The position numbers were made by a program, and so were the translations under genes. Below the pieces are notes generated by a model. That model ran no database searches. It saw only the letters and a list, made by a program, of their open reading frames with translations, and was not told the DNA's origin. Shown here in pieces: positions 1-56,380 of a DNA stretch of 56,380 bases (position 1 is the first letter of the stretch; every line of letters starts with the position of its first letter). The stretch lies in contig JAHJDO010000075.1 in NCBI GenBank assembly GCA_018812485.1, forward strand, positions 1 through 56,380, given 5' to 3'. The stretch comes from a bacterium (GTDB lineage: Bacteria; JAHJDO01).

Positions 1-272
1 CCCTTATGGGGTTACAAGCTGAGTCAGCCAATTATCCTTTCTGTCGTGAGTCTAGGGTTAAAGATCCCTGTGGAACAATTGCCTTTTGTGACGGCTACAC
101 TGGAATCGTGAACACATCGCACATAGCGGCAGGGGATGAAGGCGACGCAACTCGCCGCATCTGGACCAGGCATAGTGATGGAGTAAACTGTGTATTTGTA
201 GATGGTCATGTTGAATGGATGCTGGGAGAAAACGCCGCAGTTCTAAGCAAATGGACATTAGCTCAGGATTAG
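1..272 (+). CDS. Pseudopilin C-terminus with H-X9-DG motif (5' truncated by window edge)
   Basis: The reading frame is open to the left edge of the window, so only the C-terminal ~88 residues are seen and the real start lies upstream. Near the end, a His is followed by nine residues and then Asp-Gly (H185-ish region: HSDGVNCVFVDGHVEWM). This is the H-X9-DG signature of type II secretion-like pseudopilins that are expanded in PVC-group bacteria. The N-terminal prepilin cleavage site and helix are outside the window. Such proteins are presumed to be exported, membrane-anchored pilin-like subunits of unknown specific role. It lies 74 nt upstream of a secreted LamG protein on the same strand. Family assignment rests on the terminal motif only. 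Confidence 0.75.
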   Translation, partial: LMGLQAESANYPFCRESRVKDPCGTIAFCDGYTGIVNTSHIAAGDEGDATRRIWTRHSDGVNCVFVDGHVEWMLGENAAVLSKWTLAQD

Positions 273-295
273 TTGTAAGTAAATAGCATAATATG

Positions 296-333
296 TATCA
301 CAGAATAGGGTAACTAAACTATCACAAAATAGG
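296..333 (+). repeat. Short direct repeat ahead of the LamG gene
   Basis: Two 14-bp copies, TATCACAGAATAGG (296-309) and TATCACAAAATAGG (320-333), differ at one base and have a 24-bp period. The second runs into the AGGAGGG ribosome binding site of the next gene. They could be paired regulator half-sites or a local duplication; nothing in the sequence decides. Confidence 0.45.
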
Positions 334-346
334 AGGGAAACTGGAC

Positions 347-3300
347 ATGTATCATATAAATAAAAAGTTAAATTTGAGTTTGCTTGTGAGTTTTTCGGTA
401 CTATTTCTTTTGTCAGTTTTCAACTTTACTTCTTCAGCCACAGCAGAGGAAGGGCTAGTAGCTTACTGGAATTTTGATGAAGGTAAAGGTAGCGTTCTTC
501 ATGATTTAAGCGGTAATAAAAACCATGGCACCATAGTTAATGCTAGTTGGGCAAGAACAGAGGATGGACACGCGCTCAAGTTTGGTGAGTCGGATACCCA
601 TTATGTTAATTGTGGTGAAAATCCGAGTCTGAACATCACCGGTGATATGACCATCATGGCTTGGGTAAAGCTCATGCCTTCCACCTTTCCCAATCCAAAA
701 ACCAACTGGACAATCCTTAGTTGTGAAAAGTATAAGAAGTCGGGATTCATTTTGAGGATAGATGGCAGGACTGCCAAGCTATTCTTCAGGCCAGGTTATG
801 ATGGAGATCCTCTATATGTTTATTCTGAGATGTATCTAAAAGCGAACATTTTCTATCATTTATCTATTGTAAGAAATGGTAAAAACATAACCTATTTTAT
901 AGATGGCATACCTGACACTCAGTTCGAGGTCCCTAATCCCGCTCCTGCAGAGATTCCTCTAACAATCAGCAATGAATCACAACCCTTTGAGGGACTTATA
1001 GATAACATGAAGATTTACAACAGAGCCCTGTCCGAAGACGAAATCGTCAATCAATACAGGCAAGAAGCAAAATCGCGGGGCAAAACCGTATTTTTAGTTG
1101 AAAAGGCGGAAAGGGAGACTGGAACTTCGTTTTTCAAACAAGATAAGAAACAAATAGATTTTCACGCTACAGAAAAACAGCTTCATTTCGCCAATCAATA
1201 CATTGGCATAGAATTCTTTAAGGTTGGTGATACATACCGCCTGTCGCGTTTCTATGGCATCGAACATGACATAGATTTCCTTACTTTGACTTTTGGAGGT
1301 CACCCCTTCAATCTCTGGGAGGCGATACTGAGAGCCGACAATGGCAGGGACAAAGCTGAAAAAAGAATTGGCGTGACCGATGCCCGCACATCCTCTTACC
1401 ACATAGATAAAAATGAGGTGCAGTCTACGCTACAGGTAACATGGGGCGGAATAGACCTTCCAGATAAGAAGGCGGCGATTGAGGTATGCATCAGTGTGAC
1501 CCTCAAGCGCGATGATCCCCTTTCCTACTGGCGTATTGACGTTCGCAACAACAGTAAAAAATGGGGCGTCTGGCAGGTGTACTTTCCAACCCTCTCTCTT
1601 GCTCCCATTGGTGAGAAACACAAAGATAATGTTTTTGTTTTCCCAAAGGATCGGGGTCGTGTAGTCGAAAATTGTTTTGAGACACAATCCGGATACGGTC
1701 ATGGTCTGAACGCAGATTATGAGGAACCACCAACAGGACCAGGACAGTCAGTGCCCGGCGACATGGACATGCAATTTCAAGCCTTATACAACGCTGAGAA
1801 CGGTGCCGGATTATACCTGGCGGCATATGATGGTGAGGGATATATGAAACATCTCCGCGTCGTCAATAGAAAGACAAATCTTCTTTACCTGATTGCACAT
1901 GACCCGGATAATATGGGCTATCCCAAAGAGAATTATTCGATGTCGTATGATTTCGTAATAGGTCCATTCACGGGAAATTGGTATGACGCATGCCAGATAT
2001 ATCGTCAGTGGGCAATTAAACAATCCTGGTGCAGTAAGGGACCTCTTATAGAGCGCAATGACATACCGAAGTGGTTCAAAGAAGCGCCTATGATGCTCTG
2101 TGCACAGACATACGGTAAAGATGATAATATTGCCAATGTACACGATGCCTTTCTCGCGTTTCTTGACATAGCTAAAGTTCCTTTGCCGTGTGTGTGGTAT
2201 GGCTGGAAGTTTTACCAGACAAAATTGACCGCTTATGACAAGCTAGATTCACCTTGGCGTGTCTCCGCGAAGAACCCTTATCCTCCCGGTAACGTACATG
2301 ACGGCAACTATCCTAAATTACCAGCGCTTCCTGGCTTTAGCGAAGCTTGCAAGAGTATACGTGAAGCAGGTGGTTATCCCTCCCCATACGTTTGCCTGCA
2401 GATATACGACCAGGGTCAGGCAGAAAATGCTCCATATGTTAAGGATGCCCGACCCTATGTTTCGCGCCATATTGACGGCAAACTCCGCAACTATCCCCGC
2501 GAACCATCTTGGTTAATGTGCGCTTTCACCAAGTGGTGGCAGGAACGCCTGAAAGAGACCTGCGTCGAACTGATCCGCAGAGAGCACGCCGGTGGCGCCT
2601 ATCTGGATACCATGCATGGTGCAGCACATTGGTGTTTCGCCACTGAGCACGGTCATTCATACGGCGGCGGAACCTACCGATCAAAGGGAATGCATGAAAT
2701 TTCCCGTATCTGTCGAGATGCGATGAAAGCTGTGGACCCGAATACGTTCACTACCGGTGAGAATCCCAATGAAATCATGATAGATGTGATTGATGGTATA
2801 CTTTACCAGTATACTGTTCGCGCGGACTTTTCAGCCCCACTATTTGCAACTGTCTACCAGGATTATATTACACGCCACGGCATGGGCTGCCGTGTGGAGG
2901 CAGGAGAGGGGTTTTATATGCAAGCCGGGTCACTTTTTGTTGAAGGGGCTCAGATCGGCAGACTCAGGATTGGCGGAGGGACAAAGCATCTCGATGTTCG
3001 TGAAGAAAAGTACGGTGAACAGCTGGCTTATCTAAAGCGGCTAATCGGGTACTATCGTCAGGACATGGCGAAGAAATTTCTTTGTTATGGTCGCTTGCTT
3101 CGGCCCTTGAAATTTTCACAGCCGTCCCAGATGCCGGTTATGTCCTACAAGGAACCAAGAGGTTATACATATCGGGCTGGTATTGTAAAACTTCCAGCTT
3201 TACAGTCCGGTGTATTTCAGGCGCCGGATGGAGAACTTGGTGTCTTCATTGTCAACATGAGTCCGAAAGAAGTCTCCTTTACTACGGCTCTTGATTTTAT

Positions 3301-3463
3301 AGAATATGGTTTACCGGACAGTAAGATTTTTAATGTTCAAAGTATAACATCCGAAGGAAAAAAGAAATTAGAGTATAGTAACATCAAACAAAAGTTAATT
3401 CTCCAGGGAATACTCAATCCACGTGATGTGATTATGTACAGAATTGGAGAAAAGCTCCAGTAG
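347..3463 (+). CDS. Secreted LamG-domain protein with glycosidase-like (DUF6259-type) region
   Basis: Predicted 1038 aa. Start at ATG 347 is supported by AGGAGGG at 331. Residues ~1-34 form a signal peptide (Lys-rich start, long Leu/Val/Phe core, then Ala-Thr-Ala). Residues ~36-235 are a LamG/concanavalin-like fold: it opens with GLVAYWNFDEGKG, has the DLSGNKNHG motif and closes with FEGLIDNMKIYNRALSEDE. The remaining ~800 residues resemble the large proteins grouped as DUF6259, with a probable TIM-barrel core (YLDTMHGAAHWC near residue 750) and a C-terminal beta domain. I infer binding and cleavage of an extracellular glycan; the catalytic residues are not assigned. The next gene is a melibiase-type glycosidase, which suits a glycan locus. 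Base composition is more GC-rich than the housekeeping genes, which suggests lateral acquisition. Confidence 0.7.
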   Translation: MYHINKKLNLSLLVSFSVLFLLSVFNFTSSATAEEGLVAYWNFDEGKGSVLHDLSGNKNHGTIVNASWARTEDGHALKFGESDTHYVNCGENPSLNITGDMTIMAWVKLMPSTFPNPKTNWTILSCEKYKKSGFILRIDGRTAKLFFRPGYDGDPLYVYSEMYLKANIFYHLSIVRNGKNITYFIDGIPDTQFEVPNPAPAEIPLTISNESQPFEGLIDNMKIYNRALSEDEIVNQYRQEAKSRGKTVFLVEKAERETGTSFFKQDKKQIDFHATEKQLHFANQYIGIEFFKVGDTYRLSRFYGIEHDIDFLTLTFGGHPFNLWEAILRADNGRDKAEKRIGVTDARTSSYHIDKNEVQSTLQVTWGGIDLPDKKAAIEVCISVTLKRDDPLSYWRIDVRNNSKKWGVWQVYFPTLSLAPIGEKHKDNVFVFPKDRGRVVENCFETQSGYGHGLNADYEEPPTGPGQSVPGDMDMQFQALYNAENGAGLYLAAYDGEGYMKHLRVVNRKTNLLYLIAHDPDNMGYPKENYSMSYDFVIGPFTGNWYDACQIYRQWAIKQSWCSKGPLIERNDIPKWFKEAPMMLCAQTYGKDDNIANVHDAFLAFLDIAKVPLPCVWYGWKFYQTKLTAYDKLDSPWRVSAKNPYPPGNVHDGNYPKLPALPGFSEACKSIREAGGYPSPYVCLQIYDQGQAENAPYVKDARPYVSRHIDGKLRNYPREPSWLMCAFTKWWQERLKETCVELIRREHAGGAYLDTMHGAAHWCFATEHGHSYGGGTYRSKGMHEISRICRDAMKAVDPNTFTTGENPNEIMIDVIDGILYQYTVRADFSAPLFATVYQDYITRHGMGCRVEAGEGFYMQAGSLFVEGAQIGRLRIGGGTKHLDVREEKYGEQLAYLKRLIGYYRQDMAKKFLCYGRLLRPLKFSQPSQMPVMSYKEPRGYTYRAGIVKLPALQSGVFQAPDGELGVFIVNMSPKEVSFTTALDFIEYGLPDSKIFNVQSITSEGKKKLEYSNIKQKLILQGILNPRDVIMYRIGEKLQ

Positions 3464-3615
3464 ATTTCTCATCAAGACGGAAGGCGAGTGAAACTTTGTA
3501 AGATATTTAAATTACCGCTAATAATATTTTGACAATATGTTCTGGTTCTGGACAAATAGGACAGGAATTAATGTTTAACTATATGAAGATCCAACCGTAC
3601 AGGGGTAAAAAGTGA

Positions 3616-5553
3616 ATGGGAACTAATTCAAAAATCAGGATAAAATCCAAGTCATGGGAGTTTTTAGAAGAAAAATGGCATTTCATATCAGATATGCCGT
3701 CAGTAATTCTGAAGGATAAAAAAGCACTAAAATCTGATACAAAAAACATAAAAATAGAAACCTCCTTTTCTTCATACAGGGACGTTTTTTCTTCGGTAAC
3801 TGTTGATATTACGAACAAGGGCAGGTCTCCTGTGTGGATTGAGGAGGTGGAATTCTGCAGGATAAACATCCGGCACTTTCCCGCAAAGAACCTGCGCATG
3901 TTAATCTACAACGATGATGCAACAGCAGGTAAATGGCTGAATAACGGAAACAGGCCTCTGCTGGGAAGCTCTTCCATGGACTCTGATGTAGATGATAACT
4001 GTTCCCGGCTCTTTACATGTGTATATAACCAGGGATCAGCGGATGGGATATTCCTCGGGCTTATACCTGAAGGAGGCCGTATATTTTATAACTCATTTAC
4101 AAACACCGGGAATGTTTTCAGGGGAACAGCCAGAGTGAGAATACATATTAAGCCCCGAACTAGAATCAGAATTGGCAGATTAGTTGTTGCAGGAGGAGAG
4201 CTTGAAGGGGCGTTTTCAGGTTTTAGTTCCTTGTTCGGCAGACCGAGAACCAGCCCGGATTTTGCAAAGAATATCGGATGGAATTCATGGGATTATTATC
4301 TCTGGTCTGTTAACTCGGATGATATCATGGAGAATATGAGATTTATTAAGAAAACCCCATGGCTGAAGAAGCGCCTTAAATATATAGTCATTGACTGCGG
4401 ATGGTCAAGCCGCCACGGCGACTGGAAGGCAGATCACACCTTTCCCGGAGGTATGAAGAATATTGCAGGCAAGATCAGACGAGCCGGATTTATACCCGGT
4501 ATATGGGTTGCCCCTTTCATGGTACACCGCGATAGCCGGATTGCGATAGAACATCCGGAACTTATTGTGAAAGAACCCGACGGGAGAGGACCTCTCAGGA
4601 TAGGCAGGGGATTTGAAAAAGCCATGTGTCTGGATACGACTCATCCGGATAGTATAAGTTTTTTGCATAACCTTTTTACAAGACTGAAAAAAGATGGATT
4701 TCGCTATTTCAAGACAGACTATTTATCTCATGTGCTGATTGCAGGCAGGGAAGGCAGGTTCCATAACAGAAATATAACACCTATGGAGGCATTTAAGAGG
4801 GGTATTCAGACCATCAGAAAGGCAATAGGGAATGATTCAAAGCTTCTCGGGTGTGCAGGTTTTATTCCTGAGGCCGGAGTGGGTATCTGGGATGCATGCA
4901 GAATGTCACTGGATATAAGCTCTTACTGGTCGGATATACTTGCCCTTTCAAGAGATGCAGCCTTGAAGAGTATGTTCAACGGGAAAACATGGCAGAATGA
5001 TTACGATTTCCTGATAGTCAGAAGCGCTGAAACATCTAAGGAAAAAAAGATAAACGTATTCGAGGACCTGAAGTTTTTTGTTCCGGAAAAAGCGTACATG
5101 CCGTATTCAGTAAGAAGCGGCTCGACACTTAAGACAGAGCATGAAGCAAGGGTATGGGCATCCCTGACACTGGTAGCAGGGGGGTCTATGGTGCTTTCAG
5201 ACAGACTCAGTATGTTGAACAGAAAGGGAATTAATTTGATAAAAACTGTTGTTGAGAATGCAACCGGTACAGCAGGACATCCCCTTGATTTCCTTCATAA
5301 GGGAATGTCTCGTATCTGGTTTTCTGAGAATAAATCTGAATATCTTATCGGTATATTCAACTGGAGTGACAGAAAAGCTGTCATTAAGCCGGGTAATTTT
5401 CTAAGGAAGAAGGGGATACATCTAAAAAAAGCATACGAATTATGGAGCAAAAAGATACTCTCTCTGGATGCAGTAAAACTCGGACCGAGAGATGCCAGAG
5501 TTTTTAAAATTAAAAGGCATCTGATACAACAAGAAAGCAAAAATTCAGGATAA
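3616..5553 (+). CDS. Melibiase-type alpha-galactosidase (GH36/GH27 clan)
   Basis: Predicted 645 aa; ATG 3616 follows AGGGG at 3601. The N-terminal ~215 residues are a beta-rich domain. The (beta/alpha)8 barrel then starts with NIGWNSWDYYLW (~residue 220), followed by VIDCGWSSRHGDW (~258), YFKTDY (~362, probable nucleophile Asp) and ACRMSLDISSYW (~428, probable acid/base Asp). The order and spacing fit the GH-D clan (GH27/GH31/GH36), and alpha-galactosidase is the likeliest activity. Substrate cannot be fixed from sequence; other alpha-glycosides are possible. No clear signal peptide is visible, so it may be cytoplasmic and act on imported oligosaccharides. It sits 152 nt downstream of the secreted LamG protein, consistent with one glycan-use locus. 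Confidence 0.75.
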   Translation: MGTNSKIRIKSKSWEFLEEKWHFISDMPSVILKDKKALKSDTKNIKIETSFSSYRDVFSSVTVDITNKGRSPVWIEEVEFCRINIRHFPAKNLRMLIYNDDATAGKWLNNGNRPLLGSSSMDSDVDDNCSRLFTCVYNQGSADGIFLGLIPEGGRIFYNSFTNTGNVFRGTARVRIHIKPRTRIRIGRLVVAGGELEGAFSGFSSLFGRPRTSPDFAKNIGWNSWDYYLWSVNSDDIMENMRFIKKTPWLKKRLKYIVIDCGWSSRHGDWKADHTFPGGMKNIAGKIRRAGFIPGIWVAPFMVHRDSRIAIEHPELIVKEPDGRGPLRIGRGFEKAMCLDTTHPDSISFLHNLFTRLKKDGFRYFKTDYLSHVLIAGREGRFHNRNITPMEAFKRGIQTIRKAIGNDSKLLGCAGFIPEAGVGIWDACRMSLDISSYWSDILALSRDAALKSMFNGKTWQNDYDFLIVRSAETSKEKKINVFEDLKFFVPEKAYMPYSVRSGSTLKTEHEARVWASLTLVAGGSMVLSDRLSMLNRKGINLIKTVVENATGTAGHPLDFLHKGMSRIWFSENKSEYLIGIFNWSDRKAVIKPGNFLRKKGIHLKKAYELWSKKILSLDAVKLGPRDARVFKIKRHLIQQESKNSG

Positions 5554-5617
5554 AACTTTCTCTTAGTACAACAGTCTTTGGCAGTAAATAATTGCAAAAA
5601 AAATTCGTGGATTAATT

Positions 5618-5672
5618 CTTGACATTCAAAAAGGATATATCTAGCATAAACATAATGATTAAACATACTCTT
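5618..5672 (+). repeat. Promoter/start block, copy 1
   Basis: This 55-bp block is nearly identical to 6654-6710. It runs from CTTGACATTCAAAAAGG through ACATAATGATTAAAC to ACTCTT, with a few substitutions and one 2-bp length difference just after the -10 box. The block contains a promoter, the start codon and the first six codons (MIKHTL here, MIKRTL in the other copy). Confidence 0.85.
5619..5647 (+). promoter_or_regulatory. Sigma70-type promoter of the lipoprotein gene
   Basis: TTGACA (5619-5624), a 17-bp spacer, then TAGCAT (5642-5647). The ATG at 5655 lies 8 nt after the -10 box, about where transcription should begin, so the mRNA is predicted to be leaderless or nearly so. No Shine-Dalgarno sequence is present. 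Confidence 0.6.
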
Positions 5673-6523
5673 GTATACCATCTTACTTGTGGAATTATCA
5701 GGATCGGAATGTGTGCCGTTCTGCTGCTGATTCTCGGCTGCGGTACCGATATACCCCTAACGAAAGAAAAGAGACCGAGGAGTTCAGTAGGCTGGTAACT
5801 GAGTGGCAGGAGGCTGTGAAAGCAGGAGCTACCAGCACCGCAATGCAACTGGCGACCAAGATCTGCGGCAATATGCCGTCTTACACTTTGCAACCAGCAT
5901 ATCTCAGATTATGCAACAGGTTATGCAAGGAGAATGATATAAATCCCAAGTACCTAGATGCTGGTTTTGATGCATGGGACTTTCGGTATTGGAGAGACGC
6001 TTTTGCCTTTAAAAAACTTGGTCATCGTATAGTGAGTGAAGCAGGGAAGAATAACGACGCCCCCATCTTTGCACTCTTCACAGCAGTTCGTAAACATATA
6101 AAGTCTTCAGAACCGCCCAATGGAAATATACTATGGCCTTATACAATATGGCAGTTAAGGAAAGGCTTGTGCGACCAACAGGCGTGGGTCTTGTGTGAGT
6201 TGGCATATCAGCTTGGGTATGAAACCCAGATTGTATATCTCCGGGACCTCAAAACGTTGACTTCACCACACACAATCTGCGAGATCAGAAAAGGAAACAA
6301 GAAATGGGTTGCTGACCCGTCTTCAGGTAAGCTTCTTCCAAATATATCCGTTGCAGATTTGGCTACTGACACACAACTAGCTGCGTCTACTTGGCCAGAC
6401 AGAAAGGATTTGCAAGAGGCAATCAAAAAAACAGACTACTATCTTCCCGCATATCCACAGGATTACTGCCAGAGAAATCAAGTGCTACAACAAAAAGCAA
6501 GACGTACGTATATTGGGAGATAA
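5655..6523 (+). pseudogene. Transglutaminase-like lipoprotein gene with a frameshift
   Basis: The frame from ATG 5655 encodes MIKHTL and a hydrophobic signal ending in LLLILGC. That is a lipobox with the acceptor Cys at residue 29. This frame stops at 5796-5798. A second frame, open from before 5687 to 6523, carries the mature protein from about ETEEFSRLV onward. Loss of one base in the A-rich run at 5762-5772 would explain the break. The C-terminal half has a transglutaminase-like triad: Cys in KGLCDQQAW, His in SPHTICE and Asp in WVADPSSG, as in peptidase-like envelope proteins. Either a recent inactivation or an assembly/sequencing indel is possible. If intact, the product would be a lipid-anchored envelope protein. 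Confidence 0.7.
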
Positions 6524-6653
6524 TTGCCCACGCTTTGGTCAGTCTCCTGCTAACCGACTGAACAAGTACATGTCATTGACAAGGCAGGAGGACCGGCCTT
6601 TTCAGTACCAGTTTTGGGTTTCTCCTTTCCGTTTGCTATGCACTCAGATGGTG

Positions 6654-6710
6654 CTTGACATTCAAAAAGGATATATCTAGTATATGGACATAATGATTAA
6701 ACGAACTCTT
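6654..6710 (+). repeat. Promoter/start block, copy 2
   Basis: Second copy of the block at 5618-5672, 1,036 bp downstream and in the same orientation. Differences cluster between the -10 box and the start codon and at codon 4. The two copies flank the whole lipoprotein gene as direct repeats. Confidence 0.85.
6655..6683 (+). promoter_or_regulatory. Sigma70-type promoter of the DUF4404-like gene
   Basis: TTGACA (6655-6660), 17-bp spacer, TAGTAT (6678-6683). The likely start codon ATG 6693 is 10 nt beyond, again predicting an mRNA with almost no leader. The ATG at 6684 touches the -10 box and so is an unlikely start. Confidence 0.6.
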
Positions 6711-7025
6711 TCAGATATTAAAATCAGGATTCAGAAAGCCAATTCCATCAAAGAGGGAAAAAAATCCGAGCTGCTTGACCTGCTTTCAACTCTAAAATCC
6801 GAAATTGAGGAGCTTTCCAAGACTCAGGCTGATCACGCGAAAAGCATTACAGGTTTTACTGACATCTCAACTCATGAAGCAACACGTGAAAACAAAAACC
6901 CAGAACTTCTAAAAGTCTCTATAGAGGGCTTGTCTTCATCGGTTAAGGGATTTGAAACATCGCATCCAAAACTGGCAGAGATTGTAAATTCTATATGTCT
7001 CACGCTGTCAAATCTCGGCATATAG
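6693..7025 (+). CDS. Small helical protein, DUF4404-like
   Basis: Predicted 110 aa from ATG 6693. An in-frame ATG at 6684 abuts the -10 box and is probably not transcribed. The protein is charged and helical with a coiled-coil-like first half (LLDLLSTLKSEIEELSK). It ends in FETSHPKLAEIVNSICLTL followed by SNLGI, the closing pattern of the small DUF4404 family as I recall it. Function of that family is unknown. There is no signal peptide. The stop codon lies only 3 nt from the stop of the convergent asd gene, leaving no room for a conventional terminator. Assignment is from memory of the family's C-terminus. Confidence 0.55.
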   Translation: MIKRTLSDIKIRIQKANSIKEGKKSELLDLLSTLKSEIEELSKTQADHAKSITGFTDISTHEATRENKNPELLKVSIEGLSSSVKGFETSHPKLAEIVNSICLTLSNLGI

Positions 7026-7028
7026 GAC

Positions 7029-8045
7029 CTACCTGATCAATTCCTCTGCAATCTGAACTGCATTAAGAGCCGCACCTTTGCGGATGTTGTCTGAAACTAC
7101 CCACATATTGATTCCGTTTTTCTTAAAAGGATCCTTGCGGATTCTGCCTACATAGGTATCATCCTTGCCTTCTGCAAAAATAGGCATTGGGTACTGTGGC
7201 GGATCGGCGCTTATATCATCAACAACAGATATCCCTTGAGCATCCTTCAAGACACTGGTGATTTCTTTAATAGAAACTTCTCTTTCTGTCTCAATATATA
7301 TAGATTCTGAATGAGCATAAAAAACAGGAACTCGCACTGTAGTCGCAGTAATCTCTATTGTATCATCATGTAAAATCTTATGTGTTTCTTTAACCATCTT
7401 CCATTCTTCTGTTGTGTATCCCAATTCTCCAAAAGAGCCTATGTGCGGAATTGCATTAAATGCTATTTGATAAGGATAAGCCTTAATATCTGTTATTTCT
7501 TCTCCATTGGTATAATCCTGAACTTGTTTTTTCAACTCCCCTATTGCCTCTCTTCCTGTCCCTGAAACTGATTGATATGTAGAGACAATAATTCTTCTTA
7601 TCTTTGTCAATTTATGTATTGGCGCTAGTGCGACCACCATTTGAATGGTGGAACAATTCGGATTGGCAATAATATTCTTATGCCATTCTATGTCTTCAGG
7701 ATTAACTTCTGGAATAACAAGCGGCACATCAGGATCCATTCGAAAATCCGCTCCATTGTCGATTACAACAACTCCTTTACTGGCTGCGACTTTTCCAAAC
7801 GTTACAGCAGCGCCTTTTTCCCCCTCTGTGCCGGCAAACAGTGCTATGTCCATTCCATCAAACAATTCTTCGGATATTGTTTTAACACTATATGTGTTGC
7901 TGTCTACAATAATATCTCTTTTGCTTCTGGCAAGAACAACAAGTTTATCAACAGGAAACTTACGCTGACGCAACACCCTGAGCATCTCTATACCAACTGT
8001 GCCAACCCCGACAACAGCTAAATTGTAGGTCTCTTTTTTATTCAT
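7029..8045 (-). CDS. asd: Aspartate-semialdehyde dehydrogenase
   Basis: Predicted 338 aa, the usual length. It reduces L-aspartyl-4-phosphate to aspartate semialdehyde with NADPH, the branch point to lysine, threonine and methionine. Visible features are the N-terminal Rossmann motif VVGVGTVGIEML (residues ~11-22), the catalytic Cys131 in NPNCST, and the later PVFYAHSE segment that should hold the acid/base His. It is 2 nt downstream of leuB and surely co-transcribed. Its pathway partners aspC, lysC, hom and thrC lie 23-28 kb away in another operon of the window. Confidence 0.95.
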   Translation of the reverse strand: MNKKETYNLAVVGVGTVGIEMLRVLRQRKFPVDKLVVLARSKRDIIVDSNTYSVKTISEELFDGMDIALFAGTEGEKGAAVTFGKVAASKGVVVIDNGADFRMDPDVPLVIPEVNPEDIEWHKNIIANPNCSTIQMVVALAPIHKLTKIRRIIVSTYQSVSGTGREAIGELKKQVQDYTNGEEITDIKAYPYQIAFNAIPHIGSFGELGYTTEEWKMVKETHKILHDDTIEITATTVRVPVFYAHSESIYIETEREVSIKEITSVLKDAQGISVVDDISADPPQYPMPIFAEGKDDTYVGRIRKDPFKKNGINMWVVSDNIRKGAALNAVQIAEELIR

Positions 8046-8047
8046 CT

Positions 8048-9106
8048 TTACATCACTTCTTTTGCTACCATATCCCCTATTTCTGAAGTTGTATGTCCCA
8101 TTTTCCCTGCAGAAAGGCTTTTCATATCATTTTGAACAATCTTTATTACAGCTTTCTCAATATCATCTGCTGCTTTGCTCTCTCCGAGATGTTCAAGCAT
8201 CATACCCCCTGCACATATAGCAGCCATTGGATTTATCACGTTTTTGCCTGTATATTTTGGAGCTGAACCTCCTATTGGTTCAAACATGGATGTTCCGCCT
8301 TCGTCAGGATTAATGTTTCCGCCTGCTGCAATACCCATGCCTCCCTGTATCATTGCTCCGAGGTCAGTTATTATATCCCCAAACATGTTATCTGTTACAA
8401 TAACATCAAACCACTCGGGATTCTTTACCATCCACATACAGGTAGCATCAACATGAGCATAATCTGTTTTTATGTCAGAATACTCTTTAGCAACATCATT
8501 AAAGGCTCTTTCCCAGAGATCAAATGCAAAGGTTAAGACATTAGTCTTGCCGCATAAAGTCAGCTTTTTACCTTTATTTCTCTTTCTGCAATATTCAAAA
8601 GCATACCGGATACATCTTTCCACGCCCTTACGAGTATTTATTGATTCCTGTATAGCAACTTCGTCAGCAGTCCCCTTCTTTAAATTCCCACCAGCACCAA
8701 CATAAAGTCCTTCTGTATTCTCCCGCACCACAGTAAAATCAATATCATTAGGACCTTTATCCTTTAAAGGAGTATCTACTCCCGGATAAAGCTTAACAGG
8801 TCTCAGATTTATATACTGATCCAGAGCAAACCTGAGCTTGAGAAGTAGTCCTTTTTCCAGAATTCCGGGTTTTACATCAGGATGACCTACTGCGCCAAGA
8901 TATATAGCATCCAGCTTTCTAAATTCTTCTATAGCGGAATCAGGCAGGACTTCGCCTGTTTTCAGATATCGCTCACCTCCAAAATCATAATGTGTAAACT
9001 CAAACTTTATATCATATTTACCCGAAATCGCTTTAAGCACTTTCATGCCTTCTTTTATAACTTCAGGCCCTGTCCCGTCTCCACCTATCACACCTATTTT
9101 ATACAT
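8048..9106 (-). CDS. leuB: 3-isopropylmalate dehydrogenase
   Basis: Predicted 352 aa. It oxidatively decarboxylates 3-isopropylmalate to 2-oxoisocaproate with NAD, the third step of leucine synthesis. Motifs include the N-terminal [23 protein letters not shown], the metal/substrate loop [20 protein letters not shown] and the NAD-binding [19 protein letters not shown]. Sequence style is that of the LeuB/tartrate dehydrogenase branch of beta-decarboxylating dehydrogenases, so a related hydroxyacid dehydrogenase cannot be fully excluded. The same-strand leuC and leuD genes 12 kb upstream favour LeuB. Followed by asd with 2 nt between. Confidence 0.9.
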
Positions 9107-9120
9107 CGCAACTCCTTTTT

Positions 9121-9181
9121 TTAGTATTAAGTCTTTTTTTGAATTTTTACTTAATACTTACCGCTTAATTCTTAATCCTAG
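9121..9181. repeat. AT-rich TTAATACTTA/CTTAATTCTTAA tract
   Basis: The gap between coaX and leuB holds short, imperfect repeats of TTAGTATTAAG, TTAATACTTA and CTTAATTCTTAA. The same style of sequence occurs at 10776-10812 and inside nadC at 10933-10969, which suggests a dispersed low-complexity element. No promoter or gene is evident here. Confidence 0.45.
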
Positions 9182-9224
9182 TTCGGAATTATAACAACAA
9201 TATTTTTCAAAGAAAAGCATAACT

Positions 9225-9989
9225 TTATTTTTTCATAGCAAAAATCAGCCTGAGACCTTGTAAAGTAAGGTCCGGGTCTGTTTTTTGTATGCTTTTTGAA
9301 TATTGACTTATCAGCGATGACCAGCCGCCTGTACCAATAACCTTTGGCGGTGTGAGAAATTCTTTCTTTAATCTTTCTACTATGCCGTCTATCATTGAGC
9401 TAAATCCGTACACAATTCCTATTTGTATGCTCTCAGTAGTGTTCTTTCCAATAATTGACGTGGGTTTTTGGAGCTCTACCTTTGGCAGTAAGGCAGTATC
9501 TCTGTAAAGTGCATTAAGAGACATTCCTATGCCTGGGAATATTACCCCTCCCAAGTATTCACGTTCTTTAGATACCAGATCAAATGTAGTAGCCGTCCCG
9601 CAATCCACAACTATTGCAGGAGCACCATACAGGTTATATGCAGCTACAGCATTGACTATTCTATCACTCCCAACCTGAGAAGGTGCGGCATATGTTATCT
9701 TTAATCCTGTTTTTGTCTTATAGTCAACTACCAGAGGATTAATGCCAAAATATTTTTTGGATAACTTCCTGAATAATTTCGTCACGTCAGGCACAACAGA
9801 AGATATTACAAAACCTGTTATTTCATCTTTCTTAAGATTTGATTCAATTAGAAAATTGTTTAACTTTTTGAAATAATATTCAACATCCTGCTTTACTTTT
9901 GTTTTTATGCTGATTTTAGATACTAACAGGTCACTAGCAAATATACCTGCACTAATACTTGTGTTTCCTACATCAACGGCAAATAACAT
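9225..9989 (-). CDS. coaX: Type III pantothenate kinase
   Basis: Predicted 254 aa from ATG 9989. An upstream in-frame TTG at 9995 has slightly better spacing to GAGGG, so the start may be 6 nt earlier. The enzyme phosphorylates pantothenate, the first step of coenzyme A synthesis. The phosphate 1 motif FAVDVGNTSIS is at the N-terminus; VVDCGTATTFDLV (~residue 127) and the GGVIFPGIG segment are the ASKHA-fold motifs of CoaX. It overlaps the 3' end of birA by about 17 nt, so the two are translationally coupled. Size and motifs are typical. Confidence 0.92.
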   Translation of the reverse strand: MLFAVDVGNTSISAGIFASDLLVSKISIKTKVKQDVEYYFKKLNNFLIESNLKKDEITGFVISSVVPDVTKLFRKLSKKYFGINPLVVDYKTKTGLKITYAAPSQVGSDRIVNAVAAYNLYGAPAIVVDCGTATTFDLVSKEREYLGGVIFPGIGMSLNALYRDTALLPKVELQKPTSIIGKNTTESIQIGIVYGFSSMIDGIVERLKKEFLTPPKVIGTGGWSSLISQYSKSIQKTDPDLTLQGLRLIFAMKK

Positions 9990-10764
9990 ACTCAATTGTT
10001 CCCTCTGTAATGCGTCTGGATATACCGGAATCTAATCTGAGAATCAACGCGCCATCAGGATCGATTCCAAGCGCTTGCCCTTCTACAACCTCATTTTGCA
10101 AAATCGCTCTGACTTGTTTGCCAAGAATAGAAGACATTTCTTTCCATTCCTCAAACAGCAGACTTCCTTCTCCCTTTTTCAGATATAAATAAACCTTCTC
10201 TATTTCAAATAACACTTTCCGTACAAGCTCCACTCGTGATACTTTCTTAGCACATTCCATTTTTAGCGAGGTAGCTTTACCATATAAATCACGTGGAAAA
10301 TCATCTTCATCCAAATTCACATTTATTCCAAAGCCTATAACTATAAAACCAGTTTTCGTTCTTCTTTTTTCTACAAGAATTCCACAAACTTTTTTCCCTC
10401 TTATTACCACATCATTTGGCCACTTAATATAAGCAGGTAGAAATGTTGTCTCCCTTATTGCCTTAGAAATAGCAACAGATGCTCCAATAGTAAGCAGATT
10501 TAGTCTTTCTGAAAGCACATTTGATTTTAATATAATTGAGCACAGAATGCACTTTTGCGGCAGAGAAAACCACACTCGGCCTAATCTGCCTCTCCCTTTT
10601 ATTTGCCCTTCTGCTAGAATAACAACACCTTCTGCATTGTGCTTCTCAGCCAATGACCAAGCTATATCATTTGTAGAAGACGTTTTATTATAAACATATA
10701 TTTTTTGCCCTATTATTTGAGTCTCTAGACCAGCTTTGATTGTATCTTCAGAAAATTCTTCCAT
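9973..10764 (-). CDS. birA: Biotin--[acetyl-CoA carboxylase] ligase
   Basis: Predicted 263 aa. It activates biotin to biotinyl-AMP and transfers it to the biotin carboxyl carrier protein. The ATP/biotin loop GRGRLGRVWFSLP is at ~residues 57-69, followed by KWPNDVVIRGKKVCGILVE, the catalytic core. The C-terminal SH3-like domain (GQALGIDPDGALILRLDSG) is present. There is no N-terminal helix-turn-helix, so this is a monofunctional ligase (group I), not the biotin repressor. It lies between nadC and coaX in a three-gene cofactor cluster. Confidence 0.93.
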   Translation of the reverse strand: MEEFSEDTIKAGLETQIIGQKIYVYNKTSSTNDIAWSLAEKHNAEGVVILAEGQIKGRGRLGRVWFSLPQKCILCSIILKSNVLSERLNLLTIGASVAISKAIRETTFLPAYIKWPNDVVIRGKKVCGILVEKRRTKTGFIVIGFGINVNLDEDDFPRDLYGKATSLKMECAKKVSRVELVRKVLFEIEKVYLYLKKGEGSLLFEEWKEMSSILGKQVRAILQNEVVEGQALGIDPDGALILRLDSGISRRITEGTIEYVICR

Positions 10765-10775
10765 ATTCCATATCC

Positions 10776-10812
10776 AATTAAAAATTTAAAATTAAGAATT
10801 AAGAATTCTTAA
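10776..10812. repeat. AT-rich repeat overlapping the nadC stop
   Basis: The sequence AATTAAAAATTTAAAATTAAG followed by AATTAAGAATTCTTAAT spans the nadC-birA junction. It supplies the last codons (ILNS) and stop of nadC. It resembles the AT-rich tract inside nadC at 10933-10969. Confidence 0.5.
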
Positions 10813-11658
10813 TGATATATCCATTGCTTTTGCAGAATGGGTTAGCCTGCCAACAGAAATTCTCTCAACCCCGCATCCTGCTATCTTTTCAACACTATTA
10901 AGAGTTACGTCTCCTGAGACCTCTATCTCTGGCAAATTTTTAATTTTTAATTTTGAATTTTTAATTAAGGAAACTGCCTTTTTTATAGTCTGTATATCCA
11001 TGTTGTCCAGCATGATTATATCCGCTTGAGATTGAAGAGCTTCCCTAACCTGAGACAAATTCTCTGCTTCTATCTCAATCTTTATGTTTTTGGGAACTTT
11101 CCTTCTAATAGTCTGCACAAGTTCCTCTATATTCCTATTCGCTATCTTTAGATGATTATCTTTTATTAATACCATATCATAAAGCCCCATTCTATGATTC
11201 TGCCCTCCACCAACGCTTACCGCATATTTTTCTATATCGCGCAGTCCAGGAGTAGTTTTTCTTGTGTCAAATATTCTTGCTTTATAAGGTTTGACTTTTT
11301 CTACATACTCTCTTGTTAATGTTGCGATTCCTGAAAGCCTTTGCAAAAAATTAAGAGCTGTTCTTTCTCCAGCCAAAATGGGTGTTACATGTCCTGATAA
11401 TTCAGCTATTACATCCCCCTTCTTAACCTCTGTTCCATCTTTAACTAAGAATTGGAAGTTAATCTTATTATCAAGTGTTTCAAATACAGCCTTTGCTATT
11501 TCCAGTCCGGCAATTACTCCCCGCTGCTTTACTATAATTTTAGCTTTAGCATTCCTCTTTTGAAAAGCACAAGCTTCTGTAGTAACATCCCCTTCTCCAA
11601 TATCTTCTTTTAAGGCTGCAGTAACAAGTTCCTTAACTCTATTTCGTGATATGTTCAT
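10792..11658 (-). CDS. nadC: Nicotinate-nucleotide pyrophosphorylase (carboxylating)
   Basis: Predicted 288 aa. It converts quinolinate and PRPP to nicotinate mononucleotide, CO2 and pyrophosphate in NAD synthesis. Motifs are EDIGEGDVTTEA (N-terminus), GERTALNFLQRLSGIAT, DTRKTTPGLRDIEKYAV, GGGQNHRMGLYDMVLIKDNH and IEIEAENLSQ. Residues around 240-250 (LIKNSKLKIKNLPEIEVSG) include a Lys/Ile/Asn-rich insertion encoded by an AT repeat, absent from typical members. The start overlaps the 3' end of the glycosyltransferase gene by 20 nt. nadA and nadB are not in the window. Confidence 0.93.
   Translation of the reverse strand: MNISRNRVKELVTAALKEDIGEGDVTTEACAFQKRNAKAKIIVKQRGVIAGLEIAKAVFETLDNKINFQFLVKDGTEVKKGDVIAELSGHVTPILAGERTALNFLQRLSGIATLTREYVEKVKPYKARIFDTRKTTPGLRDIEKYAVSVGGGQNHRMGLYDMVLIKDNHLKIANRNIEELVQTIRRKVPKNIKIEIEAENLSQVREALQSQADIIMLDNMDIQTIKKAVSLIKNSKLKIKNLPEIEVSGDVTLNSVEKIAGCGVERISVGRLTHSAKAMDISLRILNS
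10933..10969. repeat. AT-rich repeat inserted in frame within nadC
   Basis: Four tandem, imperfect units of (AA)TTTTTAATT/TTTGAATT type form a 37-bp tract within the coding sequence. It adds roughly 8-11 residues (NSKLKIKN core) between two conserved NadC strands without breaking the frame. Confidence 0.55.
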
Positions 11659-12736
11659 ATAACCTCATATATACCTTCTCTGTTTCTTCAACCATTCTGG
11701 ACACGTTAAACATTGTTTTTACTCGCTCCAGTCCCCTCTCCCCCATTTCCTTTGCCTCTTCCTTATTAGATAGCAACTGTATAATAGCATCTGCCAGCGC
11801 TTTTGGATTCTTAGGCGGGACAAGAACACCTGTTTCTTTGTCCACAACAACTTCTGGTATTCCGCCAGCTGTTGTCGCAACAGCTGGCAGCTTCATTAGC
11901 ATCGCATCCATAAGAGAAGTGCATAATCCTTCAAGATGAGAAGGGAGAACAAAAAGGTCCATTATTGATAATAATTCACCAATATCTTTTCGAAACCCAG
12001 TAAAGATTACATTTTCTGTGATATCTAATTCCTTAACCTGTTTTTTTAAGGCTTCTTCCAACTCTCCTTTGCCAATAATGAGAAAAAGCGCATTTGGAAA
12101 TATTTTTAACACCTCAGGAACAGCATTAAGTAGATATTTATGCCCCTTGTGATCTGTCAGATGCGCAATTGTCCCAACAATCGGTGAATCCTCTGATAAA
12201 CTAAACTCTTCGCATAAATACTGAGTATCACTTATACTGTCGAATTTTCCTATATCTATTCCACTGTAAACAACATTTATTTTGTCCTGAGGAACACCTG
12301 CATTTATCAGTATATTTTTAATTGCATTGGATATTGCAATTATCTTATTTGTGAGATAATTATACTTTATGTTTGAAAAAACATTACGTGCAACCCCAAA
12401 ATCAACCCTGCGCGTGACAACAAAAGGAATCTTCTTTATCTTTGCAGCAACTGCTCCAATTGTGTGTGCATGAGATGTATGCGCATGAACAATATCTATT
12501 CGTTCATCGGTTATTACTCTGCAGATACCTCTAATAGCCTTAAAATCCAATTCTCCCCGCATTACTACAGGACACACTCTGAAATTATTGTTAATAACCT
12601 TTCTTACTAACACGCTATTTGGTTGAACAGATACAACATTTTCGTGATTCCTGTCTCTTAAGCCATTCATAAGATACGTCATCTGAACTTCCCCGCCCCT
12701 CCAGCCACATTCTGTATTTATATGAAGAATATTCAA
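11639..12736 (-). CDS. Glycosyltransferase family 4 protein
   Basis: Predicted 365 aa, GT-B fold. The N-terminal domain has the GT4-type Gly-rich loop ECGWRGGEVQMTYLMNGL. The C-terminal half carries IGKGELEEALKKQ, VIFTGFRKDIGELLSIMD and the nucleotide-sugar binding stretch LPSHLEGLCTSLMDAMLMKLP with Glu-x7-Glu style residues, then TTAGGIPEVV. There is no membrane anchor. Probable role is transfer of a sugar to lipid or polysaccharide precursors; donor and acceptor are unknown. It is 3 nt downstream of cobU and overlaps nadC, so it belongs to the same transcript. Confidence 0.85.
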   Translation of the reverse strand: MNILHINTECGWRGGEVQMTYLMNGLRDRNHENVVSVQPNSVLVRKVINNNFRVCPVVMRGELDFKAIRGICRVITDERIDIVHAHTSHAHTIGAVAAKIKKIPFVVTRRVDFGVARNVFSNIKYNYLTNKIIAISNAIKNILINAGVPQDKINVVYSGIDIGKFDSISDTQYLCEEFSLSEDSPIVGTIAHLTDHKGHKYLLNAVPEVLKIFPNALFLIIGKGELEEALKKQVKELDITENVIFTGFRKDIGELLSIMDLFVLPSHLEGLCTSLMDAMLMKLPAVATTAGGIPEVVVDKETGVLVPPKNPKALADAIIQLLSNKEEAKEMGERGLERVKTMFNVSRMVEETEKVYMRLYEHITK

Positions 12737-12739
12737 AGT

Positions 12740-13267
12740 TTATCCTTTTATTTTTAGTTCTATGCCTGAAATCATAAAATAAACTTCATCTGCTATGCTT
12801 GCAATGAGTTGGTTGCATCTTCCAGCAATATCTCTGAATTCGCGTCCTAATCTACTTTCAGGAACTATGCCCAGTCCTAACTCATTACTCACCACAATAA
12901 GTGTAAATTTGGAAGTTTTTACTGTTTTTAATAGTGTCCGAATATCCCCAAGAATGCGGGCTTCCGCCCCTTCAATACCGAATTTATGCATCATATTAGA
13001 CAGCCACAATGTGATGCAATCCAGAATAACAGCACCCTCAAAGTTTTTAAATTTGTTTAAAATGTTAATATTTATCGTCTCTTCAACTGTCTTCCATGTG
13101 CTGCTTCTCTTTGATTTATGCTTCTTGATTCTGTCTGCCATCTCTTTATCCAGTGCTTCTGCAGTAGCCAGAAAAAGAACATCCTTTCCAAGTGCTGATG
13201 CTAATTTCTCTGCAAAAGAGCTTTTTCCACTCCTTGCCCCGCCTGTAATGAAGATTATTTTAGCCAT
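12740..13267 (-). CDS. cobU: Adenosylcobinamide kinase/adenosylcobinamide-phosphate guanylyltransferase
   Basis: Predicted 175 aa, the family's usual length. The P-loop FITGGARSGKSSFAEKLA is at residues ~5-22. Also visible are ATAEALDKEMADRIKKHKSKR with the guanylylated His region, VILDCITLWLSNMM and VSNELGLGIVPESRLGREF near the C-terminus. It phosphorylates adenosylcobinamide and adds GMP in cobalamin nucleotide-loop assembly or salvage. No other cobalamin gene is visible here, so salvage is plausible. Confidence 0.92.
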   Translation of the reverse strand: MAKIIFITGGARSGKSSFAEKLASALGKDVLFLATAEALDKEMADRIKKHKSKRSSTWKTVEETININILNKFKNFEGAVILDCITLWLSNMMHKFGIEGAEARILGDIRTLLKTVKTSKFTLIVVSNELGLGIVPESRLGREFRDIAGRCNQLIASIADEVYFMISGIELKIKG

Positions 13268-13273
13268 GTAGAA

Positions 13274-14038
13274 TTATATGCTTTCTTTAATCCATACTAT
13301 TGCATTATATGTTTTTTGCCAGCATTTTTTATTATCAGATACATAAATAATTGCTTCTTCTTTACTTCCTGTCGAATAGTAGCCTGGAATCCTTTTGGGT
13401 AATTTGTTTTCTCCTGTAATATACGATACTATAAAAGGATTGCTTTTATATGCCCTCTTAAGTTGCCTTAATGCTCTTTTATCCTTCGTCTTAAATAAAT
13501 ATAATGCCGAAGTATATAGAAAAAATGTTGAATATTCTCCATATTTCTTCAATAGTTTCTTCAACTCATCATCCCTATCTTCTAAGTATAGCCAGCATAA
13601 TAAGTTATAACGAATTCCCTGATTATCATTAGGATTTAGCCTTAACATTTTTTTATAAAGCTCAATCGCTTTTTCTTTCTTATTCATTTTCCACAAACAT
13701 TCAGCAAGTCCGGCACAAGCACGCATATACGGTCTTGTTTCAATCAACCCCCAAAAATACCCTTTATTTTTATTGAAATATCCTTTCCCGTATTTTTTCT
13801 CAAAGGCTTCTATTCCTGCCTTAAAATATTGACATTCATCTTCAATTGTATCTGCTTCATCTTCAGCTAATATATTAAATGCATCTGTACACAATGGATC
13901 TATTTTAAGAGCTTTCTTTGCTAGAGATATCCTCTTTCTCCTAGATTGAGTCTCCCACGCGTCATATACAAGCTCTTGAGCATTATTCTTGCTATTTTTA
14001 AAAGACGCAAAATCAATAATATTGTATTTTTCTAACAT
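13274..14038 (-). CDS. TPR-containing protein (ST7-like)
   Basis: Predicted 254 aa from ATG 14038. The upstream ATG at 14053 overlaps the GGAGAG ribosome binding site of the inner start and is less likely. Helical tetratricopeptide-like repeats are visible: AKKALKIDPLCTDAFNILAE (~35-54), LAECLWKMNKKEKAIELYKK followed by MLRLNPNDN (~110-140), and ALRQLKRAYKSNPFIV (~205). The arrangement resembles bacterial relatives of the ST7 protein family, whose function is unknown. There is no signal peptide. It lies 6 nt upstream of cobU. Confidence 0.6.
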   Translation of the reverse strand: MLEKYNIIDFASFKNSKNNAQELVYDAWETQSRRKRISLAKKALKIDPLCTDAFNILAEDEADTIEDECQYFKAGIEAFEKKYGKGYFNKNKGYFWGLIETRPYMRACAGLAECLWKMNKKEKAIELYKKMLRLNPNDNQGIRYNLLCWLYLEDRDDELKKLLKKYGEYSTFFLYTSALYLFKTKDKRALRQLKRAYKSNPFIVSYITGENKLPKRIPGYYSTGSKEEAIIYVSDNKKCWQKTYNAIVWIKESI

Positions 14039-14084
14039 ATGTTTTCTCTCCATAATGAAATTTCACTGTGTGCTTCGCCTAATG

Positions 14085-14618
14085 TTACATGAAATCATTA
14101 AAATCATCAAAGCCACTGGAATGCCAAATTTCATCTTTCAGACATTCATAGACATTAAATACAATTGGACAAAATGAACAATTATCTATCACATTTATCA
14201 GTCTAAAAACAAAATCGTTTTTATGCAGATGGGGATAGGATATGCAATCCTTAGGACGATAAGCATGACATGAACATGAATTATCCTTTAGGAAAGGACA
14301 CGGTTTTTTGTTAAATACGAATTTCTCTGATTCTCCGTCCTTAACCAAATATTGGTCACTGAATTGGATAGCAGAAATTCCTAAACCTTTCGAGAGTTTT
14401 TCGATATCTTCATGGTCTAGAGTAGGCAATATTTCTTTGCAGCAATTTGCACAAGTTTTACAATCTATCTCTGAAGATATTTTACGATATAATTTATGCA
14501 TAATTGTGTCTATCTTTTTAGATGAAATATCACATCCTTTCAGAAAAGATCGAAATTCCCAATTTTCATCCTCTTTTTTCTTTGATAATTCCTTAATTTT
14601 ATTAATATTGGTTTCCAT
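14085..14618 (-). CDS. YkgJ-family cysteine-cluster protein
   Basis: Predicted 177 aa. Start ATG 14618 has AGAGG seven nt upstream. The core is a CKTCANCCKE cluster (~residue 55), then KPCPFLKDNSCSCHAYRPKDC (given here in two parts: KPCPFLKD and SCSCHAYRPKDC, ~105-125) and SYPHLH. This is the CxxCxxCC...CPxL...C..Y..RPxxC pattern of the YkgJ/UPF0153 family, presumed to bind zinc or an Fe-S cluster. Biochemical function is unknown. It follows the restriction gene res on the same strand. Confidence 0.8.
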   Translation of the reverse strand: METNINKIKELSKKKEDENWEFRSFLKGCDISSKKIDTIMHKLYRKISSEIDCKTCANCCKEILPTLDHEDIEKLSKGLGISAIQFSDQYLVKDGESEKFVFNKKPCPFLKDNSCSCHAYRPKDCISYPHLHKNDFVFRLINVIDNCSFCPIVFNVYECLKDEIWHSSGFDDFNDFM

Positions 14619-14689
14619 GGTAATCCTCTGTTCATTTCCTAAAAGTTGTCCGTTTTCTCCGCTAGAATTATCTTAGTCATGAAATTTTC

Positions 14690-17314
14690 CTAATCCAACT
14701 CACCTACTGTTGCTACTTGTCTGTATTTTACATCTTCAAACTCATTAAAATGCGCATAACCGCATTTTATTTTTTGTTTTTCAGTAATTCTTAATTCCTG
14801 CCCTGCCGATTTTGTTTCAGCCACAAAATAAACCGTTTTTTCATTCTTCTTTATTAACGCCCAGTCGGGGTTATAACTTCCGATAGGTGTTTTAATTTTA
14901 AACCAGAACGGCAGTTTAAAATAGAATTCAATATCATCCCTGTTTTCACACTCTTTTGCAAACTCGTATTCCACATTTGAATCAAGCGCTACCAGCTTAC
15001 TGTAAATCGTCTTATCTTCTTTTGATATTTTAAAGGTTAAATCATTGATATGTATTTCGTAATCCTCAAACAGCCTCATTTCATATTCTTTTGAGCCGAT
15101 TTTTTCATATTTAATGCCGTCAATCATTAAATTTTTAAGCACCTCACTTATAGCCCTGATTGAATTATCAAGAAAATACTGCGGATTAACTAACACATCG
15201 CCTATTCTTCCGGATCCGACAAGAATTCCCAGTATCGTAGAACGGGTCAACTCGGTTCTTTCCTGGATATATGACAATAAATCAGGTATCTCGAAAATTC
15301 CGTCAATCGAACTAATATAAGATGCCTTTGGTTCAGCCACAATGCCGGCATCATCAAATTCCAATACAGTTTTTGATGTTTTAATTATCGCTTTTTTTAC
15401 AGCGGGCATTTCCTTAACGGCTTTTGCAGCTTCCCGAATTAATTCCTGCGTTTCATAGTGTACGCTGTATGTAGTCTTATTTTTAATTCTGCCCCAGATT
15501 TCTTTAAATTTATCATCCAAAGCAAAACCTTTGCGGTATTTGACCGTTGCTCTTTTTTGTTTATTCTTAATTCGTCCTTTAAACGAAACTCCGCAATCTT
15601 CTTCAATCTCGGTTTGAAGCTGCTTTGCAAAGTCCTCATAAGCTTCATTTGCTACAACAGTCAGACGGTTAATATTTCTATCTTGAATTCTAACACCTTC
15701 CTGATTGACGGAAAGTCTTAATCCTCTGCCTATTTCCTGCCTTTTTTTAAGTTCGGACTTCGTTTCATTCAGAGTGCAAATCTGAAAAACATTCGGATTA
15801 TCCCACCCTTCCCTTAAAGCTGAATGGCTGAATATAAATTGCAGGGGCTCATTAAGATCCAGCAGCTGCTCTTTGTTTTTCATAATAAGTTTGAAAGTAT
15901 CGTTATCAGCCAGAGTATTACCAATTGTATCTTTCCATCTGCCTTTCTTATCAACTGAGAAATATCCGTTATGGATTTCTTCCACATCAAAGGGAATTGC
16001 ACCTTTAAATACCGGTTTGCCTGAGATTTCCCTGTAAATTTCTTCAAACCATTTTGCAAATTTGCCTTTAACGGGCTTCCCGTCATTGTCATAATCGCGG
16101 TAATTGGCAACTCTGTCGATAAAAATTAAGGAGAGTACTTTTATACCCCTGTCCTTTAATCTTTTTCCTTTGAATAAATGTTCCTCTACAGTCTTTCGTA
16201 ATTGAGTTTTCATAACCTCATCACTAAAACCTCCCAGAGTATCGCCCGTAAATATCGTTTCGCCGTTTGAAAGTTCAACAAAATCTTCTGCGACGTCAAT
16301 TCCGTTTACGATATACCCGTCTTTATATATTTCCCTTTTACAGGAAAGCTCGTATAAATCGTCGCCGACTTTTGCAGTAACGGCTTTTCTTTTCACGCCG
16401 TCCTTTGTATTCACATCAATGCTTATTTTTGCGGAGGTTTTTGTTTTGGTCGCGCTCGTTTTTTTCAGAGAAACATAAGCCTCATTAAAATCATTTTCAG
16501 TAACAACTGAGTCAACCTCTATCTGTTTAACCAACCCGAGGTCGTAAGCTTTTACCGGGTCAAGGCTGTAAACCATGTTATAGCGGTTTATGTGTGTAGC
16601 TGAGTAACGCAATGTGCAAAGCGGATTCAGATTTTCAATGGCTCTTTTTCTTATATCAGTTTCCATATTCTGCGGTTCATCCACTATTACAAACGGGTTT
16701 GTCGCCTGTATGAATTCAATCGGGCGCTTACCCGTCAATTTATCATTCGGTTTGTTGATTATATTTTCATCTTTCGCAAAGGAATCAATATTGATAACGA
16801 GAATCTGAATTGTATTGCTGATTGCAAAATTCCTTAAACTTGAAACCCGTCTTGAATCATACACCACGAAGTTTACGGGAACCTTATCATATAAGCTTTG
16901 AAAATGTTCAAAGGTAATTTCAAGATTTTTCAGTACGCCTTCACGGATTGCAATCGAAGGAACAACAATAACAAACTTTTTAAAACCATATTTCCTGTTT
17001 AATTCATAAATCGTTCTGAGATACACATAGGTTTTGCCTGTCCCTGTTTCCATTTCAACGGAAAAATGCATTCCGTCAAGTTTATTTGATACCGGAATTT
17101 CGTTTTTCTCCTGCATCGCCCGAATATTTTTCAATATTTGCTCATCTGCGATTGTAAGCCGGTTACCTATGCCGCCGTCCGGCGATAAAAACCTCTCGCT
17201 TTCAATGCTGAAGCTGAAATCGCCTGTATTTAACGGCTGTCCCTCAAATATTCCGACAGTAGAATTGATAGCGTCAAGCTGGAACTGCTGGTTGGGGTCG
17301 AAGTGGAGTTTCAT
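14690..17314 (-). CDS. res: Type III restriction endonuclease subunit Res
   Basis: Predicted 874 aa, in the family range. This subunit translocates on DNA and cuts unmethylated DNA when complexed with Mod. Superfamily 2 helicase motifs: Walker A METGTGKTY (residues ~88-96), VIVVPSIAIREGV, Walker B in the form DEPQNM (~210), FSHSALREGWDNPN and EIGRGLRLSV (motif VI, ~510). The nuclease motif PDWALIKK...VAETKSA (PD-x12-ExK type, ~805-830) is near the C-terminus. The frame is intact. ATG 17314 has AGGAAAAGAAG upstream. It ends an operon mntA-hepT-mod-fic-small ORF-res. Confidence 0.93.
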   Translation of the reverse strand: MKLHFDPNQQFQLDAINSTVGIFEGQPLNTGDFSFSIESERFLSPDGGIGNRLTIADEQILKNIRAMQEKNEIPVSNKLDGMHFSVEMETGTGKTYVYLRTIYELNRKYGFKKFVIVVPSIAIREGVLKNLEITFEHFQSLYDKVPVNFVVYDSRRVSSLRNFAISNTIQILVINIDSFAKDENIINKPNDKLTGKRPIEFIQATNPFVIVDEPQNMETDIRKRAIENLNPLCTLRYSATHINRYNMVYSLDPVKAYDLGLVKQIEVDSVVTENDFNEAYVSLKKTSATKTKTSAKISIDVNTKDGVKRKAVTAKVGDDLYELSCKREIYKDGYIVNGIDVAEDFVELSNGETIFTGDTLGGFSDEVMKTQLRKTVEEHLFKGKRLKDRGIKVLSLIFIDRVANYRDYDNDGKPVKGKFAKWFEEIYREISGKPVFKGAIPFDVEEIHNGYFSVDKKGRWKDTIGNTLADNDTFKLIMKNKEQLLDLNEPLQFIFSHSALREGWDNPNVFQICTLNETKSELKKRQEIGRGLRLSVNQEGVRIQDRNINRLTVVANEAYEDFAKQLQTEIEEDCGVSFKGRIKNKQKRATVKYRKGFALDDKFKEIWGRIKNKTTYSVHYETQELIREAAKAVKEMPAVKKAIIKTSKTVLEFDDAGIVAEPKASYISSIDGIFEIPDLLSYIQERTELTRSTILGILVGSGRIGDVLVNPQYFLDNSIRAISEVLKNLMIDGIKYEKIGSKEYEMRLFEDYEIHINDLTFKISKEDKTIYSKLVALDSNVEYEFAKECENRDDIEFYFKLPFWFKIKTPIGSYNPDWALIKKNEKTVYFVAETKSAGQELRITEKQKIKCGYAHFNEFEDVKYRQVATVGELD

Positions 17315-17319
17315 AGGGA

Positions 17320-17439
17320 TTACTTCTTTTCCTGCAATTTTGCGTAAAGCCTGATAATAGAAACGCTCTTTGCGTAAAGTCTTTTCTTAAAAAGTTTACA
17401 CAAATTAGTTTGCATATATTCTGCTTTACCCAAAATCAT
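17320..17439 (-). CDS. 39-aa basic peptide ORF between fic and res
   Basis: A 39-codon frame starts with an ATGA overlap on the fic stop codon and ends 5 nt before the res start. This is classic translational-coupling geometry on both sides. The peptide begins MILGKAEYMQ and is rich in Lys/Arg/Leu with two LYAK repeats (RLYAKS and RLYAKL), compatible with a short amphipathic helix. There is no recognised family. It could be a true small protein, a coupling device that keeps ribosomes on the transcript, or a remnant of a longer gene. Confidence 0.45.
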   Translation of the reverse strand: MILGKAEYMQTNLCKLFKKRLYAKSVSIIRLYAKLQEKK

Positions 17440-18551
17440 AAAACCTTTTTTCCTTCCGTAATATTGATTAAATCCGGCAAAACATAAACAGTGGGCATTC
17501 TGCCTCTTCCTTTTCTCAAAATACCGATTAAGCCTGATTTTACCAATTTCCTTAATAAGTTATTCCCTGTAATTTTATTAGGAATGCCTGATGATTTAAT
17601 GAAATAGGCTGAGTTTATTACAGGCGAATTAAAAAACGCGTCCAGAGCAGGGACGGCATACTGAGAATGAGTTATATCTATAAATTTCACTTTTTGTTTT
17701 TCATATAGGCTCAGAATTTCTTTTGCCTTAGATATATTCGTATCAGATTGTATTACAATAGCTTGCAGAAAATACTCAACCCAATTCTGCCAGCTGTTTT
17801 CTTCGGTGATCGCAAGTAAACCATCGTAATATTCATCTCTGTGTGTTTCCAGATATTCACTTAGATAAAACATGGGTCTATCAAGACATTTTTTTATATA
17901 AAGAAAGAGAGGTATCAGCAGTCTTCCAATTCTTCCGTTTCCGTCCTTAAAAGGATGTAATATTTCAAACTGGGCATGGACAATGGCAAGTTGAACCAAT
18001 GGGTCTGCATAGCCATTCTGAGCAAGAAATCTCTCCCATTTTTCCAAGTGTTCAGGCAGAATGATTGGAGAAGGAGGGATAAAACGAGCCTGCTCAATTG
18101 GAGTACCACGTTTACCTATCCAGTTTTGATCTTTTCTAAATTCGCCCGGTTCTTTGTCTTTTCCCCGAACGCTGTCCAATAAAGCAGCATGAAGGCTTTT
18201 AATGAAGTTGAGACTGATATTCCTGTGTTTTAATTCATCTTCTGCAATTCGTAAAACCCGTCTATAATTACCAATCTCTTTTATATCTTTATTCATTGAA
18301 GGAGATTTGTCCTTCTCGATTCCTGCATCATGCTCAAGAACTTCCTCTAAAGAAGCCTGCGTCCCTTCAATTCGTGATGATAAAACCGCCTCATTAATTG
18401 TAAGAGGAGATAGAAGAACACTAGGATTTATTAAACTTTGTAATAATCCATCATAACGGGCTATGGCTGCATTGGCTTTTCCAATCAACGGAACTAGTCC
18501 TCGCCAGTTTAAATTTTCTATTGGCAATTCGTGAGGAATAAATGGCTGCAT
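17436..18551 (-). CDS. Fic-domain AMP-transferase with N-terminal inhibitory motif
   Basis: Predicted 371 aa. The Fic core motif HPFKDGNGRIGR (~residues 200-211) is complete, with the catalytic His and the nucleotide-binding GNGR. Upstream, SSRIEG (58-63) matches the (S/T)xxxE(G/N) inhibitory helix of class II Fic proteins. That Glu blocks the ATP gamma-phosphate site, so the protein should be self-inhibited. The N-terminal ~80 residues fit the Fic_N region and the C-terminal ~90 look winged-helix-like (GNNLLRKLVKSGLIGILRK). It sits 2 nt after mod and before res, inside the restriction-modification operon. Target protein is unknown. Confidence 0.9.
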   Translation of the reverse strand: MQPFIPHELPIENLNWRGLVPLIGKANAAIARYDGLLQSLINPSVLLSPLTINEAVLSSRIEGTQASLEEVLEHDAGIEKDKSPSMNKDIKEIGNYRRVLRIAEDELKHRNISLNFIKSLHAALLDSVRGKDKEPGEFRKDQNWIGKRGTPIEQARFIPPSPIILPEHLEKWERFLAQNGYADPLVQLAIVHAQFEILHPFKDGNGRIGRLLIPLFLYIKKCLDRPMFYLSEYLETHRDEYYDGLLAITEENSWQNWVEYFLQAIVIQSDTNISKAKEILSLYEKQKVKFIDITHSQYAVPALDAFFNSPVINSAYFIKSSGIPNKITGNNLLRKLVKSGLIGILRKGRGRMPTVYVLPDLINITEGKKVL

Positions 18552-18553
18552 AT

Positions 18554-20449
18554 TTACACCACCTTAAATCCAATCTCCGCATCTTTCATCTGTAATGCGG
18601 TATTGGTTTTTAACTGGTCGTTGTTTTTGAAAAGACGGTCGAGAGTTATAATTTTATTTGGTTTTTCAGCAATAACTTTTTTTATTATAGCTTTGTCAAC
18701 CTTTTCAAGAATTAAAGCAATCTCACCGTTATTTACAAGATAAACCCCATTAGTGCGGGTTATCTTTGCGGTAAGCGGAACGCCTGATTTAAGAAGCAGC
18801 TCATATAAAATGTTATCCATTTTTGTATTCTCATCCAATGGGTCAATATGAATTTGCAGCTGTTTTTGCAGTTCTTCTTCTGTTTTAATATCCTGCCGCC
18901 AGATTTTGAAATTGGACTTCTGTAATTTGAATACTTTGAATCCTAAATCCTGTTTACCTGCTTTGCCGTCTAAATCCAGTTCACCTTTCTGTTCTTTCTC
19001 AATCTTCTTTATAACTCTGCGTATTCGCTCCTTCCCGATTTCAGCAATTGTTTTATATCCTGCTTTATACGCTTCGCTCTTCTCGTCGCATTTTTCAGGA
19101 AGCTGAACGAGAATAAACTTACGGTTACCTCCGTCTTCTTTATTGAGGTCAAGAACAGCGTGAGCGGTGGTCGCTGAACCGGAGAAAAAGTCAAGAATAA
19201 TATCGTTTTCGGTGAATATTGAGCCAATCAAATTCTTAATGAGTTTGGTAGGTTTCGGGTAATTAAATATATTACCTTCAGTAAATATTGATTTAATTTC
19301 TGTATCACTATCTTGATTATCTCCCCAATCTAGTAATAAATCTTTTATAGATTTTCGCATTTCTTTTTCTTCAGGTAACAAATCTCTTCTTAGACCATAA
19401 TTTGATGTTATAAATAAACAATCTTTTTCAACAAACATACTTACTTGTTCCTGATTGTTTCTAAATCTTGCTTTAATTTTTATATCATTTATAGTCCTAC
19501 CATTCTTAATTTTTACGTCATTTAAATATTTAATTTCCATTGTCCGAATTTTATACACTCCTGCTTTAATTATAGTTATATCATCAGGAAGTTTAACTCT
19601 TATTCCTTTCTTAATACAACGTTCACTAATTTTATTCCCAGCATTGTCAAGTCTTGTATTAAAATCGCTTCTTGTTTCTATTGATAATTTTTCTAAAGAA
19701 TTTTTATTTTTCGCAAATATTAAAATGTATTCTACTATTTCAGCAACATGTGTGCTCATATAAGAAGGTTGCTTTTTCTTTTTCCATTTTAAAGCAGAAA
19801 CAAAATTCTCTTCTCCAAAAACCTCGTTCATCATCATTCGCAAATTATGCACTTCGTTATCGTCAATACTTACAAATATCACCCCGTCATCCCGCAGTAA
19901 ATTTCTTGCCAAAAACAGCCTCGGATACATCATAGAAAGCCAATTGGAATGATAATGGCCGCTGTCCTTGCTGTTTTTTCTGAACAATCCCTCACGGGTC
20001 ATATAACCTGTTTCATCCTTATCCCCGATTCTTTCCAAATATTCCTCTCTGGTTTCTGAGAATTTATCGGGATAGATAAAATTATCGTTGCCTGTGTTAT
20101 ACGGCGGGTCAATATAGATCATCTTGATTTTACCAAAATAAGATTTTTGCAGGACTTTCAGGACTTCAAGGTTTTCACCTTCAATAAAAACATTTTCCGT
20201 ATTATTGAAATTAATTGATTCTTTTTCGTCCGGCACAAGGGTTGCCGTAGTCGGCGACTGTAAAACGCGAAAAGCGTCGGACTTGCCCGCCCAGTTAAGC
20301 ACATAACGCTCATTTTTAAATTCAATGTCATCGCCTAAAGCAGCCTTGAGCTTTTCCCAGTCAATTTTTCCTTCAGTAAATGCTTCGGGGATTAGTTTTT
20401 TTAGCTTTTTGAGTTTTTCTTCAGTAATATTCAGCGATTTTCCATCCAT
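18554..20449 (-). CDS. mod: Type III DNA adenine-N6 methyltransferase Mod
   Basis: Predicted 631 aa. Motif IV MIYIDPPYNTGNDNF (~residues 108-122) precedes the AdoMet motif I DFFSGSATTAHAVLDLN (~420). This order defines beta-class adenine methyltransferases. The intervening ~250 residues should hold the target recognition domain and thus the specificity. Mod methylates one strand of an asymmetric site and directs Res. No simple-sequence tract suggesting phase variation is visible in the gene. It is followed by fic at 2 nt. Confidence 0.93.
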   Translation of the reverse strand: MDGKSLNITEEKLKKLKKLIPEAFTEGKIDWEKLKAALGDDIEFKNERYVLNWAGKSDAFRVLQSPTTATLVPDEKESINFNNTENVFIEGENLEVLKVLQKSYFGKIKMIYIDPPYNTGNDNFIYPDKFSETREEYLERIGDKDETGYMTREGLFRKNSKDSGHYHSNWLSMMYPRLFLARNLLRDDGVIFVSIDDNEVHNLRMMMNEVFGEENFVSALKWKKKKQPSYMSTHVAEIVEYILIFAKNKNSLEKLSIETRSDFNTRLDNAGNKISERCIKKGIRVKLPDDITIIKAGVYKIRTMEIKYLNDVKIKNGRTINDIKIKARFRNNQEQVSMFVEKDCLFITSNYGLRRDLLPEEKEMRKSIKDLLLDWGDNQDSDTEIKSIFTEGNIFNYPKPTKLIKNLIGSIFTENDIILDFFSGSATTAHAVLDLNKEDGGNRKFILVQLPEKCDEKSEAYKAGYKTIAEIGKERIRRVIKKIEKEQKGELDLDGKAGKQDLGFKVFKLQKSNFKIWRQDIKTEEELQKQLQIHIDPLDENTKMDNILYELLLKSGVPLTAKITRTNGVYLVNNGEIALILEKVDKAIIKKVIAEKPNKIITLDRLFKNNDQLKTNTALQMKDAEIGFKVV

Positions 20450-20479
20450 TATGCTTTATCCTTATGAAAAAGAACAAGG

Positions 20480-20815
20480 TTATGCAAGAAGTTTAGTTGC
20501 CATTTTTATTAATTCAGGAATGTCTTTTTGAACGGTATTCCAAACGGTATCATAATCAATATCGAAGTATACATGTATCAGGTGATTACGCATTCCTATA
20601 ATTTGCCCCCAGTGAATTTCAGGATGTTTATCTTTGTATTCTTCAGATATTTTGGATGCTGCCTCACCGATAATTTCTATAGCACGAATGATAGCATGTA
20701 CTGTTTTGCTGTCATTTGCTAAATCATCAAAAGAATAGCCTTTAGAAAATTTTCTTACTTCATTTGCTTCTTCAAGGATATGTTGCAATCGGATTTTGTC
20801 TTCAAGCCAAGGCAT
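20480..20815 (-). CDS. hepT: HepT-like (DUF86) toxin
   Basis: Predicted 111 aa helical protein. The RX4HXY signature is R76-NHLI-H81-V-Y83 (RNHLIHVY), preceded by AIEIIGEAASKIS, typical of HEPN-fold HepT. Family members act as RNases or are silenced by AMPylation from the partner nucleotidyltransferase MntA. It overlaps the upstream mntA-like gene by 14 nt. It lies 30 nt before mod, tying this toxin-antitoxin pair to the restriction-modification operon. Confidence 0.88.
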   Translation of the reverse strand: MPWLEDKIRLQHILEEANEVRKFSKGYSFDDLANDSKTVHAIIRAIEIIGEAASKISEEYKDKHPEIHWGQIIGMRNHLIHVYFDIDYDTVWNTVQKDIPELIKMATKLLA

Positions 20816-21107
20816 ATTCTACTCTCGCTTTTGATAAAACATCTTCTCTGAAATAACGACTTAGTTCTGCTGGGGTTCGCAAATCAATCTTTCTGCCTAT
20901 CATTTCTGTTAATTCGATTTCCATTCCGGCAAAACCCATTAAACCTGGAGTATGTTTTTTATTAAATTCAACAATAATATCAATATCACTATTCGGTTTC
21001 AGTTCATCGCGTAGAGCGGATCCAAAAAGCATCAACTTTTTTATATGGTTCTTATGACAAAAAATTTTGAGTTCTTCTCTTGATATACAATCTGTTAAAC
21101 TAAACAT
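20802..21107 (-). CDS. mntA: MntA-like minimal nucleotidyltransferase antitoxin
   Basis: Predicted 101 aa. The nucleotidyltransferase signature GS-X10-DXD is present: GS at 29-30 and D41-I-D43 in NSDIDIIVEF. Known MntA proteins neutralise HepT by AMPylating its conserved Tyr. Pairing with hepT by a 14-nt overlap supports this role. It is the first gene of the defence island downstream of leuD. Confidence 0.88.
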   Translation of the reverse strand: MFSLTDCISREELKIFCHKNHIKKLMLFGSALRDELKPNSDIDIIVEFNKKHTPGLMGFAGMEIELTEMIGRKIDLRTPAELSRYFREDVLSKARVEYALA

Positions 21108-21182
21108 TTTTATTCCTCATATTGATATGGCAAAAATTTAATCTGATAGAGTATACCATATTTCAATTCCCCTTCGCCAATA

Positions 21183-21671
21183 CTATATTGACTTACTGAC
21201 CCACTTCATTAAACCACCTGCAGATATCAGGTCCTGAATAAATTTGGGAAACGGGCTGGATTTGTAGAACTTGTTCTTTGTAAGATTGGATATAGTGCCT
21301 GCTGATAAGTCAACTTCCAGAATATCTCCCTTATCTGCATCCTTGACTGCTTCCTTACATTCAAGAATTGGCAGACCAATATTTATTGCATTACGGTAGA
21401 ATATCCTTGCGAACGAATTTGCTATGATACATGAAACTCCTGCTTCCTTTATAGATATTGGCGCATGTTCCCTTGATGAACCGCAGCCAAAATTCTCCTG
21501 AGCAACAATAATATCGCCTTTCTTAACACACTTAGCAAAAGAGGTGTATATATCCTCCATGCAGTGTTTTGCCAGTTCTTTTGGGTCAGAAGTATTAAGG
21601 TATCTTGCAGGAATGATCTCATCTGTATTTACATTGTCTCCGTATTTCCAGGTCTTTCCTTTAAAGTTCAT
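21183..21671 (-). CDS. leuD: 3-isopropylmalate dehydratase small subunit
   Basis: Predicted 162 aa. With LeuC it isomerises 2-isopropylmalate to 3-isopropylmalate. The swivel-domain motifs [31 protein letters not shown] and [16 protein letters not shown] are clear. The short length is that of the LeuCD/homoaconitase-type subfamily found in archaea and many deep-branching bacteria. It overlaps the leuC stop by 4 nt. Confidence 0.94.
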
Positions 21672-22966
21672 TTTATCTTTATCTCCTCCGGATCTGTTAT
21701 TCTTCCCTTAATTGCTGATGCGGCTGCAACAGCAGGGCTTGCAAGATATACTTCACTCTTAACGTGCCCCATTCTTCCCACAAAATTACGGTTCGTTGTG
21801 CTTACACATCTTTCTCCTTCTGCAAGCACACCCATATGCCCGCCAAGACACGGTCCGCAGGTAGGAGTGCTTATAACTCCTCCGCTCTCCAGAAATATAT
21901 CAAACAACCCCTTTTTCATAGCATCAGCGTATATCTTTTGAGTTGCAGGAATAATTATAAGCCTTACATACGGATGTATCTTATGTCCCTTCAGTATCCC
22001 TGCTGCAATTTCTAAGTCCTGTAGCCTTCCATTTGTACACGAACCTATAACCACCTGATCTATTTGTATATTATCAGCCTCGCTTGCAGGTTTTGTGTTT
22101 GACGGCAGATGAGGGAACGATACCTGAGGTTTAATTTTCGACACATCATATTCCCTGATATCAGCATATTTGGCATCTGAATCGCTTTTATATACTCTAT
22201 AATCTCTTTTTGCAGTATTCTTAATATAATTTAATGTCTTCTCATCAGGTTCGATAATGCCATTCTTTCCTCCAGCCTCTATTGCCATATTACACATTGT
22301 AAATCTATCAGGCATAGTTAATCCTGATATAACATCTCCGCAGAACTCCATTGATTTATAAAGCGCTCCATCTACCCCTATATCTCCTATCGTATATAGA
22401 ATAAGATCCTTACCGCAAACCCACGTATTAAGCATTCCTTTGTAAACAAACTTTATGGTTTCAGGAACTTTAAACCATGCTTTGCCTCTTATCATTGCTG
22501 CTGCAAGATCAGTGCTTCCAACGCCTGTTGAAAATGCGCCTAAAGCTCCGTAAGTACATGTATGCGAATCTGCGCCAATGATACAATCCCCGGGAAGAAC
22601 AAGTCCCTGCTCAGGAAGCAGTGCATGCTCTACCCCCATTTTCCCTATCTCAAAGTAATATTTAATTGTCTTCTTTCTTGAAAAATCCCTGAGTATTTTA
22701 CACTGCTCTGCTGATTTCACATCCTTGTTTGGGGTAAAATGGTCAGGCACAAGAGCAACTCTCTCTTTATCGAAAACTTGTAAATCCCTATCTTTTTCTT
22801 TCTCTATAGCTTCAAATTCGGAGATTGCAATCGGAGCGGTAATATCATTGCCCAGAATAAAATCAAGGTCTGCTTCGATAAGTTCTCCGGGTGAAACTTG
22901 AAGAATTGCCTCTTTTTTCTTTCCTGCATGAGCAGCTAATATCTTTTCTGTTATAGTCATTCCCAT
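21668..22966 (-). CDS. leuC: 3-isopropylmalate dehydratase large subunit
   Basis: Predicted 432 aa. An aconitase-fold [4Fe-4S] enzyme: [34 protein letters not shown] and [14 protein letters not shown] contain the three cluster Cys. [10 protein letters not shown] is the C-terminal substrate motif. Length fits the short LeuC subfamily that pairs with a ~160-aa LeuD. It starts 19 nt after mgtE on the same strand, so mgtE-leuC-leuD is probably one transcript. leuB lies 12 kb downstream beyond the defence island. Confidence 0.95.
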
Positions 22967-22985
22967 TTTAAATATCCCCTTTAAA

Positions 22986-24353
22986 TTAAACTAAATATTT
23001 CATTAATCCCAATGCTAGGCTGAAGTATATGAGCATGCCTGTAATATCATTAGCAGTTGTTACAAAAGGACCTGTAGCAATAGCAGGGTCAACGTTAAAC
23101 TTATTAAATATAAGCGGTATAATTGCTCCTATTGTTGCAGCTACGATAATAGCCGTAAACATTGAAGTAAAAAGAATAAGTCCAAAAACAAGCTGACCCT
23201 GCCATAATACTCCAACCAATCCTACGACTGAGCCGCATGCAAGTCCCATAATAGAGCCTATTCTTATCTCCCTGAGAAGCATTCTCCGTACCTTTTTGGT
23301 ATCTATTACACCGGTTGCTAATCCTCTAACTACAATCGTAGATGATTGAATCCCAATGTTCCCTCCCATAGCAGCAATTATGGGTATAAAAAAAGCAAGA
23401 GCTATGATTTGTTCCAGAACAAATTTAAACCTGCTTACAACAAGCACACATATTAACTCTCCGATAAGAGTTGTAATGAGCCATGGAAGACGTATCTTGG
23501 CAACATTGAAAGCAGACTTTGTCAGGAGTTCGTCCTCTGTCGTTCCAACAGACTTATATGCATCCTCAGTAGCTTCTTCTCTTATCACGTCAATAATATC
23601 ATCAACTGTTATTATTCCCAGAAGCCTGTTTGAAGCATCCGTAACAGGAACAGCTAAAAGATCGTACTTTGCAACTAGATTTGCAACATATTCCTGATCA
23701 CTGTCGGGCTTTACACTAATGATGTCCGAAATCATTACACTTTTTAATTTTTTATCAGGATCTGCCATAATTAGTTTTTTTAATGTAACCACTCCGCGAA
23801 GATGGTCTTCTCTGTCTGTTGTATATATATAATAACCGGCTTCCACATCCATATCTTTTCGCAGATACTCTAATGTGTCAGCGACTGTGGCATCCTCATG
23901 AAAAGATACAAATTCAGTTGTCATTATTCCCCCTGCAGTATCTTTATCATATTGAATTAATTCTGCTACTTCTTCTGCTGCTTCTTCTTCTGTCATTTGG
24001 GCCAGAACTTTTAGATGCTCTCCTTCTGGAAGATACTGAAGGATATCGGCAGCATTGTCAGGAGGCATTGTATCAAGCATTTTTGAAAGTCTAATGGGAC
24101 TCATAGCTTGAACAAGTTTTTTTGCTAACACAGAATCTACTTCATTTAGAACTTCAGCAGTAACCTCTGGCTTAAGCATATTCAGTATTTTCTGCCCTTC
24201 TTCAGCTTCTAAGTGACTTATAACATCAGCCACGTCAGCAGTATGAAGCTTATTTAAAAACCTCTGAAGCTTGACAGCAGCATTGCTACTAAGATAATCC
24301 TGAACAATGTTTATAAATCTCTCTATCTTCTTTTCCATAAAACCAATTTTCAC
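22986..24353 (-). CDS. mgtE: Magnesium transporter MgtE
   Basis: Predicted 455 aa. The cytosolic N-domain (superhelical repeats up to ~residue 135) contains the DMTEE-like [17 protein letters not shown]. Then comes a CBS pair (~140-260; [21 protein letters not shown] and [13 protein letters not shown]), a connecting helix and five membrane segments (~290-455) with [14 protein letters not shown] in the pore region. It is a Mg2+-gated Mg2+ channel of the inner membrane. The 140-bp upstream region shows no recognisable M-box. It is divergent from the 24,510 gene. Confidence 0.94.
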
Positions 24354-24422
24354 ACGCTCTGTTTATTTGGCATTGAGGCATTATAGCAACGGAAAAGCAA
24401 TAAAGTCAAAGGGATTTAGAAC

Positions 24423-24452
24423 TTGACACATTAAATTAAACTATGATAGATT
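24423..24452 (+). promoter_or_regulatory. Candidate promoter for the coiled-coil/Trk/folE cluster
   Basis: TTGACA (24423-24428) is followed after 18 bp by TAGATT (24447-24452, 4 of 6 consensus). It is the only strong -35 box in the divergent gap between mgtE and the coiled-coil gene. It predicts a ~50-nt leader. Confidence 0.5.
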
Positions 24453-24509
24453 GCTTGTGAATTTGAAGCTTTTTAAAGTTTTAAAAGAAATCAAATGTTG
24501 GAGGGGAAT

Positions 24510-25292
24510 ATGGGTAAATTGATGAAGACTAGTGTTATCCTGTTTTTGATGGTATCTCTCTTATTTGCAGTTGCTACTATGATTATAATAGGACGGAACC
24601 AGGACCAAAAGGGGCAAATTGCAAATCTCACTGATGATCTAAACAGAACAAAAGAAGCTAAGGCAGAGGTAGAGGAAAACCTGAAAAACATGACTGCAAC
24701 AAAAATTTCTCTCGAAAAACAGTTAGCACAAACACAGATAGAACGCGATAGATACAAAACAGCTCTAACATCAGAAAAACAAAAAACAGCCCAATTAACA
24801 GATGATATAAAAAAAGAAATTCAAATAAAGGATAACTATAAGACTCAGTTAGACAAAGCTGATTCACAAATTAGTTCTCTCAAATCCCAGAAAGAAAATC
24901 TTAATAAAGAGTTAGAAAAAGAATCAGCAAAAAGGATAGCTATTGAAGTGCGTATTGCTAGGCTTCTTGGCAAGGAAATTTCTGAAAAGAAAGTACCTGG
25001 GGAGAAACAAGAAAGAAAAGATGTGCCTTTGTTTAATGAAAATATGATAGGAAAGATCCTGAAAATTGATAGAAAAACAGGAATAATTGCTATAGACTTT
25101 GAGCGTGACATAAGTAGACACACAGGCAAGAAACTTGTTGTCCTTCGCAATGATAGTCTCATAGACAAGATTACAATCAAGGGAATATATAATACAATAA
25201 TGGTTTCCAAAATAGATGCATTCGATAATATAAGAAAGATAAAAGATGGCGACACAGTCCAACTTTTGAATCGAGATCCAACAGAAGAGTAG
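24510..25292 (+). CDS. Membrane-anchored coiled-coil protein of unknown function
   Basis: Predicted 260 aa from ATG 24510. The GGAGGGG just upstream (24499-24505) lies after the earlier ATG 24495, so the inner start is preferred. One N-terminal membrane segment (SVILFLMVSLLFAVATMIII) is followed by ~120 residues of heptad-rich coiled coil (~30-160). A linker rich in Lys/Glu leads to a compact beta domain (~180-255) with IGKILKIDRKTGIIAIDF and the GDTVQLL ending. The last part resembles small beta-barrel/FlgT-C-like domains, a weak analogy. The bulk should face the periplasm. It is first in a run with the next unknown gene and trkH-trkA. Confidence 0.6.
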   Translation: MGKLMKTSVILFLMVSLLFAVATMIIIGRNQDQKGQIANLTDDLNRTKEAKAEVEENLKNMTATKISLEKQLAQTQIERDRYKTALTSEKQKTAQLTDDIKKEIQIKDNYKTQLDKADSQISSLKSQKENLNKELEKESAKRIAIEVRIARLLGKEISEKKVPGEKQERKDVPLFNENMIGKILKIDRKTGIIAIDFERDISRHTGKKLVVLRNDSLIDKITIKGIYNTIMVSKIDAFDNIRKIKDGDTVQLLNRDPTEE

Positions 25293-25311
25293 CTAAAAGG
25301 AGAACAAAATA

Positions 25312-25746
25312 ATGGAAGATAAGAGAGTAAAACCAATCCATGAAGATAAAAATATGCAGAAGGGACCTGAACTAATACAGAGTTCCAGCATAAATATTGA
25401 ACCTCCTAAACAAGAAAGTGTTCAAGTCCAACCAAGCAATAAAGTGAGTCAAGCATTAGTTAGGGACAGTGGATCTACTAATGTAATAAAACCTCCAGAA
25501 ACTACACAAGACATTAATATAAAAAGAAGCGAGAAAGAAGAAAAGCCTGAATTTCTAAAACATCCTCCTAAAAAGTTGGATAAAAAAGAGAAATCAAAAT
25601 TTATAGGAACCGTTGTAATACTTTCTCTTATTATATCAACATGTTCTATTATATTGCTTTTATTCTGCATAAAGGACACTGCAATACCACGGTTTATTCA
25701 ACCAGCGATTGATTACTTATACAAAATTGCGCAAAATTACCTGTGA
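25312..25746 (+). CDS. Hypothetical tail-anchored-like membrane protein
   Basis: Predicted 144 aa; ATG 25312 has AAGGAG upstream. Residues 1-95 are polar, rich in Gln, Pro, Ser and Lys and probably disordered. One membrane segment follows at ~98-120 (FIGTVVILSLIISTCSIILL), then a short tail with IQPAIDYLYKIAQNYL. There is no recognised family. It lies 19 nt after the coiled-coil gene and 12 nt before trkH, so the three may work together. An accessory role at the potassium channel is possible but only inferred from position. Confidence 0.55.
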   Translation: MEDKRVKPIHEDKNMQKGPELIQSSSINIEPPKQESVQVQPSNKVSQALVRDSGSTNVIKPPETTQDINIKRSEKEEKPEFLKHPPKKLDKKEKSKFIGTVVILSLIISTCSIILLLFCIKDTAIPRFIQPAIDYLYKIAQNYL

Positions 25747-25758
25747 AATTAACCAACA

Positions 25759-27120
25759 GTGGTTAAAGAAAATCTCTTTAAAGCTATAGCCAAACTTGGT
25801 CTAAAACCCGTACAAATAATTGCTTTAAGCTTTATCACAATCATTGCCATGGGAACGCTTTTATTACTGCTGCCCCAATCCAGGAAGCCAGGCATAGACC
25901 TCAGTATTATGAACACTTTATTTACAGCTGCTTCAGCAACATGTGTTACAGGACTTACTGTGGTTAATATATCAAACACTTTTACACTTTTTGGACAACT
26001 CATTATTCTCTCTCTCATTCAAATCGGTGGACTTGGTCTTATGACTATGGTTGGTTTCTTTTCTATTATTCTAAGAAATATGAGTCTAAATGAAAGCTTA
26101 GTTATGCGAGATGCTCTCAATTATGAAACTCTTGACAAAATAGGTCATATGCTCGTATCCATTCTCCTTATCACATTCACAATAGAGATTATAGGGTCAA
26201 TATCTCTATATCTATTTTGGATAGGAGATTTTATAAGCATTAAAAAAACTCTTTATTTCTCTGTATTTCACGCAATTTCTGCATTTTGCAATGCTGGATT
26301 CTCACTGTTCCAGAATAGTTTCGCAAATTATAGTAAGTCTAGTGCTTTTAATCTTATAATCACCTCTTTAATTATACTAGGCGGACTCGGTTTTATAGTA
26401 ATTACTGATATCATTAAAGTTATTAACCTTAAATTGAGAAAAAAACCAGCCAGATTAAAAGTCCATACAAAATTAGTTCTAATTACCAGTATTATCTTAA
26501 TAATTAGTGGCACACTTATTCTCTTCTTAATTGAAAACAGGAATTTGTTATGTTCATATTCAATTAAGGAGAAGTTGATGATATCCTATTTCCAATCTAT
26601 AACAGCAAGAACTGCAGGATTTAATACTATAAATGTTTGTGGGTTAGCGAATGCGTCTTGTCTTGTCCTCATGATTTTTATGTTCATAGGGGCTTCTCCA
26701 GGCTCTACAGGCGGTGGAATTAAAACAAGCACACTTGGAATCGCAGTAGTAAGTTTGCGATCATTTATTCAAGGGCAACAAAGGGTAGAGATATTTGGGA
26801 GAAGTCTACCCAAGCATTCTTTAAACAAAGTATTCGGAATTATCTTTGTTTCTGCTATATTTATTACGACATGTATTGTAATATTACTACTTACAGAAAG
26901 AGCAAGTTTTATGGACATCTTGTTTGAGGAAATATCTGCTTTCGGCACAGTAGGTCTTTCAAGGGGAATAACGCCTAACTTAACTACATCAGGCAAATTA
27001 GTAATTACAATCACAATGCTCACTGGTAGGATTGGTCCTCTGGCTATAGCTCTGGCGCTTACAAGAAAGAGAAGAAAGGCTATATATGCATACCCAGAGG
27101 AAGAAGTAATTATTGGATAA
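25759..27120 (+). CDS. trkH: TrkH/KtrB-type potassium uptake channel subunit
   Basis: Predicted 453 aa with eight or more membrane segments. The four pore-loop motifs of the Trk/Ktr superfamily are visible: SATCVTGLTVVN, HAISAFCNAGFSLF, ITARTAGFNTINV and EEISAFGTVGLSRG. The central Gly of each filter is conserved. Length (~450) is closer to KtrB than to enterobacterial TrkH. The start is a GTG at 25759 with no good Shine-Dalgarno, so it may depend on coupling from the preceding gene. The RCK regulator follows at 16 nt. Confidence 0.93.
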   Translation: MVKENLFKAIAKLGLKPVQIIALSFITIIAMGTLLLLLPQSRKPGIDLSIMNTLFTAASATCVTGLTVVNISNTFTLFGQLIILSLIQIGGLGLMTMVGFFSIILRNMSLNESLVMRDALNYETLDKIGHMLVSILLITFTIEIIGSISLYLFWIGDFISIKKTLYFSVFHAISAFCNAGFSLFQNSFANYSKSSAFNLIITSLIILGGLGFIVITDIIKVINLKLRKKPARLKVHTKLVLITSIILIISGTLILFLIENRNLLCSYSIKEKLMISYFQSITARTAGFNTINVCGLANASCLVLMIFMFIGASPGSTGGGIKTSTLGIAVVSLRSFIQGQQRVEIFGRSLPKHSLNKVFGIIFVSAIFITTCIVILLLTERASFMDILFEEISAFGTVGLSRGITPNLTTSGKLVITITMLTGRIGPLAIALALTRKRRKAIYAYPEEEVIIG

Positions 27121-27136
27121 TTAGAGGAGAAAAACA

Positions 27137-27808
27137 ATGACAAAATTCGCAGTAATAGGACTTGGGATGTTTGGCTATAGAGTTGCAGTTACACTTGCTG
27201 AGGGGAATGCAGAGGTGATTGCTGTTGATAAAGATCCTAGAAAGATAGAAGCTATAAAGGATAAAGTGACATTAGCTGTAAGAATGGATTCCTCAATTGA
27301 AGAAAACTTAGTTTCACAGGGAATAGATAGAGTTGATAGTGTATTAGTCTGTATCGGTGAGAATTTTGAGGCAAATCTACTTACAACTGTCCTATTAAAA
27401 AAGATCGGAGTAAAGCAAATAATATCCAGAGCTGCGAACGATATACAATTCCAAATATTAAAACTGGTTGGGGCTGATAGAATTGTCTCACCTGAAGATG
27501 ACATGGGGAAAAAAATTGCACAAAATCTGCTTATGTCAAGTATCCTGGATTACATTCCTCTCACAAACGGTCATAGCCTGGTTCAAATCAAAACCCCACC
27601 AAGTTTTCTACATAAAAAGTTGCGTGATCTACATCTAAGAGACCAATACAAAGTAAATGTTGTAGCAATCAAAGAGCAGGGTGTAGACCATGATGGAAAA
27701 ACTATAGAAGAAATTCACAGTGTGCCAGACCCAAATCATATCTTTGTAGAAAATGATGTGCTTGTTGTAGTAGGAAGTAACCGTGATATTGAAAAAATAG
27801 CAAAATAA
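27137..27808 (+). CDS. trkA: TrkA/KtrA potassium channel regulatory subunit (RCK)
   Basis: Predicted 223 aa; ATG 27137 has GAGGAG upstream. The RCK N-domain has the dinucleotide motif [20 protein letters not shown], then the acidic [12 protein letters not shown] and MDSSIEENL. The RCK C-domain spans ~135-220. Length indicates a single RCK unit (KtrA type) rather than the duplicated E. coli TrkA. It forms a cytoplasmic ring that gates the TrkH pore in response to nucleotides. Confidence 0.93.
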
Positions 27809-27821
27809 GGAACCCTTAATT

Positions 27822-28388
27822 GTGAAAATAAATCATGGAAAGATTATTGAAGCAGTAAAAGCGATCCTTGAAGCTGTTGGAGAAGATCCAAAAAGAAAAG
27901 GACTCATTAGAACACCACAACGTATTGCAGAAATGTATGAAGAAATATTTGCAGGACTGCGTAAAGACCCCAAAAAAGAATTAAAAGTCTCTATTCAAGA
28001 AGACCATGATGAGATTGTTCTTGTGAAAGATATCTACTTTGCTTCAATGTGCGAACATCATTTTCTCCCTTTCACAGGTAAAGCTCACGTTGCATATATT
28101 CCAAAAGGTAACAGAGTTATAGGCCTCAATACATTAGTCCATGCTGTTGATCTGTTTGCCAAGAAGCCTCAACTACAGGAAAGATTAACCACAAATATTG
28201 CTGATGCGCTCATGGAAGTGCTAAAGCCTCAAGGTGTTATTGTTCTAATAGAAGCAGAGCATTTATGCATGACAATGAGAGGCGTTAAAAAACATGGTGC
28301 AATCGCAGTTACTTCTGCTGTGAGAGGAATATTTAGGAAAAATAGCAAAACACGCGCAGAAGCTCTAAGTCTTATTAAAAGCAACTAA
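27822..28388 (+). CDS. folE: GTP cyclohydrolase I
   Basis: Predicted 188 aa, GTG start at 27822. It converts GTP to 7,8-dihydroneopterin triphosphate, the first step of folate or pterin synthesis. Conserved motifs are [40 protein letters not shown] with the zinc Cys and catalytic His residues, and [17 protein letters not shown] with the second zinc Cys. It follows trkA at 13 nt and precedes nagA at 2 nt. Confidence 0.95.
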
Positions 28389-28390
28389 AT

Positions 28391-29677
28391 ATGATAAAGA
28401 TAAAAAATGGAAGTGTAATTCTTAAAAACAGAATAGAAAAGGCTGATTTATATATACAAGATGGCAAGATATATTTTGAATCCCAAAATCAGTCTCCTGA
28501 TAGGATAATCGATGCTGAAGGAAAATATATATTCCCGGGTTTCTTTGATATCCATTTTCACGGCTGTAATCTGTTTGATTTTACATTGGGCAAATACAAT
28601 CCTGAAACAAGATCATTCGATGACTCAGAGAAAGCTTTTTCCGAAGGCATTGCTATGCTTGCAATGGAAAAGGCAAAGCAAGGAGTAACTTACGCATTTC
28701 CTACAACAGCTGCAGCTCCGATAAAAAATCTACAAACCTGCTTTGCATACCTAAAAAAATTTATGGAGAGAAAAAGCAATGGATTGCATGGAGCTTTTTT
28801 GTATGGATCTTTTCTTGAAGGCACCTTTATAAGCTCTGATTTTTTAGGCGCTCAGTCCCCTACTTATGTGTTTAAACCAAATAAAAAAATATTTAACCAA
28901 ATAAATGAATCAGGCGCAATTAAATTGGCAAACGTTGTATCTGAATATGGAGAAGATTCTATTAACCTTATAAAACACCTTGTAAACAACAACATTGTTG
29001 TTGGGACAGGTCATACAAGAGCGACTTGCCTCCAGATTGAAGAAGCTATAAAAGCAGGATTGAAATACTTTGTACACTTTATGAATGGCCCTACAAACAC
29101 TTCCTATAAACCGTTTAATGGAGGAGGAGCAGCCGAAGCCGTTCTGAAAAATGATGAAATTTATGCAGAACTTATTTTGGATGGCTATCATGTTAGCCCG
29201 GCCTATATTAGAGACGCAATAAGCAGAAAAACTGATACAAAAATTATTGCTGTGACAGACTCTATGTTTCTGACCGGTAAAAACAAAGTTAAAGAATTTG
29301 AATTTTTTGGAGTTAAAGGCACAGTGAGTGATAATAGAGATTACTTGGCTGTTAAGGGGGAAAAAAATACTCTTTTCGGAAGTGTACTCACAACAGATAA
29401 GGCATTCTCTAATTTATTGTCATGGCTAACACGAAAAATGGAAGGGATATGGATAAGAAGGCACCCTGCATTAGACCTTGAAAGAGCTCTCGTATCTATG
29501 GCTAAAATCTTTTCTACAAATAACTGCAATATGCTTGGGCTAGATTCCAGAGGTGTTATTGAGAAGAACAAACAGGCAGATTTGACTATTGGATCTATTT
29601 CCGGAGAACAAGGGGATTATGACTTCAAAGTAGAACATACCTTAGTAAACGGAAGAATCGTTTTCTCAACTGATTAA
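28391..29677 (+). CDS. nagA: N-acetylglucosamine-6-phosphate deacetylase-like amidohydrolase
   Basis: Predicted 428 aa. Amidohydrolase-fold motifs: metal-binding [17 protein letters not shown] (~50-66), a mid-protein Glu in [25 protein letters not shown], the HFMNGPT segment, and the catalytic Asp in VTDSMFLTG. These match NagA. The enzyme deacetylates GlcNAc-6-P to GlcN-6-P in amino sugar recycling. Nagzaam partner nagB is not in view. It ends in a 4-nt overlap with the convergent hisI, with no terminator between. Confidence 0.85.
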
Positions 29678-30078
29678 GTCTTCTTATAGATCTTTTCTGG
29701 ATCAAAAAGCCTCTTTTCTACAACTGTAAAACCATCTTTACCGTACTTTCTATAAAAACATGTTCTATAGCCCGTATGACACGCGCCACCTATCTGCTCA
29801 ACTTTTATAAGAAGTGTGTCATTATCGCAGTCTATAAGGATATCTTTTACTTTTTGAATATGTCCTGAAGTCTCCCCTTTTATCCACAACTTCTCTCTTG
29901 ACCTGCTCCAGAAACATGTTCTTCCTGTTTTAAGTGTCGTTTCCAGAGACTCTTTATTCATATATCCCATCATTAAAACCTTTGAGGTCTTAAAATCCTG
30001 AACTATTGCAGGAATCAATCCTTTTTTATCAAACTTCACTTGCTCTGCAAGCTTCTTTAAAATCAAATCTCTTTTCAT
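29674..30078 (-). CDS. hisI: Phosphoribosyl-AMP cyclohydrolase
   Basis: Predicted 134 aa. Start ATG 30078 is chosen because GGAAGG lies 6 nt upstream; an earlier in-frame ATG at 30093 has no such site. Motifs: [53 protein letters not shown] and [14 protein letters not shown], including the zinc Cys residues. The HisE pyrophosphohydrolase domain is absent, so this is HisI alone. It overlaps the 3' end of hisA by 50 nt. Confidence 0.92.
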
Positions 30079-30748
30079 ATAGTGCCTTCCCAACTATTAC
30101 TCCCATCAAATCTTTTATGGAAGCTAGTTTTTCAATGTCATCCAGACAGGAAATTCCTCCGGATGCTATAATTTTTACCGTTTTTCTATTAACCAACTGT
30201 TTGAGCCTTTCCAAATTAGGTCCTGTTAACATACCGTCTCTACTTATGTCTGTATAAACAATTGTTTTAATTCCTATATCTTCAACTTTTTCAATTATAT
30301 CTTTAACTGTAAACTCAGATGCCTTCTGCCAACCTTGGACTGCGACCTTATCGTCCTTTGCATCTATACTAACAATTATTCTTTCGCCAAATTTTGAGTA
30401 AACTTGTTTTAAAAAATCAGAAGAAGCACATGCCTGAGTGCCAATAATTACCCATCTTACTCCATTTTTTAGCAATGTATCTACAGTAGAAATATCCCTT
30501 ATCCCCCCTCCTACTTCAACAGGGATTTTCAATGCTTTACATATAGAGGCAATTATATCCAGATTCTTAATGCTGCCAGTTTTTGCGCCTTCCAAATCAA
30601 CAATATGGATTCTCTCTGCCCCTTCTTTTTCCCACTTGAGAGCATATTCCAGAGGACTATTCCCATAAATCTTTAAATCGCCGAAATTCCCCTGCTTTAG
30701 ACGAACTACTTTTCCTTGATATATATCTATAGCAGGAATTACAATCAT
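30029..30748 (-). CDS. hisA: Phosphoribosylformimino-AICAR ribotide isomerase
   Basis: Predicted 239 aa (beta/alpha)8 barrel. [20 protein letters not shown] has the catalytic Asp8; the second catalytic Asp is in [14 protein letters not shown]. Phosphate-binding loops VGGGIRD and ASGGIS are in place. It isomerises ProFAR to PRFAR in histidine synthesis. Its ATG overlaps the hisB stop as TAATG, so the genes are coupled. hisH, normally between hisB and hisA, and hisF, normally after hisA, are absent here. Confidence 0.94.
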
Positions 30749-31362
30749 TAAAGAATACCTTTTGTCGATGGGATAGCTCTACTCTGTCTGGTATCTATTG
30801 CTGTTGCCTCATCCAGTGCTTTTCCCAGTGCCTTAAAAATAGATTCATATATGTGATGAGTGTTCTTCCCGTATATAAGATTTACATGTAGCGTAATCAA
30901 AGCAGTGTTCACAAATGCACGCATAAACTCCTCTACAAGCTGAACCTCAAACCTTTTTATCTTTTTTGCTGGAGTGCTTACATTAAAAACCAAAAAAGCT
31001 CTGCCGCTAATATCGATACTAACTTCTCCAAGTGCCTCATCCATTGGAAGTTTTGCATATCCAAAGCGTTTCATGCCCCTCTTGTCTCCAAGAGCCTTTC
31101 TGAGCGCCTCACCAAGGCATATTCCTATGTCTTCAACTGTATGGTGGTCATCCACTTCAATATCCCCACGTGCCTTTAGATTCAAATCAAACAAACCATG
31201 CTTTGTCATTAATGTAAGCATATGATCGAAAAAAGGGATCTTCGTTCTTATGTTTGCATTTCCTTTACCGTCTAGAACAAGTTTTAGATCAATATTGGTC
31301 TCTTTTGTATCACGTTTTACAACTCCTGTTCTTTTCATCTTCTTCTCCATATTTTTATCCAC
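30748..31362 (-). CDS. hisB: Imidazoleglycerol-phosphate dehydratase
   Basis: Predicted up to 204 aa; the start may be at MEKKMKRTG, a few codons in. It dehydrates imidazole glycerol phosphate in histidine synthesis. The manganese-binding motifs are clear: FFDHMLTLMTKHGLFDL, DVDDHHTVEDIGICLG in the form EVDDHHTVEDIG, and the second HisB repeat with NTALITLHVNLIYGKNTHHI. The C-terminal phosphatase fusion of enterobacteria is absent. It follows lysC at 11 nt. Confidence 0.93.
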   Translation of the reverse strand: MDKNMEKKMKRTGVVKRDTKETNIDLKLVLDGKGNANIRTKIPFFDHMLTLMTKHGLFDLNLKARGDIEVDDHHTVEDIGICLGEALRKALGDKRGMKRFGYAKLPMDEALGEVSIDISGRAFLVFNVSTPAKKIKRFEVQLVEEFMRAFVNTALITLHVNLIYGKNTHHIYESIFKALGKALDEATAIDTRQSRAIPSTKGIL

Positions 31363-31373
31363 TACAACAAGAT

Positions 31374-32597
31374 TTACCTTGGCTTATCCAATCCAAACGC
31401 TTTATGAAGGACTCGTGCGGCCTTTTTGCCTTCTTCCATATCTACTAAACATGAAATCTTTATTTCAGATGTGCTTATTGTTCTGATATTTATTTTATTT
31501 TCACCAAGCGATTGAAACATCTTTGCTGCAACACCTGCATTAGTTCTCATACCAATACCTACTATTGAAATCTTGGCTATATTTTCATCACACTCTATTT
31601 TCTTAGGCTCAACAATTCTTTTTAATTTATCTGTAACATTCAGAGTTCTCTTTATATCTTCTTTTGCAACAGTAAAAGATATGTCAGCCACTCCTTTTGC
31701 GCTTATATTCTGAATAATCATATCTACGTTTATATTTTCATCTGCTATCCTGCTGAAAATTGTTCCTGCAATTCCCGGCTTATCCGGAATACCAATAATT
31801 GATATCTTTGCCTCATCCTCGTTTAATATAACACTTCTAACCAATGCCTCTTCCATTTTCCCCCTCTCTTTTGATATAACCACCGTACCCGTTTTGTTAA
31901 TAAAGCTGGACCGTATATGCAGCGGGACTTTAAATCGCTGAGCTATCTGCATTGAACGCGGCGCCATTACCTTTGCTCCAAGACTTGCCATTTCCAGCAT
32001 TTCTTCATAGGTGATGATTTTAATTTTCTTTGCCTCTGGAATTACCCTTGGATCTGATGTAAAAATTCCCTCTACATCAGTATATATCTCACACTCATCT
32101 GCGCCCAGAGCCGCAGCAATTGCAATAGCGCTCGTGTCTGAAGCTCCGCGCCCCAATGTTGTTACATCGTTATTAGTGCTTATTCCCTGAAATCCTGCAA
32201 TAACTACAATCTTCCCTCTTTTAAGTTCTTCCCTTACTCTCTTTGCTCCAATACTCAGGATACGAGCTTTTGTATGGGATGTGTCCGTAATTATTTCTAC
32301 TTGAGACCCTGTAAAAGATATTGCATCATATCCTAAAGAGTGTATAGCCATTGCGATTAATGCTATTGAGATTCGTTCTCCTGTAGAAAGAAGCATATCC
32401 ATTTCACGTGTTGATGGAGAATCTGTTATTTCTGCTGCCATTTTTATCAAATTGTCAGTAGTTTTACCCATAGCAGAAACGACGACGACGACATTGTCAT
32501 ACCTGCCTCTGGCTTTAACAATCAGTTTTGCTACATGCTTGATTCTCTCTGCATTTGCTACTGACGTTCCACCATACTTCTGTACAATAAGACTCAT
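31374..32597 (-). CDS. lysC: Aspartate kinase
   Basis: Predicted 407 aa. It phosphorylates aspartate, the committed step to lysine, threonine and methionine. The N-terminal kinase motif MSLIVQKYGGTSVANAERI is followed by TLGRGASDTSAIAIAAALGA and YTDVEGIFTSDPR. Two ACT domains lie after ~residue 265 (VRSVILNEDEAKISIIGIPD and AKISIVGIGMRTNAGVAAKM), so feedback inhibition by lysine or threonine is likely. It is monofunctional. It lies between thrC and hisB. Confidence 0.95.
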   Translation of the reverse strand: MSLIVQKYGGTSVANAERIKHVAKLIVKARGRYDNVVVVVSAMGKTTDNLIKMAAEITDSPSTREMDMLLSTGERISIALIAMAIHSLGYDAISFTGSQVEIITDTSHTKARILSIGAKRVREELKRGKIVVIAGFQGISTNNDVTTLGRGASDTSAIAIAAALGADECEIYTDVEGIFTSDPRVIPEAKKIKIITYEEMLEMASLGAKVMAPRSMQIAQRFKVPLHIRSSFINKTGTVVISKERGKMEEALVRSVILNEDEAKISIIGIPDKPGIAGTIFSRIADENINVDMIIQNISAKGVADISFTVAKEDIKRTLNVTDKLKRIVEPKKIECDENIAKISIVGIGMRTNAGVAAKMFQSLGENKINIRTISTSEIKISCLVDMEEGKKAARVLHKAFGLDKPR

Positions 32598-32600
32598 AAC

Positions 32601-33674
32601 TCACATTCCTATAATTTTTAGTATTTTATCCACTTTGGCTTCTGCTACAACAGGTTTCTCAACACTCTCTATTGCGCGATCCGGATCCTTTAAACCATGA
32701 CCAGTAAGAACACAAACCGTTATCTTTTCTGAATGATTAGCTGAATTCTGCTGTTTTTTAAAATAATCATCTTTTGCCAATTTAATTACCCCTGCCACAC
32801 TCGCTGCTGATGCTGGTTCAACAAAAACCCCATCCTCCTTTGCTAGTAATTTATAGGCTTCGAGAATCTCATCATCTGTAACTGCATATATTAGTCCTGA
32901 TGACTCATCCCTTGCTTCCTCAGCCTTTTTCCAGCTTGCCGGATTACCAATTCTTATTGCAGTTGCAATAGTCTCAGGATTACGAACAATCCCCCCTCTT
33001 ACAATGGGTGCTGCTCCTGCTGCTTGGAAACCCAGCATTCTAGGAAGATTTCCAATCTTACCCGCTTTTTTATATTCCTTATATCCCATCCAGTACGCTG
33101 TAATGTTCCCCGCGTTACCGACTGGAATTGCATGAAAGTCCGGCGCTCTTCCATCAAGCTGGTCACAAACTTCAAAAGCCCCTGTCTTCTGTCCTTCGAT
33201 TCTGTATGGATTTATTGAATTTACCAGAGTGATAGGATAATTATCTGTTATCTCTCTGACTAGTTTGAGAGCATTGTCAAAGTTCCCTTTAATGGCAATA
33301 ACCTTTGCACCATGGATAAGCGCTTGAGCAAGCTTGCCCATTGCAATTGCGCCTTCTGGAATTAGCACAATGCAATTCAGCCCTGCTCTAGCAGAATATG
33401 CTGCGGCTGATGCTGAAGTATTGCCTGTTGATGCGCACATTACTGCTCTTGATTTCTCCTCTAACGCTTTTGAAATTGCCATTGTCATTCCACGGTCCTT
33501 AAAAGAACCTGTTGGATTTGCTCCTTCAAATTTTAGGAATACTCTTGTTTCTGTTATATTTGAGAGCTTCTCAGAAAAGATCAAAGGAGTATTGCCTTCA
33601 TTAAGTGTTACTATCGGAGTAGCCTGAGACACAGGAAGATATTTTCTGTATTTATTTATAAGACCGTTCCACAT
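32601..33674 (-). CDS. thrC: Threonine synthase
   Basis: Predicted 357 aa, PLP-dependent fold type II. It makes threonine from O-phosphohomoserine. [19 protein letters not shown], the PLP lysine in TGSFKDRGM (~residue 60), the [19 protein letters not shown] loop and the [18 protein letters not shown] phosphate-binding segment are all present. Length matches the compact bacterial/archaeal type. Homoserine kinase (thrB), the preceding step, is not adjacent; a PAP2 phosphatase lies between hom and thrC instead. Confidence 0.94.
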
Positions 33675-33677
33675 AAG

Positions 33678-34223
33678 CTAACTCGCTTTCTTAAAATCTA
33701 ATCTTTGACTTATTACTAAAACCAGTTTTGCTGATAGATAACCAATCATGCTGCCTGCAATTACATCAAATGGATAATGCACTCCTATATAGACTCTGGA
33801 GAAGGCAACTAGAAAAGCCAATAAATAAAATAATAGCCATTTTTTATAATAGCTAGACAACACTGCCGCTGTTGAAAAAGCAGTCTGGGAATGACCTGAT
33901 GGAAATGAGCCCACATACAATTTTTGTCCACATATATTTATATTCATAAATTGAGACAATGGCCTTGGTCTCTGAATAAGCTCCTTTAGAATATGAACGA
34001 TTATCCCTCCAAAAAGAATAGCAATTATTGATATGACGAGTATTAATAAAGCATTTCTTCTGTCAAAGATTAATAGGCTTACTACTATAAACGGGATTAG
34101 GAAAAATCCATTTCCCAGTTGCGTCAATGCGAACATTACGAGTCCCATACATGAATTCCAGAGATGCTGATTAATAAATAGGAAAATTGACTGGTCTATT
34201 GATATAATATAGTCAAGCATCAA
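33678..34223 (-). CDS. PAP2-family membrane phosphatase
   Basis: Predicted 181 aa with about five membrane segments. The three PAP2 phosphatase motifs are KELIQRPRP (~85), SFPSGHSQTAF (~115) and SRVYIGVHYPFDVIAG (~150), with the catalytic His residues. Homologues dephosphorylate undecaprenyl pyrophosphate, phosphatidic acid or phosphatidylglycerol phosphate. Its position inside the threonine operon (4-nt overlap with hom, 3 nt before thrC) says nothing clear about substrate. Confidence 0.88.
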   Translation of the reverse strand: MMLDYIISIDQSIFLFINQHLWNSCMGLVMFALTQLGNGFFLIPFIVVSLLIFDRRNALLILVISIIAILFGGIIVHILKELIQRPRPLSQFMNINICGQKLYVGSFPSGHSQTAFSTAAVLSSYYKKWLLFYLLAFLVAFSRVYIGVHYPFDVIAGSMIGYLSAKLVLVISQRLDFKKAS

Positions 34224-35479
34224 TCTTCAACTCGTATGATCACGCTTTTACTTTTAATAATATCCAATTTATCAATCTCTCTTATTGCTGAGTAAATATC
34301 TTTTTCCTTTGCCTCGTGAGTCATCATGATAATTGGAACAGCACCTCTTTGTTTTCTATCCTTCTGAATTACTGAAGTTATACTGATCTTACACTTACCC
34401 AATATGCCAGAAATTTTTGCAAGAACTCCAGGCTCATCTACTGCTGAAAATCTAATATAACACCTTAACTTGTTCTCTGTTATTTTCTTCATGCTTAAAC
34501 GTTTATCAAAAGAATAATTATCAGTTATTTTGCTCTCGATCTTTGTCTTTGCAACAATATCAATAATATCTGAGTAAACAGCATTAGCTGTTGGCATTTG
34601 TCCTGCTCCAAGTCCATAGAACATCATTTCTCCAATACTGTCGCCACGTAGATATATTGCATTATACACATCAGATACAGAAGAAAGTAAATGTTCCTTG
34701 GAAATCAATGCTGGATGCACACGAACATCTAATCTGTTTCCATCCCTGTTTGCTATGGCCAGAGGTTTAATTACATACCCTAATTCCTCAGCATATTGAA
34801 TATCATCCAACGTTATATGTTTAATCCCTTCCACATAAATATGATCCAGATTAACTCTTGTTCCATAAATAATAGAGCTGAGAATCGCAATTTTATGAGC
34901 AGAATCAATACCATCTATATCAAGAGAAGCATCAGCTTCTGCATACCCGGAGCTTTGAGCCTCCTTTAAGGAAGAGCAAAAAGTCTGCCCATCCAGAGAC
35001 ATTCTGCTAAGTATGAAATTAGAGGTTCCATTAATTATTCCCAAAACCGATCTTATATCTGATGAACGGAAGCTATCTCTAATAGCTTTTATAATAGGAA
35101 TGCTTCCGCCAACACTTGCTTCGAAATTTATATGCACATTATTATCTTTTGCTGTTTGAAAAATCTCATCGCCATGAGTCGCAAGAAGAGCTTTATTAGC
35201 TGTTACAACATGCTTTTTATTTTTCAATGCATCAAGTATAAACTTCTTTGCAGGTTGTATGCCTCCTATTAATTCTACAATTATATCAACTGAGGGGGCA
35301 TTCAACACTCTGTTCACGTCAGTAGTAAGTAAAGCTTTATTAACCTTCACAGATCTAGGCGTTGTGATATCTAAATCCGCTATATGTTTTAACTCTACCT
35401 GTTTCTCCTGCTGAATTATTTTTATAAGACCTGTGCCTATTGTCCCAAACCCTATAAGTCCAACTCCAACCTTTTTCAT
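34220..35479 (-). CDS. hom: Homoserine dehydrogenase
   Basis: Predicted 419 aa. It reduces aspartate semialdehyde to homoserine. The Rossmann motif GLIGFGTIGTGLIKI is at the N-terminus; VTANKALLATHGDEIF and NFEASVGGSIPIIKAIRDS hold the catalytic Lys/Glu region, followed by GIINGTSNFILSRM. The last ~80 residues form an ACT domain (FSAVDEPGVLAKISGILGK) for likely threonine feedback. It starts 5 nt after aspC. Confidence 0.95.
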   Translation of the reverse strand: MKKVGVGLIGFGTIGTGLIKIIQQEKQVELKHIADLDITTPRSVKVNKALLTTDVNRVLNAPSVDIIVELIGGIQPAKKFILDALKNKKHVVTANKALLATHGDEIFQTAKDNNVHINFEASVGGSIPIIKAIRDSFRSSDIRSVLGIINGTSNFILSRMSLDGQTFCSSLKEAQSSGYAEADASLDIDGIDSAHKIAILSSIIYGTRVNLDHIYVEGIKHITLDDIQYAEELGYVIKPLAIANRDGNRLDVRVHPALISKEHLLSSVSDVYNAIYLRGDSIGEMMFYGLGAGQMPTANAVYSDIIDIVAKTKIESKITDNYSFDKRLSMKKITENKLRCYIRFSAVDEPGVLAKISGILGKCKISITSVIQKDRKQRGAVPIIMMTHEAKEKDIYSAIREIDKLDIIKSKSVIIRVED

Positions 35480-35483
35480 TTAT

Positions 35484-36680
35484 TTACCTCAATTTTTTCA
35501 GTGCAGATTTCATTCTGTTCATGCCTTCTTTTATGTTCTCCATTGATGTAGCGTATGACATCCTGATATGCTCTCCAGAGCCAAAGGCAGATCCGGGAAT
35601 AACGCCGACTTTGGCAATGTCCAACAGGAAATTACATAAATCAATATCTGTATTTATCTTCTTGTCGTTATATTTTTTTCCGTAATATGCAGATATATTC
35701 GGAAATACATAAAAAGCCCCTTTTGGCTTCTGACATGAGACATTGTCTATATCATTTAATCTTCCTACGATATAATCACGTCTTTTACTGAACTCACTTA
35801 CCATTTTAACGACATCATTTGTTTTTTTCTGTATAGCGGTTAAAGCCGCTTTTTGAGAAATGGATGTCGGATTGGATGTGCTCTGGCTCTGAAGCTTGCC
35901 TGCTGCTTTTATTATATCTATATCTCCAGCCGCATATCCGATTCTCCACCCTGTCATGGAATAGGTTTTTGAAACTCCATTTACTACTATAGTACGCTTT
36001 TTAATATCACTATTCAAAGACGCTATACTAATGTGTTGCAGGCCGTCATAGATTATTTCCTCATAGATTTCATCTGAAATTACAAAAATATCTTGTTTGC
36101 AGGCAATATCTGCAACCTCTGTCAACTCATCCCTTGAGTATACGGTTCCACATGGATTTGAAGGGCTGTTAATAATTAGAATTTTTGTTCTTCCTGTTAT
36201 AGCATTTTCCAATTCACTAGGCGAGATTTTAAAGGCATTCTTTTCAACACCTTGTATGAAAACAGGTTTTGCTCCAGCAAGCTTTGCCATATCAGGATAA
36301 CTAACCCAATAAGGTATTGGAATAATAACCTCATCATCCGGATTACACATAACCTGAATAAGGTTATAAAGAGAATGCTTTGCTCCGCATGAAATAATAA
36401 TTTGTTCCGGCGTATAATCCAGCCCATTATCATCTCTAAACTTATCGCAAACTGCCTTCTTAAGTTCCAAGATTCCTGATGCAGGTGTATATTTTGTGAA
36501 GCCACTCTTTATTGAAGAGATAGCAGCATTCTTAATATATTCAGGAGTATCAAAATCTGGCTCTCCAGCACCAAAACCAATTACATCTATCCCTTGCGAA
36601 CGCAATGTCTTTATTTTGGCAGTTATAGCTAATGTAGCCGATGGCTTTATATTTATTATTCTATCAGATAATTTTTGCAT
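35484..36680 (-). CDS. aspC: Aspartate aminotransferase (class I, subgroup Ib)
   Basis: Predicted 398 aa, PLP-dependent. GFGAGEPDFDTPEYIK, NSPSNPCGTVYSRDEL, the PLP-lysine region NGVSKTYSMTGWRIGYAAG and the C-terminal RMSYATSMENI (substrate carboxylate Arg) are all present. This subgroup (aspB type) interconverts oxaloacetate and aspartate, and some members also accept prephenate or alanine. It feeds the downstream hom, thrC and lysC genes. It begins immediately after the lipoyl-domain gene. Confidence 0.92.
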   Translation of the reverse strand: MQKLSDRIINIKPSATLAITAKIKTLRSQGIDVIGFGAGEPDFDTPEYIKNAAISSIKSGFTKYTPASGILELKKAVCDKFRDDNGLDYTPEQIIISCGAKHSLYNLIQVMCNPDDEVIIPIPYWVSYPDMAKLAGAKPVFIQGVEKNAFKISPSELENAITGRTKILIINSPSNPCGTVYSRDELTEVADIACKQDIFVISDEIYEEIIYDGLQHISIASLNSDIKKRTIVVNGVSKTYSMTGWRIGYAAGDIDIIKAAGKLQSQSTSNPTSISQKAALTAIQKKTNDVVKMVSEFSKRRDYIVGRLNDIDNVSCQKPKGAFYVFPNISAYYGKKYNDKKINTDIDLCNFLLDIAKVGVIPGSAFGSGEHIRMSYATSMENIKEGMNRMKSALKKLR

Positions 36681-36684
36681 TTTA

Positions 36685-36912
36685 TTATCCTATCTCTGCC
36701 ATCTTCTGTCCAACCTTGACCATATCTCCCTCTTTGACAAGAATATCCTTCAAAACACCGGATACTGGTGCAGGAACATTAAACGTAGCCTTATCCGTAA
36801 GCATCTCAATTACATCGTCCCCTTCATTTACTTCGTCCCCTTTTTCGCACATCCAAAAGGAAACTGTTGCTTCTTCAATCCCCTCTCCAAGTTCCGGTAA
36901 AATAAAATCCAC
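36685..36912 (-). CDS. Stand-alone lipoyl-domain protein
   Basis: Predicted 75 aa, exactly one lipoyl/biotinyl domain. It opens with MDFILPELGEGIEEATV and carries the lipoylation Lys41 in MLTDKATFNVPAPVSG, as in the first domain of pyruvate or 2-oxoacid dehydrogenase E2. The sequence ends at KMAEIG with tandem TAA stops and no linker, binding domain or acyltransferase core. The next genes upstream are lipA and lipB, which make lipoate, and lpdA is nearby. It may be a free-standing lipoyl carrier or a surviving E2 fragment. Confidence 0.85.
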   Translation of the reverse strand: MDFILPELGEGIEEATVSFWMCEKGDEVNEGDDVIEMLTDKATFNVPAPVSGVLKDILVKEGDMVKVGQKMAEIG

Positions 36913-36999
36913 GTTATTATTTATCCTTTAAATTATTCCAAATTTTCTTGCTACGGATTATATAACATAACTACTCCCCCAATCAATAACAATAACGTC

Positions 37000-37854
37000 T
37001 CAGCTTGCAGATGCAAACAGCTCATCTGCTTTATATGAACTTCTAACAAAAGGACCTGAAGCAATAAAAAACCCTTTATCTTCGGCAAGTTTTTTATATT
37101 CCTCAAACATTTCAGGCGTAATAAATTCTTTAACAGGAAAGTGATTTTGTGATGGAGATAAATATTGACCGAGCGTTAATAAATTACAGCCAACGCTGCT
37201 TAAATCGTCCATAACTTTTAAAACCTCTTTTTTTGTTTCTCCAAGCCCCAGCATTATACCTGATTTAGTAACTATGTTTGAATCAAACTTTTTTATCATT
37301 CCAAGCAAATTAAGAGATGTTCTATAATCTGCTTCCTGCCGCACATTCTCATATAAACTGGGAACAGTCTCGAGATTATGACCAAATACATCAGGTTTGC
37401 TCCGCGCAACCTGTTCTACACAATACTCTTTGCCTTTAAAGTCAGGGGTAAGAATCTCTATCACAATATCTGGAATATTGTTTCTAATCTCTGTTACAAC
37501 ATTTACAAATTGGCCCGCTCCATAATCTTTGAGATCATCTCTTGTTACCGAAGTTATAACAACATATTTTAATTCTAATTCAGAAACTGCCTTGCTCAAT
37601 CTTTTCGGCTCATTTTTATCGACTGACAATGGAATGCCATGCTTTACTGCACAAAACCTACAGTTTCGCGTGCAAACATCCCCGAGTATCATAAAAGTCG
37701 CAGTATGACGAGAAAAGCATTCTCCTATATTAGGACACTTTGCACTTTCACATACTGTATTTAAGCTTAGTTTTTTAAGGATATGCCTTGTTTCTTCCGT
37801 AGCCTTTATATCCGGTATTCTTTTTTTGAGCCAATCAGGTAATTTTTTATGCAT
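37000..37854 (-). CDS. lipA: Lipoyl synthase
   Basis: Predicted 284 aa radical-SAM enzyme. It inserts two sulfurs into protein-bound octanoyl groups. The auxiliary cluster Cys are C35, C40 and C46 (CESAKCPNIGEC); the radical-SAM cluster is C61, C65 and C68 (CTRNCRFC). The C-terminal RSSY serine motif is in GPFVRSSYKADE. It overlaps the lipB end by 8 nt. Confidence 0.96.
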   Translation of the reverse strand: MHKKLPDWLKKRIPDIKATEETRHILKKLSLNTVCESAKCPNIGECFSRHTATFMILGDVCTRNCRFCAVKHGIPLSVDKNEPKRLSKAVSELELKYVVITSVTRDDLKDYGAGQFVNVVTEIRNNIPDIVIEILTPDFKGKEYCVEQVARSKPDVFGHNLETVPSLYENVRQEADYRTSLNLLGMIKKFDSNIVTKSGIMLGLGETKKEVLKVMDDLSSVGCNLLTLGQYLSPSQNHFPVKEFITPEMFEEYKKLAEDKGFFIASGPFVRSSYKADELFASAS

Positions 37855-38500
37855 ATCTCATATCTCTACTGAAACAATCCCCAAATTCAGTTATAAGAAC
37901 CTGTTTTGCTTTCTGCACGTCAGTTTGTTTTTCTGCTAATTCATCCAGAGATGTTACTGCTTTATCCTTTATACCACATGGAGTTATCATCCTAAAATGT
38001 TCCTTGTTCGGATTAATGTTTATACAGAATCCGTGAAAAGTCGTCCATTTACTCACTCCAATACCTATTGCCGCAATCTTTTCATTTCCTATCCAAACGC
38101 CAGTGTAATCATTTATTCTGCCAGCCGTTATTTTGAAACGCGACAGGAATCTAATTATTACTTCTTCTAAGCTCCTCAGATAAAGATGTATATCCTTGTT
38201 CCATTCCGCGAGATTTATAATTGGATAACCTACTATCTGACCAGGCCCATGATAGGTTATATCCCCTCCCCTATCTACCTCGTAAACTTTTATTCCATTT
38301 TTTCCCAGAACCTCATTACTGACAAGGATGTTTTCCCTGCCGCCTTTTCTGCCTATTGTAAATGTTGGAGGATGTTCTGTTAATATAAGTGTGTCTGGAA
38401 TCTCATTCTTAATCCTTTCAGACAGTATTTTTTTCTGAAGACTATAGGCTTCCATATAATCCTTAAGCCCAACGTCCAAAACGTTACATACCGCTTTCAT
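37847..38500 (-). CDS. lipB: Octanoyltransferase
   Basis: Predicted 217 aa. It moves octanoyl from acyl carrier protein to lipoyl domains. RGGDITYHGPGQIVGYPIIN is the substrate loop; EKIAAIGIGV has the conserved Lys, and FCININPNKEHFRMITPCGI the catalytic Cys. With lipA and the lipoyl-domain gene downstream it forms a lipoate assembly unit. The 125-bp stretch upstream of lipB (38,501-38,625) shows no gene. Confidence 0.95.
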   Translation of the reverse strand: MKAVCNVLDVGLKDYMEAYSLQKKILSERIKNEIPDTLILTEHPPTFTIGRKGGRENILVSNEVLGKNGIKVYEVDRGGDITYHGPGQIVGYPIINLAEWNKDIHLYLRSLEEVIIRFLSRFKITAGRINDYTGVWIGNEKIAAIGIGVSKWTTFHGFCININPNKEHFRMITPCGIKDKAVTSLDELAEKQTDVQKAKQVLITEFGDCFSRDMRYA

Positions 38501-38625
38501 CTAAATGCCTTTCTCCATTGCCACAAAATCTATTCATAAATTTTAATTATTTTTTTATAACGTTATGATTGAGGCAGCTTTCAAGGTCGCTCTCCAATCG
38601 TAATGTTTGAGAGTCCTATTTCTAT

Positions 38626-39612
38626 CTATTTCCCTCTCTTTTGTGTGCGTACCAGTTCGTATATTAAATCATAAGCGAATGTAAGTTCTTCAATTGAGCA
38701 ATGATCTTGAACAAAGTGGCTTGTACAAAGAAGCAGACCTCCGTCTCTGAATATGCGGACGATTCGTTCAATGTTACGTTTCAGTCTGTCGAGGTTCCCG
38801 AATCCAATAGTGGTCTGAACGTCAAGCCCACCCATGATGACGAAATGCTCTTTGTATTCTGCCATATAGCGCTGTATGTCCATCCCGGCTGATTCCTGGT
38901 AGGGGTGCAGCACATTGTATCCGAGTTTGACAATACCGTCCAAGACTTGGGATACGTTTCCATCGCTGTGAAGACTGAGGTATGCGCCCCGCTGCTTCAC
39001 GGCATCACAGGTGAATTTGTGATATGGATATATCAAATTCCACCAAGTCTTTGGATTGAACATGAGCGTATGCTGAGATCCCCAATCGTCGGATACATGG
39101 ATCATGTCCACACCAAGATCAAGGCAGTTCATTGCAAACTTCCTGTTCCACTCGGCTTGTCGCCGGTAGACCTGTCGGAGGTCGGATTCGTACAGCGCCA
39201 GATACATGAGATGATTCTCGATTCCGAACGGCCCATTGAGACATTCAAAAATGCCGGGGGTCTGGACGTACACGAATCGGCCTCGCTGGGACTTGTGGTG
39301 ATCAATGTCCGCACGGAGCGTGTCATAGGTGTCGTTCCGGTCAGAATCGGACAATGGAATTTCGAGAAGGATTGAAGGTTCGATGATACCACCATTTTGT
39401 ACGCGAAGACGCTTGAGGTCTTCCTTGGCATAGGGTGATGGACCGCCGAAAAGATGGGCAAAATCGAATTCATATCGGTCCTCAAAGGCATCTACCGACC
39501 CAAATGTGGCAGAGATCTGTTCCTCCAGATTCGCTCGAACCCATGCATATATGGGAATCCGATCCGGTTTCAGGTGCTCAATAACTGCAATTACTCTCTC
39601 TCTTGATGTCAT
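38626..39612 (-). CDS. Uroporphyrinogen decarboxylase-family protein
   Basis: Predicted 328 aa from ATG 39612, which has a GGGGGG site just upstream; a TTG at 39624 in frame is less likely. The opening MTSRERVIAVIEHLKPDRIPIY is split here as MTSRERVIAVIEHLKPDRIP and IY and is typical of the UroD-like/MtaA-CmuA superfamily. Later motifs include DMIHVSDDWGSQ, LHSDGNVSQVLDGIV and HPYQESAGMDIQ. Members of this branch are usually corrinoid-linked methyltransferases or of unknown role rather than heme enzymes. Base composition is clearly more GC-rich than its neighbours, suggesting recent transfer. It separates lipB from the lpdA side of the operon. Confidence 0.75.
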   Translation of the reverse strand: MTSRERVIAVIEHLKPDRIPIYAWVRANLEEQISATFGSVDAFEDRYEFDFAHLFGGPSPYAKEDLKRLRVQNGGIIEPSILLEIPLSDSDRNDTYDTLRADIDHHKSQRGRFVYVQTPGIFECLNGPFGIENHLMYLALYESDLRQVYRRQAEWNRKFAMNCLDLGVDMIHVSDDWGSQHTLMFNPKTWWNLIYPYHKFTCDAVKQRGAYLSLHSDGNVSQVLDGIVKLGYNVLHPYQESAGMDIQRYMAEYKEHFVIMGGLDVQTTIGFGNLDRLKRNIERIVRIFRDGGLLLCTSHFVQDHCSIEELTFAYDLIYELVRTQKRGK

Positions 39613-39710
39613 TATGCCCCCCAATATTAATCGTTGAAATTTGCTGTTACTTTAGAATTACTATACTTAAAAACGACTTAGAACCTCAATAAAAAATGGA
39701 AACGAGATTG

Positions 39711-39738
39711 CCTCAGGATTTTATCATTCGCAATGACA
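39711..39738 (-). repeat. Dispersed 28-bp repeat, copy A
   Basis: CCTCAGGATTTTATCATTCG followed by CAATGACA is the reverse complement of 53683-53710 with two mismatches. It is preceded by GAGATTG and so looks like a decayed member of the GAGATTGC...GCAATGACA type of intergenic repeat. The 147-bp gap between the UroD-like gene and mazF holds this and no gene. Confidence 0.6.
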
Positions 39739-39759
39739 TTTTTATCGTCATTTGTATTA

Positions 39760-40104
39760 CTAAAATAAAAGCGTGCTCAACTTGCTTGTCACCCCATGAA
39801 GTGTGGATGACGAAACCTTGCAGCAAAACTCAGCATTTCTGACCTTCCAATCCAGACTTTTCACCTGATCAGATAGAATAACTCCTGATAGTTTCAATCC
39901 CTTTGGAATGGATACTTCAAATGGATAGCCTTTTGCTTGGCTTGTAATGGGGCAAAAGATAGCAAGCCCAACCTTTTGATTATAAGACTTTGGAGATAAA
40001 ACAAGAGCTGGCCTGCGTCCCATCTGCTCATGTCCTGCTTGAGGGCTAAAACTAATCCAGACCACATCGCCACAGTCAGGACAGTAGCTCTGAGACATTA
40101 CCAT
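39760..40104 (-). CDS. mazF: MazF/PemK-family toxin
   Basis: Predicted 114 aa. GDVVWISFSPQAGHEQMGRR has the usual loop, then PALVLSPKSYN, FCPITSQAKGYPFEV and the conserved VILSDQVKSLDW. It should be a sequence-specific mRNA endoribonuclease. The start is either ATG 40104 or ATG 40098; both overlap or abut the mazE stop. The last residues are VTSKLSTLLF. Confidence 0.92.
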   Translation of the reverse strand: MVMSQSYCPDCGDVVWISFSPQAGHEQMGRRPALVLSPKSYNQKVGLAIFCPITSQAKGYPFEVSIPKGLKLSGVILSDQVKSLDWKVRNAEFCCKVSSSTLHGVTSKLSTLLF

Positions 40105-40340
40105 GTCTCCAAACCAACAGAATGCCCCGTATCAATCTCTGAATGGAGATTATTCTTTGAAACACCCTTAAGAAGAAATTCTAAAGTATACTTCCGTTCA
40201 TCAGCAGGCTTGACAATCAGCTTACCATCAATTGTCGTTAAATCCACGATAGTCCCCTGCTTTAAGTGAGTATCAATCGCAAAAACTCGCGGAATTCGCA
40301 ATGCCAAACTATTTCCCCACTTTTGAATTTTTATATTCAT
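40098..40340 (-). CDS. mazE: MazE-family antitoxin (AbrB/SpoVT fold)
   Basis: Predicted 80 aa from ATG 40340, which has GAGAGG 7 nt upstream; the frame extends further 5' but without a site. MNIKIQKWGNSLALRIPRVF is the swapped-hairpin DNA-binding domain. The C-terminal half should bind and block MazF. Its promoter contains a palindrome suited to autorepression. Confidence 0.92.
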   Translation of the reverse strand: MNIKIQKWGNSLALRIPRVFAIDTHLKQGTIVDLTTIDGKLIVKPADERKYTLEFLLKGVSKNNLHSEIDTGHSVGLETW

Positions 40341-40368
40341 AATTACCTCTCTTTTTGTATCTACAATG

Positions 40369-40396
40369 AGTATACACAATTGTGGATATTTTGCAA
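40369..40396 (-). promoter_or_regulatory. mazEF promoter with an operator-like palindrome
   Basis: On the minus strand TTGCAA (40396-40391), a 16-bp spacer and TATACT (40374-40369) form a promoter. The spacer contains the perfect 10-bp palindrome CACAATTGTG at 40375-40384. This is where a MazE dimer or MazEF complex would be expected to bind to autorepress. Confidence 0.55.
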
Positions 40397-40409
40397 CAAA
40401 AAAATAAAT

Positions 40410-41798
40410 TTAAGCTTTTTTAGGCAAACTTATAGCAATACTATCAACATCCTCTGCTGCTTCCATAATTGCTTCAGATATGGTCGGATGTGCATGAATT
40501 GTTTCCGCAAGTTCCTTGTATGTACATTCGGCCTTTATTGCTAGCACACACTCAGCGATCAGTTCTGTTGCATGAGGAGCAATCATTCTCACTCCCAAAA
40601 TCTCATCCGTATCCTTGTCAGCTATAATTTTAACCAAGCCTTCTGTCTCTCCTATACACATTGCCTTCCCACTTGCCATTAGAGGGAATCTGCCTATCTT
40701 TATCTCATGAGTTTCTTTTGCTTTTTGCTCAGTTAAACCAACTCCTGCTACTTCAGGATCTGTATAAACACAGGATGGTATAGCCTTATAATCCATTTTT
40801 GAATCCATACCCATTATATGCTCCACAGCCACAATTCCCTCCTTTGAAGCAACATGCGCAAGCATAGGGCCTAGCGTAATATCTCCTACCGCATAAATAT
40901 GTGGAATATTTGTCTGCATATACTCATTTACAAGAATTCTATTTTTATACAGTTTTATTTGATTCTCTTCTAATCCAATTCCAGAAATATTTGAATTCCT
41001 TCCAACAGCAACAAGCACTCTATCCACTTCAAATGTCTTATCTTCTGACAAATATACATTTGCTGAAGAGTTCCTCTTTTCGACTCTAGCAACTTTTGCT
41101 TGAGTAAAAATTTCAATACCTCTCTTTTTAAAAATGTTCTCAAGCTGACTTGCAATTTCATTATCCTCTTCTGGCAGTATATGATCCATCATCTCAACTA
41201 GTCTTACTTTGACTCCAAAAGAATTGAAAATATCTGCAAATTCACAACCAATAGCGCCTGCCCCTATTATTAAAATACTTCCAGGTAGATTATCACAAGA
41301 AAGAACCTCTCTGCTTGTCTGGATTATTTCTCCATCCGTTGGAATATTAGCCAATTTCATAGGTTCTGAACCAGTTGCTATTATTACATTGCTTGCATCC
41401 ACTTCAGATTGTTGGGAATTATTTGTTATTCTTATTACTCCGGGAGACATAATCTCTGCTTTCCCTTTTACTGTTTCAATACCGTTGCTTTTGAACAAAA
41501 ATTCTATACCCTTTGTCAGCCTGTTAACGATCTGATTTTTCCTATTTATGACTTTCCCATAATCCAGAGATATGCCAGAAGTATTTATACCAAACTTTCC
41601 CGCGCTAATGAGATTTCTATACATTTTTGCTGAATGAAGAATAGCCTTTGTGGGAATACATCCTCTGTTAAGACATGTTCCTCCAAGCACGCCATCCTTT
41701 TCAACAACACAAACCCTAGCTCCTAACTGCGCTGCTCTTATCGCCGCTACATAGCCGCCTGGGCCTCCACCAATTATTCCAATATCATATTTCGCCAT
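40410..41798 (-). CDS. lpdA: Dihydrolipoamide dehydrogenase
   Basis: Predicted 462 aa flavoprotein. FAD motif IGIIGGGPGGYVAAIRAAQL, the redox disulfide in GGTCLNRGCIPTK (CxxxxC), the NAD motif LIIGAGAIGCEFADIFNSFG, the second FAD motif YAVGDI and the C-terminal HAHPTISE His-Glu pair are all present. It reoxidises dihydrolipoyl domains as E3 of 2-oxoacid dehydrogenases or the glycine cleavage system. No E1/E2 genes are adjacent. The cargo patch with mazEF lies between it and lipB. Confidence 0.95.
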   Translation of the reverse strand: MAKYDIGIIGGGPGGYVAAIRAAQLGARVCVVEKDGVLGGTCLNRGCIPTKAILHSAKMYRNLISAGKFGINTSGISLDYGKVINRKNQIVNRLTKGIEFLFKSNGIETVKGKAEIMSPGVIRITNNSQQSEVDASNVIIATGSEPMKLANIPTDGEIIQTSREVLSCDNLPGSILIIGAGAIGCEFADIFNSFGVKVRLVEMMDHILPEEDNEIASQLENIFKKRGIEIFTQAKVARVEKRNSSANVYLSEDKTFEVDRVLVAVGRNSNISGIGLEENQIKLYKNRILVNEYMQTNIPHIYAVGDITLGPMLAHVASKEGIVAVEHIMGMDSKMDYKAIPSCVYTDPEVAGVGLTEQKAKETHEIKIGRFPLMASGKAMCIGETEGLVKIIADKDTDEILGVRMIAPHATELIAECVLAIKAECTYKELAETIHAHPTISEAIMEAAEDVDSIAISLPKKA

Positions 41799-41813
41799 TG
41801 TTCTTCTCCCCTT

Positions 41814-43466
41814 TCACATTTTCTCAGGCGCAGATATACCAAGAAGTCTGAGTCCATTTGCCAGCACAATTCTGGTAGATTTAATAACCAATAGTCTTGC
41901 AGCTGTCAATTCTTTATTTTTGGTAACAACACGGTTTTTATTGTAAAAGTTATGAAATATTCCAGCAAGTTTTAGTAAATATCCTGCTATTCTGTGAGGC
42001 GCATAAGTTAGAGCGCTAATTTCGCATATATCTTTAAATCCAGCCAATGTCTTTGCTAATTCAATATCCTCTGGCTTATTTATAAGCTCTGTATTGGGAT
42101 TATCAACTTTCTCCTCTCCGGCATGTTTTAATATATTACATATCCTTGCGTACGCATACTGAACATAATAAACAGGGTTTTTGGAAGACTCCTCCCTTGC
42201 TAAATTCAGGTCAAAGTCAAGATGGCTGCTCTGTGAGCGCATAAGAAAGAAAAACCTTGCAGCATCCTTGCCGACCTCCGCTAATAAATCTCTCATTGTC
42301 TCAAACCTGCCAGCTCTTTTAGACATTTTAATTTTCTCTCCACTACGCATAAGATTAACCTGCTGAACTATAAAAACATCCAGCCATTTCTCATCAATAC
42401 CTAACGCTTTCATAGCCATTTTCAATCTTTTTATATGCCCGTGGTGGTCAGGACCCATAAAATCAATGGCTTTATCAAATCCCCTCTTAAACTTATCAAG
42501 ATGATATGCAATGTCTGCCAGAAAATAAGTTGGCGCTCCATTAGCCTTTCTCAGAACTCTGTCCTCGTCGTCACCAAACTCTTTGGACCGAAACCACGTC
42601 GCTCCATCCTTCGGATACGCAAAATCGTTCTTTTTTAATTCTTCCAAAGTATTAGAAACTTTGCCTGAATCATGAAGTGTTTTCTCGCTGAACCACACAT
42701 CAAACTTAACTCCAAAATCCTCCACATCGCGCTTTTGGTCGCCTAATATCCTTGAAAGATAAAAGTATCTACATCTATTCCACACATCACCATCTATCTT
42801 ATCCAGCAAACTCCTGCCATATATTTTATCTAGCTCTTTCACCATATCCTTTACATAGTCACCATGATAGCCTTCTTCTGGAAATGGAAAATCGGGATCG
42901 TATATCTGTTTATATCTTGCAATAAGTGATTCAACAAACCTTGAAACCTGTTCTCCTGCATCGTTTACATAGAATTCTCTTTTTACATCGTATCCATTAA
43001 ACGAGAGAATATTGCACAAACTATCGCCAATAGATGCAGCTCTTGCGCTCACTACATTAAGGGGCCCGGTGGGATTTGACCCTACAAATTCCACAAGGAT
43101 CTTTTTACCCTCTCCCGTATTACTTCTGCCATAATTCTCTCCTGCCAAAACAACTTCTTTAAAGACATCTATCCAGAACTTTTTGCTGATGTAAAAATTT
43201 ATAAATCCAGGTTTAACCAGCAGAACTTTATCTATTAATAAATCTTTAGACAAGGACTGCTGAATATTTTTACATAACTTTTCACCTATACTAATTGGAG
43301 ATTCTTTTAATTTATGCGAGTGCATCATTGCTGCGTTTGTTGAAAAATCACCAAATTTTTCATCTTTTGTTCTTTCCACTGAAATATATAGACCTCTAAT
43401 AGAATATATTTCTTTAATGCTTTCTTGAACTATTTTTACTATGTGTTCTTTAGCTTTATTAATCAC
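41814..43466 (-). CDS. argS: Arginyl-tRNA synthetase
   Basis: Predicted 550 aa. It is a class I synthetase with the Arg-specific N-terminal additive domain. The HIGH-equivalent is NPTGPLNVVSARAASIGD, so the usual HxGH is replaced by NVVS. KMSKRAG (KMSKS loop, ~residue 375) is intact. The C-terminal DALR-type domain is present (NRVVTKNKELTAARLLVIKS). It overlaps yqeK by 4 nt at its start. Confidence 0.95.
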   Translation of the reverse strand: MINKAKEHIVKIVQESIKEIYSIRGLYISVERTKDEKFGDFSTNAAMMHSHKLKESPISIGEKLCKNIQQSLSKDLLIDKVLLVKPGFINFYISKKFWIDVFKEVVLAGENYGRSNTGEGKKILVEFVGSNPTGPLNVVSARAASIGDSLCNILSFNGYDVKREFYVNDAGEQVSRFVESLIARYKQIYDPDFPFPEEGYHGDYVKDMVKELDKIYGRSLLDKIDGDVWNRCRYFYLSRILGDQKRDVEDFGVKFDVWFSEKTLHDSGKVSNTLEELKKNDFAYPKDGATWFRSKEFGDDEDRVLRKANGAPTYFLADIAYHLDKFKRGFDKAIDFMGPDHHGHIKRLKMAMKALGIDEKWLDVFIVQQVNLMRSGEKIKMSKRAGRFETMRDLLAEVGKDAARFFFLMRSQSSHLDFDLNLAREESSKNPVYYVQYAYARICNILKHAGEEKVDNPNTELINKPEDIELAKTLAGFKDICEISALTYAPHRIAGYLLKLAGIFHNFYNKNRVVTKNKELTAARLLVIKSTRIVLANGLRLLGISAPEKM

Positions 43467-44023
43467 TTTTTTTTCTCTTTTTCCAGAAACCAGTTTAATG
43501 CCTTAACTGACCTTGGATGAATTAGCACCTTTTTCTTTACTAAATATGGAATCTTCTTTCTTAGAATAAAAAGCATTGCTCTATCTATATCTTTCTCTGC
43601 TGCTTTTCTTGCATCTACTACTCCTTTATGCCCTCTGGCTAATTCAATAAAATCTGCTACATATACAATCTTTGCGATACCAGACATCGCAGGAGCTGCT
43701 GTTGTATGATATCGTATTGCGTTTAATATTTGAGGGTCTGTTATTCCAAAAAACTCATTAGCGAGCTTACTGCCAACTGGAGCATGAAGCAGGGACTCTG
43801 TCTCCAGTTCAAGCTTATCAACCGAAATCTTATATTTTCCAACGCTATATATCAGTTCATCATACGGCATTGATTTTGCGCAATCGTGAAGAAGAGCTGC
43901 AAGCTCGACCTTCTTCTCTGAAGCACCAAATCTTCTTGCTAAGTCAAGTGCAGTTTCACATGTTGAAAGAGAATGAGCATATATTTGGTCATTAAGCATT
44001 CTTTTGAGTTTTTCTTTGATCAC
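43463..44023 (-). CDS. yqeK: YqeK-type HD-domain phosphohydrolase
   Basis: Predicted 186 aa. HD-domain metal ligands appear as YAHSLSTCETALDLARRFG (first His), LAALLHDCAKSM (His-Asp), the RYHTTAAPAMSG His and the VYVADFIE Asp. The family hydrolyses diadenosine tetraphosphate symmetrically. The usual nadD and rsfS neighbours are missing here. It overlaps the genes on both sides by 4 nt. Confidence 0.9.
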   Translation of the reverse strand: MIKEKLKRMLNDQIYAHSLSTCETALDLARRFGASEKKVELAALLHDCAKSMPYDELIYSVGKYKISVDKLELETESLLHAPVGSKLANEFFGITDPQILNAIRYHTTAAPAMSGIAKIVYVADFIELARGHKGVVDARKAAEKDIDRAMLFILRKKIPYLVKKKVLIHPRSVKALNWFLEKEKKK

Positions 44024-44817
44024 CTTTGAAATTTCAAGATGTCATAATCTTCGTATAAGTGAAACCATCTCTGTCCTAGACATGCGCTGCTCGAGAGTTC
44101 AACGTCCTCTAAATAAGAAGAAAAATCATATCTGCATAATGCAAAACGCCACTGTTCACCATTTTGAGGAGTCCTGTCAATAGTGTCTTTTAATGAAGAA
44201 AAAGGTATTGCTACCTCAAGTGTCCATTTCCCATCTTCATCTTTCCAGTTATTCAGTGTGCCATACACCTTTGTTGCACTTTTCAGGTTTGATTCATAAG
44301 CTGTGCAATGTTTATCATTATCACTTACTCCACGGCTTGAATAAAATATATCCCATGTTACATTCTTAGGGCTTATCTCAAACTCGTAATATGAACATTT
44401 GCTTTTTCTCGGTTTTAGGAATATTTCAAGAACGTCCTCCCTGCACAAAACAGCGTCATGTTCTTCTATTGTAGCCCATATATCTTTGTCCTCTGCTTCC
44501 ATGGCAATGTAGAGATAATCTTTATCCCAGAGAAGTCTAGCGGTAGTCTTTGAGATTGCCTTGCGATGAGGCTGCTTGGTAACCCAGCGCTCAAGACGGT
44601 AAAATGTGATTTTTTTTGCTTTCTGCCAGCAGGGCTCATCAAAGACACCATCAATTGCTACTTTTTCCTCCGTATATTGGCATATATACTCTTTAGGCGC
44701 TTTTTTATCCCATTTGCCAAAATTCCACGAAAACCCTAGAAGCCCTAAAGCAAGAATAAGAACAGATGTAACAATAGATGCGAATTTAAAAACATTTTTT
44801 TTGCTTGCATTTCCCAT
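44020..44817 (-). CDS. Membrane-anchored CBM9-like carbohydrate-binding protein
   Basis: Predicted 265 aa. An N-terminal membrane segment (FASIVTSVLILALGLLGFSW) is followed by a single CBM9-like fold: EKVAIDGVFDEPCWQKAKKI, TTARLLWDKDYLYIAMEAED, the DVLEIFLKP motif and YYEFEISPKNVTWDIFY. Such domains bind sugars or occur in periplasmic/outer-surface proteins; no catalytic domain is attached. It lies at the head of the argS-containing run. Confidence 0.75.
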   Translation of the reverse strand: MGNASKKNVFKFASIVTSVLILALGLLGFSWNFGKWDKKAPKEYICQYTEEKVAIDGVFDEPCWQKAKKITFYRLERWVTKQPHRKAISKTTARLLWDKDYLYIAMEAEDKDIWATIEEHDAVLCREDVLEIFLKPRKSKCSYYEFEISPKNVTWDIFYSSRGVSDNDKHCTAYESNLKSATKVYGTLNNWKDEDGKWTLEVAIPFSSLKDTIDRTPQNGEQWRFALCRYDFSSYLEDVELSSSACLGQRWFHLYEDYDILKFQR

Positions 44818-44938
44818 ATCGACTCCCCTTGTTATTTACTGATAATTCAATTTCAGAATAAATTATTAAGTCTATCTTTGCAACAATTATTTTATAATCC
44901 CTTAATGCATAACATGTTCTGAAATATCTCATTCTACA

Positions 44939-44970
44939 TTGAAATAGAACTAACAGTCTGTTAATATAAT
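44939..44970 (+). promoter_or_regulatory. Candidate promoter of the GT39 gene
   Basis: TTGAAA (44939-44944), 17 bp, TAATAT (44962-44967) overlapping TATAAT (44965-44970). ATG 44975 lies 4-8 nt after the -10 box and no Shine-Dalgarno is visible, again pointing to a leaderless start. Confidence 0.5.
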
Positions 44971-44974
44971 CGAA

Positions 44975-46498
44975 ATGAAAAAAGCTTATATATACATAGG
45001 TCTTTGTATCTTTCTTCTTACCTTCATTTTAAGTGTGCTTACTGTTGTTGATTATGGCATAACCTGGGATGAACCAATCTATATTTCCTACATTCTTCAT
45101 CAAATTGATTGGCTAATTTCCCCGCATCCTTTCTTAGAAAGCACAATAGAAAAATTCTGGCAGTTTGAACCACATCCACCTCTTGTAAAATATATTATGG
45201 GTGGAGGTTTATTGTTGCTACACAAATTTATTGGCATTCTATACGCTTGTAGAATCCCTATGTGCCTATTATTTTCTCTTCTTATAACCTCTGTTTATTT
45301 CTTTAGTTTAAGATACTACAATATTCATACTGCTCTTTTTTCCTCTTTATCACTATTCTTAATGCCTCGTGTTTTTGCGCATGGACATTTTGCAGTATAT
45401 GATGTCCCTATTGCTCTAGTCTGGTTTATTGTGACCTGGGCATTTATCAAAGGAACTAGTTCTACAAAATGGAGCGTATTCGTCGGCCTACTATGTGGAC
45501 TTGCTTTATTAACAAAGGAGAACGCAGTATTTTTAATAATCCCTCTTTTATTGTGGGGACAAATATATAGAAGAAAATCCTATGCAAGCAATGTGTTCTT
45601 TATTTTTTTTCTCTCTCCACTAGTTCTTATAGCACTTTGGCCAAGACTATGGTACGACCCTTTTTCTAACATTATTAAGTTTTATATGTATCATGTGAAA
45701 CATAATCCTGTTAATGTTTTTTATCTTGGAAAAATTTATGGCACACAACCTGCTCCCTGGCACTATCCAGTCCTCCTTTTGCTAACAACCGTTCCCTCTG
45801 CAACGCTCTTATTATCAATATACGGAATCCACGCATATATCAAAAAACATCTTAAAGATGAAATTTTAGGCATTGTCATTATAAATATTCTATTTTTATT
45901 AATACTAATGTCATTACCAATAGCTCAAAAATATGACGGTATAAGACTTTTTATGCCTATATTCCCTTTTTTAGCTGTGCTTGCAGGCGTAGGATTCTTT
46001 GAACTATATAAGAGAATAAGCACATTTACTAAAACATATAAATTCTTAGCAAATGGACTTTACATATTATTGCTTCCTGCATTAATAAGTCTGGCATGCA
46101 TGCATCCGTATCAAACATCCTATTACAACATGTTTATTGGTGGAATTAGAGGAGCACATAAACTGGGAATGGAAACTACTTACTGGGGAGACTGCATTAC
46201 AGGGAAAACCATAAAATTTATAAATAATAATACTCCGAAAAACGGACGCGTTATATTTTGTCCGGTTGGCAGTTTTGTACCAAGATACTATAAAGAAACA
46301 GGTCTGTTGAGAAAAGACATAGAAATAGCTGATATCAATGATGAGAATTTTGATTATCTGATTCTTTTATCAAGACAGGGAATGTTTAATGACAAACTGT
46401 GGGAAATATATAAACATGGGAAGCCAATATATGAAGTGTCTTATCAAGGAGTACCTTTCTTAAAGATATACAAAAGAGATGTTCTTTTGCCCAAATAG
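44975..46498 (+). CDS. GT39/PMT-type membrane glycosyltransferase (3' end altered by IS)
   Basis: Predicted 507 aa with ten or more membrane segments. The first loop has DYGITWDEPIYISYILHQID, the Asp-Glu pair expected for the GT-C/PMT catalytic loop, then EPHPPLVKYIMGG. A soluble C-terminal part follows from ~residue 400. It should transfer a sugar from a polyprenyl-phosphate donor on the outer face of the membrane. The stop TAG is formed by two IS bases (46497-46498). Without the insertion the frame would read two further codons (Ser-Phe) and stop at TGA, so the protein loses only two residues. Confidence 0.82.
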   Translation: MKKAYIYIGLCIFLLTFILSVLTVVDYGITWDEPIYISYILHQIDWLISPHPFLESTIEKFWQFEPHPPLVKYIMGGGLLLLHKFIGILYACRIPMCLLFSLLITSVYFFSLRYYNIHTALFSSLSLFLMPRVFAHGHFAVYDVPIALVWFIVTWAFIKGTSSTKWSVFVGLLCGLALLTKENAVFLIIPLLLWGQIYRRKSYASNVFFIFFLSPLVLIALWPRLWYDPFSNIIKFYMYHVKHNPVNVFYLGKIYGTQPAPWHYPVLLLLTTVPSATLLLSIYGIHAYIKKHLKDEILGIVIINILFLLILMSLPIAQKYDGIRLFMPIFPFLAVLAGVGFFELYKRISTFTKTYKFLANGLYILLLPALISLACMHPYQTSYYNMFIGGIRGAHKLGMETTYWGDCITGKTIKFINNNTPKNGRVIFCPVGSFVPRYYKETGLLRKDIEIADINDENFDYLILLSRQGMFNDKLWEIYKHGKPIYEVSYQGVPFLKIYKRDVLLPK

Positions 46499-47577
46499 GG
46501 AACGGTCAACACATCATTACCCCCCTGGGCAGAAAAGGACTGATCTAATCTGATGGCTACATCAAGGTCAATAGGCGGAATCATAAGCAAGCGCTTATCC
46601 AAATCAGGCACTTTCTCTCTAGCCAACTGCCATGGCGTTTTATTCTCTTTGTAAGTATTGGGTCTATGGAGATTAAAGAATAGCTGGTAAGAGTAAGCTT
46701 TTTGCATAAAGTTTAACCGATTTTTGGCAGGTTCTATCTCATAGAATTCTATTTCAATGAGATTATGGACAGTTTCAACATCAGCCTGCATTCTATGAGC
46801 GCCGGGGAATATGGTTCTGTGTACTTGTCCCGGCATAGATTCTATGGCCAAGGTATAAGCAGAAGGAGATTTGGACTGCCAGCTGCCGCAGTACTCCGAT
46901 CCATTGTCTGTTTGTCTTATGGAATTAGCAGGCAGTACGTTAAATTTACGTAACCAGTAGTTTATGTAGTTAGCGAATATGGTGGAATGGGTTAAGCTTC
47001 TTTCGTCGGCAAACCCTAAAAATTGGATACCACAGCTTACTTCTCTATAAGTATACTGAACTCTAGGCAGTTTAAGCTGAGTCATTCGAGTCCAGTATTC
47101 AGGGATATCGTTTAAATCTTTAGTATCTTCCATGGCGTGTCCAAACAAAGCGAACTGTTTCTTAACTTCGCGAAGGTTATTCTTGGTCTTATACTTCTTA
47201 ATCCTTCTTCTTGAATGGACGTTGGCTTCCCGCCAGATCTTACGCATAGTTTTAGGAGACAGACTGATATCTTCCAACGCCTTTATTTGTTCAGCCCCCA
47301 GCCGTTTGTATTTCTTTTTTAATTTTATAGCATGCTGTTTAATTTCCTGCGGTGTTTCTCTTGGAGAAGTATGGGGTCTTCTCGAACGGTCTGCTAAACC
47401 TGCATAACTCTCTTCAGTAAGGCGTGTTATCCACTTACGCACGACACAGGGACTTGTATTGTATGCTCTGGCAGCAGGTTTACGGCCATGCTTTAAGGCG
47501 AACTGAACCATCTGGTAACGGTGAGCCCTTTTGTCTTTACAATTTCTCATAATTTGATAGTATCGCACTGGGCACAT
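46444..47577 (-). CDS. IS481-like DDE transposase
   Basis: Predicted 377 aa. N-terminal helix-turn-helix domains (KPAARAYNTSPCVVRKWITR) are followed by an rve-type core with D151 (MEDTKDLNDIPEY), D224 (RQTDNGSEY) and E269 (ADVETVHNLIE). Start ATG 47577 has AGAGGAGG 8 nt upstream. The frame runs through the IS end at 46497 into host DNA, and about 16 C-terminal residues are encoded by antisense GT39 sequence. The native C-terminus is probably near TVPY. Confidence 0.85.
   Translation of the reverse strand: MCPVRYYQIMRNCKDKRAHRYQMVQFALKHGRKPAARAYNTSPCVVRKWITRLTEESYAGLADRSRRPHTSPRETPQEIKQHAIKLKKKYKRLGAEQIKALEDISLSPKTMRKIWREANVHSRRRIKKYKTKNNLREVKKQFALFGHAMEDTKDLNDIPEYWTRMTQLKLPRVQYTYREVSCGIQFLGFADERSLTHSTIFANYINYWLRKFNVLPANSIRQTDNGSEYCGSWQSKSPSAYTLAIESMPGQVHRTIFPGAHRMQADVETVHNLIEIEFYEIEPAKNRLNFMQKAYSYQLFFNLHRPNTYKENKTPWQLAREKVPDLDKRLLMIPPIDLDVAIRLDQSFSAQGGNDVLTVPYLGKRTSLLYIFKKGTP
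46482..46496 (+). repeat. 15-bp target-site duplication, left copy
   Basis: TTCTTTTGCCCAAAT; identical to 47958-47972 on the other side of the IS. Here it encodes VLLPK of the GT39 protein. Confidence 0.8.
46497..46530 (+). repeat. Terminal inverted repeat, left
   Basis: About 33 bp; shares with the right end a core CATC(A/C)TTACCCC(C)CT(G/A)GG and an outer (G/A)AA(C/T)GGT block. Matches number roughly 26 of 33. Confidence 0.65.
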
Positions 47578-47640
47578 AATGATATCCTCCTCTTTATTTG
47601 GGGAAAATTTAAGGAAGGTATCTTAATATATTATGTGCCC
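47570..47640 (-). promoter_or_regulatory. mRNA hairpin covering the transposase SD and start codon
   Basis: On the minus strand GGGCACATAAT (47640-47630) pairs perfectly with ATTATGTGCCC (47580-47570), which contains the transposase ATG. After a 7-nt bulge, GATACCTTCC (47622-47613) pairs with GGAGGATATC (47590-47581), which contains the Shine-Dalgarno; 9 of 10 positions pair, counting one G-U. The loop is 22 nt. Transcripts entering from outside would have both elements hidden. An internal start past the left arm would not. Confidence 0.6.
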
Positions 47641-47822
47641 TTTTTTATTACCATTTTATCCATAGGATCGTTAATGTAGTCATCCCATTCTCTAACCCTC
47701 CGCCATTTCTGGGAGAGACTGTCCCGCTCAGACCAAACAGTAACCGGAACGTATTGCTCGGTTTCGTTAGTTTGGATAGCGAGAATCTTGTCCCCAATCC
47801 GTCAAACAATCGTTTGAAACAT
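47631..47822 (-). pseudogene. Broken 63-codon frame upstream of the transposase
   Basis: From ATG 47822 the frame reads MFQTIV, then an in-frame TGA at 47804-47802. It continues RIGDKILAIQTNETEQYVPV, then TVWSERDSLSQKWRRVREW, and ends MVIKKGT at a TAA that falls in the hairpin arm. The stretch has the look of a real protein but no family is recognised. It may be a decayed accessory ORF of the IS. TGA readthrough is conceivable but unsupported. Confidence 0.4.
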
Positions 47823-47878
47823 GATGCTTCTTTCTTTATCTCCTTAAATATTCTCGTAGATATTATTAATATTTTCCT

Positions 47879-47910
47879 GACCCCATCCCGAAAGCTTTCG
47901 GGATGGGGTC
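47879..47910. repeat. Perfect 32-bp palindrome inside the IS
   Basis: GACCCCATCCCGAAAG is directly followed by its reverse complement CTTTCGGGATGGGGTC. It can form a 16-bp stem with no loop or a cruciform. It resembles REP-like intergenic palindromes. Its GC content contrasts with the surroundings. Confidence 0.8.
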
Positions 47911-47924
47911 CCTTGTATCCTCCA

Positions 47925-47957
47925 CCTAGGGGGTAAGGATGTATCTTACCATTTCTA
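47925..47957 (-). repeat. Terminal inverted repeat, right
   Basis: Counterpart of 46497-46530 in inverted orientation; immediately followed by the right target duplication. Confidence 0.65.
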
Positions 47958-47972
47958 TTCTTTTGCCCAAAT
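47958..47972 (+). repeat. 15-bp target-site duplication, right copy
   Basis: TTCTTTTGCCCAAAT. It is followed by CCTTTTGA, which would give GT39 its original last codons and TGA stop. Confidence 0.8.
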
Positions 47973-47976
47973 CCTT

Positions 47977-48005
47977 TTGACAAAACTAGAGTGAGTTGGT
48001 ATAGT
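47977..48005 (+). promoter_or_regulatory. Strong promoter of pta
   Basis: TTGACA (47977-47982), a 17-bp spacer and TATAGT (48000-48005) lie just outside the IS. The pta cluster therefore keeps its own promoter despite the insertion. The -35 box overlaps the restored GT39 stop codon, so GT39 and pta were tightly packed before the insertion. Confidence 0.7.
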
Positions 48006-48035
48006 ATGAGGCCTCTTAAAACAGGAAAATCTGAT

Positions 48036-49031
48036 ATGAATTTAATAGAAGAAATCAGAAATAAAGCAAAGTCTGACAGGAAAAGGATAGTCTTGCCTGA
48101 GTCACAGGATATAAGAGTAATACAAGCTGCATCCATACTGGAAAAGGAGAAGATTGCTGACCCTATACTATTAGGAAAAAGAGAGAATATAATTAAAGCA
48201 GCAAAACATGCCGGTATAAATATAGAAAACGTGAAAGTAATTGATCCAGAACAAAAAGTAACAGATGAAGACATTGAATTGTTTTATGATATGAGGAAAC
48301 ATAAAGGCATAAGTAAGGAAGATGCCTGTACACTAATTAAGCAGCCTCTATTATACGCTGCTTTGATGGTGAGAAAAGACATGGCTGATGGTTCAGTAGC
48401 AGGGGCAGTAAATACTACTGCAAATACACTGCGCGCTGCAATATGGCTAATAGGCCCTGCAAATGGTATAAAAGTAGTCTCAAGCTGCTTTGTTATGATT
48501 GTTCCGGACTGCGTTTATGGAGAGCATGGTGTTTTTATATACGCTGATGCAGGTATTGTGCCAAATCCAACATCTGAAGAGCTTGCTAGTATTGCCATAG
48601 CATCTGCAAAAACAGCCCGCATGTTCATAAAATCTGAGCCAAAGGTTGCTATGCTCTCATTCTCAACAAAGGGAAGCGCATCTCATGAGCTTATTGATAA
48701 AGTAATAAAAGCTACTGAGCTTGCAAAAAAAATGTGTCCTGATTTGCAAATTGACGGAGAGCTACAAGCAGATGCTGCTATTGTTCCTGAAATTGCAAAA
48801 AGAAAGTCTTCTCAAAGCAATGTTGCAGGAAAAGCAAATGTACTAATATTTCCAAATTTAGAAGCAGGTAATATATCGTACAAATTAACTCAGTACTTAG
48901 CAAAAGCACAAGCATTAGGTCCTCTGCTACAGGGACTTCAGAAACCAGCACACGATTTATCTAGAGGATGTAGTGTAGCAGATATTGTTAACATATCTGC
49001 CATTGCAGCTATACAAGCCCACTCTGCCTAG
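48036..49031 (+). CDS. pta: Phosphate acetyltransferase
   Basis: Predicted 331 aa from ATG 48036, with ACAGGAAA upstream. In-frame ATG 48006 touches the -10 box and cannot be transcribed from this promoter. It interconverts acetyl-CoA and acetyl phosphate. RIVLPESQDIRVIQAASILE, the GSVAGAVNTTANTLRAAIW loop, YADAGIVPNPTSEELASIA and LSFSTKGSASHELIDKV are typical Pta motifs. It is the short form without the N-terminal DRTGG region. ackA is not in the window. A related phosphotransbutyrylase activity is less likely. Confidence 0.88.
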   Translation: MNLIEEIRNKAKSDRKRIVLPESQDIRVIQAASILEKEKIADPILLGKRENIIKAAKHAGINIENVKVIDPEQKVTDEDIELFYDMRKHKGISKEDACTLIKQPLLYAALMVRKDMADGSVAGAVNTTANTLRAAIWLIGPANGIKVVSSCFVMIVPDCVYGEHGVFIYADAGIVPNPTSEELASIAIASAKTARMFIKSEPKVAMLSFSTKGSASHELIDKVIKATELAKKMCPDLQIDGELQADAAIVPEIAKRKSSQSNVAGKANVLIFPNLEAGNISYKLTQYLAKAQALGPLLQGLQKPAHDLSRGCSVADIVNISAIAAIQAHSA

Positions 49032-49049
49032 GATTAAGAATAAATGTAG

Positions 49050-49069
49050 GGGTCGGATAAATCCGACCC
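49050..49069. repeat. Short REP-like palindrome between pta and rpmF
   Basis: GGGTCGGATAAATCCGACCC folds into an 8-9-bp stem with an AA/TAAA loop. No T-run follows, so it is not a clear terminator. Its form (TAGGGGTCGGA...) is that of a widespread intergenic palindrome type. Confidence 0.6.
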
Positions 49070-49096
49070 GAAACTTAGAAAAAAAGGAGATTAACA

Positions 49097-49282
49097 GTGG
49101 CACTTCCAAAAAGGAAATTTTCAAAGTCGAGACGGGATAAAAAACGCACGCATAAAAAGTTATCATTACCTGCAATGGCTACATGTTCACATTGCAGTCA
49201 GACCAAATCTCCACACAGAGTTTGTCCTCATTGTGGGTACTATAATGGTAAAAAAGTAGTCGAAATTAAGAAGGCTTCATAA
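49097..49282 (+). CDS. rpmF: 50S ribosomal protein L32
   Basis: Predicted 61 aa with GTG start and AAGGAG 7 nt upstream. MALPKRKFSKSRRDKKRTHK is the basic N-terminus. The zinc ribbon is CSHC-x9-CPHC (ATCSHCSQ and VCPHCGYY), so it is the zinc-binding form. Its position before plsX is a widely conserved arrangement. Confidence 0.96.
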   Translation: MALPKRKFSKSRRDKKRTHKKLSLPAMATCSHCSQTKSPHRVCPHCGYYNGKKVVEIKKAS

Positions 49283-49283
49283 T

Positions 49284-50270
49284 ATGAAAATAGCAGTAGA
49301 TGTTATGGGCTCTGATAAAGGGCCTTCTGTAGTTATACAAGGAGCGTTAGATGCTGCTAAAAAACAGACCTTTGACCTTATACTGGTTGGAGACGAGAAA
49401 ATAATAAAAAGAGAGTTAATACAGCATGGATATACGGGTTCTAGTATCCAGATCAAACATGCATCTGAAATCATAGCAATGCATGAACCTCCTTCTCAAG
49501 CTATCAGGAGAAAGAAAGATTCATCTATGATCAAAGCTGTAGCCTTGGTTAAGAATAAAGAAGCAGATGCTGTAGTATCAGCTGGCAATACAGGAGCATA
49601 CATGGCATCCGCTACAATCTATATAAGGACAATAGAAAGCATAGAGCGCCCGGCAATTGCTATCTTGATGCCTACTCTAAGTGAAGCTTCCCTACTGCTT
49701 GATGTAGGTGCAAATGTGGACTGTAGTCCTTTGAATCTTTACCAATTTGCAATAATGGGAAATGAATACAGCAAGTATATCTTTAAAAAAAGAAATCCGA
49801 AAGTAGGCCTTCTAAACATTGGAGAAGAGGAATACAAGGGAAATGACTTAACAAAAAAAGCATATGAAGAACTAAAAAAAGCACCAATTAACTTTGTTGG
49901 CAATATAGAAGGAAGGGATATTTTTAATGGTAAAGTGGATGTTATTGTTTGTGATGGTTTTATTGGCAATATAATCCTTAAGGCTGCCGAAGGACTAGGA
50001 GAAAATATATGTCTTAAACTACGCAATGAGCTGAAAAGTAGTTTTCTCTCTAAAATTGGAGCTATGTTAAGCAGAGGAGCTTATAAAAACTTCAAAAAAA
50101 GTCTGAACTATGCGGAATATGGCGGGGCTCCTTTTCTTGGAATTAACGGTGTATGTATAAAAGCACATGGTAACTCTTCTTCTCTGGCCATCAAAAACAG
50201 CATTTTGGTAGCTGAGAAATTCGTAAACAACCGTGTTAATGAACATATAAAAGAGAGGTTAAAGAACTAA
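49284..50270 (+). CDS. plsX: Phosphate acyltransferase PlsX
   Basis: Predicted 328 aa. It makes acyl phosphate from acyl-ACP for phospholipid synthesis. MKIAVDVMGSDKGPSVVIQG, SAGNTGAYMASATIYIRTI, LLDVGANVDCSPLNLYQFA and the C-terminal YAEYGGAPFLGINGVCIKAH are diagnostic. It begins 1 nt after rpmF. Confidence 0.96.
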   Translation: MKIAVDVMGSDKGPSVVIQGALDAAKKQTFDLILVGDEKIIKRELIQHGYTGSSIQIKHASEIIAMHEPPSQAIRRKKDSSMIKAVALVKNKEADAVVSAGNTGAYMASATIYIRTIESIERPAIAILMPTLSEASLLLDVGANVDCSPLNLYQFAIMGNEYSKYIFKKRNPKVGLLNIGEEEYKGNDLTKKAYEELKKAPINFVGNIEGRDIFNGKVDVIVCDGFIGNIILKAAEGLGENICLKLRNELKSSFLSKIGAMLSRGAYKNFKKSLNYAEYGGAPFLGINGVCIKAHGNSSSLAIKNSILVAEKFVNNRVNEHIKERLKN

Positions 50271-50273
50271 AAA

Positions 50274-51263
50274 ATGGAGAATATTAAAGCAGGTATTTTG
50301 GGAACCGGTTTTTATGTGCCAGAAAAAATTCTTACGAATGCAGACCTTGAAAAAATGGTAGATACGTCTGATGAGTGGATTACAACAAGAACAGGTATAA
50401 AAGAAAGGCATATAATTGATGATAAACACACTACCTCTGACCTGGCTATGTTTGCCTCTCAGGAAGCTCTTAAAAATGCAGGATTAGATGTTAAACAAAT
50501 AGATTGTATTATTGTTGCCACTATAACCCCTGATATGCCATTTCCTTCCACTGCATGCATTCTTCAGGATAAAATAGGAGCTAAAACTGTATGCGCATTT
50601 GATGTGAATGCAGCATGCTGTGGTTTTATTTATGCCTTAACAATGGCAAAAAATTTCGTTGAAAATAATACATTTAAAAAAGTTTTAGTTGTTGCAGCAG
50701 ACACACTTTCTAGAATCACAGATTGGACAGATCGTACAACCTGTGTGTTATTTGGAGACGGGGCAGGTGCTGCTGTTATTGGACGTGCTATAGATAATAA
50801 AAGAGTTATTCTGGACTCATATCTCGGAGCGGATGGTTCAGCATGGGATTTATTGAATATGCCCGGTGGAGGCGCACAATTTCCTGCAACGCATAAAACG
50901 ATAGATGAAAGACTGCATTTTCTAAAAATGAACGGAAATTCCGTTTTTAAACTTGCTGTTAGAGCAATGACAAACGCTGCAGAAACAGTACTTGCTAAAT
51001 GTAGTCTAAAAAATGAGGACGTAGATCTTGTTATTCCCCATCAGGCAAACTTAAGAATTATAAACGCTCTGGCACAAAGGCTAAATGCTCCTCTGGAAAA
51101 AGTATGGATAAATGTTACAAGATATGGAAACGTCTCAGGCGCTTCTGTACCAATAGCAATGGCTGAAGCAGCTGCTTCGGGAAAATTAAAAGATGGACAG
51201 ATAATACTCATGGATGCTTTTGGCGCTGGTCTTACATGGGCATCAGCTATTATAAGGTGGTAG
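50274..51263 (+). CDS. fabH: Beta-ketoacyl-ACP synthase III
   Basis: Predicted 329 aa. It condenses acetyl-CoA with malonyl-ACP to start fatty acid synthesis. The catalytic triad is Cys in NAACCGF (~112), His in IPHQANLRII and Asn in YGNVSGASVP. The N-terminal ILGTGFYVPEKILTN and DEWITTRTGIKERHI are also typical. It starts 3 nt after plsX. Confidence 0.96.
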   Translation: MENIKAGILGTGFYVPEKILTNADLEKMVDTSDEWITTRTGIKERHIIDDKHTTSDLAMFASQEALKNAGLDVKQIDCIIVATITPDMPFPSTACILQDKIGAKTVCAFDVNAACCGFIYALTMAKNFVENNTFKKVLVVAADTLSRITDWTDRTTCVLFGDGAGAAVIGRAIDNKRVILDSYLGADGSAWDLLNMPGGGAQFPATHKTIDERLHFLKMNGNSVFKLAVRAMTNAAETVLAKCSLKNEDVDLVIPHQANLRIINALAQRLNAPLEKVWINVTRYGNVSGASVPIAMAEAAASGKLKDGQIILMDAFGAGLTWASAIIRW

Positions 51264-51264
51264 A

Positions 51265-52212
51265 ATGAAGAAAATCGCATATGTATTTCCCGGACAAGGC
51301 TCCCAATATGTTGGAATGGCAAAAGACTTCTATCATAATTATTCGTGTGCCAGAAATATTTTCCAATGCGCAAATAAAATTCTCAAATATGATATTGCAG
51401 AATTATGTTTTGAAGGCCCTATAGAAAACCTGAGCGCTACAGAGAATTGTCAACCAGCAATACTTGCAGCGAGTATTGCCTGTTTGGTTGTGCTTGATGA
51501 ACTTCTTAAAAGAGAATCTGTTTCTTCTGTTGCAGGCCACAGTTTGGGGGAATACTCTGCTTTGGTAGCTGCAAACGCATTGGATCTGGAATCCGCATTA
51601 CTGCTTGTCAAAAAGAGAGGGCTTTTTATACAGGAAGCATCTCAGCAATATCCGGGAACAATGGCAGCGATTATCGGATTAGATGCAAAACAAGTAAAAA
51701 ATATTTGCAAGATCTCCTATAAATATGGAATTGTACAGATTGCCAATTACAATTGTCCAGGACAAATTGTCATATCAGGTGAACATAAAGCTGTTGATAA
51801 AGCAATAGAGGAAGCCATTTCTACAGGAGCTCGAAAAACAATCAAACTAGCGGTGAGCGGTCCATTTCATTCCTGTCTAATGCAATCCGCAGAGGAGAAA
51901 TTATGTGATGAACTGCAAAATTACAATATTAAAAATGCAAATCTTCCTATATATGCAAATGTTTCTGCAAAACCGATAACACAGCCCTCTGATATAAAAG
52001 AGGCATTGACTAAACAGATAACAGGTTCTGTACTATGGGAAGACTCAATTAAAAATATGATATCAGCAGGAATTAGTACATTTATCGAAATAGGACCAAA
52101 GAGAGTATTATCAGGACTTATCTCAAGGATTGATAAAAGCATTCAGATACTCAATATAGAAGATGAGAAAAGTCTGAATAAGACAAAAACCATCCTAAAT
52201 AGTATGACGTGA
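51265..52212 (+). CDS. fabD: Malonyl-CoA:ACP transacylase
   Basis: Predicted 315 aa. FPGQGSQYVGMAKDF is at the N-terminus; the catalytic Ser is in AGHSLGEYSAL (~93) and the His in SGPFHSCLMQ. It loads malonyl onto acyl carrier protein. It starts 1 nt after fabH. The usual next genes fabG, acpP and fabF are absent; rplI follows. Confidence 0.95.
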   Translation: MKKIAYVFPGQGSQYVGMAKDFYHNYSCARNIFQCANKILKYDIAELCFEGPIENLSATENCQPAILAASIACLVVLDELLKRESVSSVAGHSLGEYSALVAANALDLESALLLVKKRGLFIQEASQQYPGTMAAIIGLDAKQVKNICKISYKYGIVQIANYNCPGQIVISGEHKAVDKAIEEAISTGARKTIKLAVSGPFHSCLMQSAEEKLCDELQNYNIKNANLPIYANVSAKPITQPSDIKEALTKQITGSVLWEDSIKNMISAGISTFIEIGPKRVLSGLISRIDKSIQILNIEDEKSLNKTKTILNSMT

Positions 52213-52225
52213 GAGGAGAACAAAA

Positions 52226-52669
52226 ATGAAGGTTGTTTTAAAACAAGATATTGACAAGTTAGGAAGCACAGGAGATATAGTGATAGTAGCAGACGGCTAT
52301 GGCAGAAACTATCTATTACCACACGGATTAGCCCTTAAAGCAACTCCAGGTGCTGAGAAAATTGCAGAACAGATTAAAAAAGCTAAAGGGAGAAAAACGC
52401 AGGAGGAAAAAGCAGGATTTGAAGAGATAGCAAAAAAACTTTCTAGTTTATCTTTAACAATTCCTGTTCAAGTTGGAGAAGACGAAAAAATGTATGGCTC
52501 AGTCACTTCTATTGATATTGCAAACATGCTAAAGCAAGAAGGAGTAGAAATTGATAAGAAGAATATCTCATTAAAAGAGCCAATTAAAAAGCTGGGTATT
52601 TTCAATATTCAGATCAAACTTCATCCAGAAGTGACAGCAGAAGTAAAAATATGGGTAGTAAAGGCATAA
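52226..52669 (+). CDS. rplI: 50S ribosomal protein L9
   Basis: Predicted 147 aa; ATG 52226 has AGGAGA upstream. The N-domain begins MKVVLKQDIDKLGSTGDIV and includes VADGYGRNYLLPHGLALKAT, the rRNA-binding signature. The long helix and C-domain ending HPEVTAEVKIWVVKA are complete. Confidence 0.96.
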   Translation: MKVVLKQDIDKLGSTGDIVIVADGYGRNYLLPHGLALKATPGAEKIAEQIKKAKGRKTQEEKAGFEEIAKKLSSLSLTIPVQVGEDEKMYGSVTSIDIANMLKQEGVEIDKKNISLKEPIKKLGIFNIQIKLHPEVTAEVKIWVVKA

Positions 52670-52670
52670 T

Positions 52671-53672
52671 TTGTTTATCGATAATGTTGTCATACATGTA
52701 AAAGCAGGAGACGGTGGTAATGGATGTGTAAGCTTTCGCAGAGAAAAATATGTTCCCAAAGGCGGTCCTGACGGAGGAGACGGAGGAAAAGGCGGAGACA
52801 TCATTATTGAAGCTGTCCCCCATCAAAGAACTCTTATCAGTTTTCTTCATAAAAAACATATCAAAGCCAAACATGGCCAACATGGCAAAGGCAAAAAAAT
52901 GTTTGGTAGAAACAGTCCTGACATCATATTAGAGGTACCTGTTGGAACAATTATAAAAGAGCATAACAGAACTATTGTAGATTTATGTCATCATGCTGAT
53001 AGGGTCATAGTTGCGCGTGGTGGAAGAGGAGGAAAGGGAAATGCCAAATTTGCCACATCTACTAAACGTGCTCCGCGAATCGCAGAACAAGGGGTAAAAG
53101 GTGAAGAAAAGGATATTAGATTAGAGCTGCGCCTAATCGCTGATATTGGGCTGGTTGGATATCCAAATTCAGGAAAATCCACTTTGCTTTCCCGTATATC
53201 ACATGCCAGGCCTAAAATAGCTGATTATCCCTTTACCACTATAGAGCCACTTTTAGGAGTTATAAAAGTACATGACTCATCCTTTGTAGCTGCTGATATC
53301 CCGGGATTAATAGAAGGTGCACACAAGGGAAAAGGCATGGGAAATAAGTTTTTGGCTCATATAAGCAGAACAAAAATCATTCTGCATCTTATCGATATGT
53401 CTGATGAAGACTCGTATTCAAAATTTAATGCTATTAATAAAGAGTTATCTCTATATAATTTAGGCGATCGAGCCCAAATAATAGTTGCTAATAAGATGGA
53501 CATAATTACTGCACAAACCAACCTTAAAGATTTTAAAAAAAAGTTGCATTCAAAGGAGATATTTGCTATTTCTGCACTCTATGGAGAAGGGGTGAAAGAG
53601 TTGATCTACTATGTTGATAAGCTATTACACACTGAAACTGAAAAAGATACAATTCAGGATTTTACCTCCTAA
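52671..53672 (+). CDS. obgE: Obg-family GTPase
   Basis: Predicted 333 aa. The start is TTG 52671, giving the expected Met-Phe-Ile-Asp opening, with AAAGG 6 nt upstream inside rplI. The Gly-rich Obg domain (VKAGDGGNGCVSFRREKYVP) is followed by G1 GYPNSGKST (~165), G3 DIPG and G4 NKMD. It acts in late 50S assembly and stress control. It is 1 nt after rplI and likely coupled. The C-terminal extension seen in some Obg proteins is missing. Confidence 0.95.
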   Translation: MFIDNVVIHVKAGDGGNGCVSFRREKYVPKGGPDGGDGGKGGDIIIEAVPHQRTLISFLHKKHIKAKHGQHGKGKKMFGRNSPDIILEVPVGTIIKEHNRTIVDLCHHADRVIVARGGRGGKGNAKFATSTKRAPRIAEQGVKGEEKDIRLELRLIADIGLVGYPNSGKSTLLSRISHARPKIADYPFTTIEPLLGVIKVHDSSFVAADIPGLIEGAHKGKGMGNKFLAHISRTKIILHLIDMSDEDSYSKFNAINKELSLYNLGDRAQIIVANKMDIITAQTNLKDFKKKLHSKEIFAISALYGEGVKELIYYVDKLLHTETEKDTIQDFTS

Positions 53673-53682
53673 AATCCGCTTT

Positions 53683-53710
53683 CTGTCATTGCAAAAGATA
53701 AAATCCTGAG
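53683..53710 (+). repeat. Dispersed 28-bp repeat, copy B
   Basis: TGTCATTGCAAAAGATAAAA followed by TCCTGAGG; the inverted partner of 39711-39738 with two mismatches. It lies 10 bp after the obgE stop and ahead of a toxin-antitoxin pair. Confidence 0.6.
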
Positions 53711-53753
53711 GAACTTCATTTACAAAAACATAGCAATAAATACAAGATTTCGT

Positions 53754-53759
53754 TATAAT
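53754..53759 (+). promoter_or_regulatory. -10 box ahead of the second mntA-hepT pair
   Basis: A perfect TATAAT lies 42 nt before ATG 53801. The -35 at 17 bp spacing is TAGCAA, a weak match. The pair thus seems to have its own promoter rather than relying on obgE readthrough. Confidence 0.45.
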
Positions 53760-53800
53760 GTGAATAGTTTTAATAAGTTAAACGATGTAAAGGTAACGAT

Positions 53801-54088
53801 ATGAGAAGACAGATTGAGGAAATAAAGGGAAAGATTCTTCCTGTTCTACAACGTTACGATGTGAGGAAAGCAGCAATATTCGGCTCTTTTGCAAGAGGAG
53901 AAAATAAAGAAGGCAGTGATATAGATGTTTTGGTAGAGTTCAATGGAGATAAAAGTCTTCTGGACCTTTCAGGGCTTAAGATAACATTGGAAGAATTGCT
54001 AAAAATAGGAGTGGATGTACTTACCTATAATTCCTTACATCCTCTTCTTAGAGATAGAATTTTGAATGAACAAGAGGTGATTTTATGA
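53801..54088 (+). CDS. mntA: MntA-like minimal nucleotidyltransferase antitoxin (second copy)
   Basis: Predicted 95 aa; ATG 53801 preceded by AAAGG. The GS-X10-DXD motif is GS at 28-29 and D40-I-D42 ([20 protein letters not shown]). It overlaps the hepT-like gene by the 4-nt ATGA. It is diverged from the copy at 20802-21107, so this is a distinct module rather than a recent duplicate. Confidence 0.88.
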
Positions 54089-54435
54089 AAAAAGATCCGA
54101 AAGTTTTCATTGAGCATATATTGGAATGTATAGAACGAATTGAGGAATACGTAAAAGGAATAACAAAAGATAAATTTTCCAAGTCAGTACAACTACAAGA
54201 CGCTGTTGTTAGAAGAATTGAAATTATTGGAGGAGCTGTTAAAAATATACCTATTGAAATAAAGGATAGATACCTCGATATTGCTTGGAAAGAGATAGCA
54301 GGAATGAGAGATATTCTTATACATGATTATTTTGGTGTGGATTTAGAACTAACATGGAAAGTTGCTAAACAAGATGTCACTGAATTAAAAAAAAGGGTAT
54401 TGAAAGTAAAAAAAGATTTGGAGAATAATTTTTAA
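54085..54435 (+). CDS. hepT: HepT-like (DUF86) toxin (second copy)
   Basis: Predicted 116 aa helical protein. The RX4HXY motif is R75-DILI-H80-D-Y82 ([12 protein letters not shown]), preceded by [16 protein letters not shown]. It would be silenced by AMPylation on the motif Tyr. The pair lies between obgE and proB, which are often direct neighbours. Confidence 0.87.
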
Positions 54436-54446
54436 ATAGAATCACT

Positions 54447-55565
54447 ATGAATAGAAAAGAGCTAATCAAGAGCGCTAAGTGCATTGTTATTAAGATAGGC
54501 ACATATGTACTGACCTCAGACACTGGGTTAAATAGAACAAGAATATCCAATATTGCCGAGGAAATAGTGGAATTGCGAAAACAAAATATTAAAATAATTA
54601 TTGTGTCCTCAGGTGCTATAGGCGCAGGTATGAAGGCTTTGGGCATTAGGAAGCATTCATTGACAATATCAAAAAAACAAGCTGTTGCTGCTGTAGGGCA
54701 GAATGAGCTAATGCATACTTATAAAGAGATCTTCAAAAAAAGAGGATATCATACTGCGCAGATTCTGCTCACAAGGGATGACTTTAAGTCCAGACTTAGA
54801 TACCTCAATATACGCAATACAATAATGGAACTATTTAAAGAGAATGTTATTCCTATTGTTAACGAAAACGACACTGTTGCAACTGAGGAAATTAAGTTTG
54901 GAGATAATGATACTCTTTCTGCACTTGTTGCTAATCTCTTAGATGCAGACCTTTTAATTATGCTTTCTAATATTGATGGACTGTTTACTGTTGATCCCCA
55001 AAAAAGTAAGCAAGCTTTTCTTATATCTGAAGTCGATAAAATCCGATCTAAAATAGAGTCGTATGCTTCTGACTCAAAAACAGGGGTTGGAGGCATGTTG
55101 ACAAAAATAACTGCAGCCAAAATGGGAACACAGTCAGGAGTGACTGTAATAATAGCTAATGGGCTTAAAAAAAATATTGTCTCTAGAATAATGAATGGAG
55201 AAAAAGTCGGTACAATCTTTCTTCCAAAAATTGATAAAAGAAAAACAGGCCGAAAAAAATGGATAGCATTTGCTCATTATATAAGAGGGACAATTATTGT
55301 TGATAAAGGAGCAAAACAAGTTTTAATAAACAAAGGCAAGAGCCTTTTATCCACAGGCATTATTGCCTCAAAAGGAAAATATAACATAGGAGACGTAGTC
55401 GGAATTGCTGATGCCGGAGGTAAGGAATTTGCAAGAGGGCTGGTCAACTATTCAGACAAAGATGTAGAAAAAATTAAAGGGAATAAGACTTCCCAGATTG
55501 AAGATATACTCGGTTATAAGTCCTATGATGAAGTAGTACACAGGGATAATCTGGTAATATTATAA
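54447..55565 (+). CDS. proB: Glutamate 5-kinase
   Basis: Predicted 372 aa. The amino acid kinase domain has VIKIGTYVLTSDTG, IIVSSGAIGAGMKALG, VNENDTVATEEIKFGDNDTL and GVGGMLTKITAAKMG. A PUA domain occupies ~280-365 (GTIIVDKGAKQVLINKGKSL). It starts proline synthesis. proA is not in the window. Confidence 0.95.
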   Translation: MNRKELIKSAKCIVIKIGTYVLTSDTGLNRTRISNIAEEIVELRKQNIKIIIVSSGAIGAGMKALGIRKHSLTISKKQAVAAVGQNELMHTYKEIFKKRGYHTAQILLTRDDFKSRLRYLNIRNTIMELFKENVIPIVNENDTVATEEIKFGDNDTLSALVANLLDADLLIMLSNIDGLFTVDPQKSKQAFLISEVDKIRSKIESYASDSKTGVGGMLTKITAAKMGTQSGVTVIIANGLKKNIVSRIMNGEKVGTIFLPKIDKRKTGRKKWIAFAHYIRGTIIVDKGAKQVLINKGKSLLSTGIIASKGKYNIGDVVGIADAGGKEFARGLVNYSDKDVEKIKGNKTSQIEDILGYKSYDEVVHRDNLVIL

Positions 55566-55619
55566 TAGTGTCAGGCACAAATTCATAATTTTTGTCCCTA
55601 ACAGTCCAAAACAGTCAGG

Positions 55620-55638
55620 ATATATGGATTCCATATAT
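55620..55638. repeat. 19-bp palindrome upstream of the last gene
   Basis: ATATATGGA-T-TCCATATAT, perfect 9-bp arms around one base. It may be an operator for the membrane protein gene or part of a small repeat with the flanking CCTAAC (55597) and GTTAGG (55644). Confidence 0.5.
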
Positions 55639-55641
55639 TAA

Positions 55642-56232
55642 TTGTTAGGTTTTAAAATAAAAAAAATCATTACATCACGAACATTCGCGATTGTCATGCT
55701 GATACTAAGCACCTTTTGGGATGCAGGGGGTACCTGTCTGACTCTGGGGCACAATCTATCGCGAGATGGTAATCCTTTGGTTCGAGGCATGAATTGGAAT
55801 CAAGTTCTTATGTTCATGGTCATATCGCATACCATCTTCATCATCTCGTTTATCTTTGCATGGCGCAAACAGAAAGCCATATGGCCAGAACAAAACAGAA
55901 CATTTTTCCCTTTTGTTGCCGATCGCCTGAAAGAAGGCTTTGCCTTCAATTTCAGTCGTGACCATATGAAGAATGAATTGGTTTGGGCGGGCATGCTCGC
56001 CTTGTGGCTTCCAACAGCAGCGCATTGTCTTGCAGGGATCATCATCACATCGGCCCTCGTCGGCGGTCCATCCTTTCTGGATGTTCTTGGCTTAGTCGGG
56101 ATTCATAATGTTCGTATGGCACAAAGGATTACCACACTACTCATTATCGTTATCGCTGTGCCACTTGCACACTATCCAATGTATCTTAAATATTCACTCG
56201 ATAGAGATAAAAGGAAGGAAACGAGAACATAA
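55642..56232 (+). CDS. Multi-pass membrane protein of unknown function
   Basis: Predicted up to 196 aa from TTG 55642; no Shine-Dalgarno is seen and ATG 55696 is an alternative that would remove part of the first helix. Four hydrophobic segments are visible: AIVMLILSTFWDAGGTCLTL, VLMFMVISHTIFIISFIFAW, the stretch from WAGMLALWLPTAAHCLAG onward and TLLIIVIAVPLAHYPMYL. No family is recognised. Base composition is more GC-rich than proB and resembles the accessory genes at the left of the window. The remaining 148 bp to the window edge hold no gene that I can see. Confidence 0.55.
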   Translation: MLGFKIKKIITSRTFAIVMLILSTFWDAGGTCLTLGHNLSRDGNPLVRGMNWNQVLMFMVISHTIFIISFIFAWRKQKAIWPEQNRTFFPFVADRLKEGFAFNFSRDHMKNELVWAGMLALWLPTAAHCLAGIIITSALVGGPSFLDVLGLVGIHNVRMAQRITTLLIIVIAVPLAHYPMYLKYSLDRDKRKETRT

Positions 56233-56252
56233 CAAATCGCTGCACTGGATTG
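56226..56252 (+). other. attC-like sequence after the last gene (tentative)
   Basis: GAACATAACAAATCGCTGCA overlaps the stop of the membrane protein gene and continues CTGGATTGG. It resembles the R''-L'' half of an integron attC site. A GTTAGGT (55644-55650) fitting the R' core GTTRRRY lies at the other end of the gene. The matching L'/R' half downstream is not found before the window ends. Confidence 0.25.
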
Positions 56253-56380
56253 GTAATGCAAGAAGTTTTATGCAAATTCATACTATCAATCTCTCCTAAG
56301 GACTGTAAATTATCAGTCATCTCCTAAATTGTTTATGCTACTTCTCTTCACCTTGTGGATACTGCCGTTCTGTGTATAAC

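Follow-up and report, generated by a model that had tools for sequence, protein, structure and literature searches.

The insertion sequence (IS) that we investigated belongs to an IS481-related family whose members appear to target promoters, with the right end of the element facing a sigma70-type promoter; it was found in the window, that is, the whole stretch of 56,380 nucleotides analysed here. We give a probability of roughly 0.88 to this reading, which includes an inferred step, namely that the position of the IS is locked at the time of integration, through the promoter or through RNA polymerase-sigma70. At the level of sequence comparison, the copies establish a fixed distance to the promoter, a fixed orientation, a 15-bp duplication, a promoter that existed before the insertion, and the same geometry in several phyla.

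In the window the IS occupies positions 46497 to 47957 (1,461 bp), with the transposase encoded on the minus strand; position 47957, on the transposase 5' side, is what we call the right end. The element lies between two exact copies of the target sequence TTCTTTTGCCCAAAT (46482–46496 and 47958–47972), which is also found in the empty site of the same-genus genome G003. The left terminal inverted repeat (46497–46529) and the right one (47925–47957) match imperfectly (AGGGAACGGTCAACACATCATTACCCCCC... versus TAGAAATGGTAAGATACATCCTTACCCCC...), and the right one ends in CCTAGGGGGTAAGGATGTATCTTACCATTTCTA, where nearly all other copies have CCA. An earlier note on this DNA had described a 15-bp duplication around an element of about 1.46 kb with imperfect inverted ends, which agrees with these boundaries. 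The left end of the IS cuts into the gene of a PMT_2/GT39-like glycosyltransferase (44975–46498, plus strand), in which a TAG (46496–46498) that takes in bases 1 and 2 of the IS stands in place of the last two codons. The empty site in G003 (contig C32, locus L268; 97% identical) reads ...GATGTTCTTTTGCCCAAATCCTTTTGACA... and translates as ...KRDVLLPKSF*, with TGA as the stop codon, whereas the interrupted gene ends ...LLPK-TAG. The earlier note had predicted that removal of the IS would let GT39 end in Lys-Ser-Phe-TGA and that the insertion costs only two residues; the relative without the IS carries exactly this junction, letter for letter. The exchange of stop codons, the nearly neutral effect on GT39 and the site-dependent tail of the transposase are thus correctly described for the window copy, but that framing misses the cause, which is the promoter of the next gene. 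The IS lies near the GT39 stop because it aims at this promoter, which overlaps the 3' end of GT39; the exchange of stop codons merely follows from a promoter-directed, oriented insertion.

The targeted promoter, predicted from its match to the sigma70-type consensus, consists of a -35 hexamer TTGACA (47977–47982, plus strand), whose first base is 20 nt from the IS end, and a -10 hexamer TATAGT (48000–48005, plus strand) after a 17-bp spacer. Behind it lies a gene for phosphate acetyltransferase (phosphotransacetylase; 48036–49031, plus strand; PF01515, 2.3e-117). Both hexamers are conserved in G003 and G002. Since G003 has the promoter at its uninterrupted site, and G002 retains the promoter block although the sequence around it has diverged, the IS did not bring it.

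The genome of the window contains a second, left-truncated copy of the IS on contig C129 (87%), and more than 20 copies are found in genomes of the same genus, all with the same tips and mostly on contigs that break off at the IS. About 30 left ends and 37 right ends of these same-genus copies share the boundaries seen in the window. The 15-bp duplication also recurs: it is exact in 17 of 18 matched pairs of left and right flanks from the window's genus, many of which were paired solely through their duplications because most of the genomes are MAGs assembled from short reads, with breaks at the IS. Outside the genus, Omnitrophota contribute four exact pairs and Goldiibacteriota one. A MAG that bears the name Candidatus Theseobacter exili contains an IS copy with 90% identity, which makes it probable that the window's genus belongs to Auribacterota; relatives with 50–66% protein identity come from MAGs with the labels Omnitrophota, Krumholzibacteria and Goldiibacteriota. 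One set of ends does not pair simply: the left end on G004:C15 (L008) and the right end on G004:C70 (L129) share one 15-bp target, and the right end on C15 has a different one, which suggests that copies of the IS have recombined or that the assembly is wrong here.

The position of the predicted promoters was assessed in 80 distinct right flanks from three lineages, using a score for the two hexamers with a maximum of 12. A sigma70-type promoter stands at a constant place in nearly all copies: the -35 hexamer begins at position 20 (19–21), counted from the last base of the IS, and the -10 hexamer follows after a further 16–18 bp. Compared with dinucleotide shuffles, the mean score is 9.08 versus 6.11 ± 0.18 in the window's genus (n = 37), 10.33 versus 6.27 ± 0.41 in Omnitrophota (n = 9) and 8.85 versus 6.27 ± 0.19 in Goldiibacteriota (n = 34), and each of the three lineages has a single score peak, at position 20. 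The score at the locked position averages 9.11, compared with 6.5 for shuffles, 5.8–6.5 for other offsets and 6.3–6.5 for left flanks; since the right end is the one beside the promoter, the orientation of the IS is fixed. The same distance is seen for the single copies in a Krumholzibacteria MAG (TTGAGT-17-TAAGAT) and in G042 (TTGACA-16-TATAAT; 41% identity). The next open reading frame is co-directional with the promoter in 65 of 71 flanks, and its start lies a median of 95 nt from the IS end. A few right flanks (L073, L127 and several in G068) have no good promoter, and these are perhaps remnants or weak promoters. Solo right ends beside promoters, with no recognisable IS behind them (L131–L135, L137, L148), are apparently old remnants. 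Three 33-bp palindromes, composed of two right tips back to back (TGGAAATGGTAAG-N7-CTTACCATTTCCA; G001:C188:3028–3060, G001:C199:6066–6098 and G004:C20:192–224, loci L143–L145), lack a target duplication and are flanked, on one side or on both, by a promoter at a distance of about 20 nt.

The mechanism that we propose has the transposition complex inserting with the right end, the transposase 5' side, towards a sigma70-type promoter. A staggered cut 15 bp wide would place the nicks at about -54 and -40 (in the usual numbering, in which the -35 hexamer spans -35 to -30), which corresponds to the UP-element and alpha-CTD region. The locking would be set at integration by the transposase, or by the product of the small reading frame orfA described below, touching the promoter or RNA polymerase-sigma70 on it, and the asymmetry of the two IS ends may set the orientation. 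Guidance is most likely through RNA polymerase-sigma70, because the -10 hexamer is part of the signal despite its variable spacing, and because the nicks fall where alpha-CTD binds. With nicks near -54 and -40, the promoter survives unharmed at a distance of about 19 bp from the IS, and an upstream gene that overlaps the target loses at most its last codons. The host would thus keep the promoter, have the DNA upstream of about -55 replaced by the IS, and find its neighbouring genes hardly touched.

An alternative explanation for the guidance step is that the transposase or the orfA product recognises DNA directly, reading a T-tract and the letters of the -35 hexamer without RNA polymerase. The information content is indeed highest at the TT of the -35 hexamer and in the T-tract at target positions 13–16, beside the cut. 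However, there is a second signal at the -10 hexamer, 40–48 nt from the IS and across a variable spacer, and many targets pair a poor -35 with a good -10 hexamer, as expected for a promoter bound by the holoenzyme. We therefore regard direct reading as a possible but less probable route; it concerns the inferred step only and leaves promoter targeting untouched.

Promoter targeting itself would be an illusion if the IS inserted at random and only intergenic copies upstream of promoters persisted. Intergenic ISs are generally better tolerated, and most of the copies considered here adjoin genes; nevertheless, selection is not expected to lock an insertion to within one base and in a single orientation in unrelated genomes, and the positional peak contradicts this idea, which we consider highly improbable. 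The promoter might also be supplied by the IS, or the right end and the promoter might travel as one mobile cassette, a notion to which the solo right ends and the three right-tip palindromes lend some colour, as they occur at the same promoter distance. Yet the promoter sequence varies from copy to copy, lies beyond the duplication and already exists in the empty site; the empty site refutes the cassette for the window copy, and in general we judge it extremely improbable. For one copy alone, the overlap with the GT39 stop codon would be unremarkable, and an ordinary IS could have landed there without any targeting. The survey of copies refutes this: relatives share the target promoter, and dozens of other copies have inserted at the same position, so that the chance that no targeting is involved is close to nil.

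The end of the transposase gene likewise depends on the insertion site. The open reading frame (46444–47577, minus strand; 377 aa) comprises 360 codons within the IS, which contain no stop, as the earlier note had observed, and a host-encoded tail in antisense to GT39 (46447–46496), which we count as 17 codons rather than the 16 or so given there. Among 31 left ends, 18 complete the stop codon at the junction (16 TAA, one TAG and one TGA), where base composition predicts only about 20%; in the remaining copies the frame continues for 2 to 54 codons or more, so that the window copy with its 17 codons is an exception to the usual arrangement. The junction stop is usually a TAA and stems from a TT favoured in the final bases of the duplicated target: TAA arises in most insertions because the last bases of this target are often TTT and the coding-strand end of the IS is a T. 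The target in the window ends in AAAT, forms no stop at the junction and adds the 17 host codons. The IS thus relies on the target for its stop codon, which the T-rich target end provides in most cases. The host-encoded tail of the window copy looks incidental; the conserved feature is the promoter-directed, oriented insertion.

As judged from its sequence, the transposase is related to IS481, although far below the NCBIfam cut-off. It aligns over its full length with the NCBIfam model of IS481 transposases (NF033577), at 94.2 bits for the window copy and 97–105 bits for relatives, compared with a cut-off of 224. Three Pfam domains exceed their cut-offs in the window transposase (PF13565, PF13518 and PF13011; HTH and IS481 leucine-zipper/HTH domain), and the catalytic-type residues of the DDE motif, D151, D224 and E268, are invariant across five lineages. 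Models for Mutator, IS256 and ISLre2 in Pfam or NCBIfam gave no match to the transposase. In a quick tree, the elements with 15-bp duplications form a clade with the G042 element (99% SH-aLRT), and this clade groups with IS481-like proteins of G014, G180 and G003 at 88%, in a tree limited by many long branches. An AlphaFold model computed from a five-row alignment (mean pLDDT 47.7) was too poor for use, and searches of the PDB and of phages returned nothing useful.

Between the right end and the transposase gene lie the remains of a second open reading frame, orfA (47631–47956, minus strand). It is frameshifted in the window copy and intact in relatives, where it has about 122 codons (L141:2028–2393, L096:2550–2915, L097:2632–2946); the window copy may therefore depend on others. 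In the window's genus orfA varies by in-frame indels, and silent changes are in excess: codons with a single change are silent in 63 and replacing in 79 cases, counts that are summed over non-independent pairs and for which about 22% silent changes are expected. orfA thus appears to be under purifying selection. It can be aligned across phyla, weakly; it had no match in Pfam, and no conserved start codon was found among the copies compared. A role of orfA in targeting is speculation. The idea that the small open reading frame of the window copy uses TGA as a sense codon was considered and dropped, as relatives reveal a plain frameshift or deletion in this copy.

A link to promoters is also found in other IS481 elements. 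The canonical IS481 of G014 (27% identity), included as a negative control, proved to be promoter-associated itself (9.8 versus 5.44 ± 0.32; n = 15, L271–L285), its TTGACA begins at position 6, where a 5-bp duplication ends, and lies on the 3' side of the transposase. In G180 the one copy present (L309) is arranged likewise, and one copy in G048 has a 15-bp duplication and TTGACT at position 15. Canonical multi-copy IS481s in G140, G385 and G114 have no promoter pattern and other targets such as CTAG (few copies, judged by eye), so targeting seems limited to part of the IS481 tree. We tentatively suggest, at somewhat less than even odds, that a large IS481-derived clade uses promoters as a safe harbour, probably through RNA polymerase-sigma70, independently of the Mutator-like elements, in at least two geometries (a 15-bp duplication with the promoter at the 5' side, and a 5-bp duplication with the promoter at the 3' side), and perhaps with orfA as a cofactor dedicated to targeting.

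Terminal repeats of the IS481 family begin with TGT and end with ACA. The G014 element conforms to this, whereas the window family has AGGG...CCA, in addition to its 15-bp duplication, its extra small reading frame and a score of 94 bits under the cut-off of 224; what it shares with the IS481 family is the full-length transposase alignment, the leucine-zipper/HTH domain and the DDE residues. The elements of G014 and G180 are also found beside promoters, but their duplication is 5 bp, their -35 hexamer begins at position 6, and it is the 3' side of the transposase that faces the promoter. Oriented insertion upstream of sigmaA promoters is known from unrelated, Mutator-like DDE elements, namely TnGBS, ISLre2 (p-MULT 3) and some of the ISKra4 group (p-MULT 4), in which the -35 hexamer lies 15–17 bp from the right end and asymmetric ends have been proposed to set the orientation (PMC3942029). 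Like p-MULT 3 and the ISLre2-TnGBS elements, the window family is oriented, keeps a fixed distance from the promoter and has its right end facing it. It differs from TnGBS, ISLre2 and ISKra4 in its IS481-related transposase, a -35 hexamer about 20 nt from the end, the 15-bp duplication, and its uncultivated hosts (the window's genus, which probably belongs to Auribacterota, Omnitrophota, Goldiibacteriota and others).

A search of the open-access literature found no report of promoter targeting by relatives of IS481, so that its novelty is provisional. Oriented insertion at promoters with nearly base-pair precision has been described for one bacterial transposon superfamily; if a second family in several uncultivated phyla shares this habit, promoter targeting must have arisen more than once. 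Docking of a transposase on RNA polymerase would become a testable question; in yeast, the Ty3 integrase docks on its transcription factors. Aiming at promoters lets an IS spread without breaking genes, each insertion marks a promoter, so that the copies amount to a promoter map for unculturable bacteria, and the transposase could serve as a tool for directing insertions to promoters.

The window IS carries, immediately inside its right end, a perfect 32-bp palindrome or RNA hairpin (47879–47910; z = -6.1 and -6.3); a search of Rfam gave no match. A hairpin is also present, with different letters, in the other IS copy of the same genome (L005, 3780–3809), and one resembling it occurs elsewhere in this genome (G000:C119:50470–50510). 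The left end contains an outward TTGACC (46504–46509, minus strand) and the right end an inward TAAGAT (47943–47948, minus strand), which would form a promoter if the ends were joined in a circle; its spacer would measure 16 bp, to which any linker would add. Near the second IS copy, at L005 455–1090 (G000:C129), inspection by eye reveals two adjoining small genes that resemble an AbrB-type antitoxin and a PIN-type toxin.
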